DNA of 64,000 bases from Chloroflexota bacterium. GTDB lineage: Bacteria; Chloroflexota; Dehalococcoidia; Tepidiformales; Tepidiformaceae. A program made the translations under genes and the position numbers. The notes under the pieces are model-generated. The model was given only the letters and a program-made list of their open reading frames with translations, searched no databases and was not told where the DNA came from. Every line of letters starts with the position of its first letter. Position 1 is the first letter of the stretch. Shown here piece after piece: positions 1 through 64,000 of the stretch. The stretch is taken from positions 62,001 through 126,000 of the forward strand of contig JAPPAK010000002.1 of NCBI GenBank assembly GCA_026705605.1, given 5' to 3'.

Positions 1-258
1 GGCGAGAACATCACCATCACCGGCCTCGACTGGGACGCCGTCGCCCCGGGGACGCAGCTCCGCCTCGGCGAGTCCATCCTCATCGAGATCACCGGCTACA
101 CCGCCCCCTGCTACAAGATCGAGGCCAACTTCTCCGACGGCGACTTCAACCGCATCAACCAGAAGACCAACCCCGGCTGGAGCCGCGCCTACGCGAAGGT
201 GATCGAGGGCGGCCCCCTCCTCCCCGGCGACTCCGTCGAGCTGCTGCCCGGGAGCTAG
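1..258 (+). CDS. MOSC domain protein, C-terminal part (5' end outside window)
   Basis: The window opens inside this gene. 85 codons remain in frame 1, ending at TAG 256-258. The fragment begins GENITITGLDW and continues with a G-x-x-L-R-L-G step and then TAPCYKI. The order E-N-(I/L)-T-x-x-G, R-L-G, x-x-P-C-x-K is the pattern of MOSC domains, the sulfur-carrier fold of molybdenum cofactor sulfurases and YiiM-type proteins. The conserved Cys is in TAPCYKI and the small barrel closes with LLPGDSVELLP. MOSC proteins of this size usually act with molybdenum enzymes or reduce N-hydroxylated compounds; which applies here cannot be told from the fragment. The stop codon overlaps the stop of the convergent neighbour on the palindrome CTAG. 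Confidence 0.8.
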   Translation, partial: GENITITGLDWDAVAPGTQLRLGESILIEITGYTAPCYKIEANFSDGDFNRINQKTNPGWSRAYAKVIEGGPLLPGDSVELLPGS

Positions 259-1022
259 CCGCCCCGGCTGAACCACGACGGTGGCACCGCCACCGGGAGC
301 ATCCGGAAGTCCTCCGCCAGGATTCGCTCCAGCTCGCTCGCCGAGCCGATCGCGTGGCGCTCCATCTTCCCCTCACGCGTGGTCATCAGCAGGCCCCGCG
401 CCGCCGTGATCCGCCCCCCGCCCTCAAGCGGACGCGTCACGATCCACCCTTTCGTGAATTGCGACTTGGCCGATGTCGTGTGAAAGGCCAGCATCGGCAG
501 AAACCCGTCCGCCGTCGTCGTCGCCGAGCGGAAGTGGTAGACCACCTCCCGCTCCGCCCCCTCGCTCTCGCGGTACTCCACCTGCCACGCCTCTGCCGAG
601 GCCGCCCGCCCCTCCGCCGCCGGCTCCCCGTCCTCGCGACGGACTACGCGATAGGCCCCGCCCCGCTCCTGGGGCGTCCAGCTCCCGTCCCACGGCAGTG
701 GCTGCTGGAACGTCTCCCCGTTCCCCACATCCGCGATCCAGTCCCTGTCTTCGAGCGCCACACGCAGCGTCATGTGGTCGAAGGGGGGCCCGAAGCCCCC
801 CTCCCGCCGCCGCATCTGCCCCTCCATCACGTCCACCTCGAAGCCGAGCCCGCGCAGCGCCGCCGCCAGCAGCAGATTCAGCTCGTAGCAGAACCCGCCC
901 CGCTGGCGAGCCACCATCTTTTGCACCAGGTGGCGGGTCGAGAACGAGTACGAGCGCCCCAGGTGGATATCGAGGTTCTCGAACGGGATGGAGAAGTGGT
1001 GCGCCCGGTGGACCGTACGCAA
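255..1022 (-). CDS. nat: Arylamine N-acetyltransferase
   Basis: The product transfers an acetyl group from acetyl-CoA to arylamines, arylhydrazines or a related acyl acceptor in the cytoplasm. Counted from the TTG at 1022, the catalytic triad is Cys45 (in RGGFCYELN), His83 (in FDHMTLRV) and Asp98 (in IADVGNG), all in family context. The N-terminal IPFENLDIHLG segment is also canonical. The 255 residues from TTG1022 are about 20 short. The upstream frame (to 1082) reads LDAYLHRIGLDERP, which is the usual NAT start helix, but no ATG, GTG or TTG lies there before the TGA at 1149-1151. The true start may therefore be CTG at 1080-1082, which has a GGGGG about 6 bases upstream. Its TAG shares the CTAG at 255-258 with the converging MOSC gene. 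Confidence 0.9.
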   Translation of the reverse strand: MRTVHRAHHFSIPFENLDIHLGRSYSFSTRHLVQKMVARQRGGFCYELNLLLAAALRGLGFEVDVMEGQMRRREGGFGPPFDHMTLRVALEDRDWIADVGNGETFQQPLPWDGSWTPQERGGAYRVVRREDGEPAAEGRAASAEAWQVEYRESEGAEREVVYHFRSATTTADGFLPMLAFHTTSAKSQFTKGWIVTRPLEGGGRITAARGLLMTTREGKMERHAIGSASELERILAEDFRMLPVAVPPSWFSRGG

Positions 1023-1213
1023 ACCGTCCTCGTCCGCGGCAGGACGCTCGTCCAGGCCGATTCGGTGCAGGTACGCGTCCAGCGAGTCGCCCCCAAGGGC
1101 CTCAGCCTGTTGCTGCAGCAGGTTGCCAGCCCCCGGTTCGGATGGCGATCATGCTCCGAGCGCGGCGGGCGGTTGTCAAACCGCTCGCACTCAACGCGTA
1201 CGGCGGCATACGC

Positions 1214-2038
1214 ATGACCACCGACCAGTTCACCGAGATCGACGGCTTCGAGCTTCGCTACCGCCTCTATGGCAGCGACGATGCTCCCCTCGCCGTCATC
1301 GGCCACGGCATCTTCGCCTCCCTCGACCAGTACGCGGATCGCCCCGAAGCCCTCGACGTCCTCGCCGGACGCTACCGCATCCTCCTCTACGACGCCCGCG
1401 GCCACGGCGAGTCCGAGGGTCCCGAGAACCCCGACGGCTACTCCTGGCAGCAGCTCGGCGAAGAGATGCTCGCCCTCGCCGCCTTCGCCGGCGAAGAACG
1501 CCCCATCCTCGGCGGCGCCTCCATGAGCGCCAACGCCGCCCTCTGGTGCGCCCTTGAGCGCCCCGAAGCGGTGCGCGCGCTCGTGCTCATCGCCCCCCCG
1601 CCCCTCGGCCCCCGCGAGTTGCGCGAGGAATCCGAGACCCAGGCCCTCCAGATGCTCGCCACCCTCGCCACCGCCGTCGAGTCCTTCGGCCTCTCCGGCA
1701 CCGCCGACATGGCCGCCAACATGCCCGCCTTCACCGCCTCCGCCGGCGAGGGGGGCACCGAGATCCTGCGCTCCCAGAACCCCCGCACCATCGTCCCCAT
1801 CATCCGCGGCCTGCACGAGCACACCCCCCGCGCCGCAACCGAATACGCCGCCATCAAGGCGCCCGTTGCCGTCTTCGCCCACCCGGACGACGCCCTCCAC
1901 CCCCTCCGCTCCGCCAACCTCCTCGCCGAGCACATCCCCGATTGCCGCCTCCACGTCGGCCCCGAGCGTGACTACTGGCAGAACCACCCCGACGAGCTCG
2001 CCCGCGAGATCATCGCCTTCCTCGACGACGTCCTCTAG
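1214..2038 (+). CDS. Alpha/beta-fold hydrolase
   Basis: A 274-residue alpha/beta hydrolase, probably a cytoplasmic esterase or similar C-C/C-O hydrolase. The oxyanion region is IGHGIFASL and the strand-4 motif is LLYDARGHGES. The nucleophile elbow is GGASMSA (G-x-S-x-S form, with the Ser in ASMS). The acid is likely the Asp in FAHPDDALHP and the base the His in WQNHPDEL near the C terminus. The ATG at 1214 begins MTTDQFTEIDGFELRYR, the normal family N terminus. There is no Shine-Dalgarno in front of it, so initiation may be on a leaderless message. The substrate is unknown. It converges on nothing and is followed by a VOC gene 58 bases downstream in the same direction. Confidence 0.85.
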   Translation: MTTDQFTEIDGFELRYRLYGSDDAPLAVIGHGIFASLDQYADRPEALDVLAGRYRILLYDARGHGESEGPENPDGYSWQQLGEEMLALAAFAGEERPILGGASMSANAALWCALERPEAVRALVLIAPPPLGPRELREESETQALQMLATLATAVESFGLSGTADMAANMPAFTASAGEGGTEILRSQNPRTIVPIIRGLHEHTPRAATEYAAIKAPVAVFAHPDDALHPLRSANLLAEHIPDCRLHVGPERDYWQNHPDELAREIIAFLDDVL

Positions 2039-2062
2039 CCACCGCCGCCCCTCCCCGATCGC

Positions 2063-2068
2063 TATCAT
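2063..2068 (+). promoter_or_regulatory. -10 box TATCAT for the VOC gene at 2097
   Basis: TATCAT lies 28 bases before ATG 2097, so the predicted leader is about 20 bases and includes the GAGGAGG ribosome site. No convincing -35 is seen. The same hexamer recurs before other genes in this window. Confidence 0.5.
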
Positions 2069-2096
2069 CCCCGCGAATCCCGCGAGGAGGCGCCCC

Positions 2097-2678
2097 ATGA
2101 CGGCCTTCAACGAACCCATCGCCCACCACCTCGGCTGGGCGGTCTACGACGCCGACGTCACCGCCGCCCGTTATGAGCAGATGCTCGGCGCGAAGTTCAA
2201 GCTCCAGCCCATCTACGAGCTCCAGGACATCTACAACCGTCCCGCCAAGCTCAAGGTCTACTACGGCGCCTTCGCCGGCATCGCGATCGAGATCATCGAG
2301 CCCTTCGAGGGCGAGACGCCCCACGCCACCTTTCTCCGCGAGCACGGCGAGGGGATCCAGCACCTCGGCATCTGGGTCCCCGACGTGAAGAAGGCGACCG
2401 CCGACATGATCGCCAAGGGCGCCCGCCTCACCTGGGTCTACTCCCAGGAGGATCACGACCCCGAGGCCGCCCGCGCCGCCGCCCAGCTCACCGTCGCCTC
2501 ACCCTACGACGAGCTCATGGAAGCCGTGCCCGCCAACGGCCTCAGCTACCTCGACATCAAGGAAGGCGGCACGACGATCGAGCTCCTCGGCCCCTTCGTC
2601 CACGACGTCATCTACCGAGGCGGCCCCCTCGAGGGCATGGAGGAGTGGATCCAGGCCTTCCCACCCCTCGACGACTAG
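2097..2678 (+). CDS. VOC (glyoxalase/methylmalonyl-CoA epimerase-like) family protein
   Basis: 193 residues with two beta-alpha-beta-beta-beta halves. The metal-ligand positions of the vicinal-oxygen-chelate fold are visible: His in IAHHLGW (about residue 10), His in GIQHLGIW and Glu in TTIELLGP. A strand reading YYGAFAGIAIEIIEPF precedes the middle. The same subfamily signature (Y-G-A-F-A, E-I-I-E-P, G-E-G-I-Q-H-(L/I)-G) is found in the VOC gene at 6349, so the two are paralogues. The family includes epimerases, dioxygenases and lyases; no specific substrate can be assigned. Start ATG 2097 has GAGGAGG seven bases upstream and a TATCAT -10 box at 2063-2068. The stop is three bases from the stop of the converging gene. 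Confidence 0.8.
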   Translation: MTAFNEPIAHHLGWAVYDADVTAARYEQMLGAKFKLQPIYELQDIYNRPAKLKVYYGAFAGIAIEIIEPFEGETPHATFLREHGEGIQHLGIWVPDVKKATADMIAKGARLTWVYSQEDHDPEAARAAAQLTVASPYDELMEAVPANGLSYLDIKEGGTTIELLGPFVHDVIYRGGPLEGMEEWIQAFPPLDD

Positions 2679-2681
2679 CCC

Positions 2682-3278
2682 CTACCTCGCGTCCGGGTCC
2701 AGACCGCGCTCCTCCCGGGCGGCGCGCATGCGCGCCCCGTCCGAGCTCAGCCGCGGCCCCATCTCCTCGCGAGGCAGCTCGCCACGGACCATCCGGTCCG
2801 CCTTCGTCCCGTTGAACGTGATCCACTTCTCCGGAGTCACCTCGATCACGATCCGCAAGGGAGAGTCCAGCCGCTCGACGAACGCGGCCACGGCCGCCTC
2901 GTCGTCCCCCATCGCCTTCCCCGCCAGCGCCGGGTAGAACCAGTCCTTCGTCTCCCGGTCCTCGTGGACCACGGCGCGACCCTTCGCCGTCACCGCCCCG
3001 CGCTGCTCGAAGTTGAACGCCACCATCGCGCTCACCGAAACCGAGACCCGCGGGTCACGCTTGATCGCCGACACCCGGTGCCGGTTCGCCGTGCAGGTGA
3101 TCCAGAACTTCCCGTCCTTCCAGAAGAACTGGTGCAGCACCCCCACCGGCCAGCCGTCCTGCGTGCCCCACATCAACACGCACTCCCGTGCGTCGTTCAG
3201 CAGCTCGTCAATCTCCGCCTCGCTGAACGGGAAGATCGAAACGACCTCGTGGTCCTTCATCACGTCTGGCTCTGGCAT
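2682..3278 (-). CDS. Pyridoxamine 5'-phosphate oxidase-fold (PPOX) flavin/F420-binding protein
   Basis: 198 residues with the split-barrel pattern of PPOX-type proteins: L-M-W-G-T-Q-D-G-W-P-V-G-V-L near residue 35, then FWITCTANRHRVSAIKRDPRVSV, the stretch that binds the flavin or deazaflavin phosphate, and GRAVVHEDRE after it. Such proteins reduce or oxidise small organic substrates using FMN or F420, or act as haem-degrading or nitroreductase-like enzymes. The substrate cannot be read from sequence. The start at 3278 is chosen because GAGGTGACGGAG immediately precedes the ATG and upstream residues (low-complexity Gly/Pro) are not family-like. A TATCAT -10 box sits at 3330-3335. It is divergent from the MFS exporter at 3414. 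Confidence 0.8.
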   Translation of the reverse strand: MPEPDVMKDHEVVSIFPFSEAEIDELLNDARECVLMWGTQDGWPVGVLHQFFWKDGKFWITCTANRHRVSAIKRDPRVSVSVSAMVAFNFEQRGAVTAKGRAVVHEDRETKDWFYPALAGKAMGDDEAAVAAFVERLDSPLRIVIEVTPEKWITFNGTKADRMVRGELPREEMGPRLSSDGARMRAAREERGLDPDAR

Positions 3279-3329
3279 CTCCGTCACCTCGCTCGTTCTG
3301 GCAGGGGCGGCGGGCCCCGGCGGCTCGCG

Positions 3330-3369
3330 ATGATACCCGCCCGCCCCCGCCCCCACACTCCCCTATAGT
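3330..3369. promoter_or_regulatory. Divergent promoter pair (TATCAT minus, TATAGT plus)
   Basis: The 135-base gap between divergent genes holds a minus-strand TATCAT (plus-strand ATGATA, 3330-3335) serving the PPOX gene and a plus-strand TATAGT (3364-3369) serving the MFS gene. The two boxes are 28 bases apart, so polymerases would start back to back. The plus leader contains GGAGGGAG before GTG 3414. Confidence 0.55.
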
Positions 3370-3413
3370 GACGCCGCGAGTGACCCCGCCCGGCGGGGCC
3401 GGAGGGAGCGCTG

Positions 3414-4727
3414 GTGGCTGAAACGTCGGCCTCCCCCGACGCCCCGCAACCCCTTGGCCTGGGCGACACCCTCCGCGCTGCCGGCGACTCCTTCCGCGAC
3501 GCCGGCTTCTCCCGCTACTTCATCAGTAACGCCCTCCTCTTTACCGGGCAGGGGCTCATCCTGCTCGGCGCCCAGTGGCTCCTGACCGACCTCACGGGCT
3601 CGCGAACCATCCTCGGCCTCATGGGCGCGATCCACGCGGTCATCGTCATCGTCCTGTCCCCGCTCGCCGGTGTTATCGCCGACCGCACTGCCCGTCGCGA
3701 CCTCTTGATCTGGGGTCGCATCGGCCTCGCCGGCGTTGGCATCGGCATGGGGATCATCGTCGCCATTGGCGCCGCCCAGGTATGGATCGTCCTGCTCGCC
3801 GTGGGCTTCGAGGCGGTCTTCCTCGGCCTCAGTCAGCCCGCTACCCAGAGCTATGTGTACGACCTCGTCGGTCCTCGCCGCCTGCCCAACGCCATCGCCC
3901 TCATCGCCCTGTCGACTGGTGTACTCGGCGTGGCCGGGCCAAGCCTCGGCGGACCAGTCCTCGCCGCGGTGGGCGCGCAGGCCACCTACCTCATCGGTGG
4001 TGCGGGCTTCGTGGTCGGCGCGTTCCTCCTTCTCGCCATCCCGATCAAGGGGAGGACCGAGGCCGCCGTCGCGACTTCGGTCTCCTTCTTCTCCGACGTC
4101 GTCGAAACCGTCCGCCACCTCCGCCGCGACACGCTTCTCATCTGGGTGCTCATGCCCGCGACCTTCATCACCATCTTCGCCGGCGCCATCCTGATCATGC
4201 GGGCGGTCTTCGCCAGGGACGTCCTCGAGGTCGGCCCGGAGGGATTCGGCTGGCTCAGCGCGGCCTTCGGACTCGGCAACCTCTTCGGCTCGATCGTGGT
4301 CATCCTCCTCGGCGATCGCCTCAAGATGAAGGGACTCGTCCTCCTCGTTGCGCCCCTCGATTGGTGCGGCTGCATGATCGTCTACTCGGTCTCCCCCTGG
4401 TTCGAGCTCACCCTCGGGGTCGAATTCATGATGGGGATCAGCTCCCCCTTCTGGCAGGTCGCCATGATGACGATCCTCCAGATCCGCGTGCCCGCCGAGC
4501 TCCGCAGCCGCGTCCTCGCCGTCTACTTCATGGTCCTCCAGTTCATGCAGCTCAACTGGGTCTACTCGGGCGCCCTCGCCGATGTCATCGGCGATCGCCC
4601 GGCGCTCTTCATCATGGGCGCCATTCCCTTCGGACTCCTCCTCCTCATGTTCTCCGTCCGTCCCCTCGTCACCCTCGGAAGCGACAGCAATCCCCTCGTG
4701 ACCTGGACCCCGCCCGACTCCTCCTGA
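3414..4727 (+). CDS. Major facilitator superfamily transporter (exporter type)
   Basis: 437 residues with about 12 hydrophobic segments, beginning after a ~30-residue cytosolic tail. The loop after the second helix, GVIADRTARRDLLIWGR, is the MFS motif A (G-x-x-x-D-R-x-x-R-R). A central cytosolic loop separates two six-helix halves (around IPIKGRTEAAVATS). The layout resembles the EntS/MFS_3 group of drug or siderophore exporters more than sugar importers. Start is GTG 3414, with GGAGGGAG eight bases upstream and a TATAGT -10 at 3364-3369. It is followed 28 bases later by a haloacid dehalogenase gene with its own leaderless promoter. The substrate is unknown. Confidence 0.85.
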   Translation: MAETSASPDAPQPLGLGDTLRAAGDSFRDAGFSRYFISNALLFTGQGLILLGAQWLLTDLTGSRTILGLMGAIHAVIVIVLSPLAGVIADRTARRDLLIWGRIGLAGVGIGMGIIVAIGAAQVWIVLLAVGFEAVFLGLSQPATQSYVYDLVGPRRLPNAIALIALSTGVLGVAGPSLGGPVLAAVGAQATYLIGGAGFVVGAFLLLAIPIKGRTEAAVATSVSFFSDVVETVRHLRRDTLLIWVLMPATFITIFAGAILIMRAVFARDVLEVGPEGFGWLSAAFGLGNLFGSIVVILLGDRLKMKGLVLLVAPLDWCGCMIVYSVSPWFELTLGVEFMMGISSPFWQVAMMTILQIRVPAELRSRVLAVYFMVLQFMQLNWVYSGALADVIGDRPALFIMGAIPFGLLLLMFSVRPLVTLGSDSNPLVTWTPPDSS

Positions 4728-4743
4728 CCCCGCCCGCTTCTGG

Positions 4744-4749
4744 CAGAAT
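4744..4749 (+). promoter_or_regulatory. Leaderless-type -10 box CAGAAT
   Basis: CAGAAT is followed by only six bases (CGCCCC) before ATG 4756, placing the expected transcription start at or next to the A of the start codon. No ribosome-binding site is present. Confidence 0.5.
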
Positions 4750-4755
4750 CGCCCC

Positions 4756-5472
4756 ATGGCAGTAGCAGACGTTCAGGCCCTCACCTTCGATGTCTTCGGC
4801 ACCGTCGTCGACTGGCGCAGCACCGTCACCCGCGAGCTCGCCGCCACCCTCGGCGAAGGCAAGGGCCTCGAAGCCGACTGGGAGGCCGTCGCCGCCCGCT
4901 GGCGGTTCGAGGGCTACGTCGGGGGCATTGGCGCCGTCCGCAGCGGAGAGCGTCCCTTCACCACGGCCGACGCCCTCCACCGCGAGAAGCTCGACGAGAT
5001 CCTGGCCGAACTCGGCAACCCCCTCGACGAAGCCGAGGCCGCGGACCTGAATCGCGTCTGGCACCGCCTCGACCCCTGGCCCGACTCGGTCGGGGGCCTG
5101 GGCCGGCTCGGCAAGCGCTTCGTCGTCTCCACACTCTCGAATGGCAACTTCGCCCTGCTCGTGAACATGGCGAAGCATTCCGGCCTTCCCTGGGACGGCT
5201 TCCTGAGCGCCGATCTGCTCGGGCACTTCAAGAGCGACCCCGAGACCTACCTTTCCGCCGCCCGCGCGCTCTCCCTCGAACCCGAGCAGGTGATGATGGT
5301 CGCCGCCCACAAGGCCGACCTCGACGCCGCAGCCTCCTGCGGCCTCCACACCGCCTTCGTCCCCCGTCCGGACGAGATGCCTGCTGGACGCCCCACCGAC
5401 CTCGCGTTCGAAGACCGCTTCGACTTCAACGCCAGCGACTTCCACGACCTCGCGACGCAGCTCGGCTGCTGA
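4756..5472 (+). CDS. Haloacid dehalogenase, type II (HAD superfamily)
   Basis: 238 residues, the usual length of L-2-haloacid dehalogenases, which hydrolyse 2-halocarboxylic acids to hydroxy acids in the cytoplasm. Motif I is FDVFGT with nucleophile Asp12. Motif II is VSTLSNGNF (Ser/Asn that hold the carboxylate), and the catalytic Lys is in HFKSDPETY. Motif III is AAHKADLDAAASCG. In type II dehalogenases motif III is typically A-x-(N/H)-x-x-D-x-x-(G/A)-A, which fits. Substrates without halogen (phosphoglycolate, azetidine carboxylate) are possible for relatives. Translation probably starts on a leaderless mRNA. Confidence 0.85.
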   Translation: MAVADVQALTFDVFGTVVDWRSTVTRELAATLGEGKGLEADWEAVAARWRFEGYVGGIGAVRSGERPFTTADALHREKLDEILAELGNPLDEAEAADLNRVWHRLDPWPDSVGGLGRLGKRFVVSTLSNGNFALLVNMAKHSGLPWDGFLSADLLGHFKSDPETYLSAARALSLEPEQVMMVAAHKADLDAAASCGLHTAFVPRPDEMPAGRPTDLAFEDRFDFNASDFHDLATQLGC

Positions 5473-5485
5473 ACACGCCGCCCCT

Positions 5486-5525
5486 GGAGCGGGCGGAAGC
5501 GAGGACCGTCACGCGTCCCCGCTCC
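5486..5525. terminator. Composite hairpin between converging genes
   Basis: GGAGCGGG (5486-5493) pairs with CCCGCTCC (5518-5525), and an inner GGAC/GTCC stem lies in the loop. It falls between the dehalogenase stop (5472) and the converging stop at 5547. There is no U-run, so it is a weak intrinsic terminator at best. Confidence 0.3.
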
Positions 5526-5546
5526 CGCCCCTCAGGTCTGCTAGGG

Positions 5547-6212
5547 CTAGCCCTCTTCCTCCTCTGCCGCCCCGTGTTCGCGCAGCTCCCACGACGCAAG
5601 CCGGAGGTCCATGTCGTAGATCTGCCAGCCGATCTCGGGCACGTAGCGCACCTTGTCGAAGTACGTGCCCCGGTAGATGCCGATGTTCCCGCCGGGCGAG
5701 AACTCGTGCAGCGCGTTCAGGTAGCTCTGCATCGTTGCCCCGCCGCCGCAGCCCTCGTCGTCGGGCATCTCGTCGATGGTCACGAGCTGGGTCCCCAGCA
5801 TGTGCTGCGTGGCCGAGAACGCGCCCAGCGCGGCCGCGACCTTGTCGGCCCAGTCGTCCGGTCCCACTCCGGTCAGCGCTCCGCCAGAGGCTGAGATGGT
5901 GGCGTCCTCCGTGAAGATGCGCCGGTAGATGTTGCGGGCCATGAAGTGCTTGATCTCGGTCGAGAGCGGCTCGTCCCCGCCGAAGTGATCGTGATCCTTG
6001 CCCGCGCCGAGCAGGTCGGTCGCCTTGCCGTACATCCGGCGCAGCTCCGAAATCTGCGCCTTCGCGACGACTTCCTCGATTGCCGATGTTGATGCTGCCT
6101 TGCTGGTTCCCGTGGAGGCGAAGAGCGCTGCTGACCCTGCAGCCAGCGTCGCCCCTCCCACCATTAGTTGTCGCCTCGAAATGGACCTTCCGCGTTTCCG
6201 TGCCGAGAGCAT
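5547..6212 (-). CDS. Tat-exported SnoaL/NTF2-like protein
   Basis: 221 residues. The N terminus carries a twin-arginine signal (SRRQLMVGG followed by a hydrophobic AAGSAALFA and a polar ASTGTSKA cleavage region), so the folded protein should be exported. The rest has the cone-shaped NTF2/SnoaL layout: an N-terminal helix (AIEEVVAKAQISELRRMY), FTEDATI, a central FSATQHMLGTQLV and terminal strands GIYRGTYFDKVR. Such domains bind small hydrophobic molecules or act as hydratases, isomerases or dehydratases. An alternative ATG lies 17 codons upstream, but 6212 is chosen because AGAAGGAGGGG ends five bases before it. No partner gene is obvious; both neighbours are separately promoted. Confidence 0.75.
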   Translation of the reverse strand: MLSARKRGRSISRRQLMVGGATLAAGSAALFASTGTSKAASTSAIEEVVAKAQISELRRMYGKATDLLGAGKDHDHFGGDEPLSTEIKHFMARNIYRRIFTEDATISASGGALTGVGPDDWADKVAAALGAFSATQHMLGTQLVTIDEMPDDEGCGGGATMQSYLNALHEFSPGGNIGIYRGTYFDKVRYVPEIGWQIYDMDLRLASWELREHGAAEEEEG

Positions 6213-6348
6213 TCGAACCCCTCCTTCTGGGTTGTGGCGAACATAGCTACCTGTCATAAGCACGTCAACGAACCCGCCGGCGCCGGCCCTTTTCGCGCCC
6301 CGAAGCGGGCGTTAGGCTGCGCCGCCCAGACCCCTCCGGAGGTGAACC

Positions 6349-7002
6349 ATGACCGTCAAGCGAGACATTCCCGTCGCTCACCACGTCGGCTTCGTCGCCC
6401 GCGACGCCGAGAAGATGGCCCGTGCCTACGAGCGACTCCTCGACGCCAAATTCGACCTGCTCGACCCGCTCCCCGTTCACAACCTCTACGACGAGCAGGC
6501 CACCATCCGCGTCGCTTACGGCGCCTTCGCCAATCTCGTCGTCGAGATCATCGAGCCCATGGACGGCCACCTCCCCCACCACGACTTCCTCGACAAGTAC
6601 GGCGAGGGCATCCAGCACATCGGCTTCCAGGTCGATGACCCGGCTGCCTGGACCGGGCGCCTCGCCGAGGCGGGAGCGCGCATCGACTGGATCGTCGACG
6701 ACACCAATCACCTCTCCATCGGCTACCTCACCCCCGATTCCACCAACGAGGAGATGGTCAAGCGCGTCACGCCCGACTGTCTCTCCTACCTTGATGCGGG
6801 TATCGGCAACGTCGCGATCGAGTTCATGGGGCCGCAGATCCAGGGCCGCATGCTCAACCGCTGGGATGGCCCCCTCGGCGAGACCAAGACCACCACCCCC
6901 ACCGACCCCTCCCGAGGTGGCGTGCCCTCCGAGCATCCGCTCATCGGCGAGCTCATCACCACCACTCCGCCGAACTGGTTTACCGGTGAACGCCGCGGCT
7001 GA
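6349..7002 (+). CDS. VOC family protein
   Basis: 217 residues, paralogue of the product at 2097: VAHHVGF (His ligand), AYGAFANLVVEIIEP, GEGIQHIGF (second His) and VAIEFMGP (Glu). It has a ~45-residue C-terminal extension, rich in Thr and Pro and ending FTGERRG, that the paralogue lacks. GGAGGTGAACC directly precedes ATG 6349. As with other VOC proteins, the metal site is visible but the reaction (epimerase, extradiol-type dioxygenase or lyase) is not. It converges on the next VOC gene with a 9-base gap. Confidence 0.8.
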   Translation: MTVKRDIPVAHHVGFVARDAEKMARAYERLLDAKFDLLDPLPVHNLYDEQATIRVAYGAFANLVVEIIEPMDGHLPHHDFLDKYGEGIQHIGFQVDDPAAWTGRLAEAGARIDWIVDDTNHLSIGYLTPDSTNEEMVKRVTPDCLSYLDAGIGNVAIEFMGPQIQGRMLNRWDGPLGETKTTTPTDPSRGGVPSEHPLIGELITTTPPNWFTGERRG

Positions 7003-7011
7003 TCGTCTCTC

Positions 7012-7836
7012 TCAGGAGGCTGACTGGTCGTATAGCTCGATGAACTCGCCTGTCGGCCCGATGATCTGCGAGAAACCGGCCTCGTTCGGCGGGAAGAACC
7101 ACGTTCCGAGCCCGCTCGACTCCACCCGCTCCGCGACTGCCTCAAGGTCCGCGTGCAGCAGCCGGAAGTGGTTGGAGCCCAGGTAGCGCTTCCCCGCATC
7201 GGCTGCCGCAACCGGTGTGCCTTCCTCGACCACCAGCTCGACCCGTCCGCCGCCGCCCTCCAGCGCCCAGCGCTCGTCTCCCGTCCCCTGCGTCGAGAGC
7301 GACTTGATGCGGTACCCGAGCACGTTTTTGAAGAACCGCCACGCCGTCGCGAACCCGCTCCGCGCGTAGTGCACGTACACGAACGGCTCGCCCCGCGTCA
7401 GCACGTACCGCTGGCTGTCGACCGTGAAGGACACGCCGTCCTCCTCCGGGCACGGCGCCGCCTCCGACCACGCCAGCTCCGGCGCCGCCCGGCGCATCGC
7501 CTGGTACGCCCCTTCCGGGTCGTCCGTCGCGATCCCGATCGTGAGGTCGCCCTGCGCCGGGCCGTCCCCGGGCCGGTCCAGCCGCGTCGCGTCCGCCGTC
7601 AGCTCCACCAGGTCGATCTGCTGCCGCGTCGCCGGATTCTCGATAAACCACGTCCGGATCTCGTCGCCCAGCGTTGGCGCGATCATCTGGCCGACGGCGT
7701 CACCCGGTTCGTTTCGGTAGTTCCGAGGCTCCGTGGCGCCCCCCTCGATCTGCGTGAAGCCGATCGCCCCGACCGCTGCCGTCATCGCCTCCAGGTTGCT
7801 GACCGTAACGCCGTGGTGCGCCTGCGTCTCGCCCAT
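7012..7836 (-). CDS. Two-domain VOC family protein
   Basis: 274 residues containing two VOC units: residues 1-125 (starting QAHHGVTVSNLEAM) and about 145-270 (FVYVHYARSGFATAWRFF, then YLGSNHFRLLHAD and IGPTGEFIELYDQ). The second unit keeps the classical final Glu in GEFIELYD and the His in NHFRLLH. Two-unit VOC proteins include extradiol dioxygenases and 4-hydroxyphenylpyruvate-type enzymes, but the ligand set here is not diagnostic. CAGGAGCGCACG precedes ATG 7836. The gene starts 15 bases after the SDR stop at 7852 and is likely co-transcribed with it. Confidence 0.75.
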   Translation of the reverse strand: MGETQAHHGVTVSNLEAMTAAVGAIGFTQIEGGATEPRNYRNEPGDAVGQMIAPTLGDEIRTWFIENPATRQQIDLVELTADATRLDRPGDGPAQGDLTIGIATDDPEGAYQAMRRAAPELAWSEAAPCPEEDGVSFTVDSQRYVLTRGEPFVYVHYARSGFATAWRFFKNVLGYRIKSLSTQGTGDERWALEGGGGRVELVVEEGTPVAAADAGKRYLGSNHFRLLHADLEAVAERVESSGLGTWFFPPNEAGFSQIIGPTGEFIELYDQSAS

Positions 7837-7851
7837 CGTGCGCTCCTGGCC

Positions 7852-8625
7852 TCAGGGCGCCAGCGCCGCGATCTCTCGCAGCGCCTGCTCGCGCGGGGTT
7901 CCGGAAGCGGCGAACAGGAGCAGCTCCCCCGTCGGGCCATCTGGCCCGTGCGCGAGCACGTTCAGGGCGCCCTGCGCGATGTCCGCCGGCATGATCTCCG
8001 CCGGGCTGTCGTGCGTCGCCCGGAACATGGGCGAGTCCGTCGCGCCCATGCAGAGCGCGTTCACGCGGATGTTGTGCGGCTTCAGCTCGACCGCCCACGT
8101 CTCCGTCAGCCGCGCCTGCGCGAATTTCGCCGCGTCGTAGCCGGTAGCCGCCGCCAGACCCGTGATCAGGTGCCCCTCGTGCACATGCTCGGTGATGACG
8201 TTGAGGATGTTGCCCCCGCCCGCCGCCTGCATCGAGGGCACCGCCGCCATCGCGCAGTAGTAGCTCCCCAGCGCGCAGATGTCCATCGAGTCCTCGAACG
8301 CCTTGGCCTGCGACTCGTACGAGCCCGACGTGAGCGACGTGTCGACCCAGATCGCGGCGTTGTTCACGAGGATGTCGATCCGCCCGAAGCGCTGCACGAC
8401 GCTGTTCATCGCCCGCCGCACCTGCTCCTTGCTCGCAACGTCACAGTCGACCGCGAGCCCGTCCTGCCCCGTCGCCCGTACCTGCCGGATCGTCTCCTGG
8501 TTGCTGAGCGAGTCGATGTCGAGCGAGGCGACGTTCGCCCCCTGTTCCGCGAAGGCAACCGCGAACCCGCGCCCGATCCCCTCGGCCCCACCTGTGACGA
8601 CTGCCACCTGTCCTTCGAGTTGCAT
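7852..8625 (-). CDS. Short-chain dehydrogenase/reductase with altered catalytic serine position
   Basis: 257-residue classical SDR. The cofactor motif is VVTGGAEGIGRGF near residue 10, followed by an acidic DIDSL after strand 2, which favours NAD over NADP. NNAAIWV is the structural Asn motif, and YDAAK supplies the active-site Tyr and Lys. Where most SDRs read (I/V)-x-N-(V/I)-S-S, this one reads ILNVITEHVHEG, so the catalytic Ser is replaced by Thr or shifted. It may have low activity or an unusual substrate. It is first gene of a probable two-gene unit with the VOC gene downstream, and divergent from the P450 at 8721. Confidence 0.8.
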   Translation of the reverse strand: MQLEGQVAVVTGGAEGIGRGFAVAFAEQGANVASLDIDSLSNQETIRQVRATGQDGLAVDCDVASKEQVRRAMNSVVQRFGRIDILVNNAAIWVDTSLTSGSYESQAKAFEDSMDICALGSYYCAMAAVPSMQAAGGGNILNVITEHVHEGHLITGLAAATGYDAAKFAQARLTETWAVELKPHNIRVNALCMGATDSPMFRATHDSPAEIMPADIAQGALNVLAHGPDGPTGELLLFAASGTPREQALREIAALAP

Positions 8626-8685
8626 GACATGACCCCCTTGCTTCAGTTCGAGTGAGCGAGCCGATTCTGAGTGATGCGCCCACGC

Positions 8686-8713
8686 TTTGCCAGCAGGCCC
8701 GCCCCGCTAGAAT
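8686..8713 (+). promoter_or_regulatory. Leaderless promoter of the P450 operon
   Basis: TTTGCC (8686-8691), a 16-base spacer and TAGAAT (8708-8713), followed by seven bases (CGTCGGC) and ATG 8721. The spacing puts the transcription start on or one base before the start codon. Confidence 0.55.
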
Positions 8714-8720
8714 CGTCGGC

Positions 8721-10070
8721 ATGCCAGCCTCCGAGCCCGACTTCGACGGCACCCGCCTCTTTGATGCCGACCCGCAGGTGCTCGCTGACCCCCACCCCTT
8801 CTATGAGGCTGCGCGCGAGCGCGGTCCCATCGTGCGTGAGCCCCACTACGGCGTCTTCGTCGTGACGCGCTACGACGACATCCTCGAGATCTCGCAGCGC
8901 ACCGACGACTTTTCCGCGGCCGTCTCCGCCTACGGTCCCTGGGCCGTCGACGTGCTCCCTCAGCGCCCCGAGGGGTGTCCCTTCGGCGAGGCCGATGTGA
9001 GCGACGAGCTTGAGACGTGGCGTGAGGAGACTCCCTTCGGCTTCATCCCCGTGCTGACCGCCGATCCGCCCCGCCACACCGACCTGCGCTCCGTGGCCAA
9101 CCGCCTCTTCACCGCCTCCCGCCAGCAGGAGATCGAGCCCCGCCTCCGCGAGATGGCCGAAGAGATGGCGGACGAGTTCGCCCCCCATGGCGAGGTCGAG
9201 TTCGTCTCGCAGTTCTCCTCGCTCTACCCCTTCTTCGTCATCACCGAGCTCTTCGGCATCCCCCGCGAGGAGCAGGACCGCCTGCGGGAGCAGTTTCGCG
9301 CCCGCAGCGCCGCCGGCACCACCTCGCGGCCGGAGCAGGGCGACAACAGCGCCATGCGCGAAGGTATCCGCAACGCCCGCGCCCCCGGCGCCGCCCCCAC
9401 TGACTCCCTCACCCCCAACGACCGCCAGTTCCTCGACTACATGCGCGACCGCCGCGCCCACCCCCAGAGCGATATCCTCACCCAGATCGCCACCGCCCGC
9501 TTCCGCGACGGCACGCTCCCCGAGCTTGAGGAGCTCGTCGAGGTCTCCAGCGTCGTCTACGGCGCGGGCAACGGCACCACCACCGACCTGCTCACGAACG
9601 CCATGCAGCTCCTCGCCGAGCAACCCGAACTCCAGGACCGCCTGCGTACCGAACCCGCCGAGATACCTGCCTTCATCGACGAGGTGCTCCGCTTCGCCTC
9701 ACCCGTGCAGGGCCTCTTCCGCTACGCGAAGCGCGACGCCGTCGTCGATGGCGTCGAGATTCCCGCCGGCTCCGTCGTCTGGCTCGTCTACGCTGCCGCC
9801 AACCGCGACCCCGAGCGCTTCGAGGAGCCCGCCGAATTCGATCCGCAGCGCGAGAACGCGCGCCACAGCGTCGCCTTCGGCCACGGCCCCCACTTCTGCC
9901 CCGGTCAGCCCCTCGCCCGCCTTGAGGGACGGCTTGCCTTCGAGACACTGCTGGCCCGCATGGGCGACATCCGCATCGACGAAGCGGAGTTCGAGCCGCG
10001 CTGGCCCGCCTGGTACGTCGTGCGCGGTCTCGAATCCCTCCCCCTTACCTTCACCCCCCTCCACTCATGA
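8721..10070 (+). CDS. Cytochrome P450
   Basis: 449-residue soluble bacterial P450, a monooxygenase needing an external ferredoxin and reductase. The I-helix oxygen-activation motif is YGAGNGTTTDL. The E-x-x-R of helix K is EVLR, and the haem loop is FGHGPHFCPGQPLAR with the thiolate Cys. A ~25-residue insertion after helix B (VDVLPQRPEGCPFGEADVSDE) would sit near the substrate channel. No redox partner gene lies nearby. Its TGA overlaps the methyltransferase start by four bases (ATGA), so translation is coupled and the two probably modify the same compound. Start ATG 8721 fits the leaderless promoter; upstream residues are not P450-like. Confidence 0.9.
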   Translation: MPASEPDFDGTRLFDADPQVLADPHPFYEAARERGPIVREPHYGVFVVTRYDDILEISQRTDDFSAAVSAYGPWAVDVLPQRPEGCPFGEADVSDELETWREETPFGFIPVLTADPPRHTDLRSVANRLFTASRQQEIEPRLREMAEEMADEFAPHGEVEFVSQFSSLYPFFVITELFGIPREEQDRLREQFRARSAAGTTSRPEQGDNSAMREGIRNARAPGAAPTDSLTPNDRQFLDYMRDRRAHPQSDILTQIATARFRDGTLPELEELVEVSSVVYGAGNGTTTDLLTNAMQLLAEQPELQDRLRTEPAEIPAFIDEVLRFASPVQGLFRYAKRDAVVDGVEIPAGSVVWLVYAAANRDPERFEEPAEFDPQRENARHSVAFGHGPHFCPGQPLARLEGRLAFETLLARMGDIRIDEAEFEPRWPAWYVVRGLESLPLTFTPLHS

Positions 10071-10888
10071 CCAGCGAAACCTGGTTCGAGGCCAACCGCC
10101 GTAACTGGGACGAGCGCGTCCCCATCCACCGCCGCTCCGCCTTCTACGACGTCCCCGGCTTCCTGGCCGGCGGCAGCCCGCTCGAGCCCGGTGAGACCGA
10201 GGAAGTCGGTGACGTTGCCGGCAAGTCGCTCCTCCACCTCCAGTGCCACTTCGGCATGGACACCCTCTCGTGGGCCCGCCTCGGCGCAACCGTGACCGGC
10301 CTCGACTTCTCCCCTCCCGCCATCGCCGCCGCCCGCGAACTCGCCGCCGAAACCGGCATCGACGCCGAGTTCGTCGAGGCCAACGTGTACGACGCCCCCG
10401 AAGCCGTCGCGGGCCGCACCTTCGACATCGTCTACACAAGCCGGGGCGTGCTGACCTGGCTCCCCGATATCCCTCGCTGGGCCTCGGTCGTGGCGAGTCT
10501 GCTCAAGCCCGGCGGCATCCTCTATCTGCGTGAAGGCCACCCCTTCGCTCACGTCTTCGATGACGAGGCCGAGAGCGGCCTCTTCGTGCGCTACCCCTAC
10601 TTCCACGGCCCCGAGCCCGACCGCTGGGACGAACCCGGCACCTACGCCGACGTCACCGCCGAGACCACCGAGAACGAGACCTACGAGTGGTCGCACACCA
10701 TGGGCTCGATCGTCACGGCCATCGCCGAAGCGGGCCTCGTCATTGAGTTCCTGCACGAATTCGACCACCTCTGTTGGCAGCAGCTCCCCTGGATGGAGCC
10801 CGGTCCGGAACCTGGCACATGGGTCCTCCCAGGCGAACGCGAAAGCATCCCCCTCATGTACTCCCTGCGCGCCCGCAAGCCGTCCTGA
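10067..10888 (+). CDS. SAM-dependent methyltransferase (class I)
   Basis: 273 residues. Motif I is LLHLQCHFGMDTLSWA and is followed by GATVTGLDFS, where the acidic Asp ends strand 2 and binds the SAM ribose. EANVYDAPEA is motif II-like. FDIVYTSRGVLTWLPDI and LKPGGILYLREGHPF are the later strands. This group (methyltransferase type 11/12, near UbiE/COQ5) acts on small molecules. The product begins at the ATGA overlap with the P450, suggesting a hydroxylation-then-O-methylation pair; that is inference. Confidence 0.85.
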   Translation: MTSETWFEANRRNWDERVPIHRRSAFYDVPGFLAGGSPLEPGETEEVGDVAGKSLLHLQCHFGMDTLSWARLGATVTGLDFSPPAIAAARELAAETGIDAEFVEANVYDAPEAVAGRTFDIVYTSRGVLTWLPDIPRWASVVASLLKPGGILYLREGHPFAHVFDDEAESGLFVRYPYFHGPEPDRWDEPGTYADVTAETTENETYEWSHTMGSIVTAIAEAGLVIEFLHEFDHLCWQQLPWMEPGPEPGTWVLPGERESIPLMYSLRARKPS

Positions 10889-10900
10889 CGCCCGGCCCGC

Positions 10901-10906
10901 TATCAT
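10901..10906 (+). promoter_or_regulatory. Leaderless-type -10 box TATCAT
   Basis: TATCAT, then seven bases (CCCCGCC), then GTG 10914. No ribosome site is present, so the aldo/keto reductase should have its own leaderless transcript although it lies only 25 bases behind the methyltransferase. Confidence 0.55.
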
Positions 10907-10913
10907 CCCCGCC

Positions 10914-11861
10914 GTGAAAGCCACCGACACCCGCCAGATCGGCCGCACCTCCCTGAGCGTCACCTGCCTCGGCCTCGGTGGCGTGTTCCTTGCGCGCGAC
11001 GCACCGCGCTCCGAGGCGGAAGCGCTCATCGACCGCGCCTACGAGACCGGCGTTCGCTACTTCGACACCGCCCCCATGTACGGCCTCGGCGAGAGCGAGC
11101 GCCGCTACAACGGCCCCCTGTCCCGGCTCGAACGCTCCGGCTTCGTGGTCTCGACGAAGGTCGGGCGGCTCCTCCAGGAGGACGTCGGCGGCGCCGAACC
11201 CTGGCACTTCGACTTCACCCGCGATGGCGTCCTGCGCTCCTTCGAGACCAGCCTCCAGCGCCTCGGCCTCGATCGCGTCGACATCCTCCTCGTGCACGAC
11301 CCCGACGACCACGCCGACCAGGCCATCCGCGAAGCCTTCCCCGCCCTCATCGAGCTCCGCGAGCAGGGCCTCGTGGGAGCGATCGGTGCCGGGATGAACC
11401 AGTGGGAGCTCGAGCTGCGCTTCGCCCGCGAGCTGCCCCTTGACTGCTTCCTCCTCGCCGGGCGCTACACGCTCCTCGAGCAGACCGCCCTCGCCGAGTT
11501 CCTTCCCCATTGCGAGGCGAACGGCATCAGCGTCATCGCCGGAGGCCCGTACAACAGCGGCATCCTCGCTTCCGACCTCGACGACACCGCCAACTACAAC
11601 TATCGAACCGCGCCCCCGGAGATGCTCGCCCGCGCCCGCGCCATCAAGGCCGTCTGCGATCGCCACGGCGTGCCGCTGAAGGCCGCCGCCCTCCAGTTCA
11701 TCCTCGCCCACCCCGCCGTCGCCGCCGTCATTCCCGGCGCCGCTTCCGTGGCCGAGGTCGAGGAGAACGCGCGCATGATCGAGACGCCTATCCCCGCGGC
11801 CCTCTGGGCCGAGCTGAAGGAAGCTGGACTCCTCGACCCCGCTGCCCCCGTCCCCGCCTGA
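10914..11861 (+). CDS. Aldo/keto reductase
   Basis: 315-residue NAD(P)H-dependent carbonyl reductase of the (beta/alpha)8 AKR family. The tetrad is visible: Asp and Tyr in FDTAPMYG, Lys in VSTKVG and His in LLVHDPDD. The C-terminal cofactor segment is AVIPGAASVAEVEENARM. The N terminus, RQIGRTSLSVTCLGLGG, is normal for the family when started at GTG 10914. It resembles the L-fucose/D-threo-aldose dehydrogenase and pyridoxal dehydrogenase branch, but the substrate is not certain. Confidence 0.88.
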   Translation: MKATDTRQIGRTSLSVTCLGLGGVFLARDAPRSEAEALIDRAYETGVRYFDTAPMYGLGESERRYNGPLSRLERSGFVVSTKVGRLLQEDVGGAEPWHFDFTRDGVLRSFETSLQRLGLDRVDILLVHDPDDHADQAIREAFPALIELREQGLVGAIGAGMNQWELELRFARELPLDCFLLAGRYTLLEQTALAEFLPHCEANGISVIAGGPYNSGILASDLDDTANYNYRTAPPEMLARARAIKAVCDRHGVPLKAAALQFILAHPAVAAVIPGAASVAEVEENARMIETPIPAALWAELKEAGLLDPAAPVPA

Positions 11862-11875
11862 CCCCGCCGCCCGCG

Positions 11876-11881
11876 TACGAT
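11876..11881 (+). promoter_or_regulatory. -10 box TACGAT before CocE-type hydrolase
   Basis: TACGAT lies 22 bases before ATG 11904. The short leader keeps GGGAGGCGAG as ribosome site, and this decides the ATG at 11904 over the in-frame ATG at 11880. Confidence 0.45.
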
Positions 11882-11903
11882 GCCGCCGGGAGGCGAGCCA
11901 CCG

Positions 11904-13628
11904 ATGTCACCGACCGTCTCGCGCGTCCTCGTCGAGAAGAACATCCCCATCCCCCTCCGCGACGGCGTCGTCACCTACGCCGACATCTTCCGCCCCGCCG
12001 ACGGCGACCCCGTCCCCGGCATCATCACGCGCACCCCCTACGACAAGGAGGTGTTCGCCGCGGCCGCCCTCCCCATCATGCCCTCCGCCCTCAAGCTCGC
12101 CGAGCGCGGCTACGCCGTCGCCGTGCAGGACGTGCGCGGGCGCTTCTCCTCCGAGGGCGAGTTCAACCCCTTCGTGAACGAAGCTGACGACGGCTACGAC
12201 TCCGTCGAGTGGCTCGCCGCCCAGCCCTGGTGCGATGGCGGCGTCGCCATCTACGGACCCTCGTACGTCGGCGCGACAACCCTGCTGGCGGCCAGGGCCA
12301 AGCCACCCTCCCTCAGGTGCGCCATCCCGATCATCACCGCCGACGACTACTACGACGGCTGGACTTACCAGGGCGGCGCCTTCCAGCTCGGCTTCGCGAC
12401 CTTCTGGGGACTCGGCCTCGCCGCCGCCCTCGCCCTTGGCCGCGACCGAGGCCTCGACCCCGCCCATCTTGCCGCCGCCGGCCAGGCCCTTCTCGAACCC
12501 CACGAGACCGCCCGCACGAGACCCCTCGCCGCCATCCCCGGCCTCTCCCAGCCCGCCCTCGCCCCCTGGTGGCCCGACTGGATCGGCCACGACAGCCGCG
12601 ACGAGTACTGGGAAGCCCTCCGTCACTCCGACGACTACTCCCGCTACGAGGTCCCCATGTACCACGTCGGCGGCTGGTTCGACATCTTCGGCATCGGCAC
12701 CGTCCGCAACTTCCGCGGCATGAGCGCCGCCTCCCCGGCCGCCCACCACCTCCTCATGGGCCCCTGGTCCCATGCCTACTACGACCGCTACCTCGGCGAG
12801 CGCGACTTCGGCCCTACCGCCGCGGCCGCCATGTCCGGCGCCGTCCTCGACTACAACCGCTTCCTCGACCGGCACCTGAAGGGTGTCGAAACCGACCTGT
12901 CCGCTGTCCGCTACTTCCTCATGGGGGCGAACGAGTGGCGCGAGGCCGGCGAGTGGCCGCCCGCCGAGGCCGAGACCGTGAGCTGGTACCTCCACAGTGG
13001 CGGTAACGCCAACAGCGCGCGTGGGGACGGCGCCCTCTCCACGACCACTCCCGCCAGCGACGAGGTCCCCGACCGCTACTTCTACGATCCCCTCCGCCCC
13101 GTCCCCAGCGAAGGCGGCCCCACCCTCCACTCCGCCATCGGCCTCCCCGGCCCCCGCGACCAGTCCCGCATCGAGGCCCGCGACGACGTGCTCTGCTACA
13201 CCAGCGAGCCGCTCGATGGCCCCGTCGTCGTCGCCGGCCCCGTCAGGGTCGTCCTCTGGACCGTCACCGACGCCCCCGACACCGACTTCACCGCCAAGCT
13301 CGTCGATGTCCAACCCGATGGCACTCCCGTCTCCGTCTGCGACGGCATCATCCGTGCCCGTTTCCGCGACTCCCTCAGCGAGCCCGCCCCGATCCCCGAA
13401 GGAGAGCCCGCCCGCTACGAGATCGACCTCGCCAGCACCGCCATCGCGTTCGGACCGGGCCACCGCATCCGCATCGAGGTCTCGTCCTCGAACTTCCCGC
13501 GTTTCGACGCCAACCCCAACACCGGCGGTCCCCTCGCGACCGAGACCGAAATCTGGCCCGCCCTCCAGTACGTCCTCCACGACGAGGACCACCCCTCCGC
13601 CCTGGAGCTCTGCGTCCTCCTTGACTAG
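11904..13628 (+). CDS. CocE/NonD family hydrolase (X-Pro dipeptidyl-peptidase S15 type)
   Basis: 574 residues, the full length for the family. The alpha/beta hydrolase part begins EKNIPIPLRDGVVTYADIFRP. The nucleophile is Ser120 in YGPSYVGAT. The mobile helical cap follows, then MGPWSH with a candidate catalytic His. The C-terminal jelly-roll domain starts near DDVLCYTSEPLDGP and ends with HRIRIEVSSSNFPRFDANPNTGG. Members hydrolyse esters or amides such as cocaine, glutaryl-7-ACA or X-Pro peptides. There is no signal peptide, so it is cytoplasmic. A paralogue lies at 23261. Its stop is 13 bases from the converging operon. Confidence 0.88.
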   Translation: MSPTVSRVLVEKNIPIPLRDGVVTYADIFRPADGDPVPGIITRTPYDKEVFAAAALPIMPSALKLAERGYAVAVQDVRGRFSSEGEFNPFVNEADDGYDSVEWLAAQPWCDGGVAIYGPSYVGATTLLAARAKPPSLRCAIPIITADDYYDGWTYQGGAFQLGFATFWGLGLAAALALGRDRGLDPAHLAAAGQALLEPHETARTRPLAAIPGLSQPALAPWWPDWIGHDSRDEYWEALRHSDDYSRYEVPMYHVGGWFDIFGIGTVRNFRGMSAASPAAHHLLMGPWSHAYYDRYLGERDFGPTAAAAMSGAVLDYNRFLDRHLKGVETDLSAVRYFLMGANEWREAGEWPPAEAETVSWYLHSGGNANSARGDGALSTTTPASDEVPDRYFYDPLRPVPSEGGPTLHSAIGLPGPRDQSRIEARDDVLCYTSEPLDGPVVVAGPVRVVLWTVTDAPDTDFTAKLVDVQPDGTPVSVCDGIIRARFRDSLSEPAPIPEGEPARYEIDLASTAIAFGPGHRIRIEVSSSNFPRFDANPNTGGPLATETEIWPALQYVLHDEDHPSALELCVLLD

Positions 13629-13645
13629 GAGAGGGGTTCCTCTAG
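13625..13645. terminator. Short hairpin over converging stop codons
   Basis: The two stop codons (TAG 13626-13628 plus; CTA 13642-13644 for the minus gene) lie in the arms of an imperfect hairpin, CTAGGAGAGG-GGTT-CCTCTAG. There is no U-run; it is weak evidence for a bidirectional terminator. Confidence 0.25.
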
Positions 13646-14361
13646 GTGGCTCCGAGCTCCCGCACGAGTTGCGTGAGCAGTTCCGGGTACAGCGACCGCG
13701 CCGGCCACTCGAACCCATCCTCCCCGCTCGCCTCCCCTGGCGCGTCCATCGCCAGCTCCGGGCCGTCCTCCGGGAACGGCCACGCGAAGACCGGACGCAC
13801 TCCCGCTTCCGCCAGCCACCCGTTCACCACCGCCCCCAGCCGCACCCGCTGCTCCCCCACCGCTCGACTCGAGGCCGCCAGCCCCGCCGCCTCCTCCCCG
13901 AACAGACGCGCCAGGTCCGCCCAGCCACCCGGCTCCCCCGCCCGCAACGCCCGCCCCACCCGGAGTGCCGCGGCCAGATCTCCCGCCATCGACCGCCACG
14001 CCCCCACCGGCTCCTGGTAGATGCGAAGCGGCACCGTCCATCCCTCGGTGAGCGATCGACGCGGGAACAGGTCGTCCGCGTTCTCCCCGCTGCGTGGCGC
14101 GGAAGCGTCGACTACGCCCGGCAGGCCGTGTGTCGCCGAGATGCCGAGCACGCCGAAACGCCGCACGAACCGCGTGAACTCGGCCAGTGGGGCCTCCTCC
14201 AGCGACAGGAACGCTTCAAGGCACCCCGCCGGCGCTTCCCCCCGCGCGAACCCGTAATCGACGTTGCCCGGCCCCCGTACCCGCCAGAAGACCCACTCGC
14301 CATCCCCGTCTTCGCGCACGGCGACGTCCAGAGGGACCGCCAGCGTCCTCGGGTAGTTCAT
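13642..14361 (-). CDS. Conserved-looking hypothetical protein, last gene of five-gene operon
   Basis: I do not recognise a named family. 239 residues, soluble, no signal or membrane segment. The layout is an N-terminal beta-rich part (YPRTLAVPLDVAVREDGDGEW), a helix with ECFLSLEEAPLAEFTRFVRRFGVLGIS-like spacing, a Trp-Arg segment (EPVGAWRSMAGDLAAALRVGRAL) and a C-terminal VNGWLAEAGVRPVFAWPF. This order reminds me of uncharacterised high-GC proteins carrying F-x-x-x-(Y/F)-G-x-L-G followed by E-P-x-x-x-W-R, but I cannot name a domain. The start ATG 14361 overlaps the TGA of the SRPBCC gene (ATGA), so translation is coupled and the role should be tied to that operon. Confidence 0.65.
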   Translation of the reverse strand: MNYPRTLAVPLDVAVREDGDGEWVFWRVRGPGNVDYGFARGEAPAGCLEAFLSLEEAPLAEFTRFVRRFGVLGISATHGLPGVVDASAPRSGENADDLFPRRSLTEGWTVPLRIYQEPVGAWRSMAGDLAAALRVGRALRAGEPGGWADLARLFGEEAAGLAASSRAVGEQRVRLGAVVNGWLAEAGVRPVFAWPFPEDGPELAMDAPGEASGEDGFEWPARSLYPELLTQLVRELGAT

Positions 14362-14843
14362 TCCTGCGTTGCTGCCAGGTGGGCAGCGAACCGCTCGAAC
14401 GTCTGCCGCACCCCCGCCTCCATCCCCCACGCCATCGCCCCGTCTCGCGACTCCTGCCCCGGGTGCAGAACGACCGACGTCATCCGCGTCCCCGCGCCTT
14501 CCGCCTCGAAGGTCACGGTGACCATCGTCTCGAAGTCGGGCATCCCTGCAAAGATCTCCGTGTTCACCATCCGCGTCGGCGCCTCGATCTCGCGGAAGAC
14601 GCCGTACAGCACGGTCTCCTCCCCCGATTCGTCTCGCGTCCCGTATCGCCAGGCGCCGCCAACCCGGAACTCCTGCTCCGCCACGACCAGCTCGTGCCCC
14701 GCCGGCCCGTACCAGTTCGCCATCCCCGAGGTGTCGTTCCACGCCTCGAACACCCGCTCGGGTGGGGCGTCGAAGCTGTACGCCATCACGATCTCTCGGT
14801 CGCCGCGCCCCTCGAACAGATAGTTCCCGTCGATCGTTGTCAT
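14358..14843 (-). CDS. SRPBCC/AHSA1-like START-fold protein
   Basis: 161 residues with the AHSA1-type helix-grip signature: IVMAYSFDAPPERVFEAWND at the start, then NWYGPAGHE, VGGAWRYGTRDESGEET and a long C-terminal helix (MAWGMEAGVRQTFERFAAHL). The fold encloses a hydrophobic cavity; members act as ligand carriers, cyclases or aromatase-like proteins. ATG 14843 overlaps the stop of the PEP mutase-like gene by four bases (ATGA) and its own TGA overlaps the next ATG the same way. It may bind or process the product of the lyase; that is inference from position. Confidence 0.8.
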   Translation of the reverse strand: MTTIDGNYLFEGRGDREIVMAYSFDAPPERVFEAWNDTSGMANWYGPAGHELVVAEQEFRVGGAWRYGTRDESGEETVLYGVFREIEAPTRMVNTEIFAGMPDFETMVTVTFEAEGAGTRMTSVVLHPGQESRDGAMAWGMEAGVRQTFERFAAHLAATQE

Positions 14844-15700
14844 CCCGCTGCTCCCTTCTCCGTTGTCCGTTCCTCGACTTCGTACCAGTCGTCCATGCCC
14901 GCTGCCTGCTTGATCGCCTCGTACCCCGCGGCAATCTCGCGGTCGTCCTCCCCGCTGGCCCCTTCCACGAGGAAGTGCTGCGATGCCTCCCGTGCCGCGA
15001 GCCAGCCCGCCACCTGCCCCGTGAACGGGTCGATCACCAGCGGCCACCCCAGCGCTCCCCACTCCGCCCGCGTGCGGCTCCCGAACGACGCCATCGCCGC
15101 CAGCGGCGCGTCGATCGCTGTCACCGCATCCCGCCACTGCTCGGGCGTGTCCGGACGCAGCATCACCAGGTCCGCCCCCGCCGCCCGGTACGCCCGCCCC
15201 CGCTCTACCGCTGCCTCGTACGACTCGTTCCGCACCGCCCCCGTGCGCGCGATGATGAGGAAGTCGGGATCGCGCCGAGCTGCCACCGCCGCCTCCAGCT
15301 TCTCCACCATCTCCTCCAGCGACACCAGGTGCTCCACCCCCTTGTGGTGATGCGCCCGTTTCGGCGCCACCTGGTCCTCCAGCTCGATCGCCGCCGCCCC
15401 CGTCGCTTCAATCTCCGCCACCGTCCGGCTCGTATGGACGGCGTCGCCGAACCCCACGCCCCCGTCGACGATCAGGGCGATCCCGGATCGCGCCGTGATC
15501 CGCCGCGCCGTCTCGGCCATCTCCGTCACGGTCAGCAGCGCCTCCGAGACCGCAAGCTGGAAGCCGAGGGCGCCACCGCTCAGGTAGGCCGCCTCGTACC
15601 CCTGCGCTTCCAGCGTGCGCGCCGTCAGCGGGTCGAGGCAGACCGGAGCGAACACGGGCGCGCTCGTCTCAAGCAGCTCCCGCAGGCGCCGCTGCGCCAC
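14840..15700 (-). CDS. Isocitrate lyase/PEP mutase superfamily enzyme lacking the lyase cysteine
   Basis: 286 residues on a TIM-barrel of the ICL/PEPM superfamily. Seen motifs are FAPVCLDPLTARTLEA, YLSGGALGFQL, the Mg-binding VDGGVGFGD, AAIELEDQVAPKRAHHH and LIIARTGAV. In isocitrate and methylisocitrate lyases the loop reads K-(K/R)-C-G-H; here it is PKRAHHHKG, with Ala for the catalytic Cys. That argues against isocitrate or methylisocitrate cleavage and toward another C-C or C-P reaction such as oxaloacetate decarboxylation or malate/citramalate-type cleavage. Start is GTG 15700, four bases after the crotonase stop, because homology begins VAQRRLRELLE. A member of the five-gene operon. Confidence 0.82.
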   Translation of the reverse strand: MAQRRLRELLETSAPVFAPVCLDPLTARTLEAQGYEAAYLSGGALGFQLAVSEALLTVTEMAETARRITARSGIALIVDGGVGFGDAVHTSRTVAEIEATGAAAIELEDQVAPKRAHHHKGVEHLVSLEEMVEKLEAAVAARRDPDFLIIARTGAVRNESYEAAVERGRAYRAAGADLVMLRPDTPEQWRDAVTAIDAPLAAMASFGSRTRAEWGALGWPLVIDPFTGQVAGWLAAREASQHFLVEGASGEDDREIAAGYEAIKQAAGMDDWYEVEERTTEKGAAG

Positions 15701-15704
15701 CCCG

Positions 15705-16499
15705 CTACTGTCCCCGGAACGTGGGCCGGCGCTTCTCCATGAACGCTCGCCGCCCCTCGATGTAGTCCTCGCTCGCGAAGCACGCCTCGACCATCTGCTC
15801 GATGGTGGCGAGGTCCCGCTCATCCGGATCCTTCGTCGCCTCCACGATCGAGGCCCGCAGCAGGTCCACCGTGAGCGGCGCGTTCTCCGCGATCGCGTCT
15901 GCGATGCGTGTCACCGTGGGCTCCAGCGCCTCCACCGGCACGACCCGGTTCACGAGCCCCCAGCGCACCGCGTCCTCGGCGGGGAAGCGCCCGCCCGTGA
16001 ACAGAATCTCTCGCGCCGCAGTCGCCCCAACCGTCTGCACCAGCTTCTGCGTGCCCCCGAACCCGTACCCCAACCCCAGGCGCGCCGCCGGAATTCCGAA
16101 CTGCGCGTCCTCCGCAGCCACGCGGATGTCCGCCTGCAGCGCCGTCAGCAGGCCCCCGCCCATGCAGAATCCGCGGATCATGGCGATCAGCGGCTTCCCC
16201 AGCTCCCCGTACGCCCGGTTCGCTGCCGCGCCGACGCGATCGAACTCCGCGATCGACTCCGGGTCCGAACGCCGCTTCTCGAACTCGGAGATGTCCGCCC
16301 CGGAGACAAACGCTTTGTCGCCCGACCCCGTCATCACCACCACCCGAATCTCCGGGTCGTCCCGGAAGTCGTGCAGGATCACGGGGATCGCCTCCTGCAT
16401 CTCCCTCCCGAGGGCGTTCCGCCGGGCCGGATTGTTGAAGATCATCCAGCCAACGCCGCCCTCCTTGCGGGCGATCATCTTGTCCGTTTGCAGTTCCAT
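15705..16499 (-). CDS. Enoyl-CoA hydratase/isomerase (crotonase) family protein with atypical active site
   Basis: 264-residue crotonase. The CoA and oxyanion-hole elements are present: NNPARRNALGREM, KAFVSGADISEFE and GFCMGGGLLTA. The two acid residues of true enoyl-CoA hydratases (Glu in GGG-x-E-L and Glu in P-E-x-x-L-G) appear as Leu in GGGLLTA and Ala in GIPAARLGLGYGFGG. It is therefore unlikely to hydrate enoyl-CoA by the standard mechanism. Isomerase, dehalogenase, ring-cleaving or decarboxylating roles are open. 24 bases separate it from the CoA transferase upstream, and 4 from the lyase downstream. Confidence 0.85.
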   Translation of the reverse strand: MELQTDKMIARKEGGVGWMIFNNPARRNALGREMQEAIPVILHDFRDDPEIRVVVMTGSGDKAFVSGADISEFEKRRSDPESIAEFDRVGAAANRAYGELGKPLIAMIRGFCMGGGLLTALQADIRVAAEDAQFGIPAARLGLGYGFGGTQKLVQTVGATAAREILFTGGRFPAEDAVRWGLVNRVVPVEALEPTVTRIADAIAENAPLTVDLLRASIVEATKDPDERDLATIEQMVEACFASEDYIEGRRAFMEKRRPTFRGQ

Positions 16500-16523
16500 G
16501 CGGTTCTCCTGTGCCGTGCGCGT

Positions 16524-17714
16524 CTAGATGACGCCGTTCTCGCGCAGCTCCCGGATGGCGTCGCCGTCCAGCCCGAGACTGCCCAGGATTTCATCGGTGT
16601 GCTGTCCCAGCTCGGGCGTTGCCCGATGGCTGGGGGGTTGAGGCGTTCGCGCGAGGTTGATCGCCTGCCCCACCACATGCGTGTCGCCAAGCTGCGGACG
16701 AGGCATCGGCCGTGCGATGCCCAGCGCCTGCACCTGTGGGTCTGCGAACGTCGCGTCGATCGTGTTGATGGGCCCGCAGGGAACCCCCGCCTCGTTCAGC
16801 ACCTCGATCCACTCTCCGCTCGTCCGCGAAGGCGTCACCTCCGAGATGCGCGCGTTCAACGCCTTCCGGTTCTTCGACCGCAGCTCGTTGGCCGCGTAGT
16901 CCGGGTCGTCGAGGAGTTCCGTGAGCCCCAGCGTCTGGCAGAGCCGCTGCCACAGGATTCCCCCCGAGGCCGCGATGTTGATATGCCCGTCCGCGGTAGG
17001 GAATACGCCCGTCGGGATGCTCGTCGGGTGGTCGTTCCCCGCCTGCGGCGCCACCTCCTGCGAGATCAGCCAGCGCGCCGCCTGGAAGTCCAGCATCTGG
17101 ATCTGCGCCTCCAGCAGCGAGGTGTGCACCCACTGCCCCTCGCCCGAACGCTCGCGCTCGAATAGCGCCAGCAGGATCCCCTGCGCCAGCAGCATCCCCG
17201 CCGTCAGGTCCGCAATCGGGATCCCCACCCGCACCGGCCCCTGCCCTGGCAGCCCCGTAATCGACATCAGCCCGCCAAGCCCCTGCGCAATCTGGTCCAC
17301 CCCCGGACGGTCGCGGTACGGCCCAGACTGCCCGAACCCACTGATGCTCCCGTACACGATGCGCGGGTTCACCTCGCGTACCGCTTCGTAGTCGATCCCC
17401 AGCCGGTGCTTCACCCCCGGCCGGTAGTTCTCGACGATCACGTCGACGTCCTTCGCCAGCTGCATGAAGATGTCGTGGCCCGCCTCCGCCTTCAGGTTCA
17501 GCGTCAGGCTGCGCTTGTTGCGATGCAGGTTCTGGAAGTCGAACCCGTGCCGCTCCCCCGTGATCCCGTCACCGCCGCCCGGTCTCGGGGGCAGCTCGAT
17601 CTTGATCACGTCCGCGCCCCAGTCCGCCAGCTGACGGGCGCAGGTCGGCCCCGCCCTCGCCCGCGTCAGGTCGAGCGCGCGAATCCCTTCGAGCGGCAGC
17701 CCGGATGTGCCCAC
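16524..17714 (-). CDS. CaiB/BaiF family (class III) CoA transferase
   Basis: 396 residues. It moves CoA between carboxylic acids. The N terminus, PLEGIRALDLTRARAGPTCARQLADWGADVIKIE, is the family core. NLHRNKRSLTLNLK and GSISGFGQSGPYRDRPG are the CoA-binding loops. The position normally holding the aspartyl nucleophile (x-D-x-S-(M/L)-x-D-A) reads VHTSLLEAQ, with Glu where Asp is usual. The paralogue at 41628 keeps Asp. GTG 17714 is chosen because GGAGGC lies just upstream, a TAGGAT -10 box is at 17731-17736, and family homology starts there. Likely the first gene of the five-gene operon, activating the acid handled downstream. Confidence 0.87.
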   Translation of the reverse strand: MGTSGLPLEGIRALDLTRARAGPTCARQLADWGADVIKIELPPRPGGGDGITGERHGFDFQNLHRNKRSLTLNLKAEAGHDIFMQLAKDVDVIVENYRPGVKHRLGIDYEAVREVNPRIVYGSISGFGQSGPYRDRPGVDQIAQGLGGLMSITGLPGQGPVRVGIPIADLTAGMLLAQGILLALFERERSGEGQWVHTSLLEAQIQMLDFQAARWLISQEVAPQAGNDHPTSIPTGVFPTADGHINIAASGGILWQRLCQTLGLTELLDDPDYAANELRSKNRKALNARISEVTPSRTSGEWIEVLNEAGVPCGPINTIDATFADPQVQALGIARPMPRPQLGDTHVVGQAINLARTPQPPSHRATPELGQHTDEILGSLGLDGDAIRELRENGVI

Positions 17715-17730
17715 GACGCCTCCGGCGTCG

Positions 17731-17736
17731 ATCCTA
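17731..17736 (-). promoter_or_regulatory. -10 box TAGGAT of the CoA transferase operon
   Basis: Minus-strand TAGGAT, 16 bases before GTG 17714, giving a leader of about ten bases that still includes GGAGGC. Confidence 0.4.
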
Positions 17737-17820
17737 CGCGCGACCGGCCCCCTTGTGCCGCTGGACATCCCGCGAGCAATCCCGTCTGCTTGCGCCACCA
17801 CCAACCGCAGGAGCAACCCC

Positions 17821-18378
17821 ATGCGCCTCCCCACCCTCGACGAGCAAAGCCTGAACGCCGACCAGGCCGCGGTAGTCGATGCCATCCGCAGCGGCCCCCG
17901 CGGCCCCCGCGCCGGCGCCACCACCGGACCCTTCGGCGTCTGGCTCTATAGCCCGAACTTCGCGAACCCCGCCCAGGAGCTCGGCGCCCACTGCCGGTTT
18001 GGCGCCTCCCTTCCCCGCGACGTCTCCGAGTTCGCCATCATCCTCACGGCGAAGCGTTGGCGCGCCCAGTTCGAGTTCTGGGCGCACGCCCGCATCGCCA
18101 TTGAGGAGGGCATCCCCGAGTCCGTCGTCGAAGCCGTTCGCACCGGCGCTCCGCTCAAGCTCGACCGCCCCGATCTCGCCCTCGTCCACCGCCTCGTGAC
18201 CGAGTACTTCGAGACCAGCCGCGTGTCCGCCGACAACTTCCAGGAAGCGCTCGACGCTTTCGGAGAGACGGGTCTCGTCGACCTCGTCGGTACAGTCGGC
18301 TACTACGGCCTCGTTTCCGCCACGCTCAACGTCTTCGAGGTCGAGCTGCCCCCCGGCGTGGAGGAGCCTCTGGCCTAG
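17821..18378 (+). CDS. Carboxymuconolactone decarboxylase family protein
   Basis: 185-residue all-helical AhpD-like protein. The family helix motif is in QFEFWAHARIAIEEGIPESVVEAVRTG (E-x-x-x-H-x-x-x-A-x-x-x-G-(I/V)). The peroxidase-type C-x-x-C of AhpD is absent; the single Cys is in AHCRFG. It is therefore more like 4-carboxymuconolactone decarboxylase relatives or uncharacterised members than alkylhydroperoxidases. CAGGAGC precedes ATG 17821. It is divergent from the CoA-transferase operon with a 106-base gap, and converges on the luciferase-like gene with nine bases between stops. Confidence 0.82.
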   Translation: MRLPTLDEQSLNADQAAVVDAIRSGPRGPRAGATTGPFGVWLYSPNFANPAQELGAHCRFGASLPRDVSEFAIILTAKRWRAQFEFWAHARIAIEEGIPESVVEAVRTGAPLKLDRPDLALVHRLVTEYFETSRVSADNFQEALDAFGETGLVDLVGTVGYYGLVSATLNVFEVELPPGVEEPLA

Positions 18379-18387
18379 ATCGCAGCC

Positions 18388-19221
18388 CTACAGCCGGTCG
18401 AGCGCCGCCCGCGCTCCGTGCAGCGCCTCAAGGTGGCCGGCCGTGTCGAGTCCCACGCCAAGCGTGCGCAGACACAGGTGGGTGACGCCGGTCTCGCGCC
18501 ACGCCTCCACCTCCGCCAGCCACTCTGCCTCCGACTTCCCGACGATCTGCACCGCGCTCTCCGACCCGATGCCTGCCGGGTCGCGCCCCGCGTCCGCCGC
18601 CTCCGCCGAGACGGCCTCGCGCACGGCCCCGTACGCATCCGGCGCCATCAGCGCGAACCACCCGTCCGCCATCCGCCCGATCCGTCGCAGCACCGAGGCT
18701 CCCGGCTCCCTCGCCCCGCCGATCCAGATCGGGATCGGCTGCTGAACCGGCAGCGGGTTGATCCGCTCTCCGGCCAGTCGGTCCCAGCGCCCTTCGAACG
18801 TCACCGCCTCCTCCGTCCACAGCCTCCGCAGCACCTCAATCTGCTCGTCGCAGCGCCGCCCGCGCGTGTGGAAGTCCTGCCCGAACGCCGCGTAGTCCTC
18901 GGCGCGGGCTCCTACGCCAACTCCGAAGCGCAGCCGCCCGCCGCTCAGCCGGTCGATCTCCGCCGCCTGCTTCGCCACTACGACGGTCTGCCGCGTCGGC
19001 AGCACGATCACCGACGGCACCAGCTCGATCGTCGCGGTGTGCGCCGCCACCCACGCCAGCAGCGTCAGCGGCTCGTGCACGTGGTCGACCCCCACCGCTG
19101 CCACCCGGTCGGGCACGCGCAGGTGGGTGAACCCGAGTTCCTCCGCCTCGCGCGCGAACTGCGCCATGCCGTCGTGGTCGTCTTGCAGGTCCCTGACGGG
19201 GATGGACATGCCGATCTTCAT
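18388..19221 (-). CDS. LLM class flavin-dependent oxidoreductase (F420/FMN)
   Basis: 277 residues of the bacterial-luciferase-like TIM barrel. It begins MKIGMSIPVRDL and continues AREAEELGFTHLRVPDRV, where the family's first strand-helix unit lies. IELVPSVIVLPTRQTVVVAKQAAEIDRLSGGRLRFGVGVG is the typical coenzyme-phosphate segment. PIWIGGAREPGASVLRRIGRMADGWF is strand 7 and the loop that follows. Such enzymes oxidise or reduce substrates with F420 or reduced FMN; cofactor choice cannot be fixed by eye. AAGGAGGAG ends three to four bases before ATG 19221. It is divergent from a small membrane protein. Confidence 0.87.
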   Translation of the reverse strand: MKIGMSIPVRDLQDDHDGMAQFAREAEELGFTHLRVPDRVAAVGVDHVHEPLTLLAWVAAHTATIELVPSVIVLPTRQTVVVAKQAAEIDRLSGGRLRFGVGVGARAEDYAAFGQDFHTRGRRCDEQIEVLRRLWTEEAVTFEGRWDRLAGERINPLPVQQPIPIWIGGAREPGASVLRRIGRMADGWFALMAPDAYGAVREAVSAEAADAGRDPAGIGSESAVQIVGKSEAEWLAEVEAWRETGVTHLCLRTLGVGLDTAGHLEALHGARAALDRL

Positions 19222-19292
19222 GCTGCTCCTCCTTCGCTGTTACCAGGCCGCCCCCTCTGGCGGGAACTCCGCTGGGGGCGTCTCGCTTTGTA

Positions 19293-19298
19293 TAGACT
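19293..19298 (+). promoter_or_regulatory. Leaderless-type -10 box TAGACT
   Basis: TAGACT within TGTATAGACT, eight bases before GTG 19307. No ribosome site is present, so a leaderless start is likely for the small membrane protein. Confidence 0.4.
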
Positions 19299-19306
19299 CC
19301 CCTCCG

Positions 19307-19672
19307 GTGCGTAAAGCCATGCGCCTCCTCAAGGGCCCTGCGATCGTCCTGCTCGTTTTGGCTGAAGCCTTCTGGATCCTCATCATCTGCATCGCCGTGT
19401 TCGGGAAACGGGCCACCCTCTTCGACCTCAGGTGGTGGGCAGTCCTGCTCACCGTGGTCAGCATCTTCGTCTTCTGGTACCTCGTATTCGCCCTCATCCG
19501 GACCCTATGGCGCGGGTTCCGCCGTCTCAATGTCCCCCTTGATGGCGAGGATCCGAATGACCCTACAGATCAAAGTCGATCTCAAGATGCTGGAGGCCGC
19601 GCACCCCTCCCCGACCCGGCGGCGGGAAGGCGATGCCCTCGTTCGGGACATCCGCCAGTCGCGGGTTCTTGA
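19307..19672 (+). CDS. Small two-helix membrane protein, C terminus overlapping a P450 gene
   Basis: 121 residues from GTG 19307 (an ATG four codons later is also possible). Two strong transmembrane helices are visible: GPAIVLLVLAEAFWILIICIAVF and WWAVLLTVVSIFVFWYLVFALI. They are joined by a short basic loop and followed by an amphipathic RTLWRGFRRLNVPLDGEDP. The last 37 codons run antisense through the end of the P450 gene (19563-20882) and have a disordered Pro/Arg/Gly composition, so the native protein may once have ended near 19560. Function is unknown; it is not a recognised family. Confidence 0.55.
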   Translation: MRKAMRLLKGPAIVLLVLAEAFWILIICIAVFGKRATLFDLRWWAVLLTVVSIFVFWYLVFALIRTLWRGFRRLNVPLDGEDPNDPTDQSRSQDAGGRAPLPDPAAGRRCPRSGHPPVAGS

Positions 19673-20882
19673 GCCGGTCCAGCAGGATGCGGGACGAGAT
19701 CACCGACTCCTGACGGGCCAGCGCGTACCCCAGGCAGAAGTGCGTCTCCTGCCCGAACCCGAGGTGGCTCGCGACCCCGTCCTTCCAGTACCCCGTCCGC
19801 AGTTCCTTCCCGAAATACAGGTCGTCGCGAAAGATGTTGAACGATTCGGGATCCTTGAAGATGCGCTCGTCGCGGTTCCCCGACCCAAGCCCCAGCCACG
19901 CCGTCGCCCCCACCGGCAGCACCCGCCCGTGGATCTCCACCTCGACCTTCGTCCGCCGCCGCTGCCAGTGATTCGACCCATCGAACCGCAGCATCTCCGT
20001 GAACACCCGGTCCATCAGCTCCGGGTCCTCGCGAACCGCCTCGTACTGCTCGTAGTTCCGCAGCAGGTTCCACCACATCGCGTCGATCGCCTTGTGCGTC
20101 GTGTCGCCTCCGCCGACCAGCAGCAGCGCCACGTACCCGCGCATCTGGTCCCGCGTCATCTTCGCGCCGTCCTTCTCCGCGTGGCAGAACACCGACAGCA
20201 GGTCGTCGCGGGGCTCCGCGATGCGCTCGTCGAACAGGGGGTCCAGGTAGGCGAACAGCTCGTCCCGCGCCGCCACCCCTCGGCGGAAGTGCGCCCGACC
20301 GTAGCCGTTTCCGGCGAAGAGCCGGTCGTAGACCGCCTCGAAGTAGTCGTTGTCCTCCTCCGGGAGCCCCAGCATCCCCGCGATCACCCGGATCGGGAAG
20401 CGCTCGCTGAACTGCGACACCAGCTCCACCTGCCCCCCGGCCCTCAGCCCCGCCTTCTGGTCCGCCCGCGCCTTCTCCATGAAGTCGTCGATGATCTTCG
20501 TCGCGATCCGCTCGATCAGCGGCACCCGCCTCTCCAGCCGCTTCCCCACGAACTCCCCCGCTACGATGCCCCGCAGCCAGATGTAGTCCTGCCCCTCTCC
20601 CAGGTCGTTCAGCGTGAACCCCATCGTCGAGTCCGACCCGAACTTGTGCTTCCCGTGCGGGTCGTAGGTCGCCCGCGTGAACCGTGCGTTGTCCTTGTAG
20701 ATCGCCCAGATGTCCTCGTACCGGGAGATGATCCAGCGGTTCTGGAACTTGTCCTGATAGGCGGGCTCGTACTCGCGCAGCCGCTTGTAAATCGGGAACG
20801 GGTTGATCCGGAATTCGTCCGTTACGAACTCGCCCGGCTCGATCAGGCTGGGGTCGGCTGTGAGCTGTTGGCTACTGGCCAT
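19563..20882 (-). CDS. Cytochrome P450
   Basis: 439 residues. I-helix motif LLVGGGDTTHKA, E-x-x-R in TEMLR, haem loop LGFGQETHFCLGYALAR with the thiolate Cys. Unlike the P450 at 8721 it lacks the insertion after helix B and has a long F-G loop (GYGRAHFRRGVAARDE). No ferredoxin partner is adjacent. The start region ATGGCCAGTAGCCAACAGC, which encodes MASSQQ, matches the dispersed intergenic repeat found nearby. The repeat may therefore have supplied the start codon, and the conserved part begins only around LIEPGEFVTDEF. The 3' end overlaps the plus-strand membrane protein by 110 bases. Confidence 0.88.
   Translation of the reverse strand: MASSQQLTADPSLIEPGEFVTDEFRINPFPIYKRLREYEPAYQDKFQNRWIISRYEDIWAIYKDNARFTRATYDPHGKHKFGSDSTMGFTLNDLGEGQDYIWLRGIVAGEFVGKRLERRVPLIERIATKIIDDFMEKARADQKAGLRAGGQVELVSQFSERFPIRVIAGMLGLPEEDNDYFEAVYDRLFAGNGYGRAHFRRGVAARDELFAYLDPLFDERIAEPRDDLLSVFCHAEKDGAKMTRDQMRGYVALLLVGGGDTTHKAIDAMWWNLLRNYEQYEAVREDPELMDRVFTEMLRFDGSNHWQRRRTKVEVEIHGRVLPVGATAWLGLGSGNRDERIFKDPESFNIFRDDLYFGKELRTGYWKDGVASHLGFGQETHFCLGYALARQESVISSRILLDRLKNPRLADVPNEGIAFPPPGRGGVRGLQHLEIDFDL
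20862..20882. repeat. Dispersed CCARTAGCC-type repeat, copy inside P450 start
   Basis: On the minus strand the P450 opens with ATGGCCAGTAGCCAACAGC, which fits the short repeat family seen at 21633, 25011, 25068, 25448 and 27308. Confidence 0.4.
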
Positions 20883-20930
20883 TGCGGGCTCCGCGCCGCA
20901 TGGTACTCCAGCGCCCCGCCCCTCGGGGTG

Positions 20931-21599
20931 CTACCAGAGCGCCTCAATGTCGCTCCACTCGAGGACGTTCTCCTCCCGCATCCACTTCTGTTCGATCATG
21001 AACTGAACCTGCAGGGTCCTCCGGAGATCGTTGCGTTTCTTCCCCACAACGAAGGGGACCACGGTGCGACTCTCCCCTCGGAGGTTAAGGAGAACGCAGG
21101 CCATTACGTACTGCCGGATGAGCTGGTGAGTCAGGAAGTCCTTTCCGTCAGCACCAAGGCGGGACTCATGCTTCGCCTCTCCGATAAAGAGATGACTCGG
21201 CGACTCAACAACGATGTCGATTTCGGTGTGCCGGAGATTGCTAGCGAGCTTCGATGGCCCACCCTCACGCGATATGTCGTAGCTGCCCTCTGGCGCCTTA
21301 AATGTGGCGCTGCCGGCCTCGAAGCCCATGACCCTCTTGCCTAGATCCCCGAACAGGCTGGAGTAGATATTCGCGAGTGTTGCTGCCTCATCGTGGAGCT
21401 TGTTCCCTTCGGGATGGAGGTGGTCCCGCAGCCCGCACCAGAAGAGTTCAAGGTGCGTATCCCCCGGCTGTATTCGTGCTCGCTCCCGATGTGGCAATAG
21501 CCGTCTGGCCAGCCAGGCGCTGCGATACTCGAACAGCGGCGCAAAGGTCCGCGCCGTCTTCCAGTTCTCGGTTCGATTCGTTATCCCAAGGATGGCCAC
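20931..21599 (-). CDS. Orphan protein with PD-(D/E)XK nuclease-like signature, lower G+C
   Basis: 222 residues, no named family recognised. Residues 125-145 read TEIDIVVESPSHLFIGEAKHE. An Asp128 at the end of a hydrophobic strand, twelve residues, then a second hydrophobic strand ending E141-A-K143, is the core signature of the PD-(D/E)XK (restriction-endonuclease-like) fold. The N-terminal half is helical (ENWKTARTFAPLFEY..., ELFWCGLRDHLH). Such folds cut or bind nucleic acids in restriction, repair and defence. The gene is visibly less G+C-rich than its neighbours and uses codons otherwise rare here (ATT, AAT, AGA, TTG), which suggests recent transfer. No methylase, helicase or toxin partner lies next to it. 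Confidence 0.6.
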   Translation of the reverse strand: MAILGITNRTENWKTARTFAPLFEYRSAWLARRLLPHRERARIQPGDTHLELFWCGLRDHLHPEGNKLHDEAATLANIYSSLFGDLGKRVMGFEAGSATFKAPEGSYDISREGGPSKLASNLRHTEIDIVVESPSHLFIGEAKHESRLGADGKDFLTHQLIRQYVMACVLLNLRGESRTVVPFVVGKKRNDLRRTLQVQFMIEQKWMREENVLEWSDIEALW

Positions 21600-21632
21600 G
21601 GTGTCCTCTTAGTGGTGGTGGTGCTGGGCGGA

Positions 21633-21648
21633 CCAATAGCCAATAGCC
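21633..21648. repeat. Dispersed repeat copy CCAATAGCCAATAGCC
   Basis: Two tandem CCAATAGCC-like units between the orphan nuclease-like gene (start 21599) and the GMC oxidoreductase stop (21648). Same family as the copies at 25068, 25448 and 27308. Confidence 0.5.
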
Positions 21649-23162
21649 TAGGCGCGTCCGCTGCGGATCAAGTCCGCCACCCGCTCTCCGATCATGATGC
21701 ACGTCAGGTTCGTGTTCGCCCGCACGATTTCCGGCATGATCGAGGCGTCCACCACCCGCAGCCCCTCCACCCCATGCACGCGGCAGTGCGAGTCCACCAC
21801 CGCCTCTGGATCGCTCGCCGGACCCATCTTCGCCGTGCCGACCGGGTGGAAGTTGTGCGACCCGTTCGCCCGCACGTACGCATCGAGCGCGTCGTTGTCG
21901 GCCAGCACATCCGCGGACGGTGTCTCCAGCCCCTCCGCGTACTGTGCGATCGCCGGATGCTCCCCCATCCGCTGCGACAGCTGCAGACCCTCCCGTAGCC
22001 GCCGCACGTCGTCCCCATCCTCGTCCGAGAAGAAGTTCAGCTCGATCCGCGGTTGTGCGCGGTAATCGGCGCTCTTGAAGTGAAGCCGCCCCCGCGACTT
22101 CGGCCGCTGCAAGATCACCAGCAGGGCAAAGTTCCCTTCCCGCCCGGGGAAGTGGTTCACCATGTAGATCTGCATGTCGTTCGTCTCGCCGCCGCTGGCC
22201 GTGTAGCGCAGCATCGTCTGCACGGGCGGGTCCGGCATCACCGAAACCCCCGGTTTCGACCGCCACACCACCGAGCAGAGCGGGTGGTCGATCAGGTTGC
22301 GACCCACCCCCGGTAGCTCGTGCACCAACGTCGCCCCCACCGCCTCCACGTCCTCCCGCGCCCCGATCCCGGACCGCACCAGGATCGGCGGCGACATGAT
22401 CGCCCCGGCCGACAGAACCACGTTTCGGCCATGAACCGCCTGCAGCTCGCCGTCCGAGTCAACCTCCACCCCCGTCGCTCGCCCCTCCTCGACAAGAACC
22501 CGGTTCACCAGACAGCCCCCCCGGATCGTCAGGTTCAGCCGGTGCCGGATCGGCTCCAGGTACGCCATTGCCGTCGAGATGCGCGTGTCGACGTTCCGGT
22601 TCTGCGCCATCGGGCTGATGCCCGTCGCCTCCGGGTCGTTGAAGTCCTCCGCATAGGGGAAGCCGAACTCCTGGCACACGTCGATGAATGCCTGGCCCGG
22701 CCGTCGCATCTCGTCGGGACGCCAGCGCACGATCGGCAGCGGCCCGCTCTTCCCGTGGAAGTCCCCGGAAGCATCGAGGTCGTGCTCGAGCCTCCGGAAG
22801 AAGGGCAGGCAGTCTTCCCACGACCACCCCTCGTTCCCCAGCGCCGCCCACTCGTCGAAGTCCTCCGGCGTGCCCCGGATCGCGAGCGTGCCGTTCACCG
22901 CCGACGAGCCGCCCGTGACCCGCCCCCGCGGGTAGTAGACCTCCCGGTCCGGCGTCGCGTTCGCCGTGAAGCCCCAGTCGTGATCGACCACCGACACGCG
23001 GTGCGCGTAGCGCAGGTCGTGCGGCGTCGCGTCCGTCGTGGCGTAGTCGGGCCCCGCCTCCAGCAGCAGCACCGAACGGTCCGCATCCTCGCTCAGCCGC
23101 GCCGCCAGGGCCGCCCCCGACGACCCCGCCCCCACCACGATGTAGTCGTAGACCGTGCTCAC
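21648..23162 (-). CDS. GMC oxidoreductase (choline/alcohol dehydrogenase type)
   Basis: 504-residue FAD enzyme that oxidises a primary or secondary alcohol. The FAD-binding N terminus is YIVVGAGSSGAALAARLSED. GMC signature 1 is around GGSSAVNGTLAIRGTPEDFDEW and signature 2 is VLSAGAIMSPPILVRSGIG. The active-site pair is His in HNFHPVGTAKMG and Asn in ANTNLTCIMIGERV. GTG 23162 is preferred because it lies just before the FAD fold and a TATGCT -10 sits eight bases upstream. Longer in-frame ATG starts are possible. It is divergent from the CocE gene. An electron acceptor is not encoded nearby. Confidence 0.9.
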   Translation of the reverse strand: MSTVYDYIVVGAGSSGAALAARLSEDADRSVLLLEAGPDYATTDATPHDLRYAHRVSVVDHDWGFTANATPDREVYYPRGRVTGGSSAVNGTLAIRGTPEDFDEWAALGNEGWSWEDCLPFFRRLEHDLDASGDFHGKSGPLPIVRWRPDEMRRPGQAFIDVCQEFGFPYAEDFNDPEATGISPMAQNRNVDTRISTAMAYLEPIRHRLNLTIRGGCLVNRVLVEEGRATGVEVDSDGELQAVHGRNVVLSAGAIMSPPILVRSGIGAREDVEAVGATLVHELPGVGRNLIDHPLCSVVWRSKPGVSVMPDPPVQTMLRYTASGGETNDMQIYMVNHFPGREGNFALLVILQRPKSRGRLHFKSADYRAQPRIELNFFSDEDGDDVRRLREGLQLSQRMGEHPAIAQYAEGLETPSADVLADNDALDAYVRANGSHNFHPVGTAKMGPASDPEAVVDSHCRVHGVEGLRVVDASIMPEIVRANTNLTCIMIGERVADLIRSGRA

Positions 23163-23170
23163 GGCGCGCA

Positions 23171-23223
23171 AGCATACCGGCCTCCTCGACCTCATTGACA
23201 AGGGTGAGGACGCCGCTGACCAT
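23171..23223. promoter_or_regulatory. Divergent overlapping promoters (GMC / CocE)
   Basis: The minus strand has TTGTCA (23200-23195), a 19-base spacer, TATGCT (23176-23171), then eight bases to GTG 23162. The plus strand uses the same bases as TTGACA (23195-23200) with a 17-base spacer to GACCAT (23218-23223). The two -35 elements are the two strands of one hexamer, so polymerases must compete. Confidence 0.45.
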
Positions 23224-23260
23224 GCCGCCCACCAGCCTCCGAACCCGAGAGAGGTGCCCC

Positions 23261-24997
23261 ATGGCCGACCAAATCGAAGGCGTGACCGTCGACGAGAACG
23301 TGATGATCCCGATGCGCGATGGCGTCAGTCTCCAGGCCGATGTCTACCGCCCCTCTGGTCCCGGCAAGTTCCCCACCCTCGTCTCCCGCACCCCCTACGG
23401 CCGCCAGGGCCTCGGTCCCCTCGTCATGGCCGACTACTGGACCTCCCACGGCTACGCGGTTGTCACCCAGGACACGCGTGCCCGCTTCGGCTCCGAGGGC
23501 GACGTGTACGAGCCTCACGTCAACGAGGCCGTCGATGGCTACGACACCATCGAGTGGGCCGCCGCCCAGCCCTGGTCGACCGGCTCCGTTGGTACCTACG
23601 GCCAGTCCTACCTGGCCGCCGTGCAGTACATGGTCGCTGGAGAGTCCCCGCCCTCACTGAAGGCGCAGATGCCCGTCTCCGGCTCCACCGACTTCAAGCA
23701 GAGCTGGATCTACCACAGCGGCGGCGCCTTCGAGCACGGTTGGATGGCCGCCTACGCCACCTCCAAGGCGCGCGACACCGCCCGCCGCCTCGGCCTCGAC
23801 CCCGACCTCCCCGACTTCGAGTCCGAGCTCGCCCAGGCCGACGGTTTCCGCCCCCTCCTCGACCACTCCGCCCGCGAGATGCCCATGACCGCCTGGGCCG
23901 ACCGCCTCTCGACGATCGCCCCCTACTTCGCCGACTACCTCGCCAACCCCGACGACGGCCCCCACTGGTGGAACATCAACCTTCGCCGTCGCTTCCACGA
24001 GGTCAACCAGCCGATGTACCACGTTGGCTCCTGGTACGACATCTTCGAGGAGGGCGCTCTTGAGGGGTTCAGCGGCATCACCGCCCGCGGGGGGGAGAAG
24101 GCCCGCCCCAACCAGAAACTGCTCATGGGCCCCTGGGGCCATATCGGGTACACCGTCCCCACCACCGGTGGCTGCGGCGACCTCGACTTCGGCCCGAACG
24201 CCGCCATCGAGCTCAAGGAGGAGCAGCTTCGCTGGTTCGATTACTGGCTCAAGGGCGAGGACACGGGAATCATGGACGACCCGCCGGTCCGCATCTTCGT
24301 CATGGGCGACAACGTCTGGCGCGAGGAGCACGAGTGGCCCCTCGCCCGCACCGTCTACACCCCCTGGTATCTCCACAGCGACGGTTCCGCCAACACCCTC
24401 GACGGCGACGGGACCCTCAACCCGGAGGCCCCCGGCAACGAGCGCCCCGACACCTTCGTGTACGACCCCGACGACCCCGTCCCCACGCTCGGCGGCAACA
24501 ACCTCATCACGCCCCCCGGCGTCTTCGACCAGACTCCCGCCGAGCAGCGCGGCGACGTGCTCTGCTACACCAGCGAGCCCCTCGCGGAGGAGCTTGAGGT
24601 CACCGGTCCCATCTCCGTCACACTCTGGGCGACGAGCAGCGCCATCGACACCGACTTCACCGCCAAGCTCTGCGACGTGCGCCCCGACGGCTACGTCCAG
24701 AACATTCAGGACGGCATCATCCGCGCTCGCTACCGCAACTCCCTGTTGGAACAGGAGATGATGACCCCCGGGCAGTCCTACGAGTTCACCATCGACCTCT
24801 GGGCCACGAGCCACGTCTTCAAGCCCGGCCACCGCATCCGCGTCGACATCAGCTCCTCGAACTTCCCCCACTTCGACCGAAACCCCAACACGGGCCGCCC
24901 CATCCACACCGAGACGGAGCTGGTCCCCGCCCGGCAGACCGTCTTCCACGACGTCAACCGCCCCTCCTGCATCACCCTCCCCGTCATCCCGCGCTGA
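23261..24997 (+). CDS. CocE/NonD family hydrolase
   Basis: 578 residues, paralogue of the product at 11904 with the same order: DENVMIPMRDGVSLQADVYRP, nucleophile Ser116 in YGQSYLAA, GPWGHIGY near the candidate His, and a C-terminal jelly roll ending HRIRVDISSSNFPHFDRNPNTGR. It hydrolyses esters, amides or X-Pro peptides by family; the substrate is unknown. There is no signal peptide. GAGAGAGGTG ends five bases before ATG 23261, which decides the start against the in-frame ATG at 23195. The adjacent divergent GMC oxidoreductase could supply or use the same compound. Confidence 0.88.
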   Translation: MADQIEGVTVDENVMIPMRDGVSLQADVYRPSGPGKFPTLVSRTPYGRQGLGPLVMADYWTSHGYAVVTQDTRARFGSEGDVYEPHVNEAVDGYDTIEWAAAQPWSTGSVGTYGQSYLAAVQYMVAGESPPSLKAQMPVSGSTDFKQSWIYHSGGAFEHGWMAAYATSKARDTARRLGLDPDLPDFESELAQADGFRPLLDHSAREMPMTAWADRLSTIAPYFADYLANPDDGPHWWNINLRRRFHEVNQPMYHVGSWYDIFEEGALEGFSGITARGGEKARPNQKLLMGPWGHIGYTVPTTGGCGDLDFGPNAAIELKEEQLRWFDYWLKGEDTGIMDDPPVRIFVMGDNVWREEHEWPLARTVYTPWYLHSDGSANTLDGDGTLNPEAPGNERPDTFVYDPDDPVPTLGGNNLITPPGVFDQTPAEQRGDVLCYTSEPLAEELEVTGPISVTLWATSSAIDTDFTAKLCDVRPDGYVQNIQDGIIRARYRNSLLEQEMMTPGQSYEFTIDLWATSHVFKPGHRIRVDISSSNFPHFDRNPNTGRPIHTETELVPARQTVFHDVNRPSCITLPVIPR

Positions 24998-25010
24998 CGC
25001 GAGGGGCTCT

Positions 25011-25028
25011 TGGCCTCTGGCCATTGGC
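25011..25028. repeat. Dispersed repeat copy (TGGCC-x-x-TGGCCATTGGC)
   Basis: Inverse-orientation copy of the GCCAATAGCCA-type repeat, just after the CocE stop. Confidence 0.35.
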
Positions 25029-25067
25029 GCTGTCTGGGGCCGCGCAAGGAGTGGTGGCGGGGGCTCC

Positions 25068-25097
25068 CCACTAGCCACCAGCCACTAGTCACTAACC
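25068..25097. repeat. Dispersed repeat, about four degenerate units
   Basis: Successive units CCACTAGCC, ACCAGCC, ACTAGTC, ACTAACC form a degenerate 7-9-base tandem repeat directly upstream of the first terminator hairpin. Confidence 0.5.
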
Positions 25098-25104
25098 ACC
25101 AGAC

Positions 25105-25329
25105 ACACGAAAAAGCGCTCCACCCGAGAGTGGAGCGCTTTCCGCTGGAGGTAGTTTCCCGGAGCCGGCGCGCCTCGGTTGCCCTTGGCCCACCTTCCCG
25201 TCCGTCTCCCCCGAAGGGGCTCCGTCCGGTCTCCGCTCACCCCGCCTCCAACGCAAACGAGGTTACCCGCGCGGAAATTGGCCTGTAAACCCCCTCCGCG
25301 CGTTCCTTGACGATCCCTTCATCAAGGCC
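25105..25329 (-). ncRNA. Candidate structured small RNA between two terminators
   Basis: The minus strand reads TATAAC at 25341-25336 (possible -10). About 225 bases of stems follow: a 9-bp stem (25319-25327 with 25305-25313, one G-U pair, loop of five), an 8-bp stem CGCGCGGA/TCCGCGCG (25295-25302 with 25268-25275) and a CCCC-UUCG-GGGG tetraloop (25219-25208). The U-tailed terminator at 25141-25112 ends it. It does not match the conserved cores of RNase P, tmRNA, SRP or T-box RNAs as far as I can check by eye. It may instead be the long 3' tail of the monooxygenase message. Confidence 0.3.
25112..25141. terminator. Bidirectional intrinsic terminator
   Basis: AAAGCGCTCCAC (25112-25123) pairs perfectly with GTGGAGCGCTTT (25130-25141) around a six-base loop. 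On the minus strand the stem runs into TTTTTCG, a good U-tract. On the plus strand it ends in TTT. It terminates the CocE transcript (plus) and anything coming from the right (minus). Confidence 0.8.
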
Positions 25330-25388
25330 CGTGACGTTATAGCAACCGCCTGACGAGTTGCTCCCTCACGAGTGCAATGGCTCACAGA

Positions 25389-25418
25389 AGAGCGCCCCAC
25401 CCGGGAGTGGGGCGCTCT
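25389..25418. terminator. Second terminator-like hairpin, sequence-related to the first
   Basis: AGAGCGCCCCAC (25389-25400) pairs with GTGGGGCGCTCT (25407-25418) around CCGGGA. It is followed on both strands by a T-rich CTTCT. The core CCACCCG-R-GAGTGG is shared with the hairpin at 25112. It is the first terminator met by transcripts of the monooxygenase gene on the minus strand. Confidence 0.7.
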
Positions 25419-25447
25419 CTTCTCGGTGGCCGAAGGCCCACCAGGAG

Positions 25448-25470
25448 CCAACAGCCAAGGGCCAACAGCC
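25448..25470. repeat. Dispersed repeat copy (CCAACAGCCAAGGGCCAACAGCC)
   Basis: Positions 25448-25470 hold two CCAACAGCC units separated by AAGGG, just downstream of the monooxygenase stop. Confidence 0.5.
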
Positions 25471-25486
25471 GCGCGCCTCCGGCGCG

Positions 25487-26719
25487 CTAGCCCCGTCGCA
25501 CCTCGGCGTACTGCGCCGGGATCTCCTCGCCGAGCCACGACTTGCCCATGACTCCGTAGTGGCGCCAGCTCACGCCGCCGTGCGCTGCCGCCTGGTGGGC
25601 GTCGCGCAGCTTGCGCTCCAGCGGATGCTCCATGCGCGCCGCTGTCGTGCCCCCCAGATTGTGAATCCGGTCGACGACCAGCCGTGAGGCCTGCGCTGCA
25701 TGGGTCGATGCGAGCAGTCCCAGCCGCAGGAGCGGCCACTCCGGCACCGACCGGCCGCCGTCAAGCGGCCCCAGGTTCGCCTCGATGTCCTCCTGCGACT
25801 CCATCACGAACGCCCGCGCCGCCCGCAGCGTCGCCTCGCACTCGGCTATCCCGATGTACGCCTCGGGCTGGTCCTTCAGCGTCGAGCCCGACATCCACGG
25901 GGTCTTCACCATCGCCAGATCCACCAGCTCGTCGATTGCGCCCCGCGCGATACCCAGCGCCACGGCTGCCTTGTTGTAGGGAACCTGCGACGGATTGCGG
26001 TACGTCGGGTTCTCCCAGTGCTCGGTCGAATCGAGCGCGTTCTGGGGAAGCAGGTGCTTCTCCGGGATGTACTGGTCGACGAGGCGAACGTCGTGGCTGC
26101 CGGAGCCCCGCAGTCCCGCCATGTTCCACGTGTCCACCGGCACGAACTCGCCCTTCGGCACCATGAACGAGACGTCTGCCATCTCGCCCGTATCCGGGTC
26201 GACCATTTCCGCAGCGGGATTCAGCACGAGGTTCCAGGTGGCGTTGAAGCACCCGCTTGCGAACGCCCCTTGGTAGGTGGCGCGCCAGCCCTCGCCCTCG
26301 CGCTTCGCCGTCCGCCCGGGAAACTCGCCGTTCGGCGTTCCCAGACCCGAGCAGACCAGGTAGTACCAGTCGTCGCAGATCTCGTGCGCGAAGTCCGGCT
26401 CCATCTGCCGCAGCACCAGCGCGTTGATCTCCGAGTTGATCTGCACGCACCACCCGATCGATCCGTCGATCGCGCAGGTCTCCTCGATCGCCTCAATCTG
26501 GCCCCGCGCCGTCATGTCCTCGCCGCCGAGCTCCTTCGGCAGCGTGTGCCGGTAGAGACCCGTGTCGGCCATCAACTTGGAGACCCAGTCGGGCAGGCGG
26601 CGCAGCTGCTGCGCCTCGTCTCCGCCGGCCGCCAGCTCCTCCTTGATGTTCGCGATGCGCTCAGACATCGGCGTCTTCTGGAGTTCGGTGCTCTTGTCGA
26701 TGATCTCTTGGCGTACCAT
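25487..26719 (-). CDS. Acyl-CoA dehydrogenase-fold flavin monooxygenase (HsaA/DszC-like)
   Basis: 410 residues with the three-part acyl-CoA dehydrogenase layout: a helical N domain (ELGGEDMTARGQIEAIEETCAIDGSIGWCVQINSE), a middle beta domain (YQGAFASGCFNATWNLV, MAGLRGSGSHDVRLVD) and a C-terminal helical domain of the type-2 (pfam08028-like) kind ending in HPLERKLRDAHQAAAHGG. This branch contains two-component flavin hydroxylases such as HsaA and DszC, which use FMNH2 from a separate reductase, rather than true dehydrogenases. Paralogues are at 36803 and 38038. ATG 26719 aligns exactly with those starts (MVRQEI) and has GGGAGAG upstream. A TAGTAT -10 lies at 26759-26754. Confidence 0.85.
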   Translation of the reverse strand: MVRQEIIDKSTELQKTPMSERIANIKEELAAGGDEAQQLRRLPDWVSKLMADTGLYRHTLPKELGGEDMTARGQIEAIEETCAIDGSIGWCVQINSEINALVLRQMEPDFAHEICDDWYYLVCSGLGTPNGEFPGRTAKREGEGWRATYQGAFASGCFNATWNLVLNPAAEMVDPDTGEMADVSFMVPKGEFVPVDTWNMAGLRGSGSHDVRLVDQYIPEKHLLPQNALDSTEHWENPTYRNPSQVPYNKAAVALGIARGAIDELVDLAMVKTPWMSGSTLKDQPEAYIGIAECEATLRAARAFVMESQEDIEANLGPLDGGRSVPEWPLLRLGLLASTHAAQASRLVVDRIHNLGGTTAARMEHPLERKLRDAHQAAAHGGVSWRHYGVMGKSWLGEEIPAQYAEVRRG

Positions 26720-26752
26720 GCCGTACTCTCCCGCGTGAGTTTTCGCGCAGGG

Positions 26753-26759
26753 GATACTA
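26753..26759. promoter_or_regulatory. Overlapping divergent -10 boxes (GATACT plus, TAGTAT minus)
   Basis: The heptamer GATACTA holds GATACT for the plus-strand VOC gene at 26796 and, on the minus strand, TAGTAT for the monooxygenase at 26719. The two promoters therefore exclude each other. Confidence 0.45.
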
Positions 26760-26795
26760 CCGAATCCGGCGAATCGACACCCACAGGGGGCGCGC

Positions 26796-27239
26796 ATGTC
26801 CGACACCGAGTACATCCCCGAGGGATACACGGCCGTCACCCCCTACCTCGTCGCCAAGGACGCCGCCGCCCTCATCGACTTCCTCGCGACCTCCTTCGGC
26901 GCGGTGGAGCGCATGCGCATCCCCGGCCCCGATGGCGGCATTCGCCACGCTGAAGTCGTAATCGGCGGCGACGCGATCATGCTTTGCTCCGTCACGCCCC
27001 CGCAGTTCAAGCTCACCACCGCTCACATCAACCTCTACGTCGAGGACGTCGACAGCACCTACTCCAGGGCCATGGGGGAGGGCGCCACCTCCGTGCAGGA
27101 GCCCGCCAACCAGATCTACGGCGACCGGGGCGCCTGCATCATCGATCCCTCCGGCAACACCTGGTCGCTCTCCAGCCCCGTCGAGGACATCACCGAGGAA
27201 GAGGTCAGGAGTCGCCTGAAGGCGGCGCACGACGCCTGA
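26796..27239 (+). CDS. PhnB-like VOC family protein (first of a tandem pair)
   Basis: 147 residues in one VOC module: YTAVTPYLVAKDAAALIDFL, then FGAVERMRIPGPDGGIRHAEVVIGGDAIML, HINLYVEDVDSTY and YGDRGACIIDPSGNTWSLSS. This pattern (A-x-x-x-I-D-F-(L/Y), R-x-x-x-P-D-G-x-I-x-H-A-E, Y-G-D-R, D-P-x-G-(N/H)-x-W) is that of PhnB/YdhR-type glyoxalase-fold proteins. The exact reaction is generally unknown. It is duplicated immediately downstream at 27344 (same length, same motifs). The start ATG has a GGGGGCGCGC before it but no clear purine-rich site. Confidence 0.82.
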   Translation: MSDTEYIPEGYTAVTPYLVAKDAAALIDFLATSFGAVERMRIPGPDGGIRHAEVVIGGDAIMLCSVTPPQFKLTTAHINLYVEDVDSTYSRAMGEGATSVQEPANQIYGDRGACIIDPSGNTWSLSSPVEDITEEEVRSRLKAAHDA

Positions 27240-27276
27240 GCGGGCTCCACCGGTTCCCCCCGCGCCCAGCCGGGCG

Positions 27277-27282
27277 TATGCT
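27277..27282 (+). promoter_or_regulatory. -10 box TATGCT before second VOC gene
   Basis: TATGCT lies 61 bases before ATG 27344. The leader contains a copy of the dispersed CCAACAGCC repeat and then AAGGAGCACCC as ribosome site. Confidence 0.4.
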
Positions 27283-27307
27283 TGCCGCTCGCAATCCCTT
27301 GGTTTCC

Positions 27308-27330
27308 CAACAGCCAACAGGCCAACTGCC
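27308..27330. repeat. Dispersed repeat copy in 5' leader of VOC gene
   Basis: CCAACAGCCAACAGGCCAACTGCC-like run (27307-27330) lies directly before the AAGGAG ribosome site of the gene at 27344, so it would be transcribed. Confidence 0.45.
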
Positions 27331-27343
27331 ACAAGGAGCACCC

Positions 27344-27787
27344 ATGCCCGACGTCAAGCCCGTTCCCGACGACTACACCGCCATCACCCCCTACCTCGTT
27401 GCCGAGGATGCCCCGCGCCTCCTCGACTTCCTTGCGAAGGGCTTTGGCGCGGTCGAGCGGATGCGTCTTCCCATGCCCGATGGCTCGATCGCCCATGCCG
27501 AGGTCGAGATCGACGGCGCCCCCGTCATGCTCGGCTCCGCCAGTTCCCCCGACTTCCCGCCTCTGGCGGCCCAGATCCACCTCTACGTCGAAGACGTTGA
27601 CGCCGTCTATGCCCAGGCCGTGAGTGCCGGCGCGACCCCCGTCGCCGAGCCCGAGGACCAGTTCTACGGCGACCGCATCGCCCGCGTCCTTGATACCGCC
27701 GGTAACCACTGGTCCCTCGCTACCCACATCGCCGACGTCAGCGCCGAGGAAATGGCGCAGATCATAGAGTCCATGGGCGAAGGCTAG
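27344..27787 (+). CDS. PhnB-like VOC family protein (second of a tandem pair)
   Basis: 147 residues. Aligned with the product at 26796 it repeats every landmark: YTAITPYLVAEDAPRLLDFL, FGAVERMRLPMPDGSIAHAEVEIDGAPVML, IHLYVEDVDAVY and YGDRIARVLDTAGNHWSLAT. The final Asp-x-x-Gly of the partner is conserved as DTAGN. It arose by tandem duplication, and the copies have diverged at many silent and some coding positions. AAGGAGCACCC precedes ATG 27344. The function is presumably the same fold-level activity on a related ligand. Confidence 0.82.
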   Translation: MPDVKPVPDDYTAITPYLVAEDAPRLLDFLAKGFGAVERMRLPMPDGSIAHAEVEIDGAPVMLGSASSPDFPPLAAQIHLYVEDVDAVYAQAVSAGATPVAEPEDQFYGDRIARVLDTAGNHWSLATHIADVSAEEMAQIIESMGEG

Positions 27788-27813
27788 CCACCGACCGCCA
27801 CCCAATGACCCCG

Positions 27814-27819
27814 TATAGT
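27814..27819 (+). promoter_or_regulatory. -10 box TATAGT before Gfo/Idh/MocA gene
   Basis: TATAGT within CCCGTATAGTCGGGG, 34 bases before ATG 27854. The flanking CCC/GGG(G) makes a small inverted repeat over the box. The leader carries CAGGAGCCCCC. Confidence 0.5.
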
Positions 27820-27853
27820 CGGGGCTCCACGAATTCCACCCCCAGGAGCCCCC

Positions 27854-28954
27854 ATGCCTCCCCTGCGAGTCGGCCTCATCGGAAGCGGCGGTATCTCCCG
27901 CGCCCACATGCCCGCCTTCCTCGAGCACCGCGATGAGGTCGAGCTCGTCGCCGTCTGCGACATCCGCGAGGAGGCCGCGCAGGCCTACGCCGCCGACGCC
28001 GGCGTCGACCCCGGCTCCGTCTACACCAACACCGCCGATCTCCTCGCCCGCGACGACATCGAGGCCGTCGATATCGCCACCATCCACGAGGCGCACGCCA
28101 GCAACGCCATCGAGGCCGCGAAGGCCGGCAAGCACGTGCTCCTCGAGAAGCCGATGGCCTGCTCGGTCCAGGAAGCACGCGATATCGTCAACGCCTGCGA
28201 CGACGCGGGCGCCACCTTCATGGTCGCGCAGATGCTGCGCTACCTCCCCCACTACCAGAACGTGAAGCGCATCATCGAGGCCGGCGAGCTCGGCGACATC
28301 TGGGCCTGCCGCGCCGACAGCTGGTTCGGCGCCGCCCTCGCAGGCAGCGTGACCACCCAGACCCGCGGCGACTGGTGGGGCTTTGACGGCAAGAAGAACG
28401 GCGGCGGCAGCGTGATGATGGTGAGCACCCATCAGGTCGACCTGATCCGCTACTTCGTCGGCAACGTCGTGCGTATCACCGCCCGCACCTGGGGCGACCA
28501 CCCCCTCATGAAGAACGGCGCCGAGGACCGCGCCGTCGCCACCTTCGAGTTCGACAACGGCGCCATGGGCACGCTCCTATCCAGCTACAGCGCGCGGACG
28601 CCCTGGATGTACCAGTCCCTCATCCTCGGTACGAAGGGCACCATCTACACCACGCCGGACCTCGAAGGGAACGTCGTCGACCAGCACCACGCGCCCGCCC
28701 GCATCGCCTCCGAGGCGCGCGAGACGCAGCCCGGGCACAACGGCGTCCACGCCTTCAGCGAGGTCGGACCCGACATGGAGGGCCTCGTCGGCGACAACCC
28801 CTTCACCAACGAGATCGTCCACTTCGCCCGCTGCATCCGTGAGGGCAAGGAACCCATCAGCAGCGGCCACGACAACCTCAACACCATGGAAGCCGTCCAC
28901 GGCATCTACGCCGCCTCCAAGGCCGGCCACACCATCGAGGTCGCCGACCTGTAG
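27854..28954 (+). CDS. Gfo/Idh/MocA family oxidoreductase
   Basis: 366 residues. N-terminal Rossmann domain: VGLIGSGGISRAHMPAFLEH, then VAVCDIREE after strand 2, with Asp suggesting NAD. LLEKPMACS is the E-K-P motif carrying the catalytic Lys. The C-terminal beta sheet domain has GGGSVMMVSTHQVDLIRYF, where the active-site Asp of many members is replaced by Met-Val-Ser but the His (STHQVD) is kept. Members oxidise or reduce sugars, inositols and other polyols. The substrate is unknown. It converges on the molybdopterin oxidoreductase with nine bases between stops. Confidence 0.87.
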   Translation: MPPLRVGLIGSGGISRAHMPAFLEHRDEVELVAVCDIREEAAQAYAADAGVDPGSVYTNTADLLARDDIEAVDIATIHEAHASNAIEAAKAGKHVLLEKPMACSVQEARDIVNACDDAGATFMVAQMLRYLPHYQNVKRIIEAGELGDIWACRADSWFGAALAGSVTTQTRGDWWGFDGKKNGGGSVMMVSTHQVDLIRYFVGNVVRITARTWGDHPLMKNGAEDRAVATFEFDNGAMGTLLSSYSARTPWMYQSLILGTKGTIYTTPDLEGNVVDQHHAPARIASEARETQPGHNGVHAFSEVGPDMEGLVGDNPFTNEIVHFARCIREGKEPISSGHDNLNTMEAVHGIYAASKAGHTIEVADL

Positions 28955-28963
28955 CGATCGCCG

Positions 28964-31132
28964 CTATCCCGCCTCCACGCCCTCCAGCTTCCGGATGTTC
29001 ACCGGCAGCGAGGTCATGCGCGGCATCCCGTAGATTGGGTCAAAGTCCTCGTCGAAGCTGACGAGCTTGTTGGTGTTGCTGCCCCAGGTGCGGAAGGTGT
29101 TCTCCTCCCGCTCGACGCTGTCACCCCACGAGTGCGCCATCGAGATGACCCCGGAGGGCACCGTGTCGTCCGACTCGACAACGCCGCGGATGGCGCCGTG
29201 CTTCGACGCGATCTCGACGATGTCCCCCGCCTCCAGCCCCAGCGCCCGCAGGTCGAACGGCGAGAGGAAGGCCGGGTTGTAGCTGTACTTCTCCATCAGC
29301 TCCGGAATCTGTTGGCCCATGCCGTTGAAGACCTGCCGCATCCGCCGCGTGATCAGCCGGTGCGAGTACTCCTCCCCCGGCTCCAGCGCCGCCCCGCCCG
29401 TGAGCGGCTCGCCGCGAACCTCGCGCAGATCCTCCATCATCCGCCCGAAGCCGACGTTCAGGCGCGCGTCCTTCCCCGGCTCCCGCGCTTCCACGCGGAT
29501 GCTCGCGTCCGGGTAGAGCCGCCCGCCCCGCGTCCCCTTGATCTCCTCGAAGGGGATGCGCGAGCCCTCCATCATCACGTCGAACATCTCGTCCGAGGTC
29601 AGCTTCTTGTCGATGTCGAGCGGCTTCCCGCGGAACGTCATCGGCGTCCGCATGCGGTGCGCGAGCCCCCAGAAGAGCTCCCATTCTTGGATAACGTCGA
29701 AGTCCGGCTCGATGAGCGCCGGCGTGTAGTGCGCGTAGGGGACGGTGTAGCCGCCGTGGCCGTACGTCTCCGCCACCGCCTCCGGCAGCATCGTCACGTC
29801 GGGGCGCTCCAGCGAGAGTTTGCAGGCAACCACGTAGTGCGAGAGCTTCGCCGTTGCCGACATCCGCCAGTCGATCGTGACCAGCAGCTCCAGGTTCTTG
29901 AACGCCTCCACCACGCGGTCGTGGTTGGGGATGCTCACCGCCGGGTCGCCCGCCATTACGAACAGCGCCCGCACCTGCTCCGGCCCCGGCGTCAGGATCT
30001 CGTCTGCGAGGACGTTCGCCGGGAACTGGCCGTCGTTGTGCTTCAGCCCGCGGAAGCGGCTCTCCAGCGCCGAGTCCTTCGGCAGGAGCGGGTCCAGCTC
30101 CTCCGTCTGCGCGCGCCAGGTGCGGCCCGGCAGAAGGACGTACGGGTTCGGAACTTCCTCGCCCTCGCGCAGCCACCGCCCCGTGATTGTGTTCAGTGCC
30201 AGCACGAGGTACTCGTGCAGCGTGCCCCGAGGCTGCATGTCGAGCCCCGTGCCCGAGGTCACGCGTCCCCGCTGGCCCGCCGCGAAGGTGCGTGCCGCCT
30301 CCTGCATCAGCGCCGCGGGCACGTTCGTGCGCTCCTCCACGTAGTCCGGCGTGAAGTCGGCCACGGTTTCGCGCAGCTCTTCGAAGCCCTGCACGTTCGC
30401 CTGCACGAAGTCTGCGTCGTACAGCCCCTCCTCGATGATCGTGCGGATGATTCCCGCCAACAGCGTCGCATCCTCGCCCGGCTTCACCTGCAGGTGGATG
30501 TCCGACCGCTTCGCGCATTCGGTCTTCCTGGGGTCGATCACGATCAGCTTCAGTCCCCCCTTGCGCGCGTCGTTGATCCGCTTCCACGGGTTCTGGTGGG
30601 GAATCCCGCCCCACATCGAGATCACCGGGTTCGCCCCGATCAGCATCCACGTGTCCGCGTCCTCGAACGGGTGCGCCCCTGCGTCCCACTTGCCGTGCAT
30701 CGACTGCGCGACGGGCTTCGCTTCCTGATCGATGGTCGCCCCGCTGTAGAACGACGGCGACCCGATCGCCCGCAGCCAGTCTCCGCTGATGCTCAGCGAC
30801 ATGAGCGCGCCGCCCGCCCCGCCCCACAGCGCCACCGCCCGCGGCCCCCGCTCTTCGAGGATCGTGGTCAGCTTCGCCGCGATCTCGTCCAGCGCCTGCT
30901 CGCTGCCGATGGCCTCGAAGGTTCCGTCTGGACGCCTCCGCTGCGTCGAGCGGATGCGGTCGGGGTGGTTGTGCTGGTCGTCCAGGTGGCGGCCCTTGAT
31001 GCAGGTGTACCCGCCGTAGATCGGGTCGGAGGCATCGCCCCGCACCTCCACCGCGCGGTTGTCCTCGATGTCGACCTCGATCGCGCAGTACGCGTGGCAG
31101 AACCGGCAGAACGACTTCTTCGTCTCGATCAC
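28964..31132 (-). CDS. Molybdopterin-dependent oxidoreductase, single-subunit type (DMSO reductase family)
   Basis: 722 residues. An N-terminal [4Fe-4S] site is formed by C9-x2-C12-x3-C16-x27-C44. Then come the bis-MGD domains: PRAVALWGGAGGALMSLS, MLIGANPVISMWGG, LIVIDPRKTECAKRSDIHLQVKPGEDATLLAG. A C-terminal beta-barrel follows (FDLRALGLEAGDIVEIASKHGAIRG, MAHSWGDS). Where many relatives have a metal-binding Cys, Sec or Ser, the sequence is SGATIDQEAKPVA, so an Asp ligand is conceivable. There is no Tat signal and no electron-transfer subunit nearby, so it is probably cytosolic and partnered in trans. Start is GTG 31132 with GGAGGTCC upstream. The substrate cannot be assigned; formate dehydrogenase-like and thiosulfate/polysulfide-like branches are both possible. 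Confidence 0.85.
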   Translation of the reverse strand: MIETKKSFCRFCHAYCAIEVDIEDNRAVEVRGDASDPIYGGYTCIKGRHLDDQHNHPDRIRSTQRRRPDGTFEAIGSEQALDEIAAKLTTILEERGPRAVALWGGAGGALMSLSISGDWLRAIGSPSFYSGATIDQEAKPVAQSMHGKWDAGAHPFEDADTWMLIGANPVISMWGGIPHQNPWKRINDARKGGLKLIVIDPRKTECAKRSDIHLQVKPGEDATLLAGIIRTIIEEGLYDADFVQANVQGFEELRETVADFTPDYVEERTNVPAALMQEAARTFAAGQRGRVTSGTGLDMQPRGTLHEYLVLALNTITGRWLREGEEVPNPYVLLPGRTWRAQTEELDPLLPKDSALESRFRGLKHNDGQFPANVLADEILTPGPEQVRALFVMAGDPAVSIPNHDRVVEAFKNLELLVTIDWRMSATAKLSHYVVACKLSLERPDVTMLPEAVAETYGHGGYTVPYAHYTPALIEPDFDVIQEWELFWGLAHRMRTPMTFRGKPLDIDKKLTSDEMFDVMMEGSRIPFEEIKGTRGGRLYPDASIRVEAREPGKDARLNVGFGRMMEDLREVRGEPLTGGAALEPGEEYSHRLITRRMRQVFNGMGQQIPELMEKYSYNPAFLSPFDLRALGLEAGDIVEIASKHGAIRGVVESDDTVPSGVISMAHSWGDSVEREENTFRTWGSNTNKLVSFDEDFDPIYGMPRMTSLPVNIRKLEGVEAG

Positions 31133-31213
31133 GGCAGGACCTCCGCGGGAACCTCGCGGCGGTCAGCGCTCGCCGCGCCCCGTTGCCGCCATCCTACCGC
31201 TCCGGAGAAGCCC

Positions 31214-33715
31214 TCAGGACGATTCCTCGCCCTCGTCGAAGCGCCGGTGCGTGTCCTCGATGGCGACATCGAGGTCATCCCACAGCCGTTCCACCATCGA
31301 GCGCAGCCGCATGTTCTGGTAGGCGCCCCAGACGGTCATCGCGGGCGGCACGACGAGGATGGAGACGATCAGCGCGTACGCGATCGTGATCGCCGCCGTA
31401 ATCCCGAACTCCGCGAACGACTGCAGCGGCGAGAACGTCAGCACGGCGAATCCGAGCGCCGTCGTCAGCGCCGAGCCCAGCAGCGCCGAGCCCGTCGTCG
31501 CCAGGGTCCGGATGGCGGCCTTCTCCGGGTTCCGCAGCCTCGAGAACTCCTCCCGGTAGCGGTGGATCACATGGATCGTGTAGTCCACCCCGATGCCGAT
31601 CGAGAGCGCCGTGATGATCGAGGTGACAATCGTGTAGGGGATGCCCAGCAGCGCCATCGTGCCCAGCACCCAGATCAGCACCAGCACGATCGGCGCGACC
31701 GCAATAAACGCCAGCGCCGGCTGCCGCAACGTCACCCAGAAGAAGATGATCAGGATCCCCAACGCCGCCGCGATCGTCGTCGCGATCGCCTCCGTTTGCC
31801 GGTCCCTGATCTCATCCGCCACCGCGAGCGTGATGATGTCCTGCGAGGTGGCCGTGATGTCGTCGTCGCCGCCGTACCAGAGCCCGCGAATGTCGTCGTG
31901 CATCCCCTTCGTCTCGTGCGGATCGCCCGAGAAGGCTCGGAACTGGATCAGCGCGGTGTCGGTCCCATCTGGGTTGTTCACCAGCACATGCCGCAGCCCC
32001 ACGGGATCGCGTTCCCCCAGTGCGTCGAGGAAGCGCTGGATGAGCGCTGAGTCGAGGTGAAGCCCCGCCGTTGCCTCGTTGAAGAGCTGCTCGAGTTCCG
32101 GGTCGTAACGGAGATCGCCCTCCCCGTCGTTCGTGATCCAGTCGTCCGTGAGCACCGCCAGTGACGCTTCCACCTGCCCCTCCGCTGCCCGCGGGCGGGT
32201 TCGCTCATCCTTGAACGCCTCCGTGAAGTCAAAGAGGTTCTGGATCGTGCGCGTGTCGGAGATTTCGGCCTGCACAAGGACGCTCACGACCTCCGTGGAG
32301 CCGCCCACGGCCTCGTCCAGCGTCTCCAAGTCCTCCAGCGCGTGGCCGTCCCGCGGGAGGATGTCGCGCACGCTGAAGTTCGTCGTGAGGTCCGTCGTCG
32401 CAAACCCGAACCCGATCGACGCCACCGCCACGAAGGCGATGTAGGGCGCCGGTCGGCGTGAGATCGAGGCTCCCAACCGCTCCGCCAGCTGCTCGATGCC
32501 GGGGAGGGCGTTGGCGATCGGGCGTACCGGGGGCAGCGTCCCCCGTGCCTCCCGGCGCCGGTCGATGATCGTCCGCACCGCGGGGATGAGCGTGAGCATC
32601 ACGATCAGGCTTAGTCCCACCCCCATTCCGGCGACCACGCCGAAGTCCCCGATCGCCCCGATTGGGGAAATCAGGTTCGTCAGGAAGCTCACGATCGTCG
32701 TGGCCGCGGCCAGCGTCAGGGGAATGACCACGTTGCGCAGCCCGACCCGGACGGCGCTCGCCACTGGTTCACCCGCAATGCGCTGCTCGCGGTAGTGCGA
32801 GACCGCCTGGATCGAGTAATCCACCGTGAGGCTGATGAGGATGAGCGGCACCATCGAGGTGAGCGCGTTCGGCGGCCCGATCGCCCCGAACCCCTCCGGC
32901 CCCAGCCAGCCCTCCCCCCCTACCGTCCAGAGCACCGCCAGGATCAGCCCCGCAACCGTCAGCAGCAGGTCCGAGAGGGTACGCATGAAGAGGAGGGTGA
33001 GCAGCGCCACGACCAGGAGGGCGATGCCCATCACGGGCAGCATGCCCGAGCCCGTTGCCTCCAGGACCTCCTCCTCGATCACCGGGACCGACAGGCTCCG
33101 CACCTGCAGCGGGCCCTCGGCCTCTTGCGTCAAGTCCTCGATGCGGAGCTGGGCATCGTCGCTCGCGTCGTCGTCGGTCTCGAGTACCCGTACCATCGCC
33201 ACGCCGACCGGCGTTCCGTCCGCGTCGGTTCCGACCAGCGCATCGAGCGTTGCGTACAGCTGCGCCGCTTCGGGGGTCGTGCGGAGGTACTCGACCGTCG
33301 CGTCGATCTGCGCCTGCGGCACCGAAGCGAAATCGTCCGTTTCCAGCAGGAACGCCATCACCTGCGTGGGCGCGAGAATCGGGTTCGTGGGCGGCAGCAG
33401 GTTGCCCACCTGCGGGTCGGCCGCGATCCGCCCCAGCAGGGCGTGCATCTGCGCGAGTCCGTCGGACGTAAGCGTCTCGCCCCGGAAGACGAGGGTGACC
33501 AGGTTCACGTCGGCGGAGTCGCCGAAGAGCTCGTCGATCTGCGCCATCGCCCGCGCGACGTCGCTGTCCTGGGGCAGGAACGCCTCGTTTTCCGCCTGTG
33601 GCGCCCGCTGCCCGATTCCCGCCACCAGCAAAACCGTCACGATGGCGAGGACGGCGAGCGTGACCCAGGGCCGCGCCGTCACCGCTCGGCTGACCAGGTC
33701 CAGCAACTTACCCAT
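31214..33715 (-). CDS. MMPL/RND family transporter (first of twin pair on DNA, downstream copy)
   Basis: 833 residues, about 12 transmembrane helices in two halves. Each half has one helix, a ~190-residue extracytoplasmic loop (residues ~35-220 and ~440-600) and five more helices. The half-repeat signature with buried Asp-Tyr is seen twice: LTVDYSIQAVSHYREQRI and GIGVDYTIHVIHRYREEF. Family members export lipids, hopanoids or siderophores using the proton gradient. The C terminus is a short charged tail. It is paralogous to the next gene upstream (33773). Start ATG 33715 lacks a ribosome site but has GAGAAT eight bases upstream. No membrane-fusion or outer-membrane partner is present. Confidence 0.87.
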   Translation of the reverse strand: MGKLLDLVSRAVTARPWVTLAVLAIVTVLLVAGIGQRAPQAENEAFLPQDSDVARAMAQIDELFGDSADVNLVTLVFRGETLTSDGLAQMHALLGRIAADPQVGNLLPPTNPILAPTQVMAFLLETDDFASVPQAQIDATVEYLRTTPEAAQLYATLDALVGTDADGTPVGVAMVRVLETDDDASDDAQLRIEDLTQEAEGPLQVRSLSVPVIEEEVLEATGSGMLPVMGIALLVVALLTLLFMRTLSDLLLTVAGLILAVLWTVGGEGWLGPEGFGAIGPPNALTSMVPLILISLTVDYSIQAVSHYREQRIAGEPVASAVRVGLRNVVIPLTLAAATTIVSFLTNLISPIGAIGDFGVVAGMGVGLSLIVMLTLIPAVRTIIDRRREARGTLPPVRPIANALPGIEQLAERLGASISRRPAPYIAFVAVASIGFGFATTDLTTNFSVRDILPRDGHALEDLETLDEAVGGSTEVVSVLVQAEISDTRTIQNLFDFTEAFKDERTRPRAAEGQVEASLAVLTDDWITNDGEGDLRYDPELEQLFNEATAGLHLDSALIQRFLDALGERDPVGLRHVLVNNPDGTDTALIQFRAFSGDPHETKGMHDDIRGLWYGGDDDITATSQDIITLAVADEIRDRQTEAIATTIAAALGILIIFFWVTLRQPALAFIAVAPIVLVLIWVLGTMALLGIPYTIVTSIITALSIGIGVDYTIHVIHRYREEFSRLRNPEKAAIRTLATTGSALLGSALTTALGFAVLTFSPLQSFAEFGITAAITIAYALIVSILVVPPAMTVWGAYQNMRLRSMVERLWDDLDVAIEDTHRRFDEGEESS

Positions 33716-33723
33716 AGGGCGCC

Positions 33724-33729
33724 ATTCTC
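33724..33729 (-). promoter_or_regulatory. Leaderless-type -10 box GAGAAT (MMPL copy 1)
   Basis: Minus-strand TGAGAATGGCGCCCT immediately before ATG 33715. The same sequence, TTGAGAATGGCGCGCC, precedes the twin gene at 36235. Confidence 0.4.
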
Positions 33730-33772
33730 ACGATGCCCGAAGAGCGCGGCAACTCCGGTTCCGTGAGCCCGC

Positions 33773-36235
33773 CTACGGCTCCTCCCCGAGCTCCGTGCGC
33801 GCCCGTTCGACCGCGTGACGCAGTCTCAAATTCTGGTACGCCCCCCACACGATCATCGCCGGCGGCACCACCAGCACTGCCGCCACCAGCGCGTACGCGA
33901 TCGTGATCGCCGTCACGACTCCGAACTGCTGGAACGGCGTCAGCGGCGAGAACACCAGCACGCCGAACCCCAGCGCCGTTGTCAACGCTGAGCCGATCAG
34001 TGCCGACCCCGTCGTCGCGAGCGTCCGGCTGGCCGCCGCCTCGGGGTCGCGCAGGCGGGCGAACTCTTCCTTGTAGCGGTGGATGACGTGGATCGTGTAG
34101 TCCACCCCGATCCCGATCGAGAGCGCCGTGATCAAAGCCGTCACCACGTTGTAGGGAATGCCCAGCAGCGCCATCGTCCCCAGCACCCAGACCAGCACCA
34201 GCACGATCGGTCCGACGGCGATGAACCCCAGCGCCGGCTGCCCCTGCGTCACCCAGAAGAAGATGGTGAGGATGACGAGCGCCGCGCCGATCGTGGTCAC
34301 GATCGCTTCTGTCTGGCTCTCCGTGATGACCTCGACGATCTCGAGGCTGATGATGCTCCCGGAGGTTGCGGTGAACTCGTCCTCGCCGCCGAACCAGAGC
34401 CCGTTGATGTCCTCCAGCATGGCCGCCGTCCGCTTCTGATCGCCCGCCAGCGCCCGGAACTGGATCAGGAGCGAGTCCGCCCCCTCCGGGTCGTTCACCA
34501 GCACGCGCGCGACCGCTTCGGGGTCCAGCTCCGCCAGTCGGTCGAGGAACGCCTGTGCTACAACCGGGTCGACCCGCACCCCCGCCGACCCCTCCTCGAA
34601 GAGGGTCGCCAGGTCGGCGTCGTACCTGTCGCCGGGAGCGCCGCTGTCCGTGATCCAGTCGAGCACGAGCAATCCCACCGACCCCTGCACGTCCCCGACC
34701 ACGCCCACCGGTCGCCGCAGGTCGTCCTGGAAGGCGTCCGTGAAGTCGAGCAGGTTCAGGATCGTGCGCGCCTGCGTCACCTCCGCCTCGATCAGCACGT
34801 TCACCGCTTCCGTCGATCCCCCGAAGGCCGCGTCGAGCGTCTCAAGGTCCGTCATCGCATCGCCGCCCGAGGGCAGGAAGTCTCGCGTGTCGAAGGTCGA
34901 GTCGATGCGGGTGGCCGCCAGCCCGAGCAGCACGGTCACCACCGCCACCAGCCCGAGGTAGGGCGCCGGTCGCCTCGCCAGCTCCCGCCCCAGCGCCTCC
35001 ACCGCCTTGCCAACGCCAGGCAGCGCGTTCGAGATCGGGCGCGCCCTTGGCAGGCTCCCCTTCGACTCCCGCCGCCGGTCGAGGAGCGCCCGCCCCGCCG
35101 GGACCAGGGTCAGCATCACGATCAACCCGAACGCCACCCCGAGCCCCGCCGTGATGCCGAAATCGCCGTTTGCCGGGATGGGCGAGGCGAGATTCGTCAG
35201 GAAGCTCACGACCGTCGTCCCCGCCGCCAGCGCCAGCGGGATCGTCACCGTCCGCAGCCCCCGCCGCACCGCTGTTCCCACCCGCTCCCCCGCGATGCGC
35301 TGCTCTCGGTACAGGGCGATGGTCTGGATCGCGTAGTCGACCGCCAGTCCGATCAGCATGATCGGCACCATCGTCGTCAGGATATTCGGGGGCCCGATCC
35401 ATCCCAGTCCGTTCGGGCCCAGCCACCCCTGCGCTCCCGTGATCCACACGATCGTCACGAGCAGCCCCGCCAGCGTGAGCAGCACGTCCGAGGGTGAGCG
35501 CATGAACAGGAACGTGAGCGCCGCGATCACCAGTAGCGCCACCGCCATCAGCCGCAGCATCGTCGAACCCGTCGCCCGGTCGCCCTCCTCGTCGACTGTC
35601 GCCTCCGAGACGCTGCGTGCCGCCAGCGGTCCATCGACCGCCTCCGTGAGCTCGTGGATCGCCAGCTCAGCCTCGACCAGCGTCTCGACGTCGCCCGGGT
35701 CGCGCAGGCGGATGGTCGCGATCGCGATGGGCGTGCCGTCCGCGTCGGTACCCGTCAGCGCATCGAGCGCCGCCCGCTGCCCGGCCAGCGCCCCCTCCCG
35801 CCCGATGCGCTCGAGCGCGGCGTCGATTTCCGCCTGTGTCGTGCCGCCGAATTCCTCCACCCCCAGCACCGCCGCCAGCGGCTCCGTCGGCGCGACCACC
35901 GCGTCCCCCGCCGCCAGCACGTCCGCCACCCGCTCGTCCGATGTGACCCGCTCGACCACGCGGTCGATCTGCGCGAGCCCCTCCGGCGTCAGCGCCTCCC
36001 CCCGGAACAGCAGCGTCACCGAGGCCGTCTCCGCCGACTCCCCGAAGCGTGCCTCGAGCTTGTCGAGCGCCAGCGCCACGTCGCTGTCGTCCGAGAGGAA
36101 GATTTCGTTGTCCGCCTGCGGCGCCCGCTGCGGGATGCCCGCCCCCAGCGCGACCGTGATGGCGGTGACCACCGCCAGGGTCACGGCCGGCCGCACCGTC
36201 ACGACCCAGCTCAGCGCGTCGAGCACCCGTCCCAT
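33773..36235 (-). CDS. MMPL/RND family transporter (twin of 31214 gene)
   Basis: 820 residues with the same 12-helix, two-loop architecture. The paired motifs are GLAVDYAIQTIALYREQRI and GIGVDYTIHVIHRYKEEF. It is clearly paralogous to its neighbour along the full length (for example GRVLDALSWVVTVRPAVTLAVV against GKLLDLVSRAVTARPWVTLAVL at the N termini). The extracytoplasmic loops are less conserved, which suggests different cargo or a heterotrimer of the two proteins. The gap between them is 57 bases. GAGAAT at 36249-36244 is a leaderless-type promoter eight bases before ATG 36235, so both genes may be transcribed separately. Confidence 0.87.
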   Translation of the reverse strand: MGRVLDALSWVVTVRPAVTLAVVTAITVALGAGIPQRAPQADNEIFLSDDSDVALALDKLEARFGESAETASVTLLFRGEALTPEGLAQIDRVVERVTSDERVADVLAAGDAVVAPTEPLAAVLGVEEFGGTTQAEIDAALERIGREGALAGQRAALDALTGTDADGTPIAIATIRLRDPGDVETLVEAELAIHELTEAVDGPLAARSVSEATVDEEGDRATGSTMLRLMAVALLVIAALTFLFMRSPSDVLLTLAGLLVTIVWITGAQGWLGPNGLGWIGPPNILTTMVPIMLIGLAVDYAIQTIALYREQRIAGERVGTAVRRGLRTVTIPLALAAGTTVVSFLTNLASPIPANGDFGITAGLGVAFGLIVMLTLVPAGRALLDRRRESKGSLPRARPISNALPGVGKAVEALGRELARRPAPYLGLVAVVTVLLGLAATRIDSTFDTRDFLPSGGDAMTDLETLDAAFGGSTEAVNVLIEAEVTQARTILNLLDFTDAFQDDLRRPVGVVGDVQGSVGLLVLDWITDSGAPGDRYDADLATLFEEGSAGVRVDPVVAQAFLDRLAELDPEAVARVLVNDPEGADSLLIQFRALAGDQKRTAAMLEDINGLWFGGEDEFTATSGSIISLEIVEVITESQTEAIVTTIGAALVILTIFFWVTQGQPALGFIAVGPIVLVLVWVLGTMALLGIPYNVVTALITALSIGIGVDYTIHVIHRYKEEFARLRDPEAAASRTLATTGSALIGSALTTALGFGVLVFSPLTPFQQFGVVTAITIAYALVAAVLVVPPAMIVWGAYQNLRLRHAVERARTELGEEP

Positions 36236-36243
36236 GGCGCGCC

Positions 36244-36249
36244 ATTCTC
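36244..36249 (-). promoter_or_regulatory. Leaderless-type -10 box GAGAAT (MMPL copy 2)
   Basis: Minus-strand GAGAAT, eight bases (GGCGCGCC), ATG 36235; matches the element at 33724-33729. Confidence 0.4.
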
Positions 36250-36293
36250 AACGCGCTCGCGGCGTCCGCCAACCGTCCCCGCGACGAGGGTCG

Positions 36294-36716
36294 TTAGCCC
36301 CAGTGCCCCGCCATCGGCGGGCTGTTCCAGACCTCGGCGATGCGCCCCTCCACCACCCGGAACACCTCGATCCCGCAGATACGCAGCTCGTCCCCCACCA
36401 CTTCCGCCTCCACCCCCGAGGCCGCCAGCGCCGTCCCCGTGGGTCCCGTCATGTTCCAGACCCACGTCACGTCCCGCCCGTCGCCCGCCAGCAGCAGCGT
36501 CTCGAAGTGCAGGCCGCGCCCGTCCGCCGCCGTTCCCGCCTTTCGTTCGCCCGTGACGCGCTCCAGCTGCTCGGCGTGGCTCATCACCCGCGACCGGCCC
36601 GCATCGTGCCGCACGTAGGGATCGGCGCAGTACTCGACCACCGCCGAGCTGTCGCCAAGGTTCCACACGCGTTCCACGTAGCTCGCGACGATGTCTCGCG
36701 GCTCAAGCTCCGCCAT
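36294..36716 (-). CDS. SnoaL/NTF2-like ester cyclase-type protein
   Basis: 140 residues. The opening PRDIVASYVERVWNLGDSSAVVEYCADPYVRHD is the usual first helices of SnoaL-like cyclases (x-x-x-(F/Y)-x-x-x-(W/V)-N-x-G-D, then (Y/F)-x-(H/R)-x-D). A cone of strands follows (GLHFETLLLAGDGRDVTWVWNMTG, ICGIEVFRVVEGRIAEVWNSP). Such domains catalyse ring closures, hydrations or simply bind ligands. ATG 36716 lies inside a 30-base inverted repeat (36710-36739), so expression may be controlled by an operator or a start-codon hairpin. It is divergent from the monooxygenase at 36803. Confidence 0.78.
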   Translation of the reverse strand: MAELEPRDIVASYVERVWNLGDSSAVVEYCADPYVRHDAGRSRVMSHAEQLERVTGERKAGTAADGRGLHFETLLLAGDGRDVTWVWNMTGPTGTALAASGVEAEVVGDELRICGIEVFRVVEGRIAEVWNSPPMAGHWG

Positions 36717-36739
36717 GTGCGAAGTGTCGCATATGGCGG
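36710..36739. promoter_or_regulatory. Near-perfect 13-bp inverted repeat at divergent gene starts
   Basis: CCGCCATGTGCGA (36710-36722), loop AGTG, TCGCATATGGCGG (36727-36739); 12 of 13 positions pair. It covers the start codon of the minus-strand SnoaL-like gene and lies 26 bases before the TATCAT of the plus-strand monooxygenase. It could be a dimeric repressor site or an mRNA hairpin. Confidence 0.5.
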
Positions 36740-36764
36740 ACGCTTCCCGTGCTCCCAAAGCCGG

Positions 36765-36770
36765 TATCAT
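36765..36770 (+). promoter_or_regulatory. -10 box TATCAT of monooxygenase pair
   Basis: TATCAT is 32 bases before TTG 36803; the leader contains GGAGG (36791-36795), which selects the TTG. Confidence 0.5.
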
Positions 36771-36802
36771 CCCGCTCCTACTCCCGAACCGGAGGCCCGA
36801 CG

Positions 36803-38026
36803 TTGGTCCGACAAGAGATTCTCGATCGCCAGGAAGCGCTTCACGACACCCCCATCCTCGACCGCCTCGCCAACATGCGCGAAGCGCTCGTCCAGGCCGG
36901 CGACGAAGCCCAGCAGCTCCGCCACATGCCCGCCTGGGCCGTGCAGGAGATGATCGATGCCGGCATCTACCGCATGGTCGTTCCCGCCGAGCTCGGCGGC
37001 GAAGATCTGCTCGCGCGCGAGCAGATCGAGGTCATCGAAGCCGCCTCCGCCATCGACGGCTCCGTGGGCTGGTGCGTCCAGATCAACTCCGAGATCAACG
37101 CCCTCGTCCTCCGCCAGATGACCCGCGAGTTCGCTCACGAGATCTGCGACGACTGGAACTACCTCGTCTGCTCCGGGCTCGGTACCCCCAACGGCCCCTT
37201 CCCCGGCCGCGAGGCCCAGCGCGAGGGCGATGGCTGGCGCGTGACCTACCAGGGCGCATTCGCCAGCGGCTGCCACAGCGCCACCTACAACCTCGTTCTC
37301 ACCGGCGAGACCATCGACCCCACCACCGAGAAGCCCGTCGATGCCGCGTTCATGGTTCCCAAGGGCGAATTCGAGATCGTCGATACGTGGGACATGGCCG
37401 GCCTGCGCGGCTCCGGCAGCCACGATGTCCGGGTCGTCGGCTACGTGCCCCCCGAGCATGTCCTTCCCCAGGCCGCCCTCGCCCCCACGAAGCTCTGGGA
37501 GAACCCCACCTACCGCAATCCCAACCAGGTGCCCTACAACAAGGGCGCCGTCGCCCTCGGCATCGCCCGCGGCGCCCTCGACGAGTTCACCACGCTCGCC
37601 GTCACCAAGACCCCGTGGGGCGCTGGTTCGCTGTTGAAGGACCTGCCCGAAGCTCCCGTCCGCCTCGGCGAGATGGAGGCGACCTGGGCCGCTGCTCGCG
37701 CCTTCCTCATGGAGACGCAGGACGAGATCGAGGAGGACCTGGGACCCCTCGATGGCGGCAAGGAGTACCCCGACTGGCCCCTCGCCCGCCGCGGCCTCCT
37801 CGCCTCCACCCACGCCGCCCAGGCCTGCCGCCACGTCGTCGATGTCATCCACAACACCGCTGGCACCACCGCCAGCCGCATGAGCCACCCGCTCGAGCGC
37901 AAGCTCCGCGATGCCCACCAGGCCGCCGCCCACGGCGGCGTCAGCTGGCGGCACTACGGCAACCTCGGCCGTACCTGGCTCGGCGAGGATCCGCCCCCGC
38001 AGTACGCCACCCCCACCCGCGCGTAG
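36803..38026 (+). CDS. Acyl-CoA dehydrogenase-fold flavin monooxygenase with TTG start
   Basis: 407 residues, close paralogue of the products at 25487 and 38038. It shows ELGGEDLLAREQIEVIEAASAIDGSVGWCVQINSEINALVLRQM in segments, the beta domain MAGLRGSGSHDVRVVG and the C-terminal HPLERKLRDAHQAAAHGGVSWRHYGN. The family branch (type-2 C domain) is that of FMNH2-dependent hydroxylases; a separate flavin reductase would be required. The start is TTG 36803. It aligns exactly with the ATG of both paralogues (LVRQEILD against MVRQEIID and MVRPEIIE), and GGAGG lies seven bases upstream. It is 11 bases from the next paralogue, so the pair is an operon. Confidence 0.87.
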   Translation: MVRQEILDRQEALHDTPILDRLANMREALVQAGDEAQQLRHMPAWAVQEMIDAGIYRMVVPAELGGEDLLAREQIEVIEAASAIDGSVGWCVQINSEINALVLRQMTREFAHEICDDWNYLVCSGLGTPNGPFPGREAQREGDGWRVTYQGAFASGCHSATYNLVLTGETIDPTTEKPVDAAFMVPKGEFEIVDTWDMAGLRGSGSHDVRVVGYVPPEHVLPQAALAPTKLWENPTYRNPNQVPYNKGAVALGIARGALDEFTTLAVTKTPWGAGSLLKDLPEAPVRLGEMEATWAAARAFLMETQDEIEEDLGPLDGGKEYPDWPLARRGLLASTHAAQACRHVVDVIHNTAGTTASRMSHPLERKLRDAHQAAAHGGVSWRHYGNLGRTWLGEDPPPQYATPTRA

Positions 38027-38037
38027 GAGAGTCCCGC

Positions 38038-39270
38038 ATGGTCCGTCCCGAGATCATCGAGCGCCAGAACGCCATCAAGCAGACGCCCATGCTCGACCGC
38101 ATCGCCGGCATGAAGGAGATGCTCCTGCAGGCCGGCGACGAGGCGCAGGAGCTGCGCCACCTCCCCGAGTGGGCCTCGAAGGAGATGGCCGATCAGGGGC
38201 TCTACCGCTTCGTCCTCCCCGAGGAGCTCGGCGGCGAGAACGTCAACGCCCGCGCGCAGATCGAGAACGTCGAGGCAGCCTCCGCCATCGACGGCTCTGT
38301 CGGCTGGTGCGTCCACATCAACTCGGAGATCAACGCCCTCGTCATCCGCCGCATGGAACCCGCCCTCGCCCACGAGATGTGCGACGACTGGTACGTCCTC
38401 GTCTGCTCTGGGCTCGGCCCCCCCAACGGCCCCAACCCCGGCCGCAAGGCCCGTCGCGACGGCGACGGCTGGCGCCTCAACTACCAGGGCTCCTTCGCCA
38501 GCGGCAGCCACAACGCCACCTGGAACTTCGTCATGGCCTCCCAGATGACCGACGAGGACACCGGCGAGACCCCCGTGAACTCCTTCATGGTCCCCCGCGG
38601 CGAGTTCGAGGTCGTCGACACCTGGGACACCGCCGGCATGCGCGGCTCCGGCAGCCACGACGTCCGCATGACCGACTGCTACGTGCCCCCCGAGCACACT
38701 CTCCCCGAAGTCGCCCTCGCTTCCAGCGAGATCTGGGAGAACCCCACCTACCGAAACCCCACCCACGCCGTCTACAACAAGGCCGCCGTCGCCCTCGGCG
38801 TCGGGCGCGGAGCCGTCGACTCCTTCGTCGACCTCGCCAAGGTCAAGACCCCCTGGGGCTCCGGCTCGATGCTCAAGGACCAGCCGCAGGCCCAGATTCG
38901 CGTCGGCGAAGCGGAAGCCACGCTGCAGGCCGCCCGCATCTTCGTCATGGAGACGCAGGACGCCCTCGAGGCCCACCTCGGCCCCCTCCCCTCACAGGGC
39001 GGCCGCCTCACCCCCGACTGGGAGCACGCCCGTCTCGCCCACCTTGCCTGCGCCCATGCGGCCCAGTCCGTACGGCAGATGGTCGGCGTCCTCAACAACA
39101 CCGCCGGCACCACCGGCAGCCGTATGGACAGTCCCCTCGAGCGCAAGCTCCGCGACGCCCACCAGGCCGCCACCCACGCCCTCATCTCGTACCGCCACTA
39201 CGAAAACATCGGCAAGACCTGGGTCGGCCACGACCCACCCCCCAACTACCGCGAACCCGAACGCGCCTGA
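38038..39270 (+). CDS. Acyl-CoA dehydrogenase-fold flavin monooxygenase
   Basis: 410 residues, second member of the tandem pair. Landmarks are VLPEELGGENVNARAQIENVEAASAIDGSVGWCVHINSE, MRGSGSHDVRMTD, NPTYRNPTHAVYNKAAVALGVGRGAVDS and MDSPLERKLRDAHQAATHALISYRHYENIG. Relative to its partners it changes GGVSWRHYG to ALISYRHYE near the C terminus and Gln to His in VHINSE. These positions would line the flavin or substrate pocket, so substrate preference probably differs. AGGAGAG, overlapping the upstream stop, precedes ATG 38038. The two proteins may form a heterotetramer. Confidence 0.87.
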   Translation: MVRPEIIERQNAIKQTPMLDRIAGMKEMLLQAGDEAQELRHLPEWASKEMADQGLYRFVLPEELGGENVNARAQIENVEAASAIDGSVGWCVHINSEINALVIRRMEPALAHEMCDDWYVLVCSGLGPPNGPNPGRKARRDGDGWRLNYQGSFASGSHNATWNFVMASQMTDEDTGETPVNSFMVPRGEFEVVDTWDTAGMRGSGSHDVRMTDCYVPPEHTLPEVALASSEIWENPTYRNPTHAVYNKAAVALGVGRGAVDSFVDLAKVKTPWGSGSMLKDQPQAQIRVGEAEATLQAARIFVMETQDALEAHLGPLPSQGGRLTPDWEHARLAHLACAHAAQSVRQMVGVLNNTAGTTGSRMDSPLERKLRDAHQAATHALISYRHYENIGKTWVGHDPPPNYREPERA

Positions 39271-39274
39271 CCCC

Positions 39275-39745
39275 CTAGGCCCCCGCCACCGCCAGCCCCT
39301 CCACCACCTCCACCCCCGGGACGCGCCTCAGCGCGTCCGGCGCGACCGCGATCTTCGAGCTGCGCACGCCGCTCCCGAGGATGACCCGGTCCAGGTCGAA
39401 TACCGCCGCGTCGACGTAGATCGGCAAGCCCTCCGGTAGCGCGAACGCCGTCACGCCGCCGATGGCCATGCCCGTGTGCGTGACCGTGTCCTCCGCCGAC
39501 GCGAACGACGCTTTGCGCACGCCCATCAGCTTGCGCACGCGACGGTTCACGTCGAGCCGCGTGTCGGCTCGCACGACGCACGCCGCGAACTGCCGCGGCT
39601 CGCTCCGAGACGCGATCAGGATCGTGTTCCCGCACTCCGGGACCGGGTAGCCGTACTCCCGGCAGAAGTCCGCCGTGTCCCCGAACGCCGGGTCGATCTC
39701 GATGCGCTCGTACTCGATCCCGAGCGCTCCCAGCGCCGCCAGCAC
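39275..39745 (-). CDS. YbaK/EbsC-type aminoacyl-tRNA deacylase
   Basis: 156 residues of the YbaK/ProX fold, which removes wrongly attached amino acids from tRNA (for example Cys-tRNA(Pro)). Landmarks are LGALGIEYERIEIDP at the start, TILIASRSEPRQFAACVVRADTRLDVNRRVRKLMG, and the conserved HTGMAIGGVTAFALP (family I-G-G-(V/C)-x-P/A-F). The expected motifs are present but the usual catalytic Lys is not clearly placed, so the specificity could be different. GTG 39745 has GAGGG just upstream. It follows the esterase gene by 25 bases and is probably co-transcribed. Confidence 0.78.
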   Translation of the reverse strand: MLAALGALGIEYERIEIDPAFGDTADFCREYGYPVPECGNTILIASRSEPRQFAACVVRADTRLDVNRRVRKLMGVRKASFASAEDTVTHTGMAIGGVTAFALPEGLPIYVDAAVFDLDRVILGSGVRSSKIAVAPDALRRVPGVEVVEGLAVAGA

Positions 39746-39770
39746 GGCGCCCTCGATGTCCGCTATCGCC

Positions 39771-40742
39771 TTACCCTCCGAGAGCCCGGCCCAGCGCCGC
39801 CAGCTCGTCCGCCGCCCACCGCCGCGACAGCACCGAGGTCGGCACCGCGCCGTTGGACCCGTGGTAGGCCCCGGGGTACACGTGCAGCTCGACCGGCACG
39901 CCCGCGTCCGCCATCGCCCGCGCGTAGGCCACGTCCTCGTCGACGAACAGGTCGAGGTCGCCCACGTTGATGTAGGCCGGCGGCAGGCCCGCGAGGTCCG
40001 TCGCCCGCGCCGGCGCCGCGTACGGCGATATGTCGTCGCCGCCCGCGTTCCCCGAGAGATAGGCGTTCCAGCCCGCGTCGTTCGACTCGCGGTTCCAGGT
40101 GCGGCCGTCGGTTACTGCGTAGCTGCTGCGTGTTTCGTTGCGGTCGTCGAGCATCGGGTAGACCAGCAACTGGTAGCAGAGCGGGATCTCGCCCCGATCC
40201 CGCGCCGCCAGCGCGACGCCTGCCGCCAACCCCCCGCCTGCGCTCGCCCCGCCCACGGCAATGCGCCCCGGGTCAAGCCCGAACTCCTCCCGCGAGCGCC
40301 ACAGCCACGCCAGCCCGGCGTAGCAGTCCTCCAGCGGCGCCGGGAACGGGTCCTCCGGCGCCAGCCGGTACTCCACCGACGCCACCAGCACGTTCAGCTT
40401 GTCGGCGATGTTCGCGCAGTAGGGGTCGTTCATCTCGACGTTGCCCATCACCATGCCGCCGCCGTGGATCCAGTAGAGGGCGGCTGCCGGCTGGAGCAGC
40501 GCCTCCGGCCGGTAGAGCCGCACGGGCACGTCTGGATCTCCTGCCGGACCGGGGACGGTGACGTCCTCGATGGCCACGCTCGCCGGCAGCACGGGCTGTG
40601 GCAGGGACGCTCGCATCTCCGCCATCCGCTCCCGCGTGCCGGGAATGTCCGACCAGTCCCGCTGTGGCCGCGGCATTCCCTCGAAGACGGGCCGGTGCTC
40701 GTCGTCGAGCCGGCTGGCGATGTCGATTGGCGCTACGTCCAT
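39771..40742 (-). CDS. Alpha/beta hydrolase, HSL (lipase/esterase) family
   Basis: 323 residues. HSL-family oxyanion motif YWIHGGGMVMGN, nucleophile in GGASAGGGLAAG (G-x-S-A-G), acid Asp in VGDLDLFVDED and base His in YPGAYHGS. It hydrolyses short-chain acyl esters in the cytoplasm. The ~60-residue N-terminal extension (DVAPIDIASRLDDEHRPVFEGMP) is typical cap. GAGGAGGACGCC precedes ATG 40742. It is divergent from the SDR at 40835, with which it could share regulation. Confidence 0.87.
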   Translation of the reverse strand: MDVAPIDIASRLDDEHRPVFEGMPRPQRDWSDIPGTRERMAEMRASLPQPVLPASVAIEDVTVPGPAGDPDVPVRLYRPEALLQPAAALYWIHGGGMVMGNVEMNDPYCANIADKLNVLVASVEYRLAPEDPFPAPLEDCYAGLAWLWRSREEFGLDPGRIAVGGASAGGGLAAGVALAARDRGEIPLCYQLLVYPMLDDRNETRSSYAVTDGRTWNRESNDAGWNAYLSGNAGGDDISPYAAPARATDLAGLPPAYINVGDLDLFVDEDVAYARAMADAGVPVELHVYPGAYHGSNGAVPTSVLSRRWAADELAALGRALGG

Positions 40743-40802
40743 GGCGTCCTCCTCGTGCGTCGCGCGGCGAGTCTACGCCGCCCGCCCGCCGCACCGCTCG
40801 CG

Positions 40803-40808
40803 TACGAT
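40803..40808 (+). promoter_or_regulatory. -10 box TACGAT of the SDR gene
   Basis: TACGAT is 26 bases before ATG 40835. The leader includes GGGAGGGT as ribosome site. Confidence 0.45.
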
Positions 40809-40834
40809 GGCGCCCGATTCCGGGAGGGTTTGCC

Positions 40835-41620
40835 ATGGGAACGCTCGACGGCAGGGTCGCGATCGTCACCGGTGCGAGCCGCGGCATCGGCGAGGATGTC
40901 GCCGTCGCCCTCGCCGCTGAGGGCGCGAAGGTCGCCATTGCCGCCCGCACCGAAGAAGTTCGCGACAAGCGCCTCCCCGGCACCATCCACACCGTTGCCG
41001 AGGGCATCCGCAACGCCGGCGGCGAGGCCCTCGCCGTGCGCATGGACGTGCGCGATCCCGAGAGCATCACCGCAGGCGTCGACCGCGTCGTTGAGGAGTG
41101 GGGCCGCGTCGACATCCTCGTGAACAACGCCGCCATCCTTGTCCCCGGATCCATCGAGACCGTCCAGCCCCGCCACCTCGACCTCATCTGGCAGATCGAC
41201 CTGCGCGGACCCCTCCTCCTCATGCGCGCCTGCGTGCCCCACATCCGCGCTGCCGGCGGAGGGCACATCATCAACGTCTCGTCCCGCGCCGGCGTCTTCC
41301 CCGGCCCCGGCCCCTACCCCGAGACGCGCGCCAGCGGCGGCTTCTACGCGATGGTCAAGTCGGGGCTCGAACGCTACTCGCAGGCCCTCGCCATGGAGCT
41401 CCAGGACGACGGCATCGCCGTCAATGTCCTCTCGCCCCTCGGGCGCATCCGCACGCCCGGCAACATCTGGGCCGAGAACGACCCCGAGAACCCCACCCTC
41501 GAATTCGAGCGCGCTCCCCACATGGCCAAGGGAACCGTCTGGATCTGCGAGCAGCCGCCCGGCGAGTTCACCGGCCACATCCTCTTTGACGAGAACCTCT
41601 GCGCCGAGAAGGGCCTCTAG
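40835..41620 (+). CDS. Short-chain dehydrogenase/reductase
   Basis: 261-residue classical SDR with complete active site. Cofactor loop VTGASRGIGEDVA, NNAAILV, catalytic Ser in INVSSRAG, Tyr and Lys in FYAMVKSG. AARTEE after strand 2 (Arg) is more in keeping with NADP. The C-terminal region NVLSPLGRIRTPGNIW replaces the usual P-G-x-x-x-T with PLGRIRTPG. It oxidises or reduces a hydroxyl/keto pair on an unknown metabolite. It converges on the CoA transferase with seven bases between stops. Confidence 0.87.
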   Translation: MGTLDGRVAIVTGASRGIGEDVAVALAAEGAKVAIAARTEEVRDKRLPGTIHTVAEGIRNAGGEALAVRMDVRDPESITAGVDRVVEEWGRVDILVNNAAILVPGSIETVQPRHLDLIWQIDLRGPLLLMRACVPHIRAAGGGHIINVSSRAGVFPGPGPYPETRASGGFYAMVKSGLERYSQALAMELQDDGIAVNVLSPLGRIRTPGNIWAENDPENPTLEFERAPHMAKGTVWICEQPPGEFTGHILFDENLCAEKGL

Positions 41621-41627
41621 CGCCCGC

Positions 41628-42857
41628 TTATTGCGTCAGCTCCGAGATGTCCGGCCCGCCCTCGGTCGCGACCACCCCCGCCTCGCGTAGCGCCTCGACC
41701 GCCTCCGCATCCATCCCCAGCAGCTCGCCCAGCACCTCCGCCGTGTGCTCCCCCATGCTCGGCGGCGGCCCCGCAATCCCCGATTCCGACCGCGAGAGCC
41801 GCACGGGCGTGCCCGCCACCGGCAGCGTGCCCGCCACCGGGTGCGTGACCTCCTGGATCATCTCGCGGTGCCGCACCTGCGGGTCGTTCACCACGTCCTC
41901 GATGGTGTTCAGCGGCCCGCTCGGGATGTCCGCCGCCAGGAACTCCTTCAGCCAGTGTTCCCGCGGTTGCTTCTTGAACGCCTCGAACAGCAACGGCTCG
42001 AGCGCTGCGTGGTTCGCCGTCCGCTTCGGACCAGTATCGAAACGCGGGTCGTCGATCAGGTCGGTCACGCCCAGAAGTGCGCACAGGATCGGCCACTGCT
42101 CGTCCCTGAACGCCAGCGCGACGACGATCCAGCCATCGGCAGCCGGGAACGCCTGGAACGGCGTCGCGCTGGGATGCCGCGTACCCAGCGGTTTCGGGGC
42201 CTCGCCCGTCACGAAGTACCGCATGATTGCGTTCTCCAGCACGCTCACCTGCGCGTCCAGCATGCTGATGTCGATTGCCTGCCCCTCCCCGCTCTTCCCC
42301 CGCTCGTGCAGCGCCGTCAGGATGCCGATGGCCGTGTAGAGCCCCCCCACGATGTCGCCGTACGAGACCCCCGGCCGCACCGGGTCGCCGTCCGGCTCGC
42401 CCGTAATCGACATCACGCCGCCCATGCCCTGCACGATGATGTCGACCGCCGGGTGGTCCCGGTACGGCCCCGTCTGACCGAACCCGGACGTGCTCGCGAA
42501 GATCAGGCGCGGGTTCCGCTCCCGCAGCGCTTCGTACCCGATCCCGAGCCGATCCATCGTGCCCGGCGTGAAATTCTCCATGACTACGTCGACCTTCTCG
42601 GCCAGGTCGAGCAGCAGGTTCCGGCCTTCGTCGCGCGTCAGGTCGATCGCGATTGACCGCTTCCCCCGGTTGATGCTGAAGAAGTAGCCGCTCCAGCCGT
42701 TCTGGTAGGGACCGCTCGTGCGGGCAACGTCCCCCCAGGGCGGGCGCTCCACCTTGATCACGTCCGCTCCCAGGTCCGACAGCACCATCGCCGCATACGG
42801 CCCCGAGAGCACCCAGGTCAGGTCAAGGATCCTGATGTCGTCGAGCGGTTTGGCCAC
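41628..42857 (-). CDS. CaiB/BaiF family (class III) CoA transferase
   Basis: 409 residues. Core motifs: DIRILDLTWVLSGPYAAMVLSDLGADVIKVE, INRGKRSIAIDLTRDEG, STSGFGQTGPYRDHPAVD and AIDISMLDAQVSVLE, with the nucleophilic Asp in place (contrast with the Glu at 16524). It transfers CoA between carboxylic acids. Start is GTG 42857, with TATACT (42871-42866) eight bases upstream and no ribosome site, so a leaderless mRNA is expected. It lies between an SDR (converging) and the ABC permease operon (same strand, 25 bases upstream of its start), but its own promoter lies inside that gap. Confidence 0.88.
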   Translation of the reverse strand: MAKPLDDIRILDLTWVLSGPYAAMVLSDLGADVIKVERPPWGDVARTSGPYQNGWSGYFFSINRGKRSIAIDLTRDEGRNLLLDLAEKVDVVMENFTPGTMDRLGIGYEALRERNPRLIFASTSGFGQTGPYRDHPAVDIIVQGMGGVMSITGEPDGDPVRPGVSYGDIVGGLYTAIGILTALHERGKSGEGQAIDISMLDAQVSVLENAIMRYFVTGEAPKPLGTRHPSATPFQAFPAADGWIVVALAFRDEQWPILCALLGVTDLIDDPRFDTGPKRTANHAALEPLLFEAFKKQPREHWLKEFLAADIPSGPLNTIEDVVNDPQVRHREMIQEVTHPVAGTLPVAGTPVRLSRSESGIAGPPPSMGEHTAEVLGELLGMDAEAVEALREAGVVATEGGPDISELTQ

Positions 42858-42865
42858 GGCCCGCG

Positions 42866-42871
42866 AGTATA
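42866..42871 (-). promoter_or_regulatory. Leaderless-type -10 box TATACT
   Basis: Minus-strand TATACT, eight bases (CGCGGGCC), GTG 42857. The box itself falls in the 25-base gap after the permease stop. Confidence 0.55.
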
Positions 42872-42882
42872 CGTGCGGCCGA

Positions 42883-43818
42883 CTACCGCTGACCCCGCAG
42901 CCGTGGGTCCAGCGTGTCCCGCAGCGCGTCCCCGAAGAGGTTGAACGCCAGCACAGTGATGCTGAGCGCGAGGCCGGGGAAGATGGCGATCCAGGGCGCC
43001 CGCACGAAATAGGTCCGGTTGCTCCCGGAGAGGTCGGCGCCCCACGACGGCGTCCCCTGCTCTACGCCCACGCCCAGGAAGCTCAGCGCCGACTCCGTCA
43101 GGATCGCCGCCGGCAGCGTTGTGCTCATCACGATCAGCAGGAGGCCCACCAGGTTCGGGAAGATGTGGCGCCACATGATCCGCATCTCGCTCGCCCCGAT
43201 GACCCGCGCCGATTCAACATAAATCGCCGCTCGCTGCTCCAGCACGTTCCCCCGCATGATGCGAAAGATCACCGGCGTGAACACGATGCAGATCGCTACC
43301 ACCAGCAGGAACTCCTCAGCGGCCAGTACCTGCCCGAGGTTGGGTAACTGGTCCCGTAGCGACGCGTGCAGGGTAAGCGCGAACAGGATCGACGGGAACG
43401 CGATGAGCACGTCCGCCACGCGCCCGAAGGCGAAGTCGACCACGCCCCCGAGGTAGCCCGCGATGAGTGCCAGCGCGGTGCCTCCCAGCGCCGCCACGAT
43501 CACCGTCGCCAGCCCGATCTTCAGAGAGACGCGACCGCCATAGAGCACCCGCGACCACACGTCGCGGCCCTCCCGGTTCGTCCCGAAGAAGTGGCTGCCG
43601 CTCGGACTCTCGAGGATGGGAGTCACGCCGAAGCCTTCGGGGTCGCTCGTGCGGAGGACCGGGGCCGCGACGGCGCCGATGACCATGAGGATGATGAGAA
43701 CTGCCCCGATCGTGCCCAGCCGCTGCTGCCGCAGGAACCGCAGCACCCCCGCGTAGGGCCTGGCGGGTGGGCGGAGCGCTTGCTGGCTCAGGGCTGCTGC
43801 GGCCTCGCTCTCGGCCAT
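42883..43818 (-). CDS. Oligopeptide/dipeptide-type ABC permease, DppC-like
   Basis: 311 residues with six membrane helices after a cytosolic N terminus (LRFLRQQRLGTIGAVLIIL). The OppC/DppC N-terminal extracytoplasmic segment is HFFGTNREGRDVWSRVLYGGRVSL. The ATPase-coupling EAA loop is YVESARVIGASEMRIMWRHIFPNLVG. It pairs with the DppB-like permease. The ATG overlaps the upstream stop by one base (TGATG). No ATPase genes follow; the operon ends at a CoA transferase with its own promoter. Confidence 0.88.
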   Translation of the reverse strand: MAESEAAAALSQQALRPPARPYAGVLRFLRQQRLGTIGAVLIILMVIGAVAAPVLRTSDPEGFGVTPILESPSGSHFFGTNREGRDVWSRVLYGGRVSLKIGLATVIVAALGGTALALIAGYLGGVVDFAFGRVADVLIAFPSILFALTLHASLRDQLPNLGQVLAAEEFLLVVAICIVFTPVIFRIMRGNVLEQRAAIYVESARVIGASEMRIMWRHIFPNLVGLLLIVMSTTLPAAILTESALSFLGVGVEQGTPSWGADLSGSNRTYFVRAPWIAIFPGLALSITVLAFNLFGDALRDTLDPRLRGQR

Positions 43819-44768
43819 CAGTACCGGATCCTCGGATCAACGAATGTGTAGATGACGTCGACGGCGAGGTTCACCAGCGTGAACATGAAGGCGAACACCA
43901 TGATCGCCGCGAGCGCCACGGTGTAGTCGATAGAGACCACCGACTCGAACACGAGCAGCCCGAGTCCCGGAATCCCGAAGATCTGTTCCGCGATCACCGA
44001 GCCGCCCAGCACCGCCCCCAGCTGGATGCCGATCACCGTGATCACCGCGATCATCGAGCTGCGGAACACGTGCCGGAGCACCACCGCCCGCTCCCGCAGC
44101 CCCTTTGCCCGTGCCGTCCGGACGTAGTCCGAGTACAGCGTTTCCAGCATCGAGGAGCGCACGATGCGTGCCACGTAGGCCGCCGTCGCGATCGCCAGGG
44201 TGATCGCCGGCCAGATGATGATCTTCAGGTTGTTGAGCGGATCGTCCTCGAAGCGGACGTACTCCCACAGCGGAGTCCACGCCCACCAGATCGCGGGTAA
44301 CGTGATCACCAGCGTCGCCACCCAGAAGTTGGGCACGGAGATCCCCGAGATCGTCACGATGCGTAAGAAACCGTCCAGGAACGTCCCCGGTCTGATGGCG
44401 GAGATGATCCCGACGGGGATCCCGATCAGCGCCGTGAGCAGCACCGTAAGCAGCCCGAGCTCCGCCGTCACCGGCAGGCGTGACCGGATCTCGGGCGTCA
44501 CCGGACGGCGGTTCTTCAGCGAGATGCCGAAGTCCCCCTGGATGGCGTTCCAGGCCCAGTCCCCGTACTGCACGAAGAACGGCCGGTCGAGCCCGAACTC
44601 TTCCTCGAGGCTGGCGATCGCCTGCTTGTTCTGGTCCGGCGATACCAGCCCGAAGCCAGTCAGGGCCGCGTTCCCCGGACGCAGGAAGAGCAGCCAGAAC
44701 AGCAGCAGCGACATCCCGAACAACATGAACGGGACGGCGATCAACCGGCGTGCGATGTAGGCCTGCAT
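43818..44768 (-). CDS. Oligopeptide/dipeptide-type ABC permease, DppB-like
   Basis: 316 residues, six helices. It starts YIARRLIAVPFMLFGMSLLLFWLL, the DppB/OppB signature, with the extracytoplasmic DRPFFVQYGDWAWNAIQGDFG. The EAA loop is YVRTARAKGLRERAVVLRHVFRSS. Together with DppC it forms the membrane channel. A long hairpin (44785-44820) separates it from the binding-protein gene upstream, as is common where binding protein must be made in excess. The ribosome site is weak (CCAGG). Confidence 0.88.
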   Translation of the reverse strand: MQAYIARRLIAVPFMLFGMSLLLFWLLFLRPGNAALTGFGLVSPDQNKQAIASLEEEFGLDRPFFVQYGDWAWNAIQGDFGISLKNRRPVTPEIRSRLPVTAELGLLTVLLTALIGIPVGIISAIRPGTFLDGFLRIVTISGISVPNFWVATLVITLPAIWWAWTPLWEYVRFEDDPLNNLKIIIWPAITLAIATAAYVARIVRSSMLETLYSDYVRTARAKGLRERAVVLRHVFRSSMIAVITVIGIQLGAVLGGSVIAEQIFGIPGLGLLVFESVVSIDYTVALAAIMVFAFMFTLVNLAVDVIYTFVDPRIRY

Positions 44769-44784
44769 GCCTGGCAGACTCCAC

Positions 44785-44820
44785 GGAGGCAGAACGAGGG
44801 CAAACCCCCGTCCTGCCTCC
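44785..44820 (-). promoter_or_regulatory. Intercistronic hairpin between binding protein and permease genes
   Basis: Arms 44785-44800 and 44805-44820 pair at 14 of 16 positions around a four-base loop. There is no U-run after it on the minus strand. It probably stabilises the upstream message or attenuates read-through rather than ending it. Confidence 0.55.
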
Positions 44821-44834
44821 TCGGTCTCTGGCTC

Positions 44835-46610
44835 CTAGCCCTTGATGTACATGTCGTGTGTCCGGTTCAGCAACCCGCCCAGGAGGACATCGTCCTCCGG
44901 GAAGCTCCCGAGCCGGGAGTTGTACACGACCCAGCTGTGACCCGGCACTGGCAGGTTGATGCCCGGCACCAGCTCTTCAAGTGCGAAGAGCTGCATCTCC
45001 TCCATCTTCTGGAGGCGAAGGTCCGGGTCGACCTCCTGCGCCTGCGCGGCCGTGAGGTCGATCAGCTTCTGGGCGTTCGCCACCAGGCTCGCGTCTGGCT
45101 GGTCCGTCCCGAAGCTCCACGACACGCCCGCGAAGGCGTCCGGGTTCATCATCGTCATGTTGTAGATCTCCGGCGTCGTGCTCGCGTTGTACGGCACCAC
45201 GAAGAGCTCCCACTGCTTGATTGGCTCGCGAGCCCGCGCCACATACGTCGTCACGTCGTGGATCAGCGGCTCCGCGGTAACGCCGAGGTTCTCCTCCATC
45301 TGGCGCGCGAGGAACTCGGCCATCGTCGAACCCCGCGGGTCGATGCTCGACTCGATGCGGATGTGGTCCACTTCGATGCCCGAAGCCTCCCACAGCTCCC
45401 GCGCCTTCTGCGGGTCGAAAACCCGGTACGACTTCAGCGTTTCCTGGTCGAGCGCGAAGCCCGGCAAGGCCTGCCCCACGGGACCGTCGTACACGCCGTC
45501 GCCCGCGTACAGCGTGGCGATCATCGCGTCGTAGTCGATCGCGTAGGAGACCGCCTGGCGCGCGCGCTTGTCCACGAACTTGATGTTGTCGTAGGCGAGG
45601 AAGCGCGCCTCAGTCGAGGCTACCTCCTTCGCCACGAAGCGATCGTCCCCGGTGAATTCCTCGAACTCGATGCTGTCGGCGATTGCCGGGATGTAGTCGA
45701 TGTCTCCCGCGAAGAACGCCGCCTTCACCGCCGCCCGGTCCACGATGATCCGGGTCTCGTGGCGGTCGATGTACGGGGCGCCCTCCAGGAAGTGCGTCGA
45801 GGGGTTTTCGTGCGCGTAGTAGTCCGGGTATCGCGCCAGCGCCACGCCTGCGCTGTCGCGCTGCTCGATGATGTACGGACCGGCGCCGGCGTCCAGCTCC
45901 TGCACGTTGCCGTTCGCCTGCTGGTCCAGCAGCGCCTTCGAGACGATGCCGTACGAAGTGGCGGCCATCAGCACCGGCGCCGAGGCTGCCGGCGCCTTCA
46001 GGTCGACCCGAGCCGTCGATTCGTCCACCGCGGTGATGGTGTCCATGAAGCCCCAGTTCGCCTCGTTCACCTGCGAACCCTGGTCCGCCAGCAGTGCGGG
46101 GAAGCGGCTCCAGGTGCTCGAGACGTCCTCTGCCGTCACGGCGCTCCCGTCGTGGTGGAACGTCATGCCCGAGCGCAGCGGGAAGACGATCGTCGTGTTG
46201 TCTGGCTGCTCCATCGCCGTCGCCGCATCGAACAGGAACTCGTTCGTGGAGACCTTGTACAGATGCGTGTGGTTGTAGATGCGAGCCAGGATCTCGTTGT
46301 TGTTGATGACCTTCAGCCCCGGGTCGATACCGTCGTCGACCTGCGTCTTGCTCTGGCGGAAGGTGCCGCCCGGCATGGGGCCATCGGCAGGCGCCGCGGC
46401 CTCCGTTGCCGCCGGCGCCTCGGTAGCCGCGGCCTCGGTTTCCTCCGCAGCCGGTTGCTGCGGCTCACTCGGGGCGTCGTCATCGTCGTCGTCACCGCAC
46501 CCGACGGCCACCAGGCCTGCCGAGCCCGCTGCCAGCGCCGCACCTCCAATCAGGAAGCTGCGTCGTGATCGCCGGCGCCTCCAGTAGCGCCCCCAGTAAC
46601 TCTCTCGCAT
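44835..46610 (-). CDS. Peptide/opine-type ABC substrate-binding lipoprotein (SBP family 5)
   Basis: 591 residues. The N terminus has a twin-arginine motif (SRRSFLIGG) leading to a lipobox VAVGC (Cys38), so the protein is likely Tat-exported and lipid-anchored. A Glu/Ala/Pro/Thr-rich linker (residues ~45-78) follows, then the large two-lobed domain (GGTFRQSKTQVDDGIDPGLK, MTFHHDGSAVTAEDVSSTW, which is the SBP5 signature). It captures peptides, nickel chelates or opines for the two permeases downstream. GGGGAGA precedes ATG 46610 and a TAGACT -10 lies at 46646-46641. No ATPase genes are in the operon, so shared ATPases must act in trans. Confidence 0.88.
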   Translation of the reverse strand: MRESYWGRYWRRRRSRRSFLIGGAALAAGSAGLVAVGCGDDDDDDAPSEPQQPAAEETEAAATEAPAATEAAAPADGPMPGGTFRQSKTQVDDGIDPGLKVINNNEILARIYNHTHLYKVSTNEFLFDAATAMEQPDNTTIVFPLRSGMTFHHDGSAVTAEDVSSTWSRFPALLADQGSQVNEANWGFMDTITAVDESTARVDLKAPAASAPVLMAATSYGIVSKALLDQQANGNVQELDAGAGPYIIEQRDSAGVALARYPDYYAHENPSTHFLEGAPYIDRHETRIIVDRAAVKAAFFAGDIDYIPAIADSIEFEEFTGDDRFVAKEVASTEARFLAYDNIKFVDKRARQAVSYAIDYDAMIATLYAGDGVYDGPVGQALPGFALDQETLKSYRVFDPQKARELWEASGIEVDHIRIESSIDPRGSTMAEFLARQMEENLGVTAEPLIHDVTTYVARAREPIKQWELFVVPYNASTTPEIYNMTMMNPDAFAGVSWSFGTDQPDASLVANAQKLIDLTAAQAQEVDPDLRLQKMEEMQLFALEELVPGINLPVPGHSWVVYNSRLGSFPEDDVLLGGLLNRTHDMYIKG

Positions 46611-46640
46611 GTCGATCTCCCCGGGTGCTGAGTCGTCGGC

Positions 46641-46646
46641 AGTCTA
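46641..46646 (-). promoter_or_regulatory. -10 box TAGACT of the peptide-importer operon
   Basis: Minus-strand TAGACT 30 bases before ATG 46610, preceded by an AT-richer stretch (CATATCGCAATTGACT) unusual for this genome; leader carries GGGGAGA. Confidence 0.4.
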
Positions 46647-46705
46647 AGTCAATTGCGATATGCCCGTCAGCAAGTTTCGTGATTCTGGCTGCGCCCGTCC
46701 CGCGC

Positions 46706-46711
46706 TATCAT
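46706..46711 (+). promoter_or_regulatory. Leaderless-type -10 box TATCAT (Rieske gene)
   Basis: TATCAT, six bases (CCGGCC), GTG 46718, no ribosome site. Confidence 0.55.
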
Positions 46712-46717
46712 CCGGCC

Positions 46718-47386
46718 GTGGTTCAAGTCGACTGGCACCGCGTCGCCGGCCTCGACGACCTCGAAGAAGGCGACGTCAAGACCGTTCTTGCAGGGCGAAA
46801 CGTGCTCGTGCTCACGCTGCACGAGGGTCGCTACGGCGCCCTCGACAACCGCTGTCCGCACGAGAACGCCCCCCTTGGTGAGGGCTACATCGATCGAGGC
46901 TGGCTCATCTGCCCCCTCCACCAGTACGAGTTCGACCCCCACGATGGCCACCCCTCTCCCACCTACGAGGAAGGGCCGCCCTCCTACCCTGTCGAAGCCC
47001 GGGAGGACGGCGTCTATGTCGCCATCGAGGACCTTGCCGCCAGCTACGAGGAGGCCCGTCAGGCATTCTTCGCTGCTACGGAGACCGCCAACGCCCTCGT
47101 CAATGCCACCGAGGGCGCTCGCGCGATCCTCGTCGACTGGCGCCGGGCCGCCGTCGTTGGAACCGAGATCGAGCCGCCACAGGGGATGCCCCGCACCGTC
47201 GAGGCCGCCGATCTCCCGAACGCGCTCGCCATCGCCCGCGCCCTTCGCGCGTGGCACGACTCCCACGAGGCCATGCGCGTCGCCTTCAACCGCATCCCCC
47301 GCGAGGAGAGGCCCAGCGTTGCGCGTCCGCCCCAGAAGTACCCTGCCCCCGCACCCAGCTCCGTCCCCCGGATGACCTTCGGCTAG
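46718..47386 (+). CDS. Rieske [2Fe-2S] protein with an extra C-terminal domain
   Basis: 222 residues. Residues 1-105 are a Rieske ferredoxin-like domain with C46-P-H48 and C65-P-L-H68 as cluster ligands (NRCPHENAPLG, LICPLHQYEFD). A ~115-residue, mostly helical tail follows (SYEEARQAFFAATETANALVNATE, ALAIARALRAWHDSHEAMRVAF) ending in a proline-rich stretch. Stand-alone Rieske ferredoxins are about 105 residues, so the tail is additional and I do not recognise it. It probably delivers electrons to an oxygenase or reductase and may bind it through the tail. The gene is five bases from an aldo/keto reductase, suggesting a functional pair. Confidence 0.8.
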   Translation: MVQVDWHRVAGLDDLEEGDVKTVLAGRNVLVLTLHEGRYGALDNRCPHENAPLGEGYIDRGWLICPLHQYEFDPHDGHPSPTYEEGPPSYPVEAREDGVYVAIEDLAASYEEARQAFFAATETANALVNATEGARAILVDWRRAAVVGTEIEPPQGMPRTVEAADLPNALAIARALRAWHDSHEAMRVAFNRIPREERPSVARPPQKYPAPAPSSVPRMTFG

Positions 47387-47391
47387 CTCTC

Positions 47392-48213
47392 GTGAGTGAA
47401 CTGAAGCGGCGCAGGCTCGGCCGGACCGGCCTCATGGTCCCCGAACTCGGCCTCGGCGCCATGGATACCCCCACGTCCCCGAAGGGCGGCGACACCCTCC
47501 AGGCCGCCATCGAGGCCGGAATCACGTTCATCGACACCGCCCGCGAGTACGCCGGAAGCGAGATGCTCATCGGCCGGTCACTGCGCGAGACGCCGCCGCC
47601 CGCCGACCTCTGCCTCGCCAGCAAGACGTTTAGCCGTACCGCCAACGGGGCCCAGTACGACATCGACCGCTCGCTCCGCGCACTCGGCCGGGAGCGCATC
47701 GCCCTCTACCAGCTCCACGATGTCTCTACTGCCGAGGCGTGGGAGGCCGTCATCGGGGAGGATGGCGCCCTTGCCGGCCTCCAGGCTGCTCGCTATCGCG
47801 GCCTGATCGACCACATCGGCATCTCCTCACACACCGCCGAGATAGTCCGACTGGCCATCACCTCTAGCCAGTTCGACTCCGTCATGCTCGAGTACTCCGC
47901 CTTCTATCCGGTCACGGCCTCGCTCATCGACCTCGCCGCCGAGCACGACGTCGGCGTGATCGTCATGCGACCCGTCGGCGGCTCGGGCCGCACCAGCGCC
48001 ATGCGGGGCCGCATCGCCGAGGGCTACGACGGTCCCCTCACGCCCGCCAACCTCCTCCGCTACGTCTGGTCGAACCCCGGCGTCTCTGTCGCCATTCCCG
48101 GCGCTCGCTACCCCTCCCGCATCCACGAAAACGTCGCGACTGCCTCGGAGTGGCTTCCCATGGACGAGACCGAGCGACGCGCCCTCGAAGCCGAGGCTGC
48201 TCGCCTCTATTAG
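47392..48213 (+). CDS. Aldo/keto reductase
   Basis: 273-residue AKR barrel. The tetrad is Asp and Tyr in FIDTAREYAGSE, Lys in ASKTFS and His in YQLHDVS. The C-terminal cofactor segment is VAIPGARYPSRIHENVATA. It resembles the YakC/PdxI branch more than the product at 10914. The start, GTG 47392 (VSELKRRRLGRTGLMVPELGLG), lies five bases after the Rieske stop. An Asp or Lys preference for NADPH cannot be read reliably. It is probably co-translated with the Rieske protein. Confidence 0.87.
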   Translation: MSELKRRRLGRTGLMVPELGLGAMDTPTSPKGGDTLQAAIEAGITFIDTAREYAGSEMLIGRSLRETPPPADLCLASKTFSRTANGAQYDIDRSLRALGRERIALYQLHDVSTAEAWEAVIGEDGALAGLQAARYRGLIDHIGISSHTAEIVRLAITSSQFDSVMLEYSAFYPVTASLIDLAAEHDVGVIVMRPVGGSGRTSAMRGRIAEGYDGPLTPANLLRYVWSNPGVSVAIPGARYPSRIHENVATASEWLPMDETERRALEAEAARLY

Positions 48214-48276
48214 CCGGCCTCGTCGCGGAAGTTGTTCCCTGGGCGTCTTCGAACCCCGCCCTTCACCCGGACGTGC

Positions 48277-48282
48277 TAGCGT
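48277..48282 (+). promoter_or_regulatory. -10 box TAGCGT before luciferase-like gene
   Basis: TAGCGT in TGCTAGCGTG, 40 bases before GTG 48323. The transcript would begin near 48289, which excludes the earlier GTG at 48281 as start. Confidence 0.35.
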
Positions 48283-48322
48283 GCACCCTCGGTACGCGAG
48301 CGCACTGGCGCGGAGGAAGCCC

Positions 48323-49369
48323 GTGGACGTTGGCCTCGTTTCCCTTGGCGACAACCTCCCCCACCCGCACACCGGTGTGCGGCTCAGCCCCCACGAACGC
48401 TTCCGCCAGCTTGTCGACCTCGGGGCTCTCGCCGAGGAGCTCGGCTTCTGGTCGTTCCACCTCGGCGAGCACCACTTCAGCGAGTACATCCTCTCCTCCC
48501 CGACCCCCATCCTCGCCGCCGTCGCCGAGCGCACCGAGAAGCTGCGCCTCTCGACCGCCGTCTCCCTGCTGCCCCACCACGACGCCGTCCGCCTCGCCGA
48601 GGACTACGCCACCGTCGACGTGCTCTCCGGTGGCCGTGCCGAGCTCGTAGGAGGGCGCGGCGTCTACCGCGCCCACTACGCCCAGTTCGGCCAGGACCAG
48701 GAGCGCTCCGCCGAGATGCTCGCCGAGTCCGTCGAGCTGCTCCGCCGCCTCTGGACCGAAGAGCGCGTCACCTGGTCCGGTTCCTTCCGCCCGGCACTCG
48801 AGTCCGTCACCGTCCACCCCCGCCCCGTCCAGCAGCCCCACCCGCCGATCTGGCTCTCCGCAAGCTCTCCCGAGTCCGTCGACCGCGCTGTCGCGATCGG
48901 CTGCCCCATCGTCATCCCCACGGTGTCCGTGGGCGTCGATGCGCCTCCTACCCTCATCGAACGCTACCGTGAGGGCTGGCGGCAGGCAGGTCGCGATCCC
49001 GAGGACGGCCGCGTCGCGCTCCACGTCCATTGCCACGTCGGCGCCGGCCCGACCGCCGAGACCGTCGACTACTGGCGCCCCTTCCAGACCGGCTACCTCT
49101 CCTGGGTCCTCCGCGATGTAGCCGGGGCCGAGGGTCCCCTGCCCCCTCACTTCGAGGCCCTAGGCTCGCCCGAGGCACAGGCCGTGTGCGGCAGCGTCGA
49201 CGACGTGCTCGACGACATCGAACGCCGCATCCGCGCGACCGGAGGCGTCGAGCTGTTCATGGTCCAGATGGATCAGGGTGGCCTCCCCCCGAACGAGACC
49301 GTGGAAACGGTCACGCGCTTCGCCACCGAGGTGCTTCCTCCGCTCCGGGAACGCCTCGCCTCCGCCTGA
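48323..49369 (+). CDS. LLM class flavin-dependent oxidoreductase
   Basis: 348 residues of the luciferase-like TIM barrel: VDVGLVSLGDNL, LAEELGFWSFHLGEHHFSEYILSSPTPILAAVAERTEKLRL in segments, VSLLPHHDAVRLAEDYATVDVLSGGRAELVGGRG, and IWLSASSPESVDRAVAIG. The E-H-H and L-P-x-H-x-P-x-x-x-A-E patterns point to the FMN-dependent alkanal/alkane monooxygenase-like group rather than F420 enzymes. GTG 48323 has GCGGAGGAAG four to eight bases upstream, decisive over GTG 48281. An external FMN reductase would be required and none is adjacent. Confidence 0.87.
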   Translation: MDVGLVSLGDNLPHPHTGVRLSPHERFRQLVDLGALAEELGFWSFHLGEHHFSEYILSSPTPILAAVAERTEKLRLSTAVSLLPHHDAVRLAEDYATVDVLSGGRAELVGGRGVYRAHYAQFGQDQERSAEMLAESVELLRRLWTEERVTWSGSFRPALESVTVHPRPVQQPHPPIWLSASSPESVDRAVAIGCPIVIPTVSVGVDAPPTLIERYREGWRQAGRDPEDGRVALHVHCHVGAGPTAETVDYWRPFQTGYLSWVLRDVAGAEGPLPPHFEALGSPEAQAVCGSVDDVLDDIERRIRATGGVELFMVQMDQGGLPPNETVETVTRFATEVLPPLRERLASA

Positions 49370-49436
49370 GACCCCGCGCGGTCCGTGGACCGTTAGCCGT
49401 GCCCTGTCACTCTTCACGCGTGCGAAGGAGTCGTCC

Positions 49437-50240
49437 GTGACGAACACCCAGGCCATCAATCCGCGCGTTCTCGACGCCACCGTCGAGGGCGCCGTCAATC
49501 TCCGCGACCTGGGCGGCTACCGCACGACCGATGGCAGCGTCGTCCGCACGGGTCGCATCTATCGCTCGGGGATGATGCACACCATCACCCCCGCCGGTCT
49601 GGCCACCCTGCGGGACATCCTCGGACTTCGCACCGTCGTCGACCTCCGCAACGCCCAGGAGCTCGAAGCCGACGGCGTCTCGCCCTTCGCGGACTACGAC
49701 ATCACCTGGCGCAACGCCCCCATCGGTGGCGAAACCGTCACCACCCCCGAGGAGCGCCGCGAGCGCGTCAAAGCCTACGTCGCCAACGACGTCGACTGGT
49801 GCGAGGCCTACGTGCGCATGACGGATCGGAACGCCCCTGCCTTCCGGGACCTCTTCGAGCTCATGGCGGACACCGCCAGCGCCCCGCTCGTCTTTCACTG
49901 CTCCGGGGGCCGCGACCGCACCGGCGTCGGCGCTGCCCTCCTCCTCTCCTCCCTCGGCGTCGATGACGAAACAATCGCCCTCGACTACGCCCTCACCGGC
50001 GACCTGCTGCAGCCTCACGTCGACTGTTTTGAGCGCCAGATGGAGGCGGTCGGCATGACCCGTGAGAGCTGGGCGAGACTCCTCGAGACATCGGCCGACG
50101 CCATGCGCCGCTTCCTCGTCTATCTGCGCGAGGAGCACAACGGCGCAGAGGCCTACCTGCGGGACGGCGGCGTGTCCGCGACCACGTTCACGGCGGCGCG
50201 GCAACACCTCCTGCAACTGCCCGAACGTGACATAGCTTAG
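49437..50240 (+). CDS. Tyrosine-protein phosphatase (Y_phosphatase3/PtpB type)
   Basis: 267 residues. The P-loop is VFHCSGGRDRTG, with nucleophile Cys155 and Arg161 in C-x5-R. The N-terminal AVNLRDLGGYRTTDG and RTGRIYRSG are the family's substrate-cap region, and TVVDLRNAQELEADG matches the L-R-x-x-x-E segment. Such atypical PTPs (MptpB-like) remove phosphate from Tyr, Ser/Thr or phosphoinositides; other members are lipid phosphatases. AAGGAG lies before GTG 49437. There is no signal peptide. Nothing in the flanks links it to a kinase. Confidence 0.87.
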   Translation: MTNTQAINPRVLDATVEGAVNLRDLGGYRTTDGSVVRTGRIYRSGMMHTITPAGLATLRDILGLRTVVDLRNAQELEADGVSPFADYDITWRNAPIGGETVTTPEERRERVKAYVANDVDWCEAYVRMTDRNAPAFRDLFELMADTASAPLVFHCSGGRDRTGVGAALLLSSLGVDDETIALDYALTGDLLQPHVDCFERQMEAVGMTRESWARLLETSADAMRRFLVYLREEHNGAEAYLRDGGVSATTFTAARQHLLQLPERDIA

Positions 50241-50264
50241 CCACCCATGGGCCTTGCGGCGGGT

Positions 50265-50270
50265 ATCATC
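50265..50270 (+). promoter_or_regulatory. -10 box TATCAT of the tandem binding-protein gene
   Basis: TATCAT 22 bases before ATG 50293, leaving a short leader with CTGGAGGACGGC as ribosome site. Confidence 0.5.
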
Positions 50271-50292
50271 ATTGCACTCACTGGAGGACGGC

Positions 50293-52734
50293 ATGTATTC
50301 CGTTAGAACGCTCCCATATCTCGCTCTCGTGTCGGTAGCTGCGCTCCTGGCCCTGCTCGTGGTCGCCTGCGGCGGCGATGAAGAGGGGGCCACCCCCGAG
50401 CCCACGGCCGCGCCCGCCACCGAGGCTGCTGCGACCGAAGCCCCGCCCCCCGACGAGGCAGTGGAGCTCCACATCGGTGTCGTCCTCCCCGAGACCGGCG
50501 CCCTCGGCTTCCTCAATCCGCCGATGATCGAGTCCGTCCGCTTGGCCGTCGCCGACATCCTCGAAGCCGGTGGGGCCATCAAGGTGACCTACGCCGATAC
50601 CGGCACCAATCCCGATGTCGCCACCGAGTCGGTCAACCGCCTCCTGGGTGAGGGCGCCCATGTCATCGTCGGCGCGGCGGCCTCCGGTATCTCCCAGTCA
50701 TTCATCCAGCGCCTCTACGACGAGAAGATCCCGCAGTGTTCTCCCTCCAACACCTCCCCCTCCTTCAGTACCCAGGAGAACGCCGGCTACTACTTCCGCA
50801 CCGTGCCGCCGGATGAGGCAGTCGCTCCCATCATTGCCGACGAGGTTGTCGCCGACGGCGGCACCCGCGTCGCCATCCTCGCCCGCGCCGATGACTACGG
50901 GAACGCACTCGCGAATCTCATGGTGCACGCCCTCAACGAGCTCGGCGCCGAGTCCACCATCATCTCCTTCGACCCCGGCGCCTCGTCTTTCGAGTCCGAG
51001 GTCGCGGCTACCCGCGCATACGGCCCGGACGCCATCGTCCACATCTCCTTCGAAGAGGGCGTCAGCATCATCCGCGGACTCCTTGAGGCCGGGTTCGGTC
51101 CGGAGACCCAGTACGCCGCCGACGGGCTCTTCTTCCCTACCCTCTGGGAGCTCATCGACCCGAACGACCCCAACGTGCTCGATGGCATGAAGCTCATCGG
51201 CGCCAGCGGGTCCAGGGAGTTCAACGAGCGCCTCGGCACGATCACGGGCGGCAACCTCATCTATGGCGGTCAGTCGTACGACTGCGTCGTATTGCTCGTT
51301 CTGGCCTCGGAAGCAGCGGGCAGCACGGATGGCGATGCCATCATCGAGGCGCTTGCCACCCTTACCGACGGCGGCACCGAGTGCCGCAGCTACGCCGACT
51401 GTTCCGCGCTCCTTGCCGAGGGCGAGAACATCGACTACGTCGGCGTCAGCGGTCCGCTCAACCTCGACGAGGTCGGCGACCCCACGGTCGGCAACTACGC
51501 CATCGCCCAGTTCCAGGACGGCGTCCTTGTCGCCGTCGGCGACAAGGAAAGCCATCTCGGCGATCTCGTCGCCGCGGCCGCGCCTGCGCCAACCGAGGCC
51601 GCGCCTGCCAGTCCCAGCCTCCACATCGGCGTCATCCTTCCGGAGACGGGGGCGCTTGGTGAATACGGGGTTCCCATGATCGCCTCCGTACGCCTCGCAA
51701 TCGAGGACATCATTGCCGGAGGCGGCAACGTCGAGGTGACCTACGCCGACAGTGGCACCGATCCCGACGTTGCGGGTGAGTCCGTCAACCGGCTGCTTGG
51801 AGAGGGCGCCCACGTCATCGTCGGGGCGGCCGCATCCGGCATCTCGCAGTCCTTCATCCAGAAGCTCTACGACGAGCGCATTCCCCAGTGCTCGCCATCG
51901 AACACCTCGCCGTCGTTCACCGGTCAGGCGAATGCCGGCTACTACTTCCGTACCGCTCCATCCGACGCCATCGTCGCCCCCGTCATCGCCGACACGATCG
52001 TGAGCGAAGGCGGGACGCGCGTCGCCATCCTCGCTCGCGCCGACGACTACGGCGTGGCCCTCCGTGACCTCGTCGACAACGCCCTCCAGAGCGTCGGCGC
52101 TGAAACCAGCATCACGACGTACGACCCCAACAGCACCGTCTTCAGCGCGGAGGTTGAGGCCGTCAAGAGCTACGGTCCCGATGCCATCCTGCTCATCAGC
52201 TTCATCCCCGACGGCTCCAGCCTCGTCCGCGGCCTGCTCGAGGCCGGCTTCTCCCCGGGCATGATGTATGGCTCCGATGGCATGCACACCCCCACGCTCT
52301 GGGAGAGCGTTGACGCCTCCAGCCCCGAGGTGCTCGACGGCCTCACGCTCTTTGTCGCGACGGGTCCCGCCATCCCCGCCTACGAGGAGTTCAACGCCCG
52401 CCTCGCCGAGGTTTCGGAAGGCAACTTCGTCTTCGGCGCCCAGTCGTACGACTGCACGGTCATTCTGGCCCTCGCGTCCCGTGCCGCCGGCAGCACGGAC
52501 GGCGACGACATCATCGCCGCCGTTAGCGCCGTCACCCGCGACGGGACGGAGTGCACGACCTACGGGGAGTGCGCGGCCCTTATCGATGGCGGGCAGGACG
52601 TGGCCTACGTCGGCAAGGTCGGCAGCCTCAAGCTCGATGACGGGGGCGACCCCACCGTCGCGACCTACAAGGTGAGCCGTTTCGAGGGTAGCGATCTCGT
52701 CGAGCAAATCACCGTCTTCGACCTCAGCCGCTAG
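50293..52734 (+). CDS. Double-domain branched-chain amino acid/amide-type substrate-binding lipoprotein
   Basis: 813 residues, about twice the usual size. Lipobox LVVAC (Cys26) after a hydrophobic signal, then a Pro/Thr/Ala/Glu linker. Two complete LivJ-type (peripla_BP_6) domains follow in tandem: residues ~59-430 and ~443-813, offset 384 residues (1152 bases), joined by PAPTEAAPASPS. Each copy begins LHIGV(V/I)LPETGALG and contains GEGAHVIVGAAASGISQSFI, IPQCSPSNTSPSF, GYYFRT and GGTRVAILARADDYG. The codons of the two copies differ widely at silent sites, so the duplication is old and kept by selection. It should bind two ligands, or one ligand with cooperativity, for a Liv-type importer. 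It converges on livHMGF, which lacks its own binding-protein gene. Confidence 0.85.
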   Translation: MYSVRTLPYLALVSVAALLALLVVACGGDEEGATPEPTAAPATEAAATEAPPPDEAVELHIGVVLPETGALGFLNPPMIESVRLAVADILEAGGAIKVTYADTGTNPDVATESVNRLLGEGAHVIVGAAASGISQSFIQRLYDEKIPQCSPSNTSPSFSTQENAGYYFRTVPPDEAVAPIIADEVVADGGTRVAILARADDYGNALANLMVHALNELGAESTIISFDPGASSFESEVAATRAYGPDAIVHISFEEGVSIIRGLLEAGFGPETQYAADGLFFPTLWELIDPNDPNVLDGMKLIGASGSREFNERLGTITGGNLIYGGQSYDCVVLLVLASEAAGSTDGDAIIEALATLTDGGTECRSYADCSALLAEGENIDYVGVSGPLNLDEVGDPTVGNYAIAQFQDGVLVAVGDKESHLGDLVAAAAPAPTEAAPASPSLHIGVILPETGALGEYGVPMIASVRLAIEDIIAGGGNVEVTYADSGTDPDVAGESVNRLLGEGAHVIVGAAASGISQSFIQKLYDERIPQCSPSNTSPSFTGQANAGYYFRTAPSDAIVAPVIADTIVSEGGTRVAILARADDYGVALRDLVDNALQSVGAETSITTYDPNSTVFSAEVEAVKSYGPDAILLISFIPDGSSLVRGLLEAGFSPGMMYGSDGMHTPTLWESVDASSPEVLDGLTLFVATGPAIPAYEEFNARLAEVSEGNFVFGAQSYDCTVILALASRAAGSTDGDDIIAAVSAVTRDGTECTTYGECAALIDGGQDVAYVGKVGSLKLDDGGDPTVATYKVSRFEGSDLVEQITVFDLSR

Positions 52735-52760
52735 GCTCAGGCCGGAACGGCAAGCACCTT

Positions 52761-52790
52761 CGGAAGGGGCGTTTCCCGGCGCCCCTTCCG
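52761..52790. terminator. Hairpin terminator shared by converging transcripts
   Basis: CGGAAGGGGCG (52761-52771) and CGCCCCTTCCG (52780-52790) pair over 11 bp around TTTCCCGG. It lies between the double binding-protein stop (52734) and the livF stop (52799). No long U-run, so strength is moderate. Confidence 0.6.
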
Positions 52791-52798
52791 TGCGTGTG

Positions 52799-53539
52799 TC
52801 AGTCGCGCGCTCTGGCGCTGAGCGAACCCAAATACAGCTCGACGACGCGCTCGTCGTTCAGGAGCTCTTCACCGGGGCCGGTGTAAGCGTTGCGCCCCTG
52901 GTCGAGCACGTACCCGCGGTGCGCAACCTGCAGGCAGCGGCGGGCGTTCTGCTCCACCATCAGCACCGACACCCCCGCCCGGTTCACCTCCAGCACCTGC
53001 TCGAACACCTGCTCCTGGTACCGGGGCGAGAGGCCCGCCGAGGGCTCGTCCAGCAGCAGCACCGAGGGGCTCATCATCAGGGCGCGGCCCATCGCCAGCA
53101 TCTGCCGCTCGCCGCCCGAGAGCGCCCCCGCCCGCTGCCCCGCCCGCTCCGCCAGTAACGGGAACAGCGCCGCCACCGTCTCGAACCGCTCCTCCCATGC
53201 TCTCGGCTCCAGGAACAGGCCCATCTCGAGGTTCTCCCGCACGCTTAGCCGGGGGAACACGTTGTCCGTCTGCGGGACGTACCCGATGCCTTCGGTCACG
53301 AGCGAGTGCGGCTTCAGACCCAGGATCGAACGGCCCCGCAGCAGCACGTCCCCCTCCCACACCTCCACCAGCCCGAACGCTGCCTTCAGGAGCGTCGACT
53401 TCCCCGCCCCGTTCGGCCCCACGATGCCCGAGATCTCGCCCTCGAACAGGCTCAGGCTGCAGTTGTTCAGGATGGGCACGCCCGGCAGGTAGCCCGCCAC
53501 CAGCGACCGCGCCTCCAGCAGCGGCCTCGCCTCAGGCAT
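52799..53539 (-). CDS. livF: Branched-chain amino acid-type ABC transporter ATPase LivF
   Basis: 246-residue ATPase. Walker A GIVGPNGAGKST, Q-loop YVPQTDNVFP, signature LSGGERQ, Walker B VLLLDEPSAGLSP and the switch His replaced in context by VEQNARRCL (LivF-typical Q). It energises import by LivH and LivM with LivG. Start ATG 53539 is chosen because GGAAGGGG precedes it and the frame overlaps the livG stop by eight bases. It is last gene of the operon. Confidence 0.9.
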   Translation of the reverse strand: MPEARPLLEARSLVAGYLPGVPILNNCSLSLFEGEISGIVGPNGAGKSTLLKAAFGLVEVWEGDVLLRGRSILGLKPHSLVTEGIGYVPQTDNVFPRLSVRENLEMGLFLEPRAWEERFETVAALFPLLAERAGQRAGALSGGERQMLAMGRALMMSPSVLLLDEPSAGLSPRYQEQVFEQVLEVNRAGVSVLMVEQNARRCLQVAHRGYVLDQGRNAYTGPGEELLNDERVVELYLGSLSARARD

Positions 53540-54401
53540 CCCCTTCCTCCTCCCCGTCCGCCGTGTCGCGAGGCCGGCCCAGGTAGGCATCGATAACCTC
53601 TTCGTTCGCGACGACCTCCTGCGGCGGCCCCTCCGTGAGGATTCGGCCCTGCGCCATCACCACCACCCAGTCGCTGATGTCCATCACCACGTCCATGTTG
53701 TGCTCGACGAACACGATCGTGACGCCCTCGGCGTTCAGATCGCGGATGTGCTCCAGGAGCGATTCCGTCAGCGCCGGGTTCACGCCCGCCGTCGGCTCGT
53801 CGAGCATCACCAGCGTGGGGTCCGCCATCAGCGCCCGCGCCATCTCCAGCAGCTTTCGCTGCCCGCCCGAGAGCGTCCCCGCCTGATCGCCCGCCATGTG
53901 CGCGAGCCCGAAGCGCTCCAGCAACGCCTGCGCCCGCTCCCGTACGCGCGCCTCCTCCGGCTGCCAGAGCCAGCGCAGGAGCGCCCGCTCGAGCCGCTCC
54001 CCGCGCTGCGTCTGCGCCGCCACCGCCATGTTCTCCAGCACTGTCAGCCGCGAGAGCGACTTGGTGAGCTGGAACGTGCGCACCATCCCCAGCCGCGCGA
54101 TGCGGTGCGGCGGCAATCCACCGAGCAGCCGCCCGTCCAGCCGCCACGAACCCCTGTCCGGCCGGTCGAACCCCGTCAGGAGGTTGAAGAGTGTCGTCTT
54201 CCCCGCCCCGTTCGGTCCGATGATCGCCGTGATCGTCCCCCGCTCGATCTCCAGGTGGTCGATGTCGACCGCGCGGATGCCCCCGAACGTCTTCAGCATC
54301 CCGAACGTGATCAGGATCGGGTCGTCCTTCAGCCTCCCCGGAGGGGCCGCTTCGAGCGCCGCCTGCGTCAGCTCTGGCCGGATGGTCGTCGCGCCGCTCA
54401 T
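53532..54401 (-). CDS. livG: Branched-chain amino acid-type ABC transporter ATPase LivG
   Basis: 289 residues. Walker A IIGPNGAGKTT, signature LSGGQRK, Walker B VMLDEPTAGVNP, and switch His in FVEHNMDVV. The long, about 60-residue, insertion region with HRIARLGMVRTFQLTKSL is the LivG-specific segment after the Q-loop. An extra 25-residue N-terminal extension (SGATTIRPELTQAALEAAPPG) is unstructured. ATG 54401 overlaps the livM stop by four bases (ATGA). Confidence 0.9.
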   Translation of the reverse strand: MSGATTIRPELTQAALEAAPPGRLKDDPILITFGMLKTFGGIRAVDIDHLEIERGTITAIIGPNGAGKTTLFNLLTGFDRPDRGSWRLDGRLLGGLPPHRIARLGMVRTFQLTKSLSRLTVLENMAVAAQTQRGERLERALLRWLWQPEEARVRERAQALLERFGLAHMAGDQAGTLSGGQRKLLEMARALMADPTLVMLDEPTAGVNPALTESLLEHIRDLNAEGVTIVFVEHNMDVVMDISDWVVVMAQGRILTEGPPQEVVANEEVIDAYLGRPRDTADGEEEGDA

Positions 54402-55393
54402 GTCCCCAGGTGCAGGCTCCTGCGTCTCCCGAAGATGCCCTGCGGCCGGAGCGCCATCAGCGCGACCAGCCCGATGCCCATCAGTACGATGCTGATCGCT
54501 CCCTCTGCGCCGTCAAGGAAGTCCGCGAGGGCGTTCGGGAGCCAGCCCTGCTCCGATAACTCGCGGATGAACGACTCAACCCCCTCCCGCAGGAACCAGA
54601 ACAGCACGGCTCCCACCACCGGCCCCACGGTCGTCGCCAGCCCGCCCAGGATCAGTGCCGCCCACGCAAAGAACGTCACCTGCGGCTCGAAGTTCTCCGA
54701 CCCCACTCCCGACTGCTGCAGCGCGTCGATGACCCCCGCCAGCCCCCCGATGACGCCCCCGATGACGAGCGCCTGGAGCTTGTACGCCACCGTGTTCTTC
54801 CCGAGGCTCAGCACGGCGTCCTCGTCCTCCCGGATCGCCCGCACCACCCGCCCCCAGGGGCTGCGGATCAGCGCCAGCACGAGCGCTGAGCAGAGGACCA
54901 CCAGGATCCAGGCGACGATCATCACCCACAGCTGGTTCGACGAGTAGCTGAACGTGCCCCAGCCGAAGCGCCCGTCCGGAAGGAAGTTCAGGTCGAAGAA
55001 GCTGTTCGCGATCGCCTGCAGCCCGAAAGGCCCGCCCGTGATGTCCGTCGCGGGCGAGGATCGGATCAGGAGCCGCAGGATCTCGGCCGCCGCGATCGTC
55101 GTGATGGCGAAGTAGTCGCTGCGCAGCCGCAGCGTGGGGATGCCCAGCGCCAGCGCGAACGCGACGCATAGCCCCAGACCGAACGGAATCCCCAGCCAGA
55201 GCGACCCGCCCCATGTCGCCACCACGATCGCGGTGCCGTAGGCGCCCAGCATCATGAACCCGACCTGCCCGAAGTTGAGCAGGCCCGCGTAGCCGAAGTG
55301 CAGGTTCAGCCCGATCGCCGCCAGCGCGAAGATCGCCGCCTGCGGCCCCAGCCCCGCCCGGGCGGCGTTCCCGAAGATGATGTCGAAGTCCAT
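54398..55393 (-). CDS. livM: Branched-chain amino acid-type ABC permease LivM
   Basis: 331-residue permease with eight to ten helices. Landmarks are AIGLNLHFGYAGLLNFGQVGFMMLGAY (LivM signature), LRLRSDYFAITTIAAAEILRLLI, and the ATPase-coupling loop SPWGRVVRAIREDEDAVLSLGKNTVAYK. It ends LMALRPQGIFGRRRSL. It forms a heterodimer with LivH. The start codon follows the livH stop with no gap (stop 55394-55396, start 55393), so translation is coupled. Confidence 0.9.
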   Translation of the reverse strand: MDFDIIFGNAARAGLGPQAAIFALAAIGLNLHFGYAGLLNFGQVGFMMLGAYGTAIVVATWGGSLWLGIPFGLGLCVAFALALGIPTLRLRSDYFAITTIAAAEILRLLIRSSPATDITGGPFGLQAIANSFFDLNFLPDGRFGWGTFSYSSNQLWVMIVAWILVVLCSALVLALIRSPWGRVVRAIREDEDAVLSLGKNTVAYKLQALVIGGVIGGLAGVIDALQQSGVGSENFEPQVTFFAWAALILGGLATTVGPVVGAVLFWFLREGVESFIRELSEQGWLPNALADFLDGAEGAISIVLMGIGLVALMALRPQGIFGRRRSLHLGT

Positions 55394-56674
55394 CTAGCCG
55401 ATCCGTTCCCGCTGGCCGAGGATTCCCTGGGGCCGCACCAGCAAAGCCAGCACCAGCACACCCAGTGCGAACACCGCTTTGATCTCCGGGCTTGCCCACA
55501 CCGTGCTCACTTCCGTCACCAGCCCGATCAGGAGCCCGCCCACCATCGCCCCGTAGGCCGTCCCCAGCCCGCCCAGCACCACCGCCGCGAACATGAGCAG
55601 CAACAGCCGGAACCCCATCAGCCAGTCCACTGCCTCCACCGACCCGAAGAACACGCCTCCGACCGCCGCGAGCGCGGCCCCCGCCACCCACACGACCAGG
55701 ACGACCCGGTCGACGTCGATACCGGACGACTCCGCCAGCTCGGGATTGTCGGCGACCGCCCGGATCGCCTTCCCGGTGCGCGCACGCTGCAGGAACACCG
55801 CCACCCCGATGAGGATGACCGCGGAGAGCGCCATGATCGTGAAGTCCCGCGGGGTCACCGCAAACGGCCCGAACGTCCACTCCGCCTGGAGCGCGTAGTC
55901 GATGTAGCGTTCCCTGTCCGGCCCGAAGAACAGCAGCATCACGTGCCGCGCGAGCAGCGACAGACCGATCGTGACCACCATGAACTGGAACATCCCGAGC
56001 CGCCGCGCCCGGAGCGGCCGTAACAGCGAGAACTCGACACCTCCTCCCGCCGCCCCCGCGACCACCACCGCCAGCACCCCCGCGAGGATGAGGGGCGCGC
56101 CGAACGTGTCCGCGTTGAAGTACCACGCGAGGATCGCCCCCAGCGTCACCAGCTCCCCGTGCGCGAAATTGATGAGCCCCGTCAGCCCGAAGATGAGCGA
56201 CAACCCGATCGCGCACATCGCAATGATCAGGCCGAACTTGACCCCGTTCAGGACCGCCTGTGCGAGCTTCTCGCCGACGTTTGGTCCGCGGCTCACCGGC
56301 TCGCCCAGAGCGAAGATCAACGGCCGTGAGCGTCCCGCCGTGACCGTTACCTCCAGGGTTTGCCGCTCCGGGTCACGGAGGGTCACTCCCTCGGGCAGCG
56401 TGTCCGTGTCGATCGTCGCCCGGTACGTCCCCGGACCCGGCAGCTCGATGCGCCAGCGCCCGTCCGCCCCCGTCACCGCCTCCCCAACCGCCTCGCCGTT
56501 GGCGCCGACCACGGAGATCCGTACGCCCTCGACCGGTTCGCCGCCGAAACGCAGCGTTCCCGAGAACGCTTCGCCCTCGCCGTCCTGGGCCTGCGCCGAG
56601 CCAAAGAGGAAGAGCGAAAGGACCGCCACCGCCACCAGCGCAACCACACTCCGCAGCGAGCGGGCGTTCGACAA
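55394..56674 (-). CDS. livH: LivH-type ABC permease with an exported N-terminal beta-sandwich domain
   Basis: 426 residues, about 130 longer than ordinary LivH. Residues 1-30 form a signal-like segment (VVALVAVAVLSLFLFGSAQAQ). Residues ~36-122 have the pattern of a carboxypeptidase-regulatory/transthyretin-like Ig fold: FSGTLRFGGEPVEGVRISVVGANGE, then GEAVTGADGRWRIELPGPGTYRATID and the strand LEVTVTAGRSRPLIFAL. The permease follows from ~135 (LIFGLTGLINFAHGELVTLGA is the LivH signature; coupling loop TGKAIRAVADNPELAESSGID). The domain would sit outside the membrane, ideally placed to touch the binding protein. The start is TTG 56674 with GGGAAGGGG upstream and a TATACT -10 at 56728-56723. Confidence 0.85.
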   Translation of the reverse strand: MSNARSLRSVVALVAVAVLSLFLFGSAQAQDGEGEAFSGTLRFGGEPVEGVRISVVGANGEAVGEAVTGADGRWRIELPGPGTYRATIDTDTLPEGVTLRDPERQTLEVTVTAGRSRPLIFALGEPVSRGPNVGEKLAQAVLNGVKFGLIIAMCAIGLSLIFGLTGLINFAHGELVTLGAILAWYFNADTFGAPLILAGVLAVVVAGAAGGGVEFSLLRPLRARRLGMFQFMVVTIGLSLLARHVMLLFFGPDRERYIDYALQAEWTFGPFAVTPRDFTIMALSAVILIGVAVFLQRARTGKAIRAVADNPELAESSGIDVDRVVLVVWVAGAALAAVGGVFFGSVEAVDWLMGFRLLLLMFAAVVLGGLGTAYGAMVGGLLIGLVTEVSTVWASPEIKAVFALGVLVLALLVRPQGILGQRERIG

Positions 56675-56722
56675 GGCGCACCCCTTCCCTTTGCCGCCCT
56701 GCGGGCGTGCTATTCGCTGCGG

Positions 56723-56728
56723 AGTATA
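56723..56728 (-). promoter_or_regulatory. -10 box TATACT of the livHMGF operon
   Basis: Minus-strand TATACT 48 bases before TTG 56674. It drives livH-livM-livG-livF, which are joined by zero gap or overlaps. Confidence 0.5.
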
Positions 56729-56791
56729 GGTGGCCCGCCGGCGCCACGGGCCGTGAGGCCGCCTGCGCTCCTGCCCATCGGCCCCGCGAAC

Positions 56792-56822
56792 TTGCGAATT
56801 GCCCCTCGCGACCCGCTAGCAT
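56792..56822 (+). promoter_or_regulatory. Leaderless-type promoter of the NfeD-flotillin operon
   Basis: TTGCGA (56792-56797), 19-base spacer, TAGCAT (56817-56822), six bases (GGAAGG), GTG 56829. The GGAAGG could act as ribosome site only if transcription starts further upstream. Confidence 0.45.
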
Positions 56823-56828
56823 GGAAGG

Positions 56829-58244
56829 GTGGCGAAGTACCGGTTCCGCGCGCTCGGCGCGATCTTGCTGGCCCTCGGCGTGGCCTCCTTGCTGCTCTCG
56901 CAGTGGGCGGCGCCGACCCAGGCCAGGGGCGACTACATCGGTGTCGCGAGAATAGACGGGGCCATCGACGCGATTAGCTCCCGCTACCTGTCACGGGCCA
57001 TTAGCAAGGCAGAGGGCGATGAAGCGGTCCTCATCGTCATCGAGCTCGATACCCCCGGCGGCCGCCTCGACTCCACCCGCGACATGGTCGCGTCAATCCT
57101 CGAGTCCCGCTCCCCGGTCGCCGTCTACGTCACGCCCTCCGGAGCGCAGGCCGCCTCCGCCGGCACCTTCATCACTGCCGCCGCCAATTTCGCCGTCATG
57201 GAGCCGACCACCAACATTGGCGCCGCCTCGCCCATCAGCGGCTCGGGCGAGGATCTTCCCTCGACCCTCGAGCGCAAGGTGATCGAGGACACCCGCGCCT
57301 TCATCCGGGCAATCTCGGAACGACGCGACCGCAATGCCGAGGCTCTTGAGGCCACGGTGACCCACGCCAGGGCCTATTCGTCGAGCGAGGCGCTCGATCT
57401 CGGCATCATCGACTTTATCGCTCCCGACCTCGATGACCTGCTGGCTCAGGTTGACGGCCGGACCGCGGAGACCGCGGCTGGCCCCGTCGTCGTGAACACG
57501 GAAGGCGTCTCCGTTCGCGACATCAACATGAGCTTTCTGGAGCGCTTCCTGTCCGTCATCGCCGACCCGAACATCGCCTTCACCCTGATATCGCTCGGCA
57601 GTCTCGCGCTCATCATCGAGTTCTGGATCCCCGGCTTTGGCCCCGGGATCATCGGCGTCATCATGCTGGCCCTCGCCTTCGTGGCCTTTGGCCAGCTCCC
57701 CGTCAACTGGGTGGGCGTCGGTCTCATTCTCTTCGCGATGGGTCTTTTCTACTTCGAGATGGAGGCCCCCGGCATCGGTGTCTTTGGAGCAGGTGGCTTT
57801 GTGAGCTTCCTGGTGGGTGCGCTTCTGCTCTTCGGGGGTTTCGTCGGGTCGTCCAACCCCCTCGACCTCACCGTCGACATAAGTCTTTGGCTCGTCGTCG
57901 TGATGGGTGTTTTCGTGGGCAGTACGGTGCTTGCGTTCTACTTCCTTGTGCGTGGCGGCGGAAGCTCCGACGCCTTCGGTTCCCTCGACGGCGACCTCGT
58001 CGGAACACCCGCCGTCGCCATCTCCGACCTCAATCCGACCGGCAAAGTGCTTGCCAGGGACCGTGAGTGGTCGGCTACTATGGAAGAGGGGCAGCGAGTT
58101 CGCGCCGGTGCGAACGTTCACGTCGTTGCCGTCTACAGTGGCAGGACGCTCAAGGTGTCCAGCGGGCCCGCGCCGATCGGCCAGCGGGCGCGTCGACCCC
58201 TCTCCGCGTTCGCCGGACGACTTAGAAGGGCGTTTAGGAGGTAG
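56829..58244 (+). CDS. nfeD: NfeD1b-type membrane protein with ClpP-class serine protease domain
   Basis: 471 residues. A signal helix (~8-26) is followed by a ClpP-class protease domain (35-215) with Ser110 in AQAASAGTF and a likely partner Lys150 in ERKVIED (40 residues later, as in archaeal NfeD proteases). LIVIELDTPGGRL is the oxyanion motif. Several transmembrane helices (~245-370: NIAFTLISLGSLALIIEFWIPG and later) and a C-terminal OB-fold NfeD domain (~385-455) follow. The partner is the flotillin gene three bases downstream. The NfeD C-terminal codons (AGGAGGTAG) contain the ribosome site of that gene, so translation is coupled. Such pairs act in membrane microdomain quality control. 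Confidence 0.88.
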   Translation: MAKYRFRALGAILLALGVASLLLSQWAAPTQARGDYIGVARIDGAIDAISSRYLSRAISKAEGDEAVLIVIELDTPGGRLDSTRDMVASILESRSPVAVYVTPSGAQAASAGTFITAAANFAVMEPTTNIGAASPISGSGEDLPSTLERKVIEDTRAFIRAISERRDRNAEALEATVTHARAYSSSEALDLGIIDFIAPDLDDLLAQVDGRTAETAAGPVVVNTEGVSVRDINMSFLERFLSVIADPNIAFTLISLGSLALIIEFWIPGFGPGIIGVIMLALAFVAFGQLPVNWVGVGLILFAMGLFYFEMEAPGIGVFGAGGFVSFLVGALLLFGGFVGSSNPLDLTVDISLWLVVVMGVFVGSTVLAFYFLVRGGGSSDAFGSLDGDLVGTPAVAISDLNPTGKVLARDREWSATMEEGQRVRAGANVHVVAVYSGRTLKVSSGPAPIGQRARRPLSAFAGRLRRAFRR

Positions 58245-58247
58245 TTC

Positions 58248-59717
58248 ATGGCGCCAATTATCCGAGTAGCAGGCCCAAACGAGGCGTTGATCAGGTCAGG
58301 TGGAGGATCCCGGCCCAAGATCACCGTCGGCGGCAGGGTCATCGTCATCCCCATCTTCTTCAAGGCGCAAACCCTCTCCCTTGAGGTCATGACCCTCGCC
58401 GTCGAAACCGCGAAGGTCTACACCAAGGAGGGCGTCGCCGTCACCGTCGACGGCGTGGCCCAGGTCAAGGTCGCGCGCGCTGAGGAAGCCATCCGTACGG
58501 CTGCCCAGCAGTTCGTGGGCAAGCCCGAGCGCGAGATCGCCGAGGTCGCCCTCCAAACCCTCGAGGGCGCCCAGCGCGCCATCCTCGGCACCATGACCGT
58601 CGAGGAGATCTACCAGGACCGGGAGTCCTTCGCGGCGAGCGTCAGCGAGGTCGCCGAGCCGCACATGGCCAACATGGGCCTCGAGATCATCAGCTTCACT
58701 ATCCGCGATATCCGCGACGACCAGGGCTACCTCGACGCCCTCGGCCGCAAGCGCACGGCGGAGGTCACCCGCGACGCCGAGATCGGCGAGGCGGAAGCGC
58801 AGCGCGATGCCGCCATCAAGCGCGCCGAGGCGCAGCGAGACGCCATCGTCGTCGAGGCGCAGGCCAACCGTGATCAGGAGACGGCCAAGTTCGACGCGGA
58901 TACCAAAATCGCCGAGTCCGAGCGCGACTTCAAGGTCGAGCAGGCCCGCTTCCAGCAGGAGACCAACGCCCGCCAGGCAGAGGCCGAGCTCGCCTATGCC
59001 CTCCAGGAGGCCGTGACCCGACAGGAGATCCGCCAGCAGGAGGTCCAGATCGAGGTCGTCGAGCGCACCAAGCAGATCGAGATCGAGCAGCAGGAGATCC
59101 TGCGCCGCGAGCGCGAGCTCGAGGCCAACATCAAGCGCCCCGCCGAGGCCGAGCGCTATCGCCTCGAGACTATCGCCGCCGGCGACAAGGCCAAGGTCGT
59201 GGCCGCGGCCGAAGCAGAAGCCGAGTCCCTCACCCTCAACGGGTCGGGCGAGGCGAATGCCATCCGCGCCCGTGGCGAGGCCGAGGCCGACGCCATCAAG
59301 GCCCAGGGCCTGGCCGAGGCCGAAGCCATGCGCATGAAGGCCGACGCCTGGAAGGAGTACGGCCAGGCGGCCATGATCGATACGCTCCTCGAGTCGCTGC
59401 CCGACGTCGCATCGTCGGTCGCCCAGCCGCTCGCGCAGACCGACCGCATCGTCATGATCAGCGGTGGCGACAACGGCTCCATCGGCGCCAGCAAGCTCAC
59501 CAACGACGTGACCAAGGTGGTCTCGCAGCTTCCCGATCTCGTCGAGAGCCTCACCGGCATCGACATCCTCGGGACGCTCAAGAACCTCCCGCGCGTCGCC
59601 ACCACCGACGGCTCCAACGGCGCGGCCCAGGCCGCTCCCGCGGCTGTCGAGGCTGCGGCGCCGGCAGAAGCGGAAGCCTCCGACGAGGGTGATTCCGGCG
59701 AGGAGTCACCCGCCTAG
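58248..59717 (+). CDS. Flotillin-like SPFH domain protein
   Basis: 489 residues. The SPFH/band 7 domain is residues ~20-180 (GGRVIVIPIFFKAQTLSLEVMTLAVETAKVYTKEGVAVTVDGVAQVKV in segments). It is followed by a long coiled coil rich in E-A-x-A/Q-R repeats (~185-380) and a C-terminal part ending in an acidic Ala/Glu/Ser tail. Flotillins form oligomeric rings in lipid domains and scaffold membrane proteins. The short N terminus, MAPIIRVAGPNEALIRSGG, has no membrane helix; attachment must be peripheral. RBS AGGAGG ends four bases before ATG 58248. A hairpin terminator follows. Confidence 0.9.
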   Translation: MAPIIRVAGPNEALIRSGGGSRPKITVGGRVIVIPIFFKAQTLSLEVMTLAVETAKVYTKEGVAVTVDGVAQVKVARAEEAIRTAAQQFVGKPEREIAEVALQTLEGAQRAILGTMTVEEIYQDRESFAASVSEVAEPHMANMGLEIISFTIRDIRDDQGYLDALGRKRTAEVTRDAEIGEAEAQRDAAIKRAEAQRDAIVVEAQANRDQETAKFDADTKIAESERDFKVEQARFQQETNARQAEAELAYALQEAVTRQEIRQQEVQIEVVERTKQIEIEQQEILRRERELEANIKRPAEAERYRLETIAAGDKAKVVAAAEAEAESLTLNGSGEANAIRARGEAEADAIKAQGLAEAEAMRMKADAWKEYGQAAMIDTLLESLPDVASSVAQPLAQTDRIVMISGGDNGSIGASKLTNDVTKVVSQLPDLVESLTGIDILGTLKNLPRVATTDGSNGAAQAAPAAVEAAAPAEAEASDEGDSGEESPA

Positions 59718-59739
59718 CAACCCCGCCCACTACCGCACG

Positions 59740-59772
59740 CGGGGCGATGGCGTCTTTCGACCCATCGCCCCG
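59740..59772 (+). terminator. Hairpin after the flotillin gene
   Basis: CGGGGCGATGG (59740-59750) pairs with CCATCGCCCCG (59762-59772) over 11 bp; loop of 11. Only TTG follows, so U-run support is weak. Confidence 0.5.
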
Positions 59773-59799
59773 TTGCTGATCCCGCTACCGGGTCGGAAG

Positions 59800-59818
59800 T
59801 GCTATCATTATGATAGCA
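59800..59818. promoter_or_regulatory. Perfect 9+1+9 palindrome, operator of the toxin-antitoxin operon
   Basis: TGCTATCAT-T-ATGATAGCA, a perfect inverted repeat 16 bases before the antitoxin ATG. It contains TATCAT (59803-59808) and TATGAT (59809-59814), so binding of the ribbon-helix-helix antitoxin would cover the -10 region and repress its own operon. Confidence 0.75.
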
Positions 59819-59834
59819 TTCTGGGGAGGTCGCC

Positions 59835-60089
59835 ATGGCGACCCTGAACGTGCGCAGGCTGGACGACGAGGTGGTTTCGCGCCTCAAGCGCCGCGCATCC
59901 TCGAACAAGCGCTCGCTCGAGAGCGAGGTCAGACACATCCTCGAGGGCGCCGCGGCGGACGACCGGGAAGCGCGGCGGGACGCATTCCGCCTGCTGGCCT
60001 CCCGATTGCGCGCCCGTACGGCTGGAACGCGCCAGACACCCTCCGAAGTACTCATCAGGGAAGATCGCAGCACCGGGCATCGTGACTGA
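59835..60089 (+). CDS. FitA/VapB-like ribbon-helix-helix antitoxin
   Basis: 84 residues. The N-terminal part is a ribbon-helix-helix DNA-binding domain (ATLNVRRLDDEVVSRLKRRASSNKRSLESEVRHILEGA). The C-terminal tail (about residues 55-84) would wrap the toxin. GGGGAGG lies before ATG 59835. Its TGA overlaps the toxin ATG by one base (TGATG), the usual coupling in such pairs. FitA-type homologues bind DNA only with their toxin. Confidence 0.85.
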   Translation: MATLNVRRLDDEVVSRLKRRASSNKRSLESEVRHILEGAAADDREARRDAFRLLASRLRARTAGTRQTPSEVLIREDRSTGHRD

Positions 60090-60526
60090 TGCGGCTGGTG
60101 GTCGACGCGAGCGTCGCGGTCAAGTGGCTCGTGGATGAGGACGGCTCCGAGACTGCCGATGGCATCCTGGAGCACGCTACCGAGCTCCATGCTCCCCGCC
60201 TGCTTGCCTCCGAAGTAGCGAACGCGCTCTGGCGAAAGGCCCGGCTGCGCGAGATTGAACGCAGCGATGCAGGGGTTCTCGCCGCCTCGGTTGCCCAGAT
60301 GCCCATTGCCTGGACAGAAGACGAGCGGGTCTGCAGCGAAGCGGCCCGTTTGGCCGTCGGGCTTGATCGCCCCGTTTACGACTGCATGTACCTGGCCCTG
60401 GCTCACCGGGTCGATGCTCGGCTCGTCACTGCCGACGAGCGTTTCGCCAATGCGCTTGCGACCACCGAGCACGGAGGCGCGATTGTCACGCTGGCCGCGC
60501 TTGAGGGTGAGTTCGAGACCGGATAG
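60089..60526 (+). CDS. vapC: VapC-type PIN domain toxin
   Basis: 145-residue PIN ribonuclease. Acidic metal-site residues are Asp6 (VVDASVA), Glu42 (ASEVANAL), Asp98 (VYDCMYLALA) and Asp116 (TADERF), all in the expected places. VapC toxins cleave specific RNAs (often tRNA or the 23S sarcin-ricin loop) and are held silent by the antitoxin. The gene overlaps the antitoxin by one base and has no other promoter. It converges on the histidine kinase with ten bases between stops. Confidence 0.88.
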   Translation: MRLVVDASVAVKWLVDEDGSETADGILEHATELHAPRLLASEVANALWRKARLREIERSDAGVLAASVAQMPIAWTEDERVCSEAARLAVGLDRPVYDCMYLALAHRVDARLVTADERFANALATTEHGGAIVTLAALEGEFETG

Positions 60527-60536
60527 CCGTTGACGG

Positions 60537-62723
60537 TTAACCCTGGGCCGGGACCTCTTCCGTGGCGGCCGCCGTTTCGGCCGGCCGCTCCAGCGGCAGT
60601 TCGATGATCATCTCGGTGTATTCGCCCGGTTCCGTGTCCACGGTGATAGTCCCGCCGTGCCTGCGAACGATGTCGCTCGAGAGCGACAGCCCCAGACCCG
60701 TGCCCTGGTCCGTCGGCTTGGTCGTGAAGAAGGGGTTGAAAATCTTCTCCGCAACCTCCGGCGGCATCCCCGTGCCGTTGTCCTTGATCCGAACTTCGAT
60801 GTGGTCCTCAAGGCGCTTGGTGCTCAGCCAGATGGTCGGCGTGTAGGGCCCGCCCACCACATCGGCTCCCGGCGTCGCTGCGCGCCGCTCGTTCGTCGCG
60901 TAGCACGCGTTGCTCACCATGTTGAGGAAGACGCGGCCGAGGTCCTGGGGGATGACTTCCATCTCGCCTGCATTCGGGTCGTACTCGTCCTTCAGGTCCA
61001 GTTGGAAGTCCGAATCTGTTGCGCGCGCGCTGTGGTAGGCCAACTTCGCGTGCTCATCGAGCAGCCCATTAATGTCGCTCATCTGCCACTCCCCCGATCC
61101 CCGTCCCATCCGCAGCATGTTCTCGACGATGCGGTTCGCCCGCTGTCCGTGCGACTGGATCCGCTCGAGGTTATCCGTCAGGTCGCCCGTTATCTCCTCG
61201 ACGTACGACTGCTGCTCCTCGCTCAGATTCACACCATCCTCCTCCAGCACTTCCTGCAGCTCGGTCAGAAGCTCGCCCGAGACCTCGGAGAAGTTGTTCA
61301 CGAAGTTCAGGGGGTTCCGGATCTCGTGGGCCACGCCCGCCGTCAGCTCGCCCAGCGCCGCCAGCTTCTCCCGCATCACGATCTGGTCCTGGGCCTTATT
61401 CAGCTCACCCAGCGTGCTCTCCAGCTCCACGTTCTTCTCCTGCAGCTCGTTCGCCAGCTCCTCCACCAGGTTCAGCCGCTGAACCTCGAGCGCGTGCCGC
61501 CGGAACACTTCGAGCGCGGCCGCCATGTCCGCGACCTCGTCCCGCCCCTCCATCTCCACGCTCGTCTCGATGTCCCCGCCGGCCATCCGCCGCATCCAGT
61601 CCGTGAGCAGGTTCAAGCGGCGCAGGAGGATCCTGCCCAGGTAGAGCCAGATGATGAGCACCGCCCCGACCACGCTCACCGCGCTGATGACGAGCAGAAG
61701 CGTGCGGCCCGTGAAGATTGCCGAGGAGGAGGCCTCGGTGGCATCCGCCGCGCTCGCCTGCGCCGCCATCACCAGCCCGTCCACCTCTGCCACCAGGTCG
61801 ATCGAGAGGTCGCGGTTGCTCGCCAGCAACTCCGACTGGCGGGCCTCGATCCGGAGCTCCTGCTCGAAGAGGCCAAACACGCTCCCTCCACCGAGGCCCA
61901 GGGCGAACAACCGATCGAAGACCGGCGTGGCGGCGGTATGGAAGTCGGTTCCCCGTTCCGTTCCCAGGTTCCGCTCAATGCGGTTCCGCGCGGCTTCGAA
62001 GCGCTCCCGCAGCGGCTCGACCAATGAGGCGTCCGACAACGTGAATGCGTTCGCCAGAAGCTCCGTCGCGATGTTCACGTCCCCCTGCAACTCGCTCAGC
62101 CGTCGGTAGCGGACGACTTCCTGCTCGGCGAAGTGTTGCGAGCGGGGCGCAGCCGAGTCGTCGAGGTCGATGAATCCGGTCAGCACGAAGAAGAACTGGT
62201 CGTCGATCGCCGGCGCCAGCAGGTCGTCCAGCTCGAACCGCACCTGCGTCAGCTCTTCCTGCAGTCCCTCCAGGCGCGTCCGCAAGTCGAACACGCCCGC
62301 TGTTTCGCTCCGCAGCTCGTTGATATTGGAGATGAGTGTGTCCGAGTACGTGCGGATCCGGGCCACCCGCGCCTGGTCCGTGTCCCTCTTGGCCTCCAGC
62401 GTGAGCAGCTGCTCTTCGAAAGACGTGTAGGCGGCGTCGATGCTCTGAACGACCTGCGCGAACTCCTCCGGCGTCGAGGCTGCCGTCAGGTTCGGCGCCG
62501 CCGCCACCAGGACGCCGGTGTCCCGCGCGACGCCGAACGACGCCGCAAGCTCGGGCACGCTTCCCTCGTTCACGCGGCTCTGAACGGTTCCCACGCGGTC
62601 GAAGGAGAACCAGCCGACGAGACTCGCTGCCAGCGTGAGCACCACCGCTCCCCCGACGGCCAGGTAGAGCTGCGTCGAGATACGGAACCGGCTGTCCACT
62701 ATCTGCTTTAGTCGTTCAACCAC
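60537..62723 (-). CDS. Sensor histidine kinase with large extracytoplasmic helical domain (TorS-like)
   Basis: 728 residues. TM1 about 18-39, a ~300-residue extracytoplasmic all-helical region (40-340), TM2 341-363, HAMP ~363-415, coiled coil 415-450, then HisKA with His466 in GVAHEIRNPLNF. The ATPase domain (~555-715) has N box NMVSNACYA, G1 DNGTGMP, F box FFTTKPT and G2 GTGLGLS. There is no receiver or phosphotransfer domain and no response regulator gene in the window. The GTG start at 62723 lies inside the end of the binding-protein gene (16-base overlap), so the two are co-translated. The overall plan matches TorS, which senses through a periplasmic binding protein. Confidence 0.87.
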   Translation of the reverse strand: MVERLKQIVDSRFRISTQLYLAVGGAVVLTLAASLVGWFSFDRVGTVQSRVNEGSVPELAASFGVARDTGVLVAAAPNLTAASTPEEFAQVVQSIDAAYTSFEEQLLTLEAKRDTDQARVARIRTYSDTLISNINELRSETAGVFDLRTRLEGLQEELTQVRFELDDLLAPAIDDQFFFVLTGFIDLDDSAAPRSQHFAEQEVVRYRRLSELQGDVNIATELLANAFTLSDASLVEPLRERFEAARNRIERNLGTERGTDFHTAATPVFDRLFALGLGGGSVFGLFEQELRIEARQSELLASNRDLSIDLVAEVDGLVMAAQASAADATEASSSAIFTGRTLLLVISAVSVVGAVLIIWLYLGRILLRRLNLLTDWMRRMAGGDIETSVEMEGRDEVADMAAALEVFRRHALEVQRLNLVEELANELQEKNVELESTLGELNKAQDQIVMREKLAALGELTAGVAHEIRNPLNFVNNFSEVSGELLTELQEVLEEDGVNLSEEQQSYVEEITGDLTDNLERIQSHGQRANRIVENMLRMGRGSGEWQMSDINGLLDEHAKLAYHSARATDSDFQLDLKDEYDPNAGEMEVIPQDLGRVFLNMVSNACYATNERRAATPGADVVGGPYTPTIWLSTKRLEDHIEVRIKDNGTGMPPEVAEKIFNPFFTTKPTDQGTGLGLSLSSDIVRRHGGTITVDTEPGEYTEMIIELPLERPAETAAATEEVPAQG

Positions 62724-63988
62724 TCTGTCTCTCGCAGTGCCTCGATCTCGCGGAGTGATTCAATAGCATGGTACTGCTCGCCGGGCCCGATGACTGTCAG
62801 GAATACCCTGTCCGACCCCTGGTTGTCATCTGCCCCGTACTGCAGCGCGAACCCCTCGATGTCGAACGCATCCGCCTCACGGAGGCTGTTCAGGAAGCAC
62901 TCCCGGTCCAGATTCCGCCCGCAGCGCTCAAGTCCCGCGATGGCGAGCCGGCCGGCGAGATAGCCCTCGAGCGACACGAACCCCGGTGTCACGTCGGGCG
63001 CGTATGCCGCCAGCGCTCGCTGGTACGCCGCCACAACCGCCAGCGAGTCGTCCTCCGGGAAGGGCACCACCTGTGTCACCAGCACACCGACGCCATCGGA
63101 CCCCAGCTCCTGCGCCAGCGCGTTGCTGCCGACGAACGAGACGTTCAGGAAGAGCGCGTCCGACCCAAGCCGCTTGGCCCACTTGATAAACGTCGCCATC
63201 GGCTCGTAGGCGCCGATCATGATCACCGCCTCGGGGTCGTTCTCCAGCAGGTCGAGCACGGCCGCCTTCACCGCCGAGGTGTTGCGTGTGTAGCGCCCCA
63301 CGGCCACCGCCTCGCTGCCCCGCCGGGCCAGCGCCTGCTGCACGCCGTCGTACCCGCTCCGCCCGTACGAGTCGTCCTGGTACAGGATCCCGATCCGCTC
63401 GATGCCAAGGTCGGCCCTCAGCCGCTCAACCATCTCCTCGGTCTCCTGCGCGTAGGACGCGCGCAGGTTGATGATGTTGCTCCACTCCGGATCCCGGAGG
63501 AAGCCGGCCCCCGTGAAGGGCGCGATGTAGGGAGCGCCCGCTGCAAAGGCGATCGGCGTGGCCGAGCGGGACGTGGGCGTTCCCACCGCGCCGATCAGGG
63601 CAAACACGCCCTCGCCGATGAGCTGCTGCGTGTTGGCGATCGCCGCCTCCGGTTCATACGCGTCGTCCAGCGATTTCAACTCGATCCGGCGTCCGTGCAC
63701 GCCGCCGTTCTCGTTCGCCTCGTGGAACGCGGCCTCGATCCCGAGGCGCATGTTCGTGCCGAGCGCCGATGCTGGTCCGCTGAACGCCGCCGACTGCCCG
63801 AAGAGCACCCGGTCCTCGAACACTCCCGGAGTACCCCTGTCGATCGCCTCGGTAGCAGTCGCGGTGGCGGTCACCGTGCCCGCGTCGTCGTCGCCGCCCC
63901 CCGAGCAGCCGAGCCCTATGAGAGACCCGATCAGGAGAGAACAGACGCCTGCCAGCCAGGCGACGCGTACGGACCGCGATCGCCTCAT
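62708..63988 (-). CDS. LivJ/TorT-like substrate-binding lipoprotein coupled to the histidine kinase
   Basis: 426 residues. Signal with lipobox LIGLGC (Cys28), an Asp/Thr-rich linker, and one peripla_BP_6 fold: LFGQSAAFSGPASALGTNMRLGIEAAFHEANENGGVHGR in segments, QLIGEGVFALIGAVGTPTS, IGILYQDDSYGRSGYDGV, GFVSLEGYLAGRLAIAGLERCG. It resembles amino acid or amide binding proteins, yet no permease is adjacent. The 16-base overlap with the kinase gene indicates a sensor role: ligand-bound protein signalling to the kinase's outside domain. The start ATG 63988 leaves only 12 bases of the window upstream. Confidence 0.87.
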   Translation of the reverse strand: MRRSRSVRVAWLAGVCSLLIGSLIGLGCSGGGDDDAGTVTATATATEAIDRGTPGVFEDRVLFGQSAAFSGPASALGTNMRLGIEAAFHEANENGGVHGRRIELKSLDDAYEPEAAIANTQQLIGEGVFALIGAVGTPTSRSATPIAFAAGAPYIAPFTGAGFLRDPEWSNIINLRASYAQETEEMVERLRADLGIERIGILYQDDSYGRSGYDGVQQALARRGSEAVAVGRYTRNTSAVKAAVLDLLENDPEAVIMIGAYEPMATFIKWAKRLGSDALFLNVSFVGSNALAQELGSDGVGVLVTQVVPFPEDDSLAVVAAYQRALAAYAPDVTPGFVSLEGYLAGRLAIAGLERCGRNLDRECFLNSLREADAFDIEGFALQYGADDNQGSDRVFLTVIGPGEQYHAIESLREIEALRETEWLND

Positions 63989-64000
63989 CGCACCTTGCGG

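Follow-up and report, generated by a model that had tools for sequence, protein, structure and literature searches.

Two LivJ-type binding domains in one putative lipoprotein receptor encoded beside a LivHMGF-type importer in a Chloroflexota genus

The gene described here raises the question of why a single lipoprotein should carry two complete LivJ-type binding domains, and whether both would serve the importer encoded beside it. In the window (the whole 64,000-nucleotide stretch of Chloroflexota DNA that was analysed, the positions of which are used throughout), 50293–52734 is a single open frame of 813 amino acids on the plus strand, running from an ATG at 50293 to a TAG ending at 52734, with a GGAGG located 5 bases before the ATG. 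The parts of the protein and of the adjoining locus are as follows.

50293..50370, plus strand: signal peptide with lipobox VVA-C, Cys26 being the expected lipid anchor (translation, lipobox scan of homologues, conservation of C26)
50371..50466, plus strand: N-terminal Pro/Ala/Glu linker, residues 27–58 (translation; pLDDT below 50 at residues 1–54)
50467..51567, plus strand: binding domain D1, residues 59–425, Peripla_BP_6, predicted pocket S131, T154, Y202, D277 (Pfam, AlphaFold2, structure alignments)
51568..51618, plus strand: interdomain Pro/Ala linker, residues 426–442 (translation; pLDDT below 50 at residues 426–439)
51619..52731, plus strand: binding domain D2, residues 443–813, Peripla_BP_6, predicted pocket S515, T538, Y586, D662 (Pfam, AlphaFold2, structure alignments)
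52761..52790, unstranded: 13-bp hairpin in the gap between the convergent genes, a possible bidirectional terminator, with no T-run (predicted fold)
52799..53590, minus strand: LivF-type ATPase (ABC_tran; best NCBIfam models UrtE and LivF, under their cut-offs)
53532..54401, minus strand: LivG-type ATPase (ABC_tran and BCA_ABC_TP_C; best NCBIfam model LivG, under its cut-off)
54398..55393, minus strand: LivM-type permease (BPD_transp_2, one of only two in the genome)
55394..56674, minus strand: LivH-type permease, extended at the N-terminus by an export signal and a small domain (BPD_transp_2, the other match in the genome)

Pfam Peripla_BP_6 matches the protein in two stretches (2.3e-74, 251.5 bits; cut-off 31.7) and the frame opens with the lipobox V-V-A-C26, whose cysteine is invariant in all ten aligned doubles; the sequence-only reading, which saw two full LivJ-type domains in one lipoprotein, is thus borne out. 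The frame closes at 52734 directly after D2 without a fused transmembrane domain, the permeases being encoded by separate genes on the other strand. In fold, predicted pocket and liv neighbourhood, each half resembles one domain of the LivJ/LivK (HAAT, Peripla_BP_6) proteins; the protein differs from these in joining two such domains in one lipoprotein, in having four conserved cysteines per domain, and in scoring 104.1 bits against PRK15404, the NCBIfam model of the high-affinity branched-chain LivJ subfamily, under its curated cut-off of 477.

The AlphaFold2 model, for which an alignment of ten doubles served as input, comprises two folded domains connected by the low-confidence interdomain linker (mean pLDDT 79.1, pTM 0.50); given the linker confidence and the pTM, the mutual position of the halves is not fixed in the model. 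The best PDB match by Foldseek was LivK (3td9; TM-score 0.84 by target length), followed by 3hut, 4n0q (a leucine complex by title) and other LivJ-type structures. Each half is accordingly modelled as a type I periplasmic-binding-protein fold, which by the same search is also that of aromatic-acid receptors.

A Ser/Thr, a Thr, a Tyr and an acid are found at matching places when either half is aligned with 4n0q and 3td9, and for D2 only when the comparison is with LBP (2lbp), whose ligand contacts we take to be S79, T102, Y150 and E226. Ser131, Thr154, Tyr202 and Asp277 of D1, and Ser515, Thr538, Tyr586 and Asp662 of D2, fall at these contact positions, the acid being an Asp in both halves, as in 3td9, and not a Glu. 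As judged from these alignments, both predicted pockets retain amino-acid-binding residues. Two loops differ between the halves, residues 253–258 (FEEGVS) of D1 versus 637–643 (FIPDGSS) of D2, and 272–282 (TQYAADGLFFP) versus 657–667 (MMYGSDGMHTP), and both would be expected to face the ligand side chain. Cys149, Cys331, Cys364 and Cys370, together with their D2 counterparts, are invariant in 23 of 23 aligned domains, which suggests disulphides; to our knowledge, LivJ proteins in general are without these four cysteines.

The gene lies tail to tail with livF-G-M-H, livF lying 64 bases downstream on the opposite strand, and is preceded by a tyrosine-phosphatase-family gene and a luciferase-like monooxygenase gene. 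The fold of the intervening region (52735–52812) has a z of −3.98, and none of 200 shuffles was as stable; the hairpin was not among the sites called in a scan for promoters and terminators, which found 0 promoters and 3 terminator-like sites where 2.2 were expected. None of the Liv proteins reaches the cut-off of its best NCBIfam model, and the substrate could therefore be something other than a branched-chain amino acid. The genome, 94.4% complete, has no BPD_transp_2 matches other than LivM and LivH, whilst six Peripla_BP_6 domains are present in five proteins; with one permease pair for five such proteins, several receptors are probably served by one importer. Across the genus, BPD_transp_2 matches number two in seven of nine genomes, those of G002 lying on separate contigs; of the other two genomes, G008 has neither BPD_transp_2 nor Peripla_BP_6, and G007 has no BPD_transp_2, its contig ending inside the receptor gene. 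The small N-terminal domain of LivH matches CarboxypepD_reg at 31.0 bits, just below the cut-off of 32.3. Comparable N-terminal extensions are seen in several actinobacterial LivH proteins (e.g. L058, L066 and L078), also beside single-domain receptors, and the LivH of L090 is shorter, without such an extension.

Elsewhere in the window a single LivJ-like lipoprotein gene (62708–63988, minus strand) overlaps the start of a HAMP/HisKA/HATPase histidine kinase gene (60537–62723, minus strand), the two likely forming a ligand-sensing pair. At a comparable distance, some 10 kb, Peripla_BP_6 genes accompany the double in G005, G001 and G006 and the single-domain gene in G003.

The silent and replacement divergence of the halves, which the sequence-only reading had proposed to compute, was obtained by NG86 over 365 aligned codons (D1, residues 59–431; D2, residues 443–813) and amounts to dN 0.316 and dS 0.947 (dN/dS ~0.33), indicating purifying selection. 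Residues are identical at 223 of the 365 positions and codons at only 130. The stretches it had quoted as identical in protein with silently differing codons are present; in the best-conserved block, 28 of 30 residues are identical and 10 codons differ silently. Silent differences at identical residues are spread evenly (52/116 in the first 150 aligned codons, 41/107 in the rest), which gives no sign of recent gene conversion and indicates that the identical protein stretches reflect constraint rather than recent copying. Four further assemblies of the genus (G006, G005, G001 and G004) contain the same double frame as the genome studied here (G000), with dN of 0.31–0.34 and dS of 0.47–1.03 between the halves, lowest in G004. 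With the frame in all of these assemblies, of which that of G004 is one contig of 2.40 Mb, an assembly artefact is very unlikely. The few stretches identical in protein between the halves are what could be said for an artefact or a recent in-place duplication, to which, with a dS of ~0.95 and the double in five assemblies including a one-contig chromosome, we assign a negligible probability; the earlier view of the tandem as old and not artefactual is upheld.

We consider, with a probability of roughly 0.72, that the protein works as a two-site, lipid-anchored receptor of the LivHMGF-type amino-acid importer whose genes converge on its own. Each half, a complete and flexibly linked LivJ-like domain, would close around an amino-acid-like ligand; the halves would dock in turn on the same LivHM permease and would probably differ in side-chain preference, such that two tethered, differently tuned receptors would feed one LivHMGF importer, in the manner of GlnPQ but unfused. 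The ligand class, the docking of both halves, their different specificities and a retuning of the importer to the local amino-acid supply through replacement of receptor alleles are elements that we infer; kept pocket residues combined with differing side-chain loops favour two working sites of unlike preference, and the two-ligand idea is plausible from the loop differences. Several observations count against the two-site reading: G002 and G003 evidently manage with one domain, the receptor gene stands outside the liv operon, to which it is convergent, and the LivJ-like lipoprotein next to the histidine kinase indicates that such proteins can have other partners.

As proposed here for the double, more than one receptor domain serves a single ABC importer in GlnPQ and OpuA, where the SBDs are fused to the membrane domain; the tandem described here is instead a separate lipoprotein. 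The GlnPQ SBDs belong to SBP_bac_3 and those of OpuA to another family. In excerpts from work on GlnPQ, its two SBDs differ in ligand specificity, and the authors remark that, with two SBDs to each membrane domain, four sites lie close to one pathway and compete for docking (PMC8025302). The latter point fits the possible, on balance unlikely, alternative that both halves bind the same ligand and that fusion only raises receptor number near the permease, as do the predicted pocket residues kept in both halves and the high identity of D1 and D2 around residues 119–148; however, the loops expected to face the ligand side chain differ, and D1 groups with other paralogues and not with D2, which suggests separate histories.

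It appears improbable that D1 has lost ligand binding and serves as a spacer or docking module: it is absent from the single-domain alleles and has the lower Pfam score (118.1 versus 142.7 bits for D2), but its predicted pocket residues are kept in all five doubles of the genus and it is constrained, with dN/dS of 0.05–0.06 among G000, G006 and G005. More improbable still is a sensory role, in which the protein or one half would pass ligand information to a signalling partner instead of serving the permease. The lipoprotein gene overlapping the kinase gene provides a parallel for it, and Pfam ANF_receptor also matches the double protein; on the other side, the double adjoins livFGMH in all five doubles of the genus, and its immediate neighbours here are the phosphatase-family gene and livF.

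In the domain tree, D2 shares a clade with the allelic single-domain proteins of G002 and G003 (100/100), and D1 is grouped with single-domain paralogues of the genus (95/91). D1 being nearer to the genome's single-domain paralogues than to D2, the tandem is not a simple in-place duplication. Clade tests on 31 of 80 rows (the long-branch row G003_C2 and 48 others were left out), the p values of which, like those of the other clade tests given below, presume groups named beforehand, whilst several were named after a first tree, rejected a clade of D1, D2 and the allelic singles without the paralogues (AU p 0.0039) and disfavoured the five D1 domains as one clade (p 0.014), D1 of G001 being nearer one paralogue; the five D2 domains as one clade without the singles gave p 0.035, in a weak test. 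On these trees the double was probably made by joining paralogues, or else the paralogues derive from D1 as shed copies; a loss of D1 is faintly suggested for the single alleles. The 'duplication' proposed from the sequence is too simple, given the grouping of D1 and the rejected clade.

A GTDB scan with a profile of the doubles returned 78 loci, a sample biased towards doubles that does not measure prevalence. Proteins holding two domains of at least 300 residues occur at 23 of these (4 in this genus, 4 in Acidimicrobiia and 15 in other Chloroflexota, of which 5 are from f21 genomes); at 50, no protein exceeds one such domain, and 5 are without any. Matches spanning both domains were found in at least 7 of 400 drawn Chloroflexota genomes, at least 3 of them in family f81, with at most two candidates scored per genome. 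Doubles also occur in Acidimicrobiia MAGs (4), in a second group of Dehalococcoidia and in a further family of Chloroflexota, as a search for the same architecture in other genomes, suggested earlier, was able to reveal. Those of Acidimicrobiia (L058, L059, L060 and L063), Dehalococcoidia (e.g. L090 and L101) and f81 (L147–L149) likewise have two Peripla_BP_6 domains and adjacent liv-type genes, and the Acidimicrobiia doubles are convergent to livFGMH in four of four; they differ in their separate positions, doubles including those of f81 falling on four branches of the domain tree, and in that many lie in arrays with one to four single-domain genes. A common clade of genus and Acidimicrobiia halves is rejected (p 1e-46 for D1, p 1e-116 for D2), and with it a shared origin of the two sets of doubles. 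The double architecture is uncommon but recurrent: a free, lipid-anchored double is unusual, as had been remarked, but not a one-off. No relative of the double protein was found in viral contigs, and among the papers listed from the openly licensed PMC literature (titles and abstract openings) there was work on GlnPQ and OpuA, but no paper on a free tandem LivJ protein. LivF is 64–69% identical to that of several Acidimicrobiia/Nitriliruptoria loci and 40–46% to that of the second Dehalococcoidia group, so that the importer system may have come from an actinobacterial relative.

Certain candidates were rejected on inspection. Long frames in G313 and G239 (905 and 928 aa), taken for doubles, are neighbouring single-domain genes, these frames having been read across stop codons, and apparent triple-domain proteins in L059, L060 and L063, suggested by match length, are two single genes and one double.

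Within the genus, the double is present in five of nine genomes (so the close relatives do not all carry two separate genes), a complete single-domain gene occupies the same site in G002 and G003, G007 has the start of a single-domain gene, truncated where the contig ends, and G008 gave no match to the receptor. The earlier description of the tandem as 'maintained' agrees with the purifying selection, but does not extend to these last four genomes. The receptor gene is convergent to the liv genes in all five doubles and both complete singles (the G002 contig ends before livH). These convergent liv genes are kept in the seven genomes where the contig reaches them, and the phosphatase-family gene lies upstream in those seven except G004, where no such match was found. 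In all seven genomes with the locus intact around the gene, a single receptor gene separates livF from the upstream neighbours. The search also covered 29 genomes from the family's other genera, at most six candidates being scored per genome, and none of these gave a match better than 7e-21.

The history of the receptor gene conflicts with that of its flanks. Between G000 and G003, LivM is 99% identical and the flanking genes differ by dN 0.003–0.028 and dS 0.15–0.28, whereas D2 of G000 and the single domain of G003 differ by dN 0.25 and dS 0.89. Between G000 and G001, both halves give dN 0.23 and dS 0.70, and the flanks dN 0.015–0.17 and dS 0.20–0.47. The single domain of G003 differs from that of the more distant G002 by dN 0.029 and dS 0.43 (flanks, dN 0.024–0.12 and dS 0.44–0.57). 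In 250-base bins, identity falls at ~50201 and is back by ~52951 for both G003 and G001, that of G001 being reduced already over the phosphatase-family gene. A tree built from five flanking genes (4497 columns, of which G007 fills 41%) places G003 with G000 and G006 (100/99), whilst the D2 tree places G003 with G002 and G007 (100/100) and G000 and G006 with G005 (100/100). The flanks reject both {G002, G003, G007} (p 1.4e-11) and {G000, G006, G005} (p 1e-76), and D2 rejects {G000, G006, G003} (p 1e-8).

The simplest reading is an exchange of double and single alleles between species, the whole receptor gene having been replaced in at least one lineage after G003 split from G000 and G006. The receptor dS values show no recent transfer, which counts against exchange. 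They also fit a rather doubtful alternative, in which the genus ancestor had several receptor genes here and the species kept different ones, with no movement of alleles between species: alleles from an ancestral array would be old, the receptor dS of G003 and G002 is close to that of their flanks, and that of G000 and G005 (0.74–0.78) is not lower than the flanks. Acidimicrobiia and f21 loci still carry such arrays, of one double and one to four single genes. Set against this, none of the seven intact loci of the genus holds more than one receptor gene, and the losses would need to have been clean and repeated.

Exchange could be part of a broader picture, to which we give somewhat less than an even chance: the receptor gene would be an exchangeable specificity cassette beside livFGMH, with a sponge-associated genus keeping a nearly fixed, unique permease and swapping one- and two-site receptor alleles by recombination in the flanks, and with separate lineages each having built two-site LivJ receptors. 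The range of the importer would then be set by receptor exchange and not by permease change, and amino-acid uptake in dense sponge microbiomes would be retuned by receptor change. The sponge link of the bacterium is presumed from its kin: the jk18x bin series, from which several of these MAGs come going by their names, figures in work on Ircinia sponges that reports livF/G/H/K/M as enriched in five hosts and free amino acids as high in tissue (PMC9531527). For sponge Chloroflexi, branched-chain amino acids are reported among the substrates of many ABC transporters (PMC6306507). With near-identical permeases and one versus two receptor domains at the same locus in closely related species, the alleles constitute a natural experiment on why some importers carry more than one receptor domain; comparing them bears on whether two tandem domains bring breadth, speed or capacity, which has been studied for the permease-fused domains of GlnPQ and OpuA.

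Other arrangements of binding domains were also seen. Adjacent single-domain LivJ-like genes that are 88% identical lie in G004 (L046:7140–8450 and 8434–9735), with no BPD_transp_2 permease alongside. Mixed tandems in one frame comprise Peripla_BP_6 followed by an NMT1-like domain (L084:4707–7109 and L087:221–2572), and SBP_bac_3 followed by Peripla_BP_6 (L067:3801–6140).
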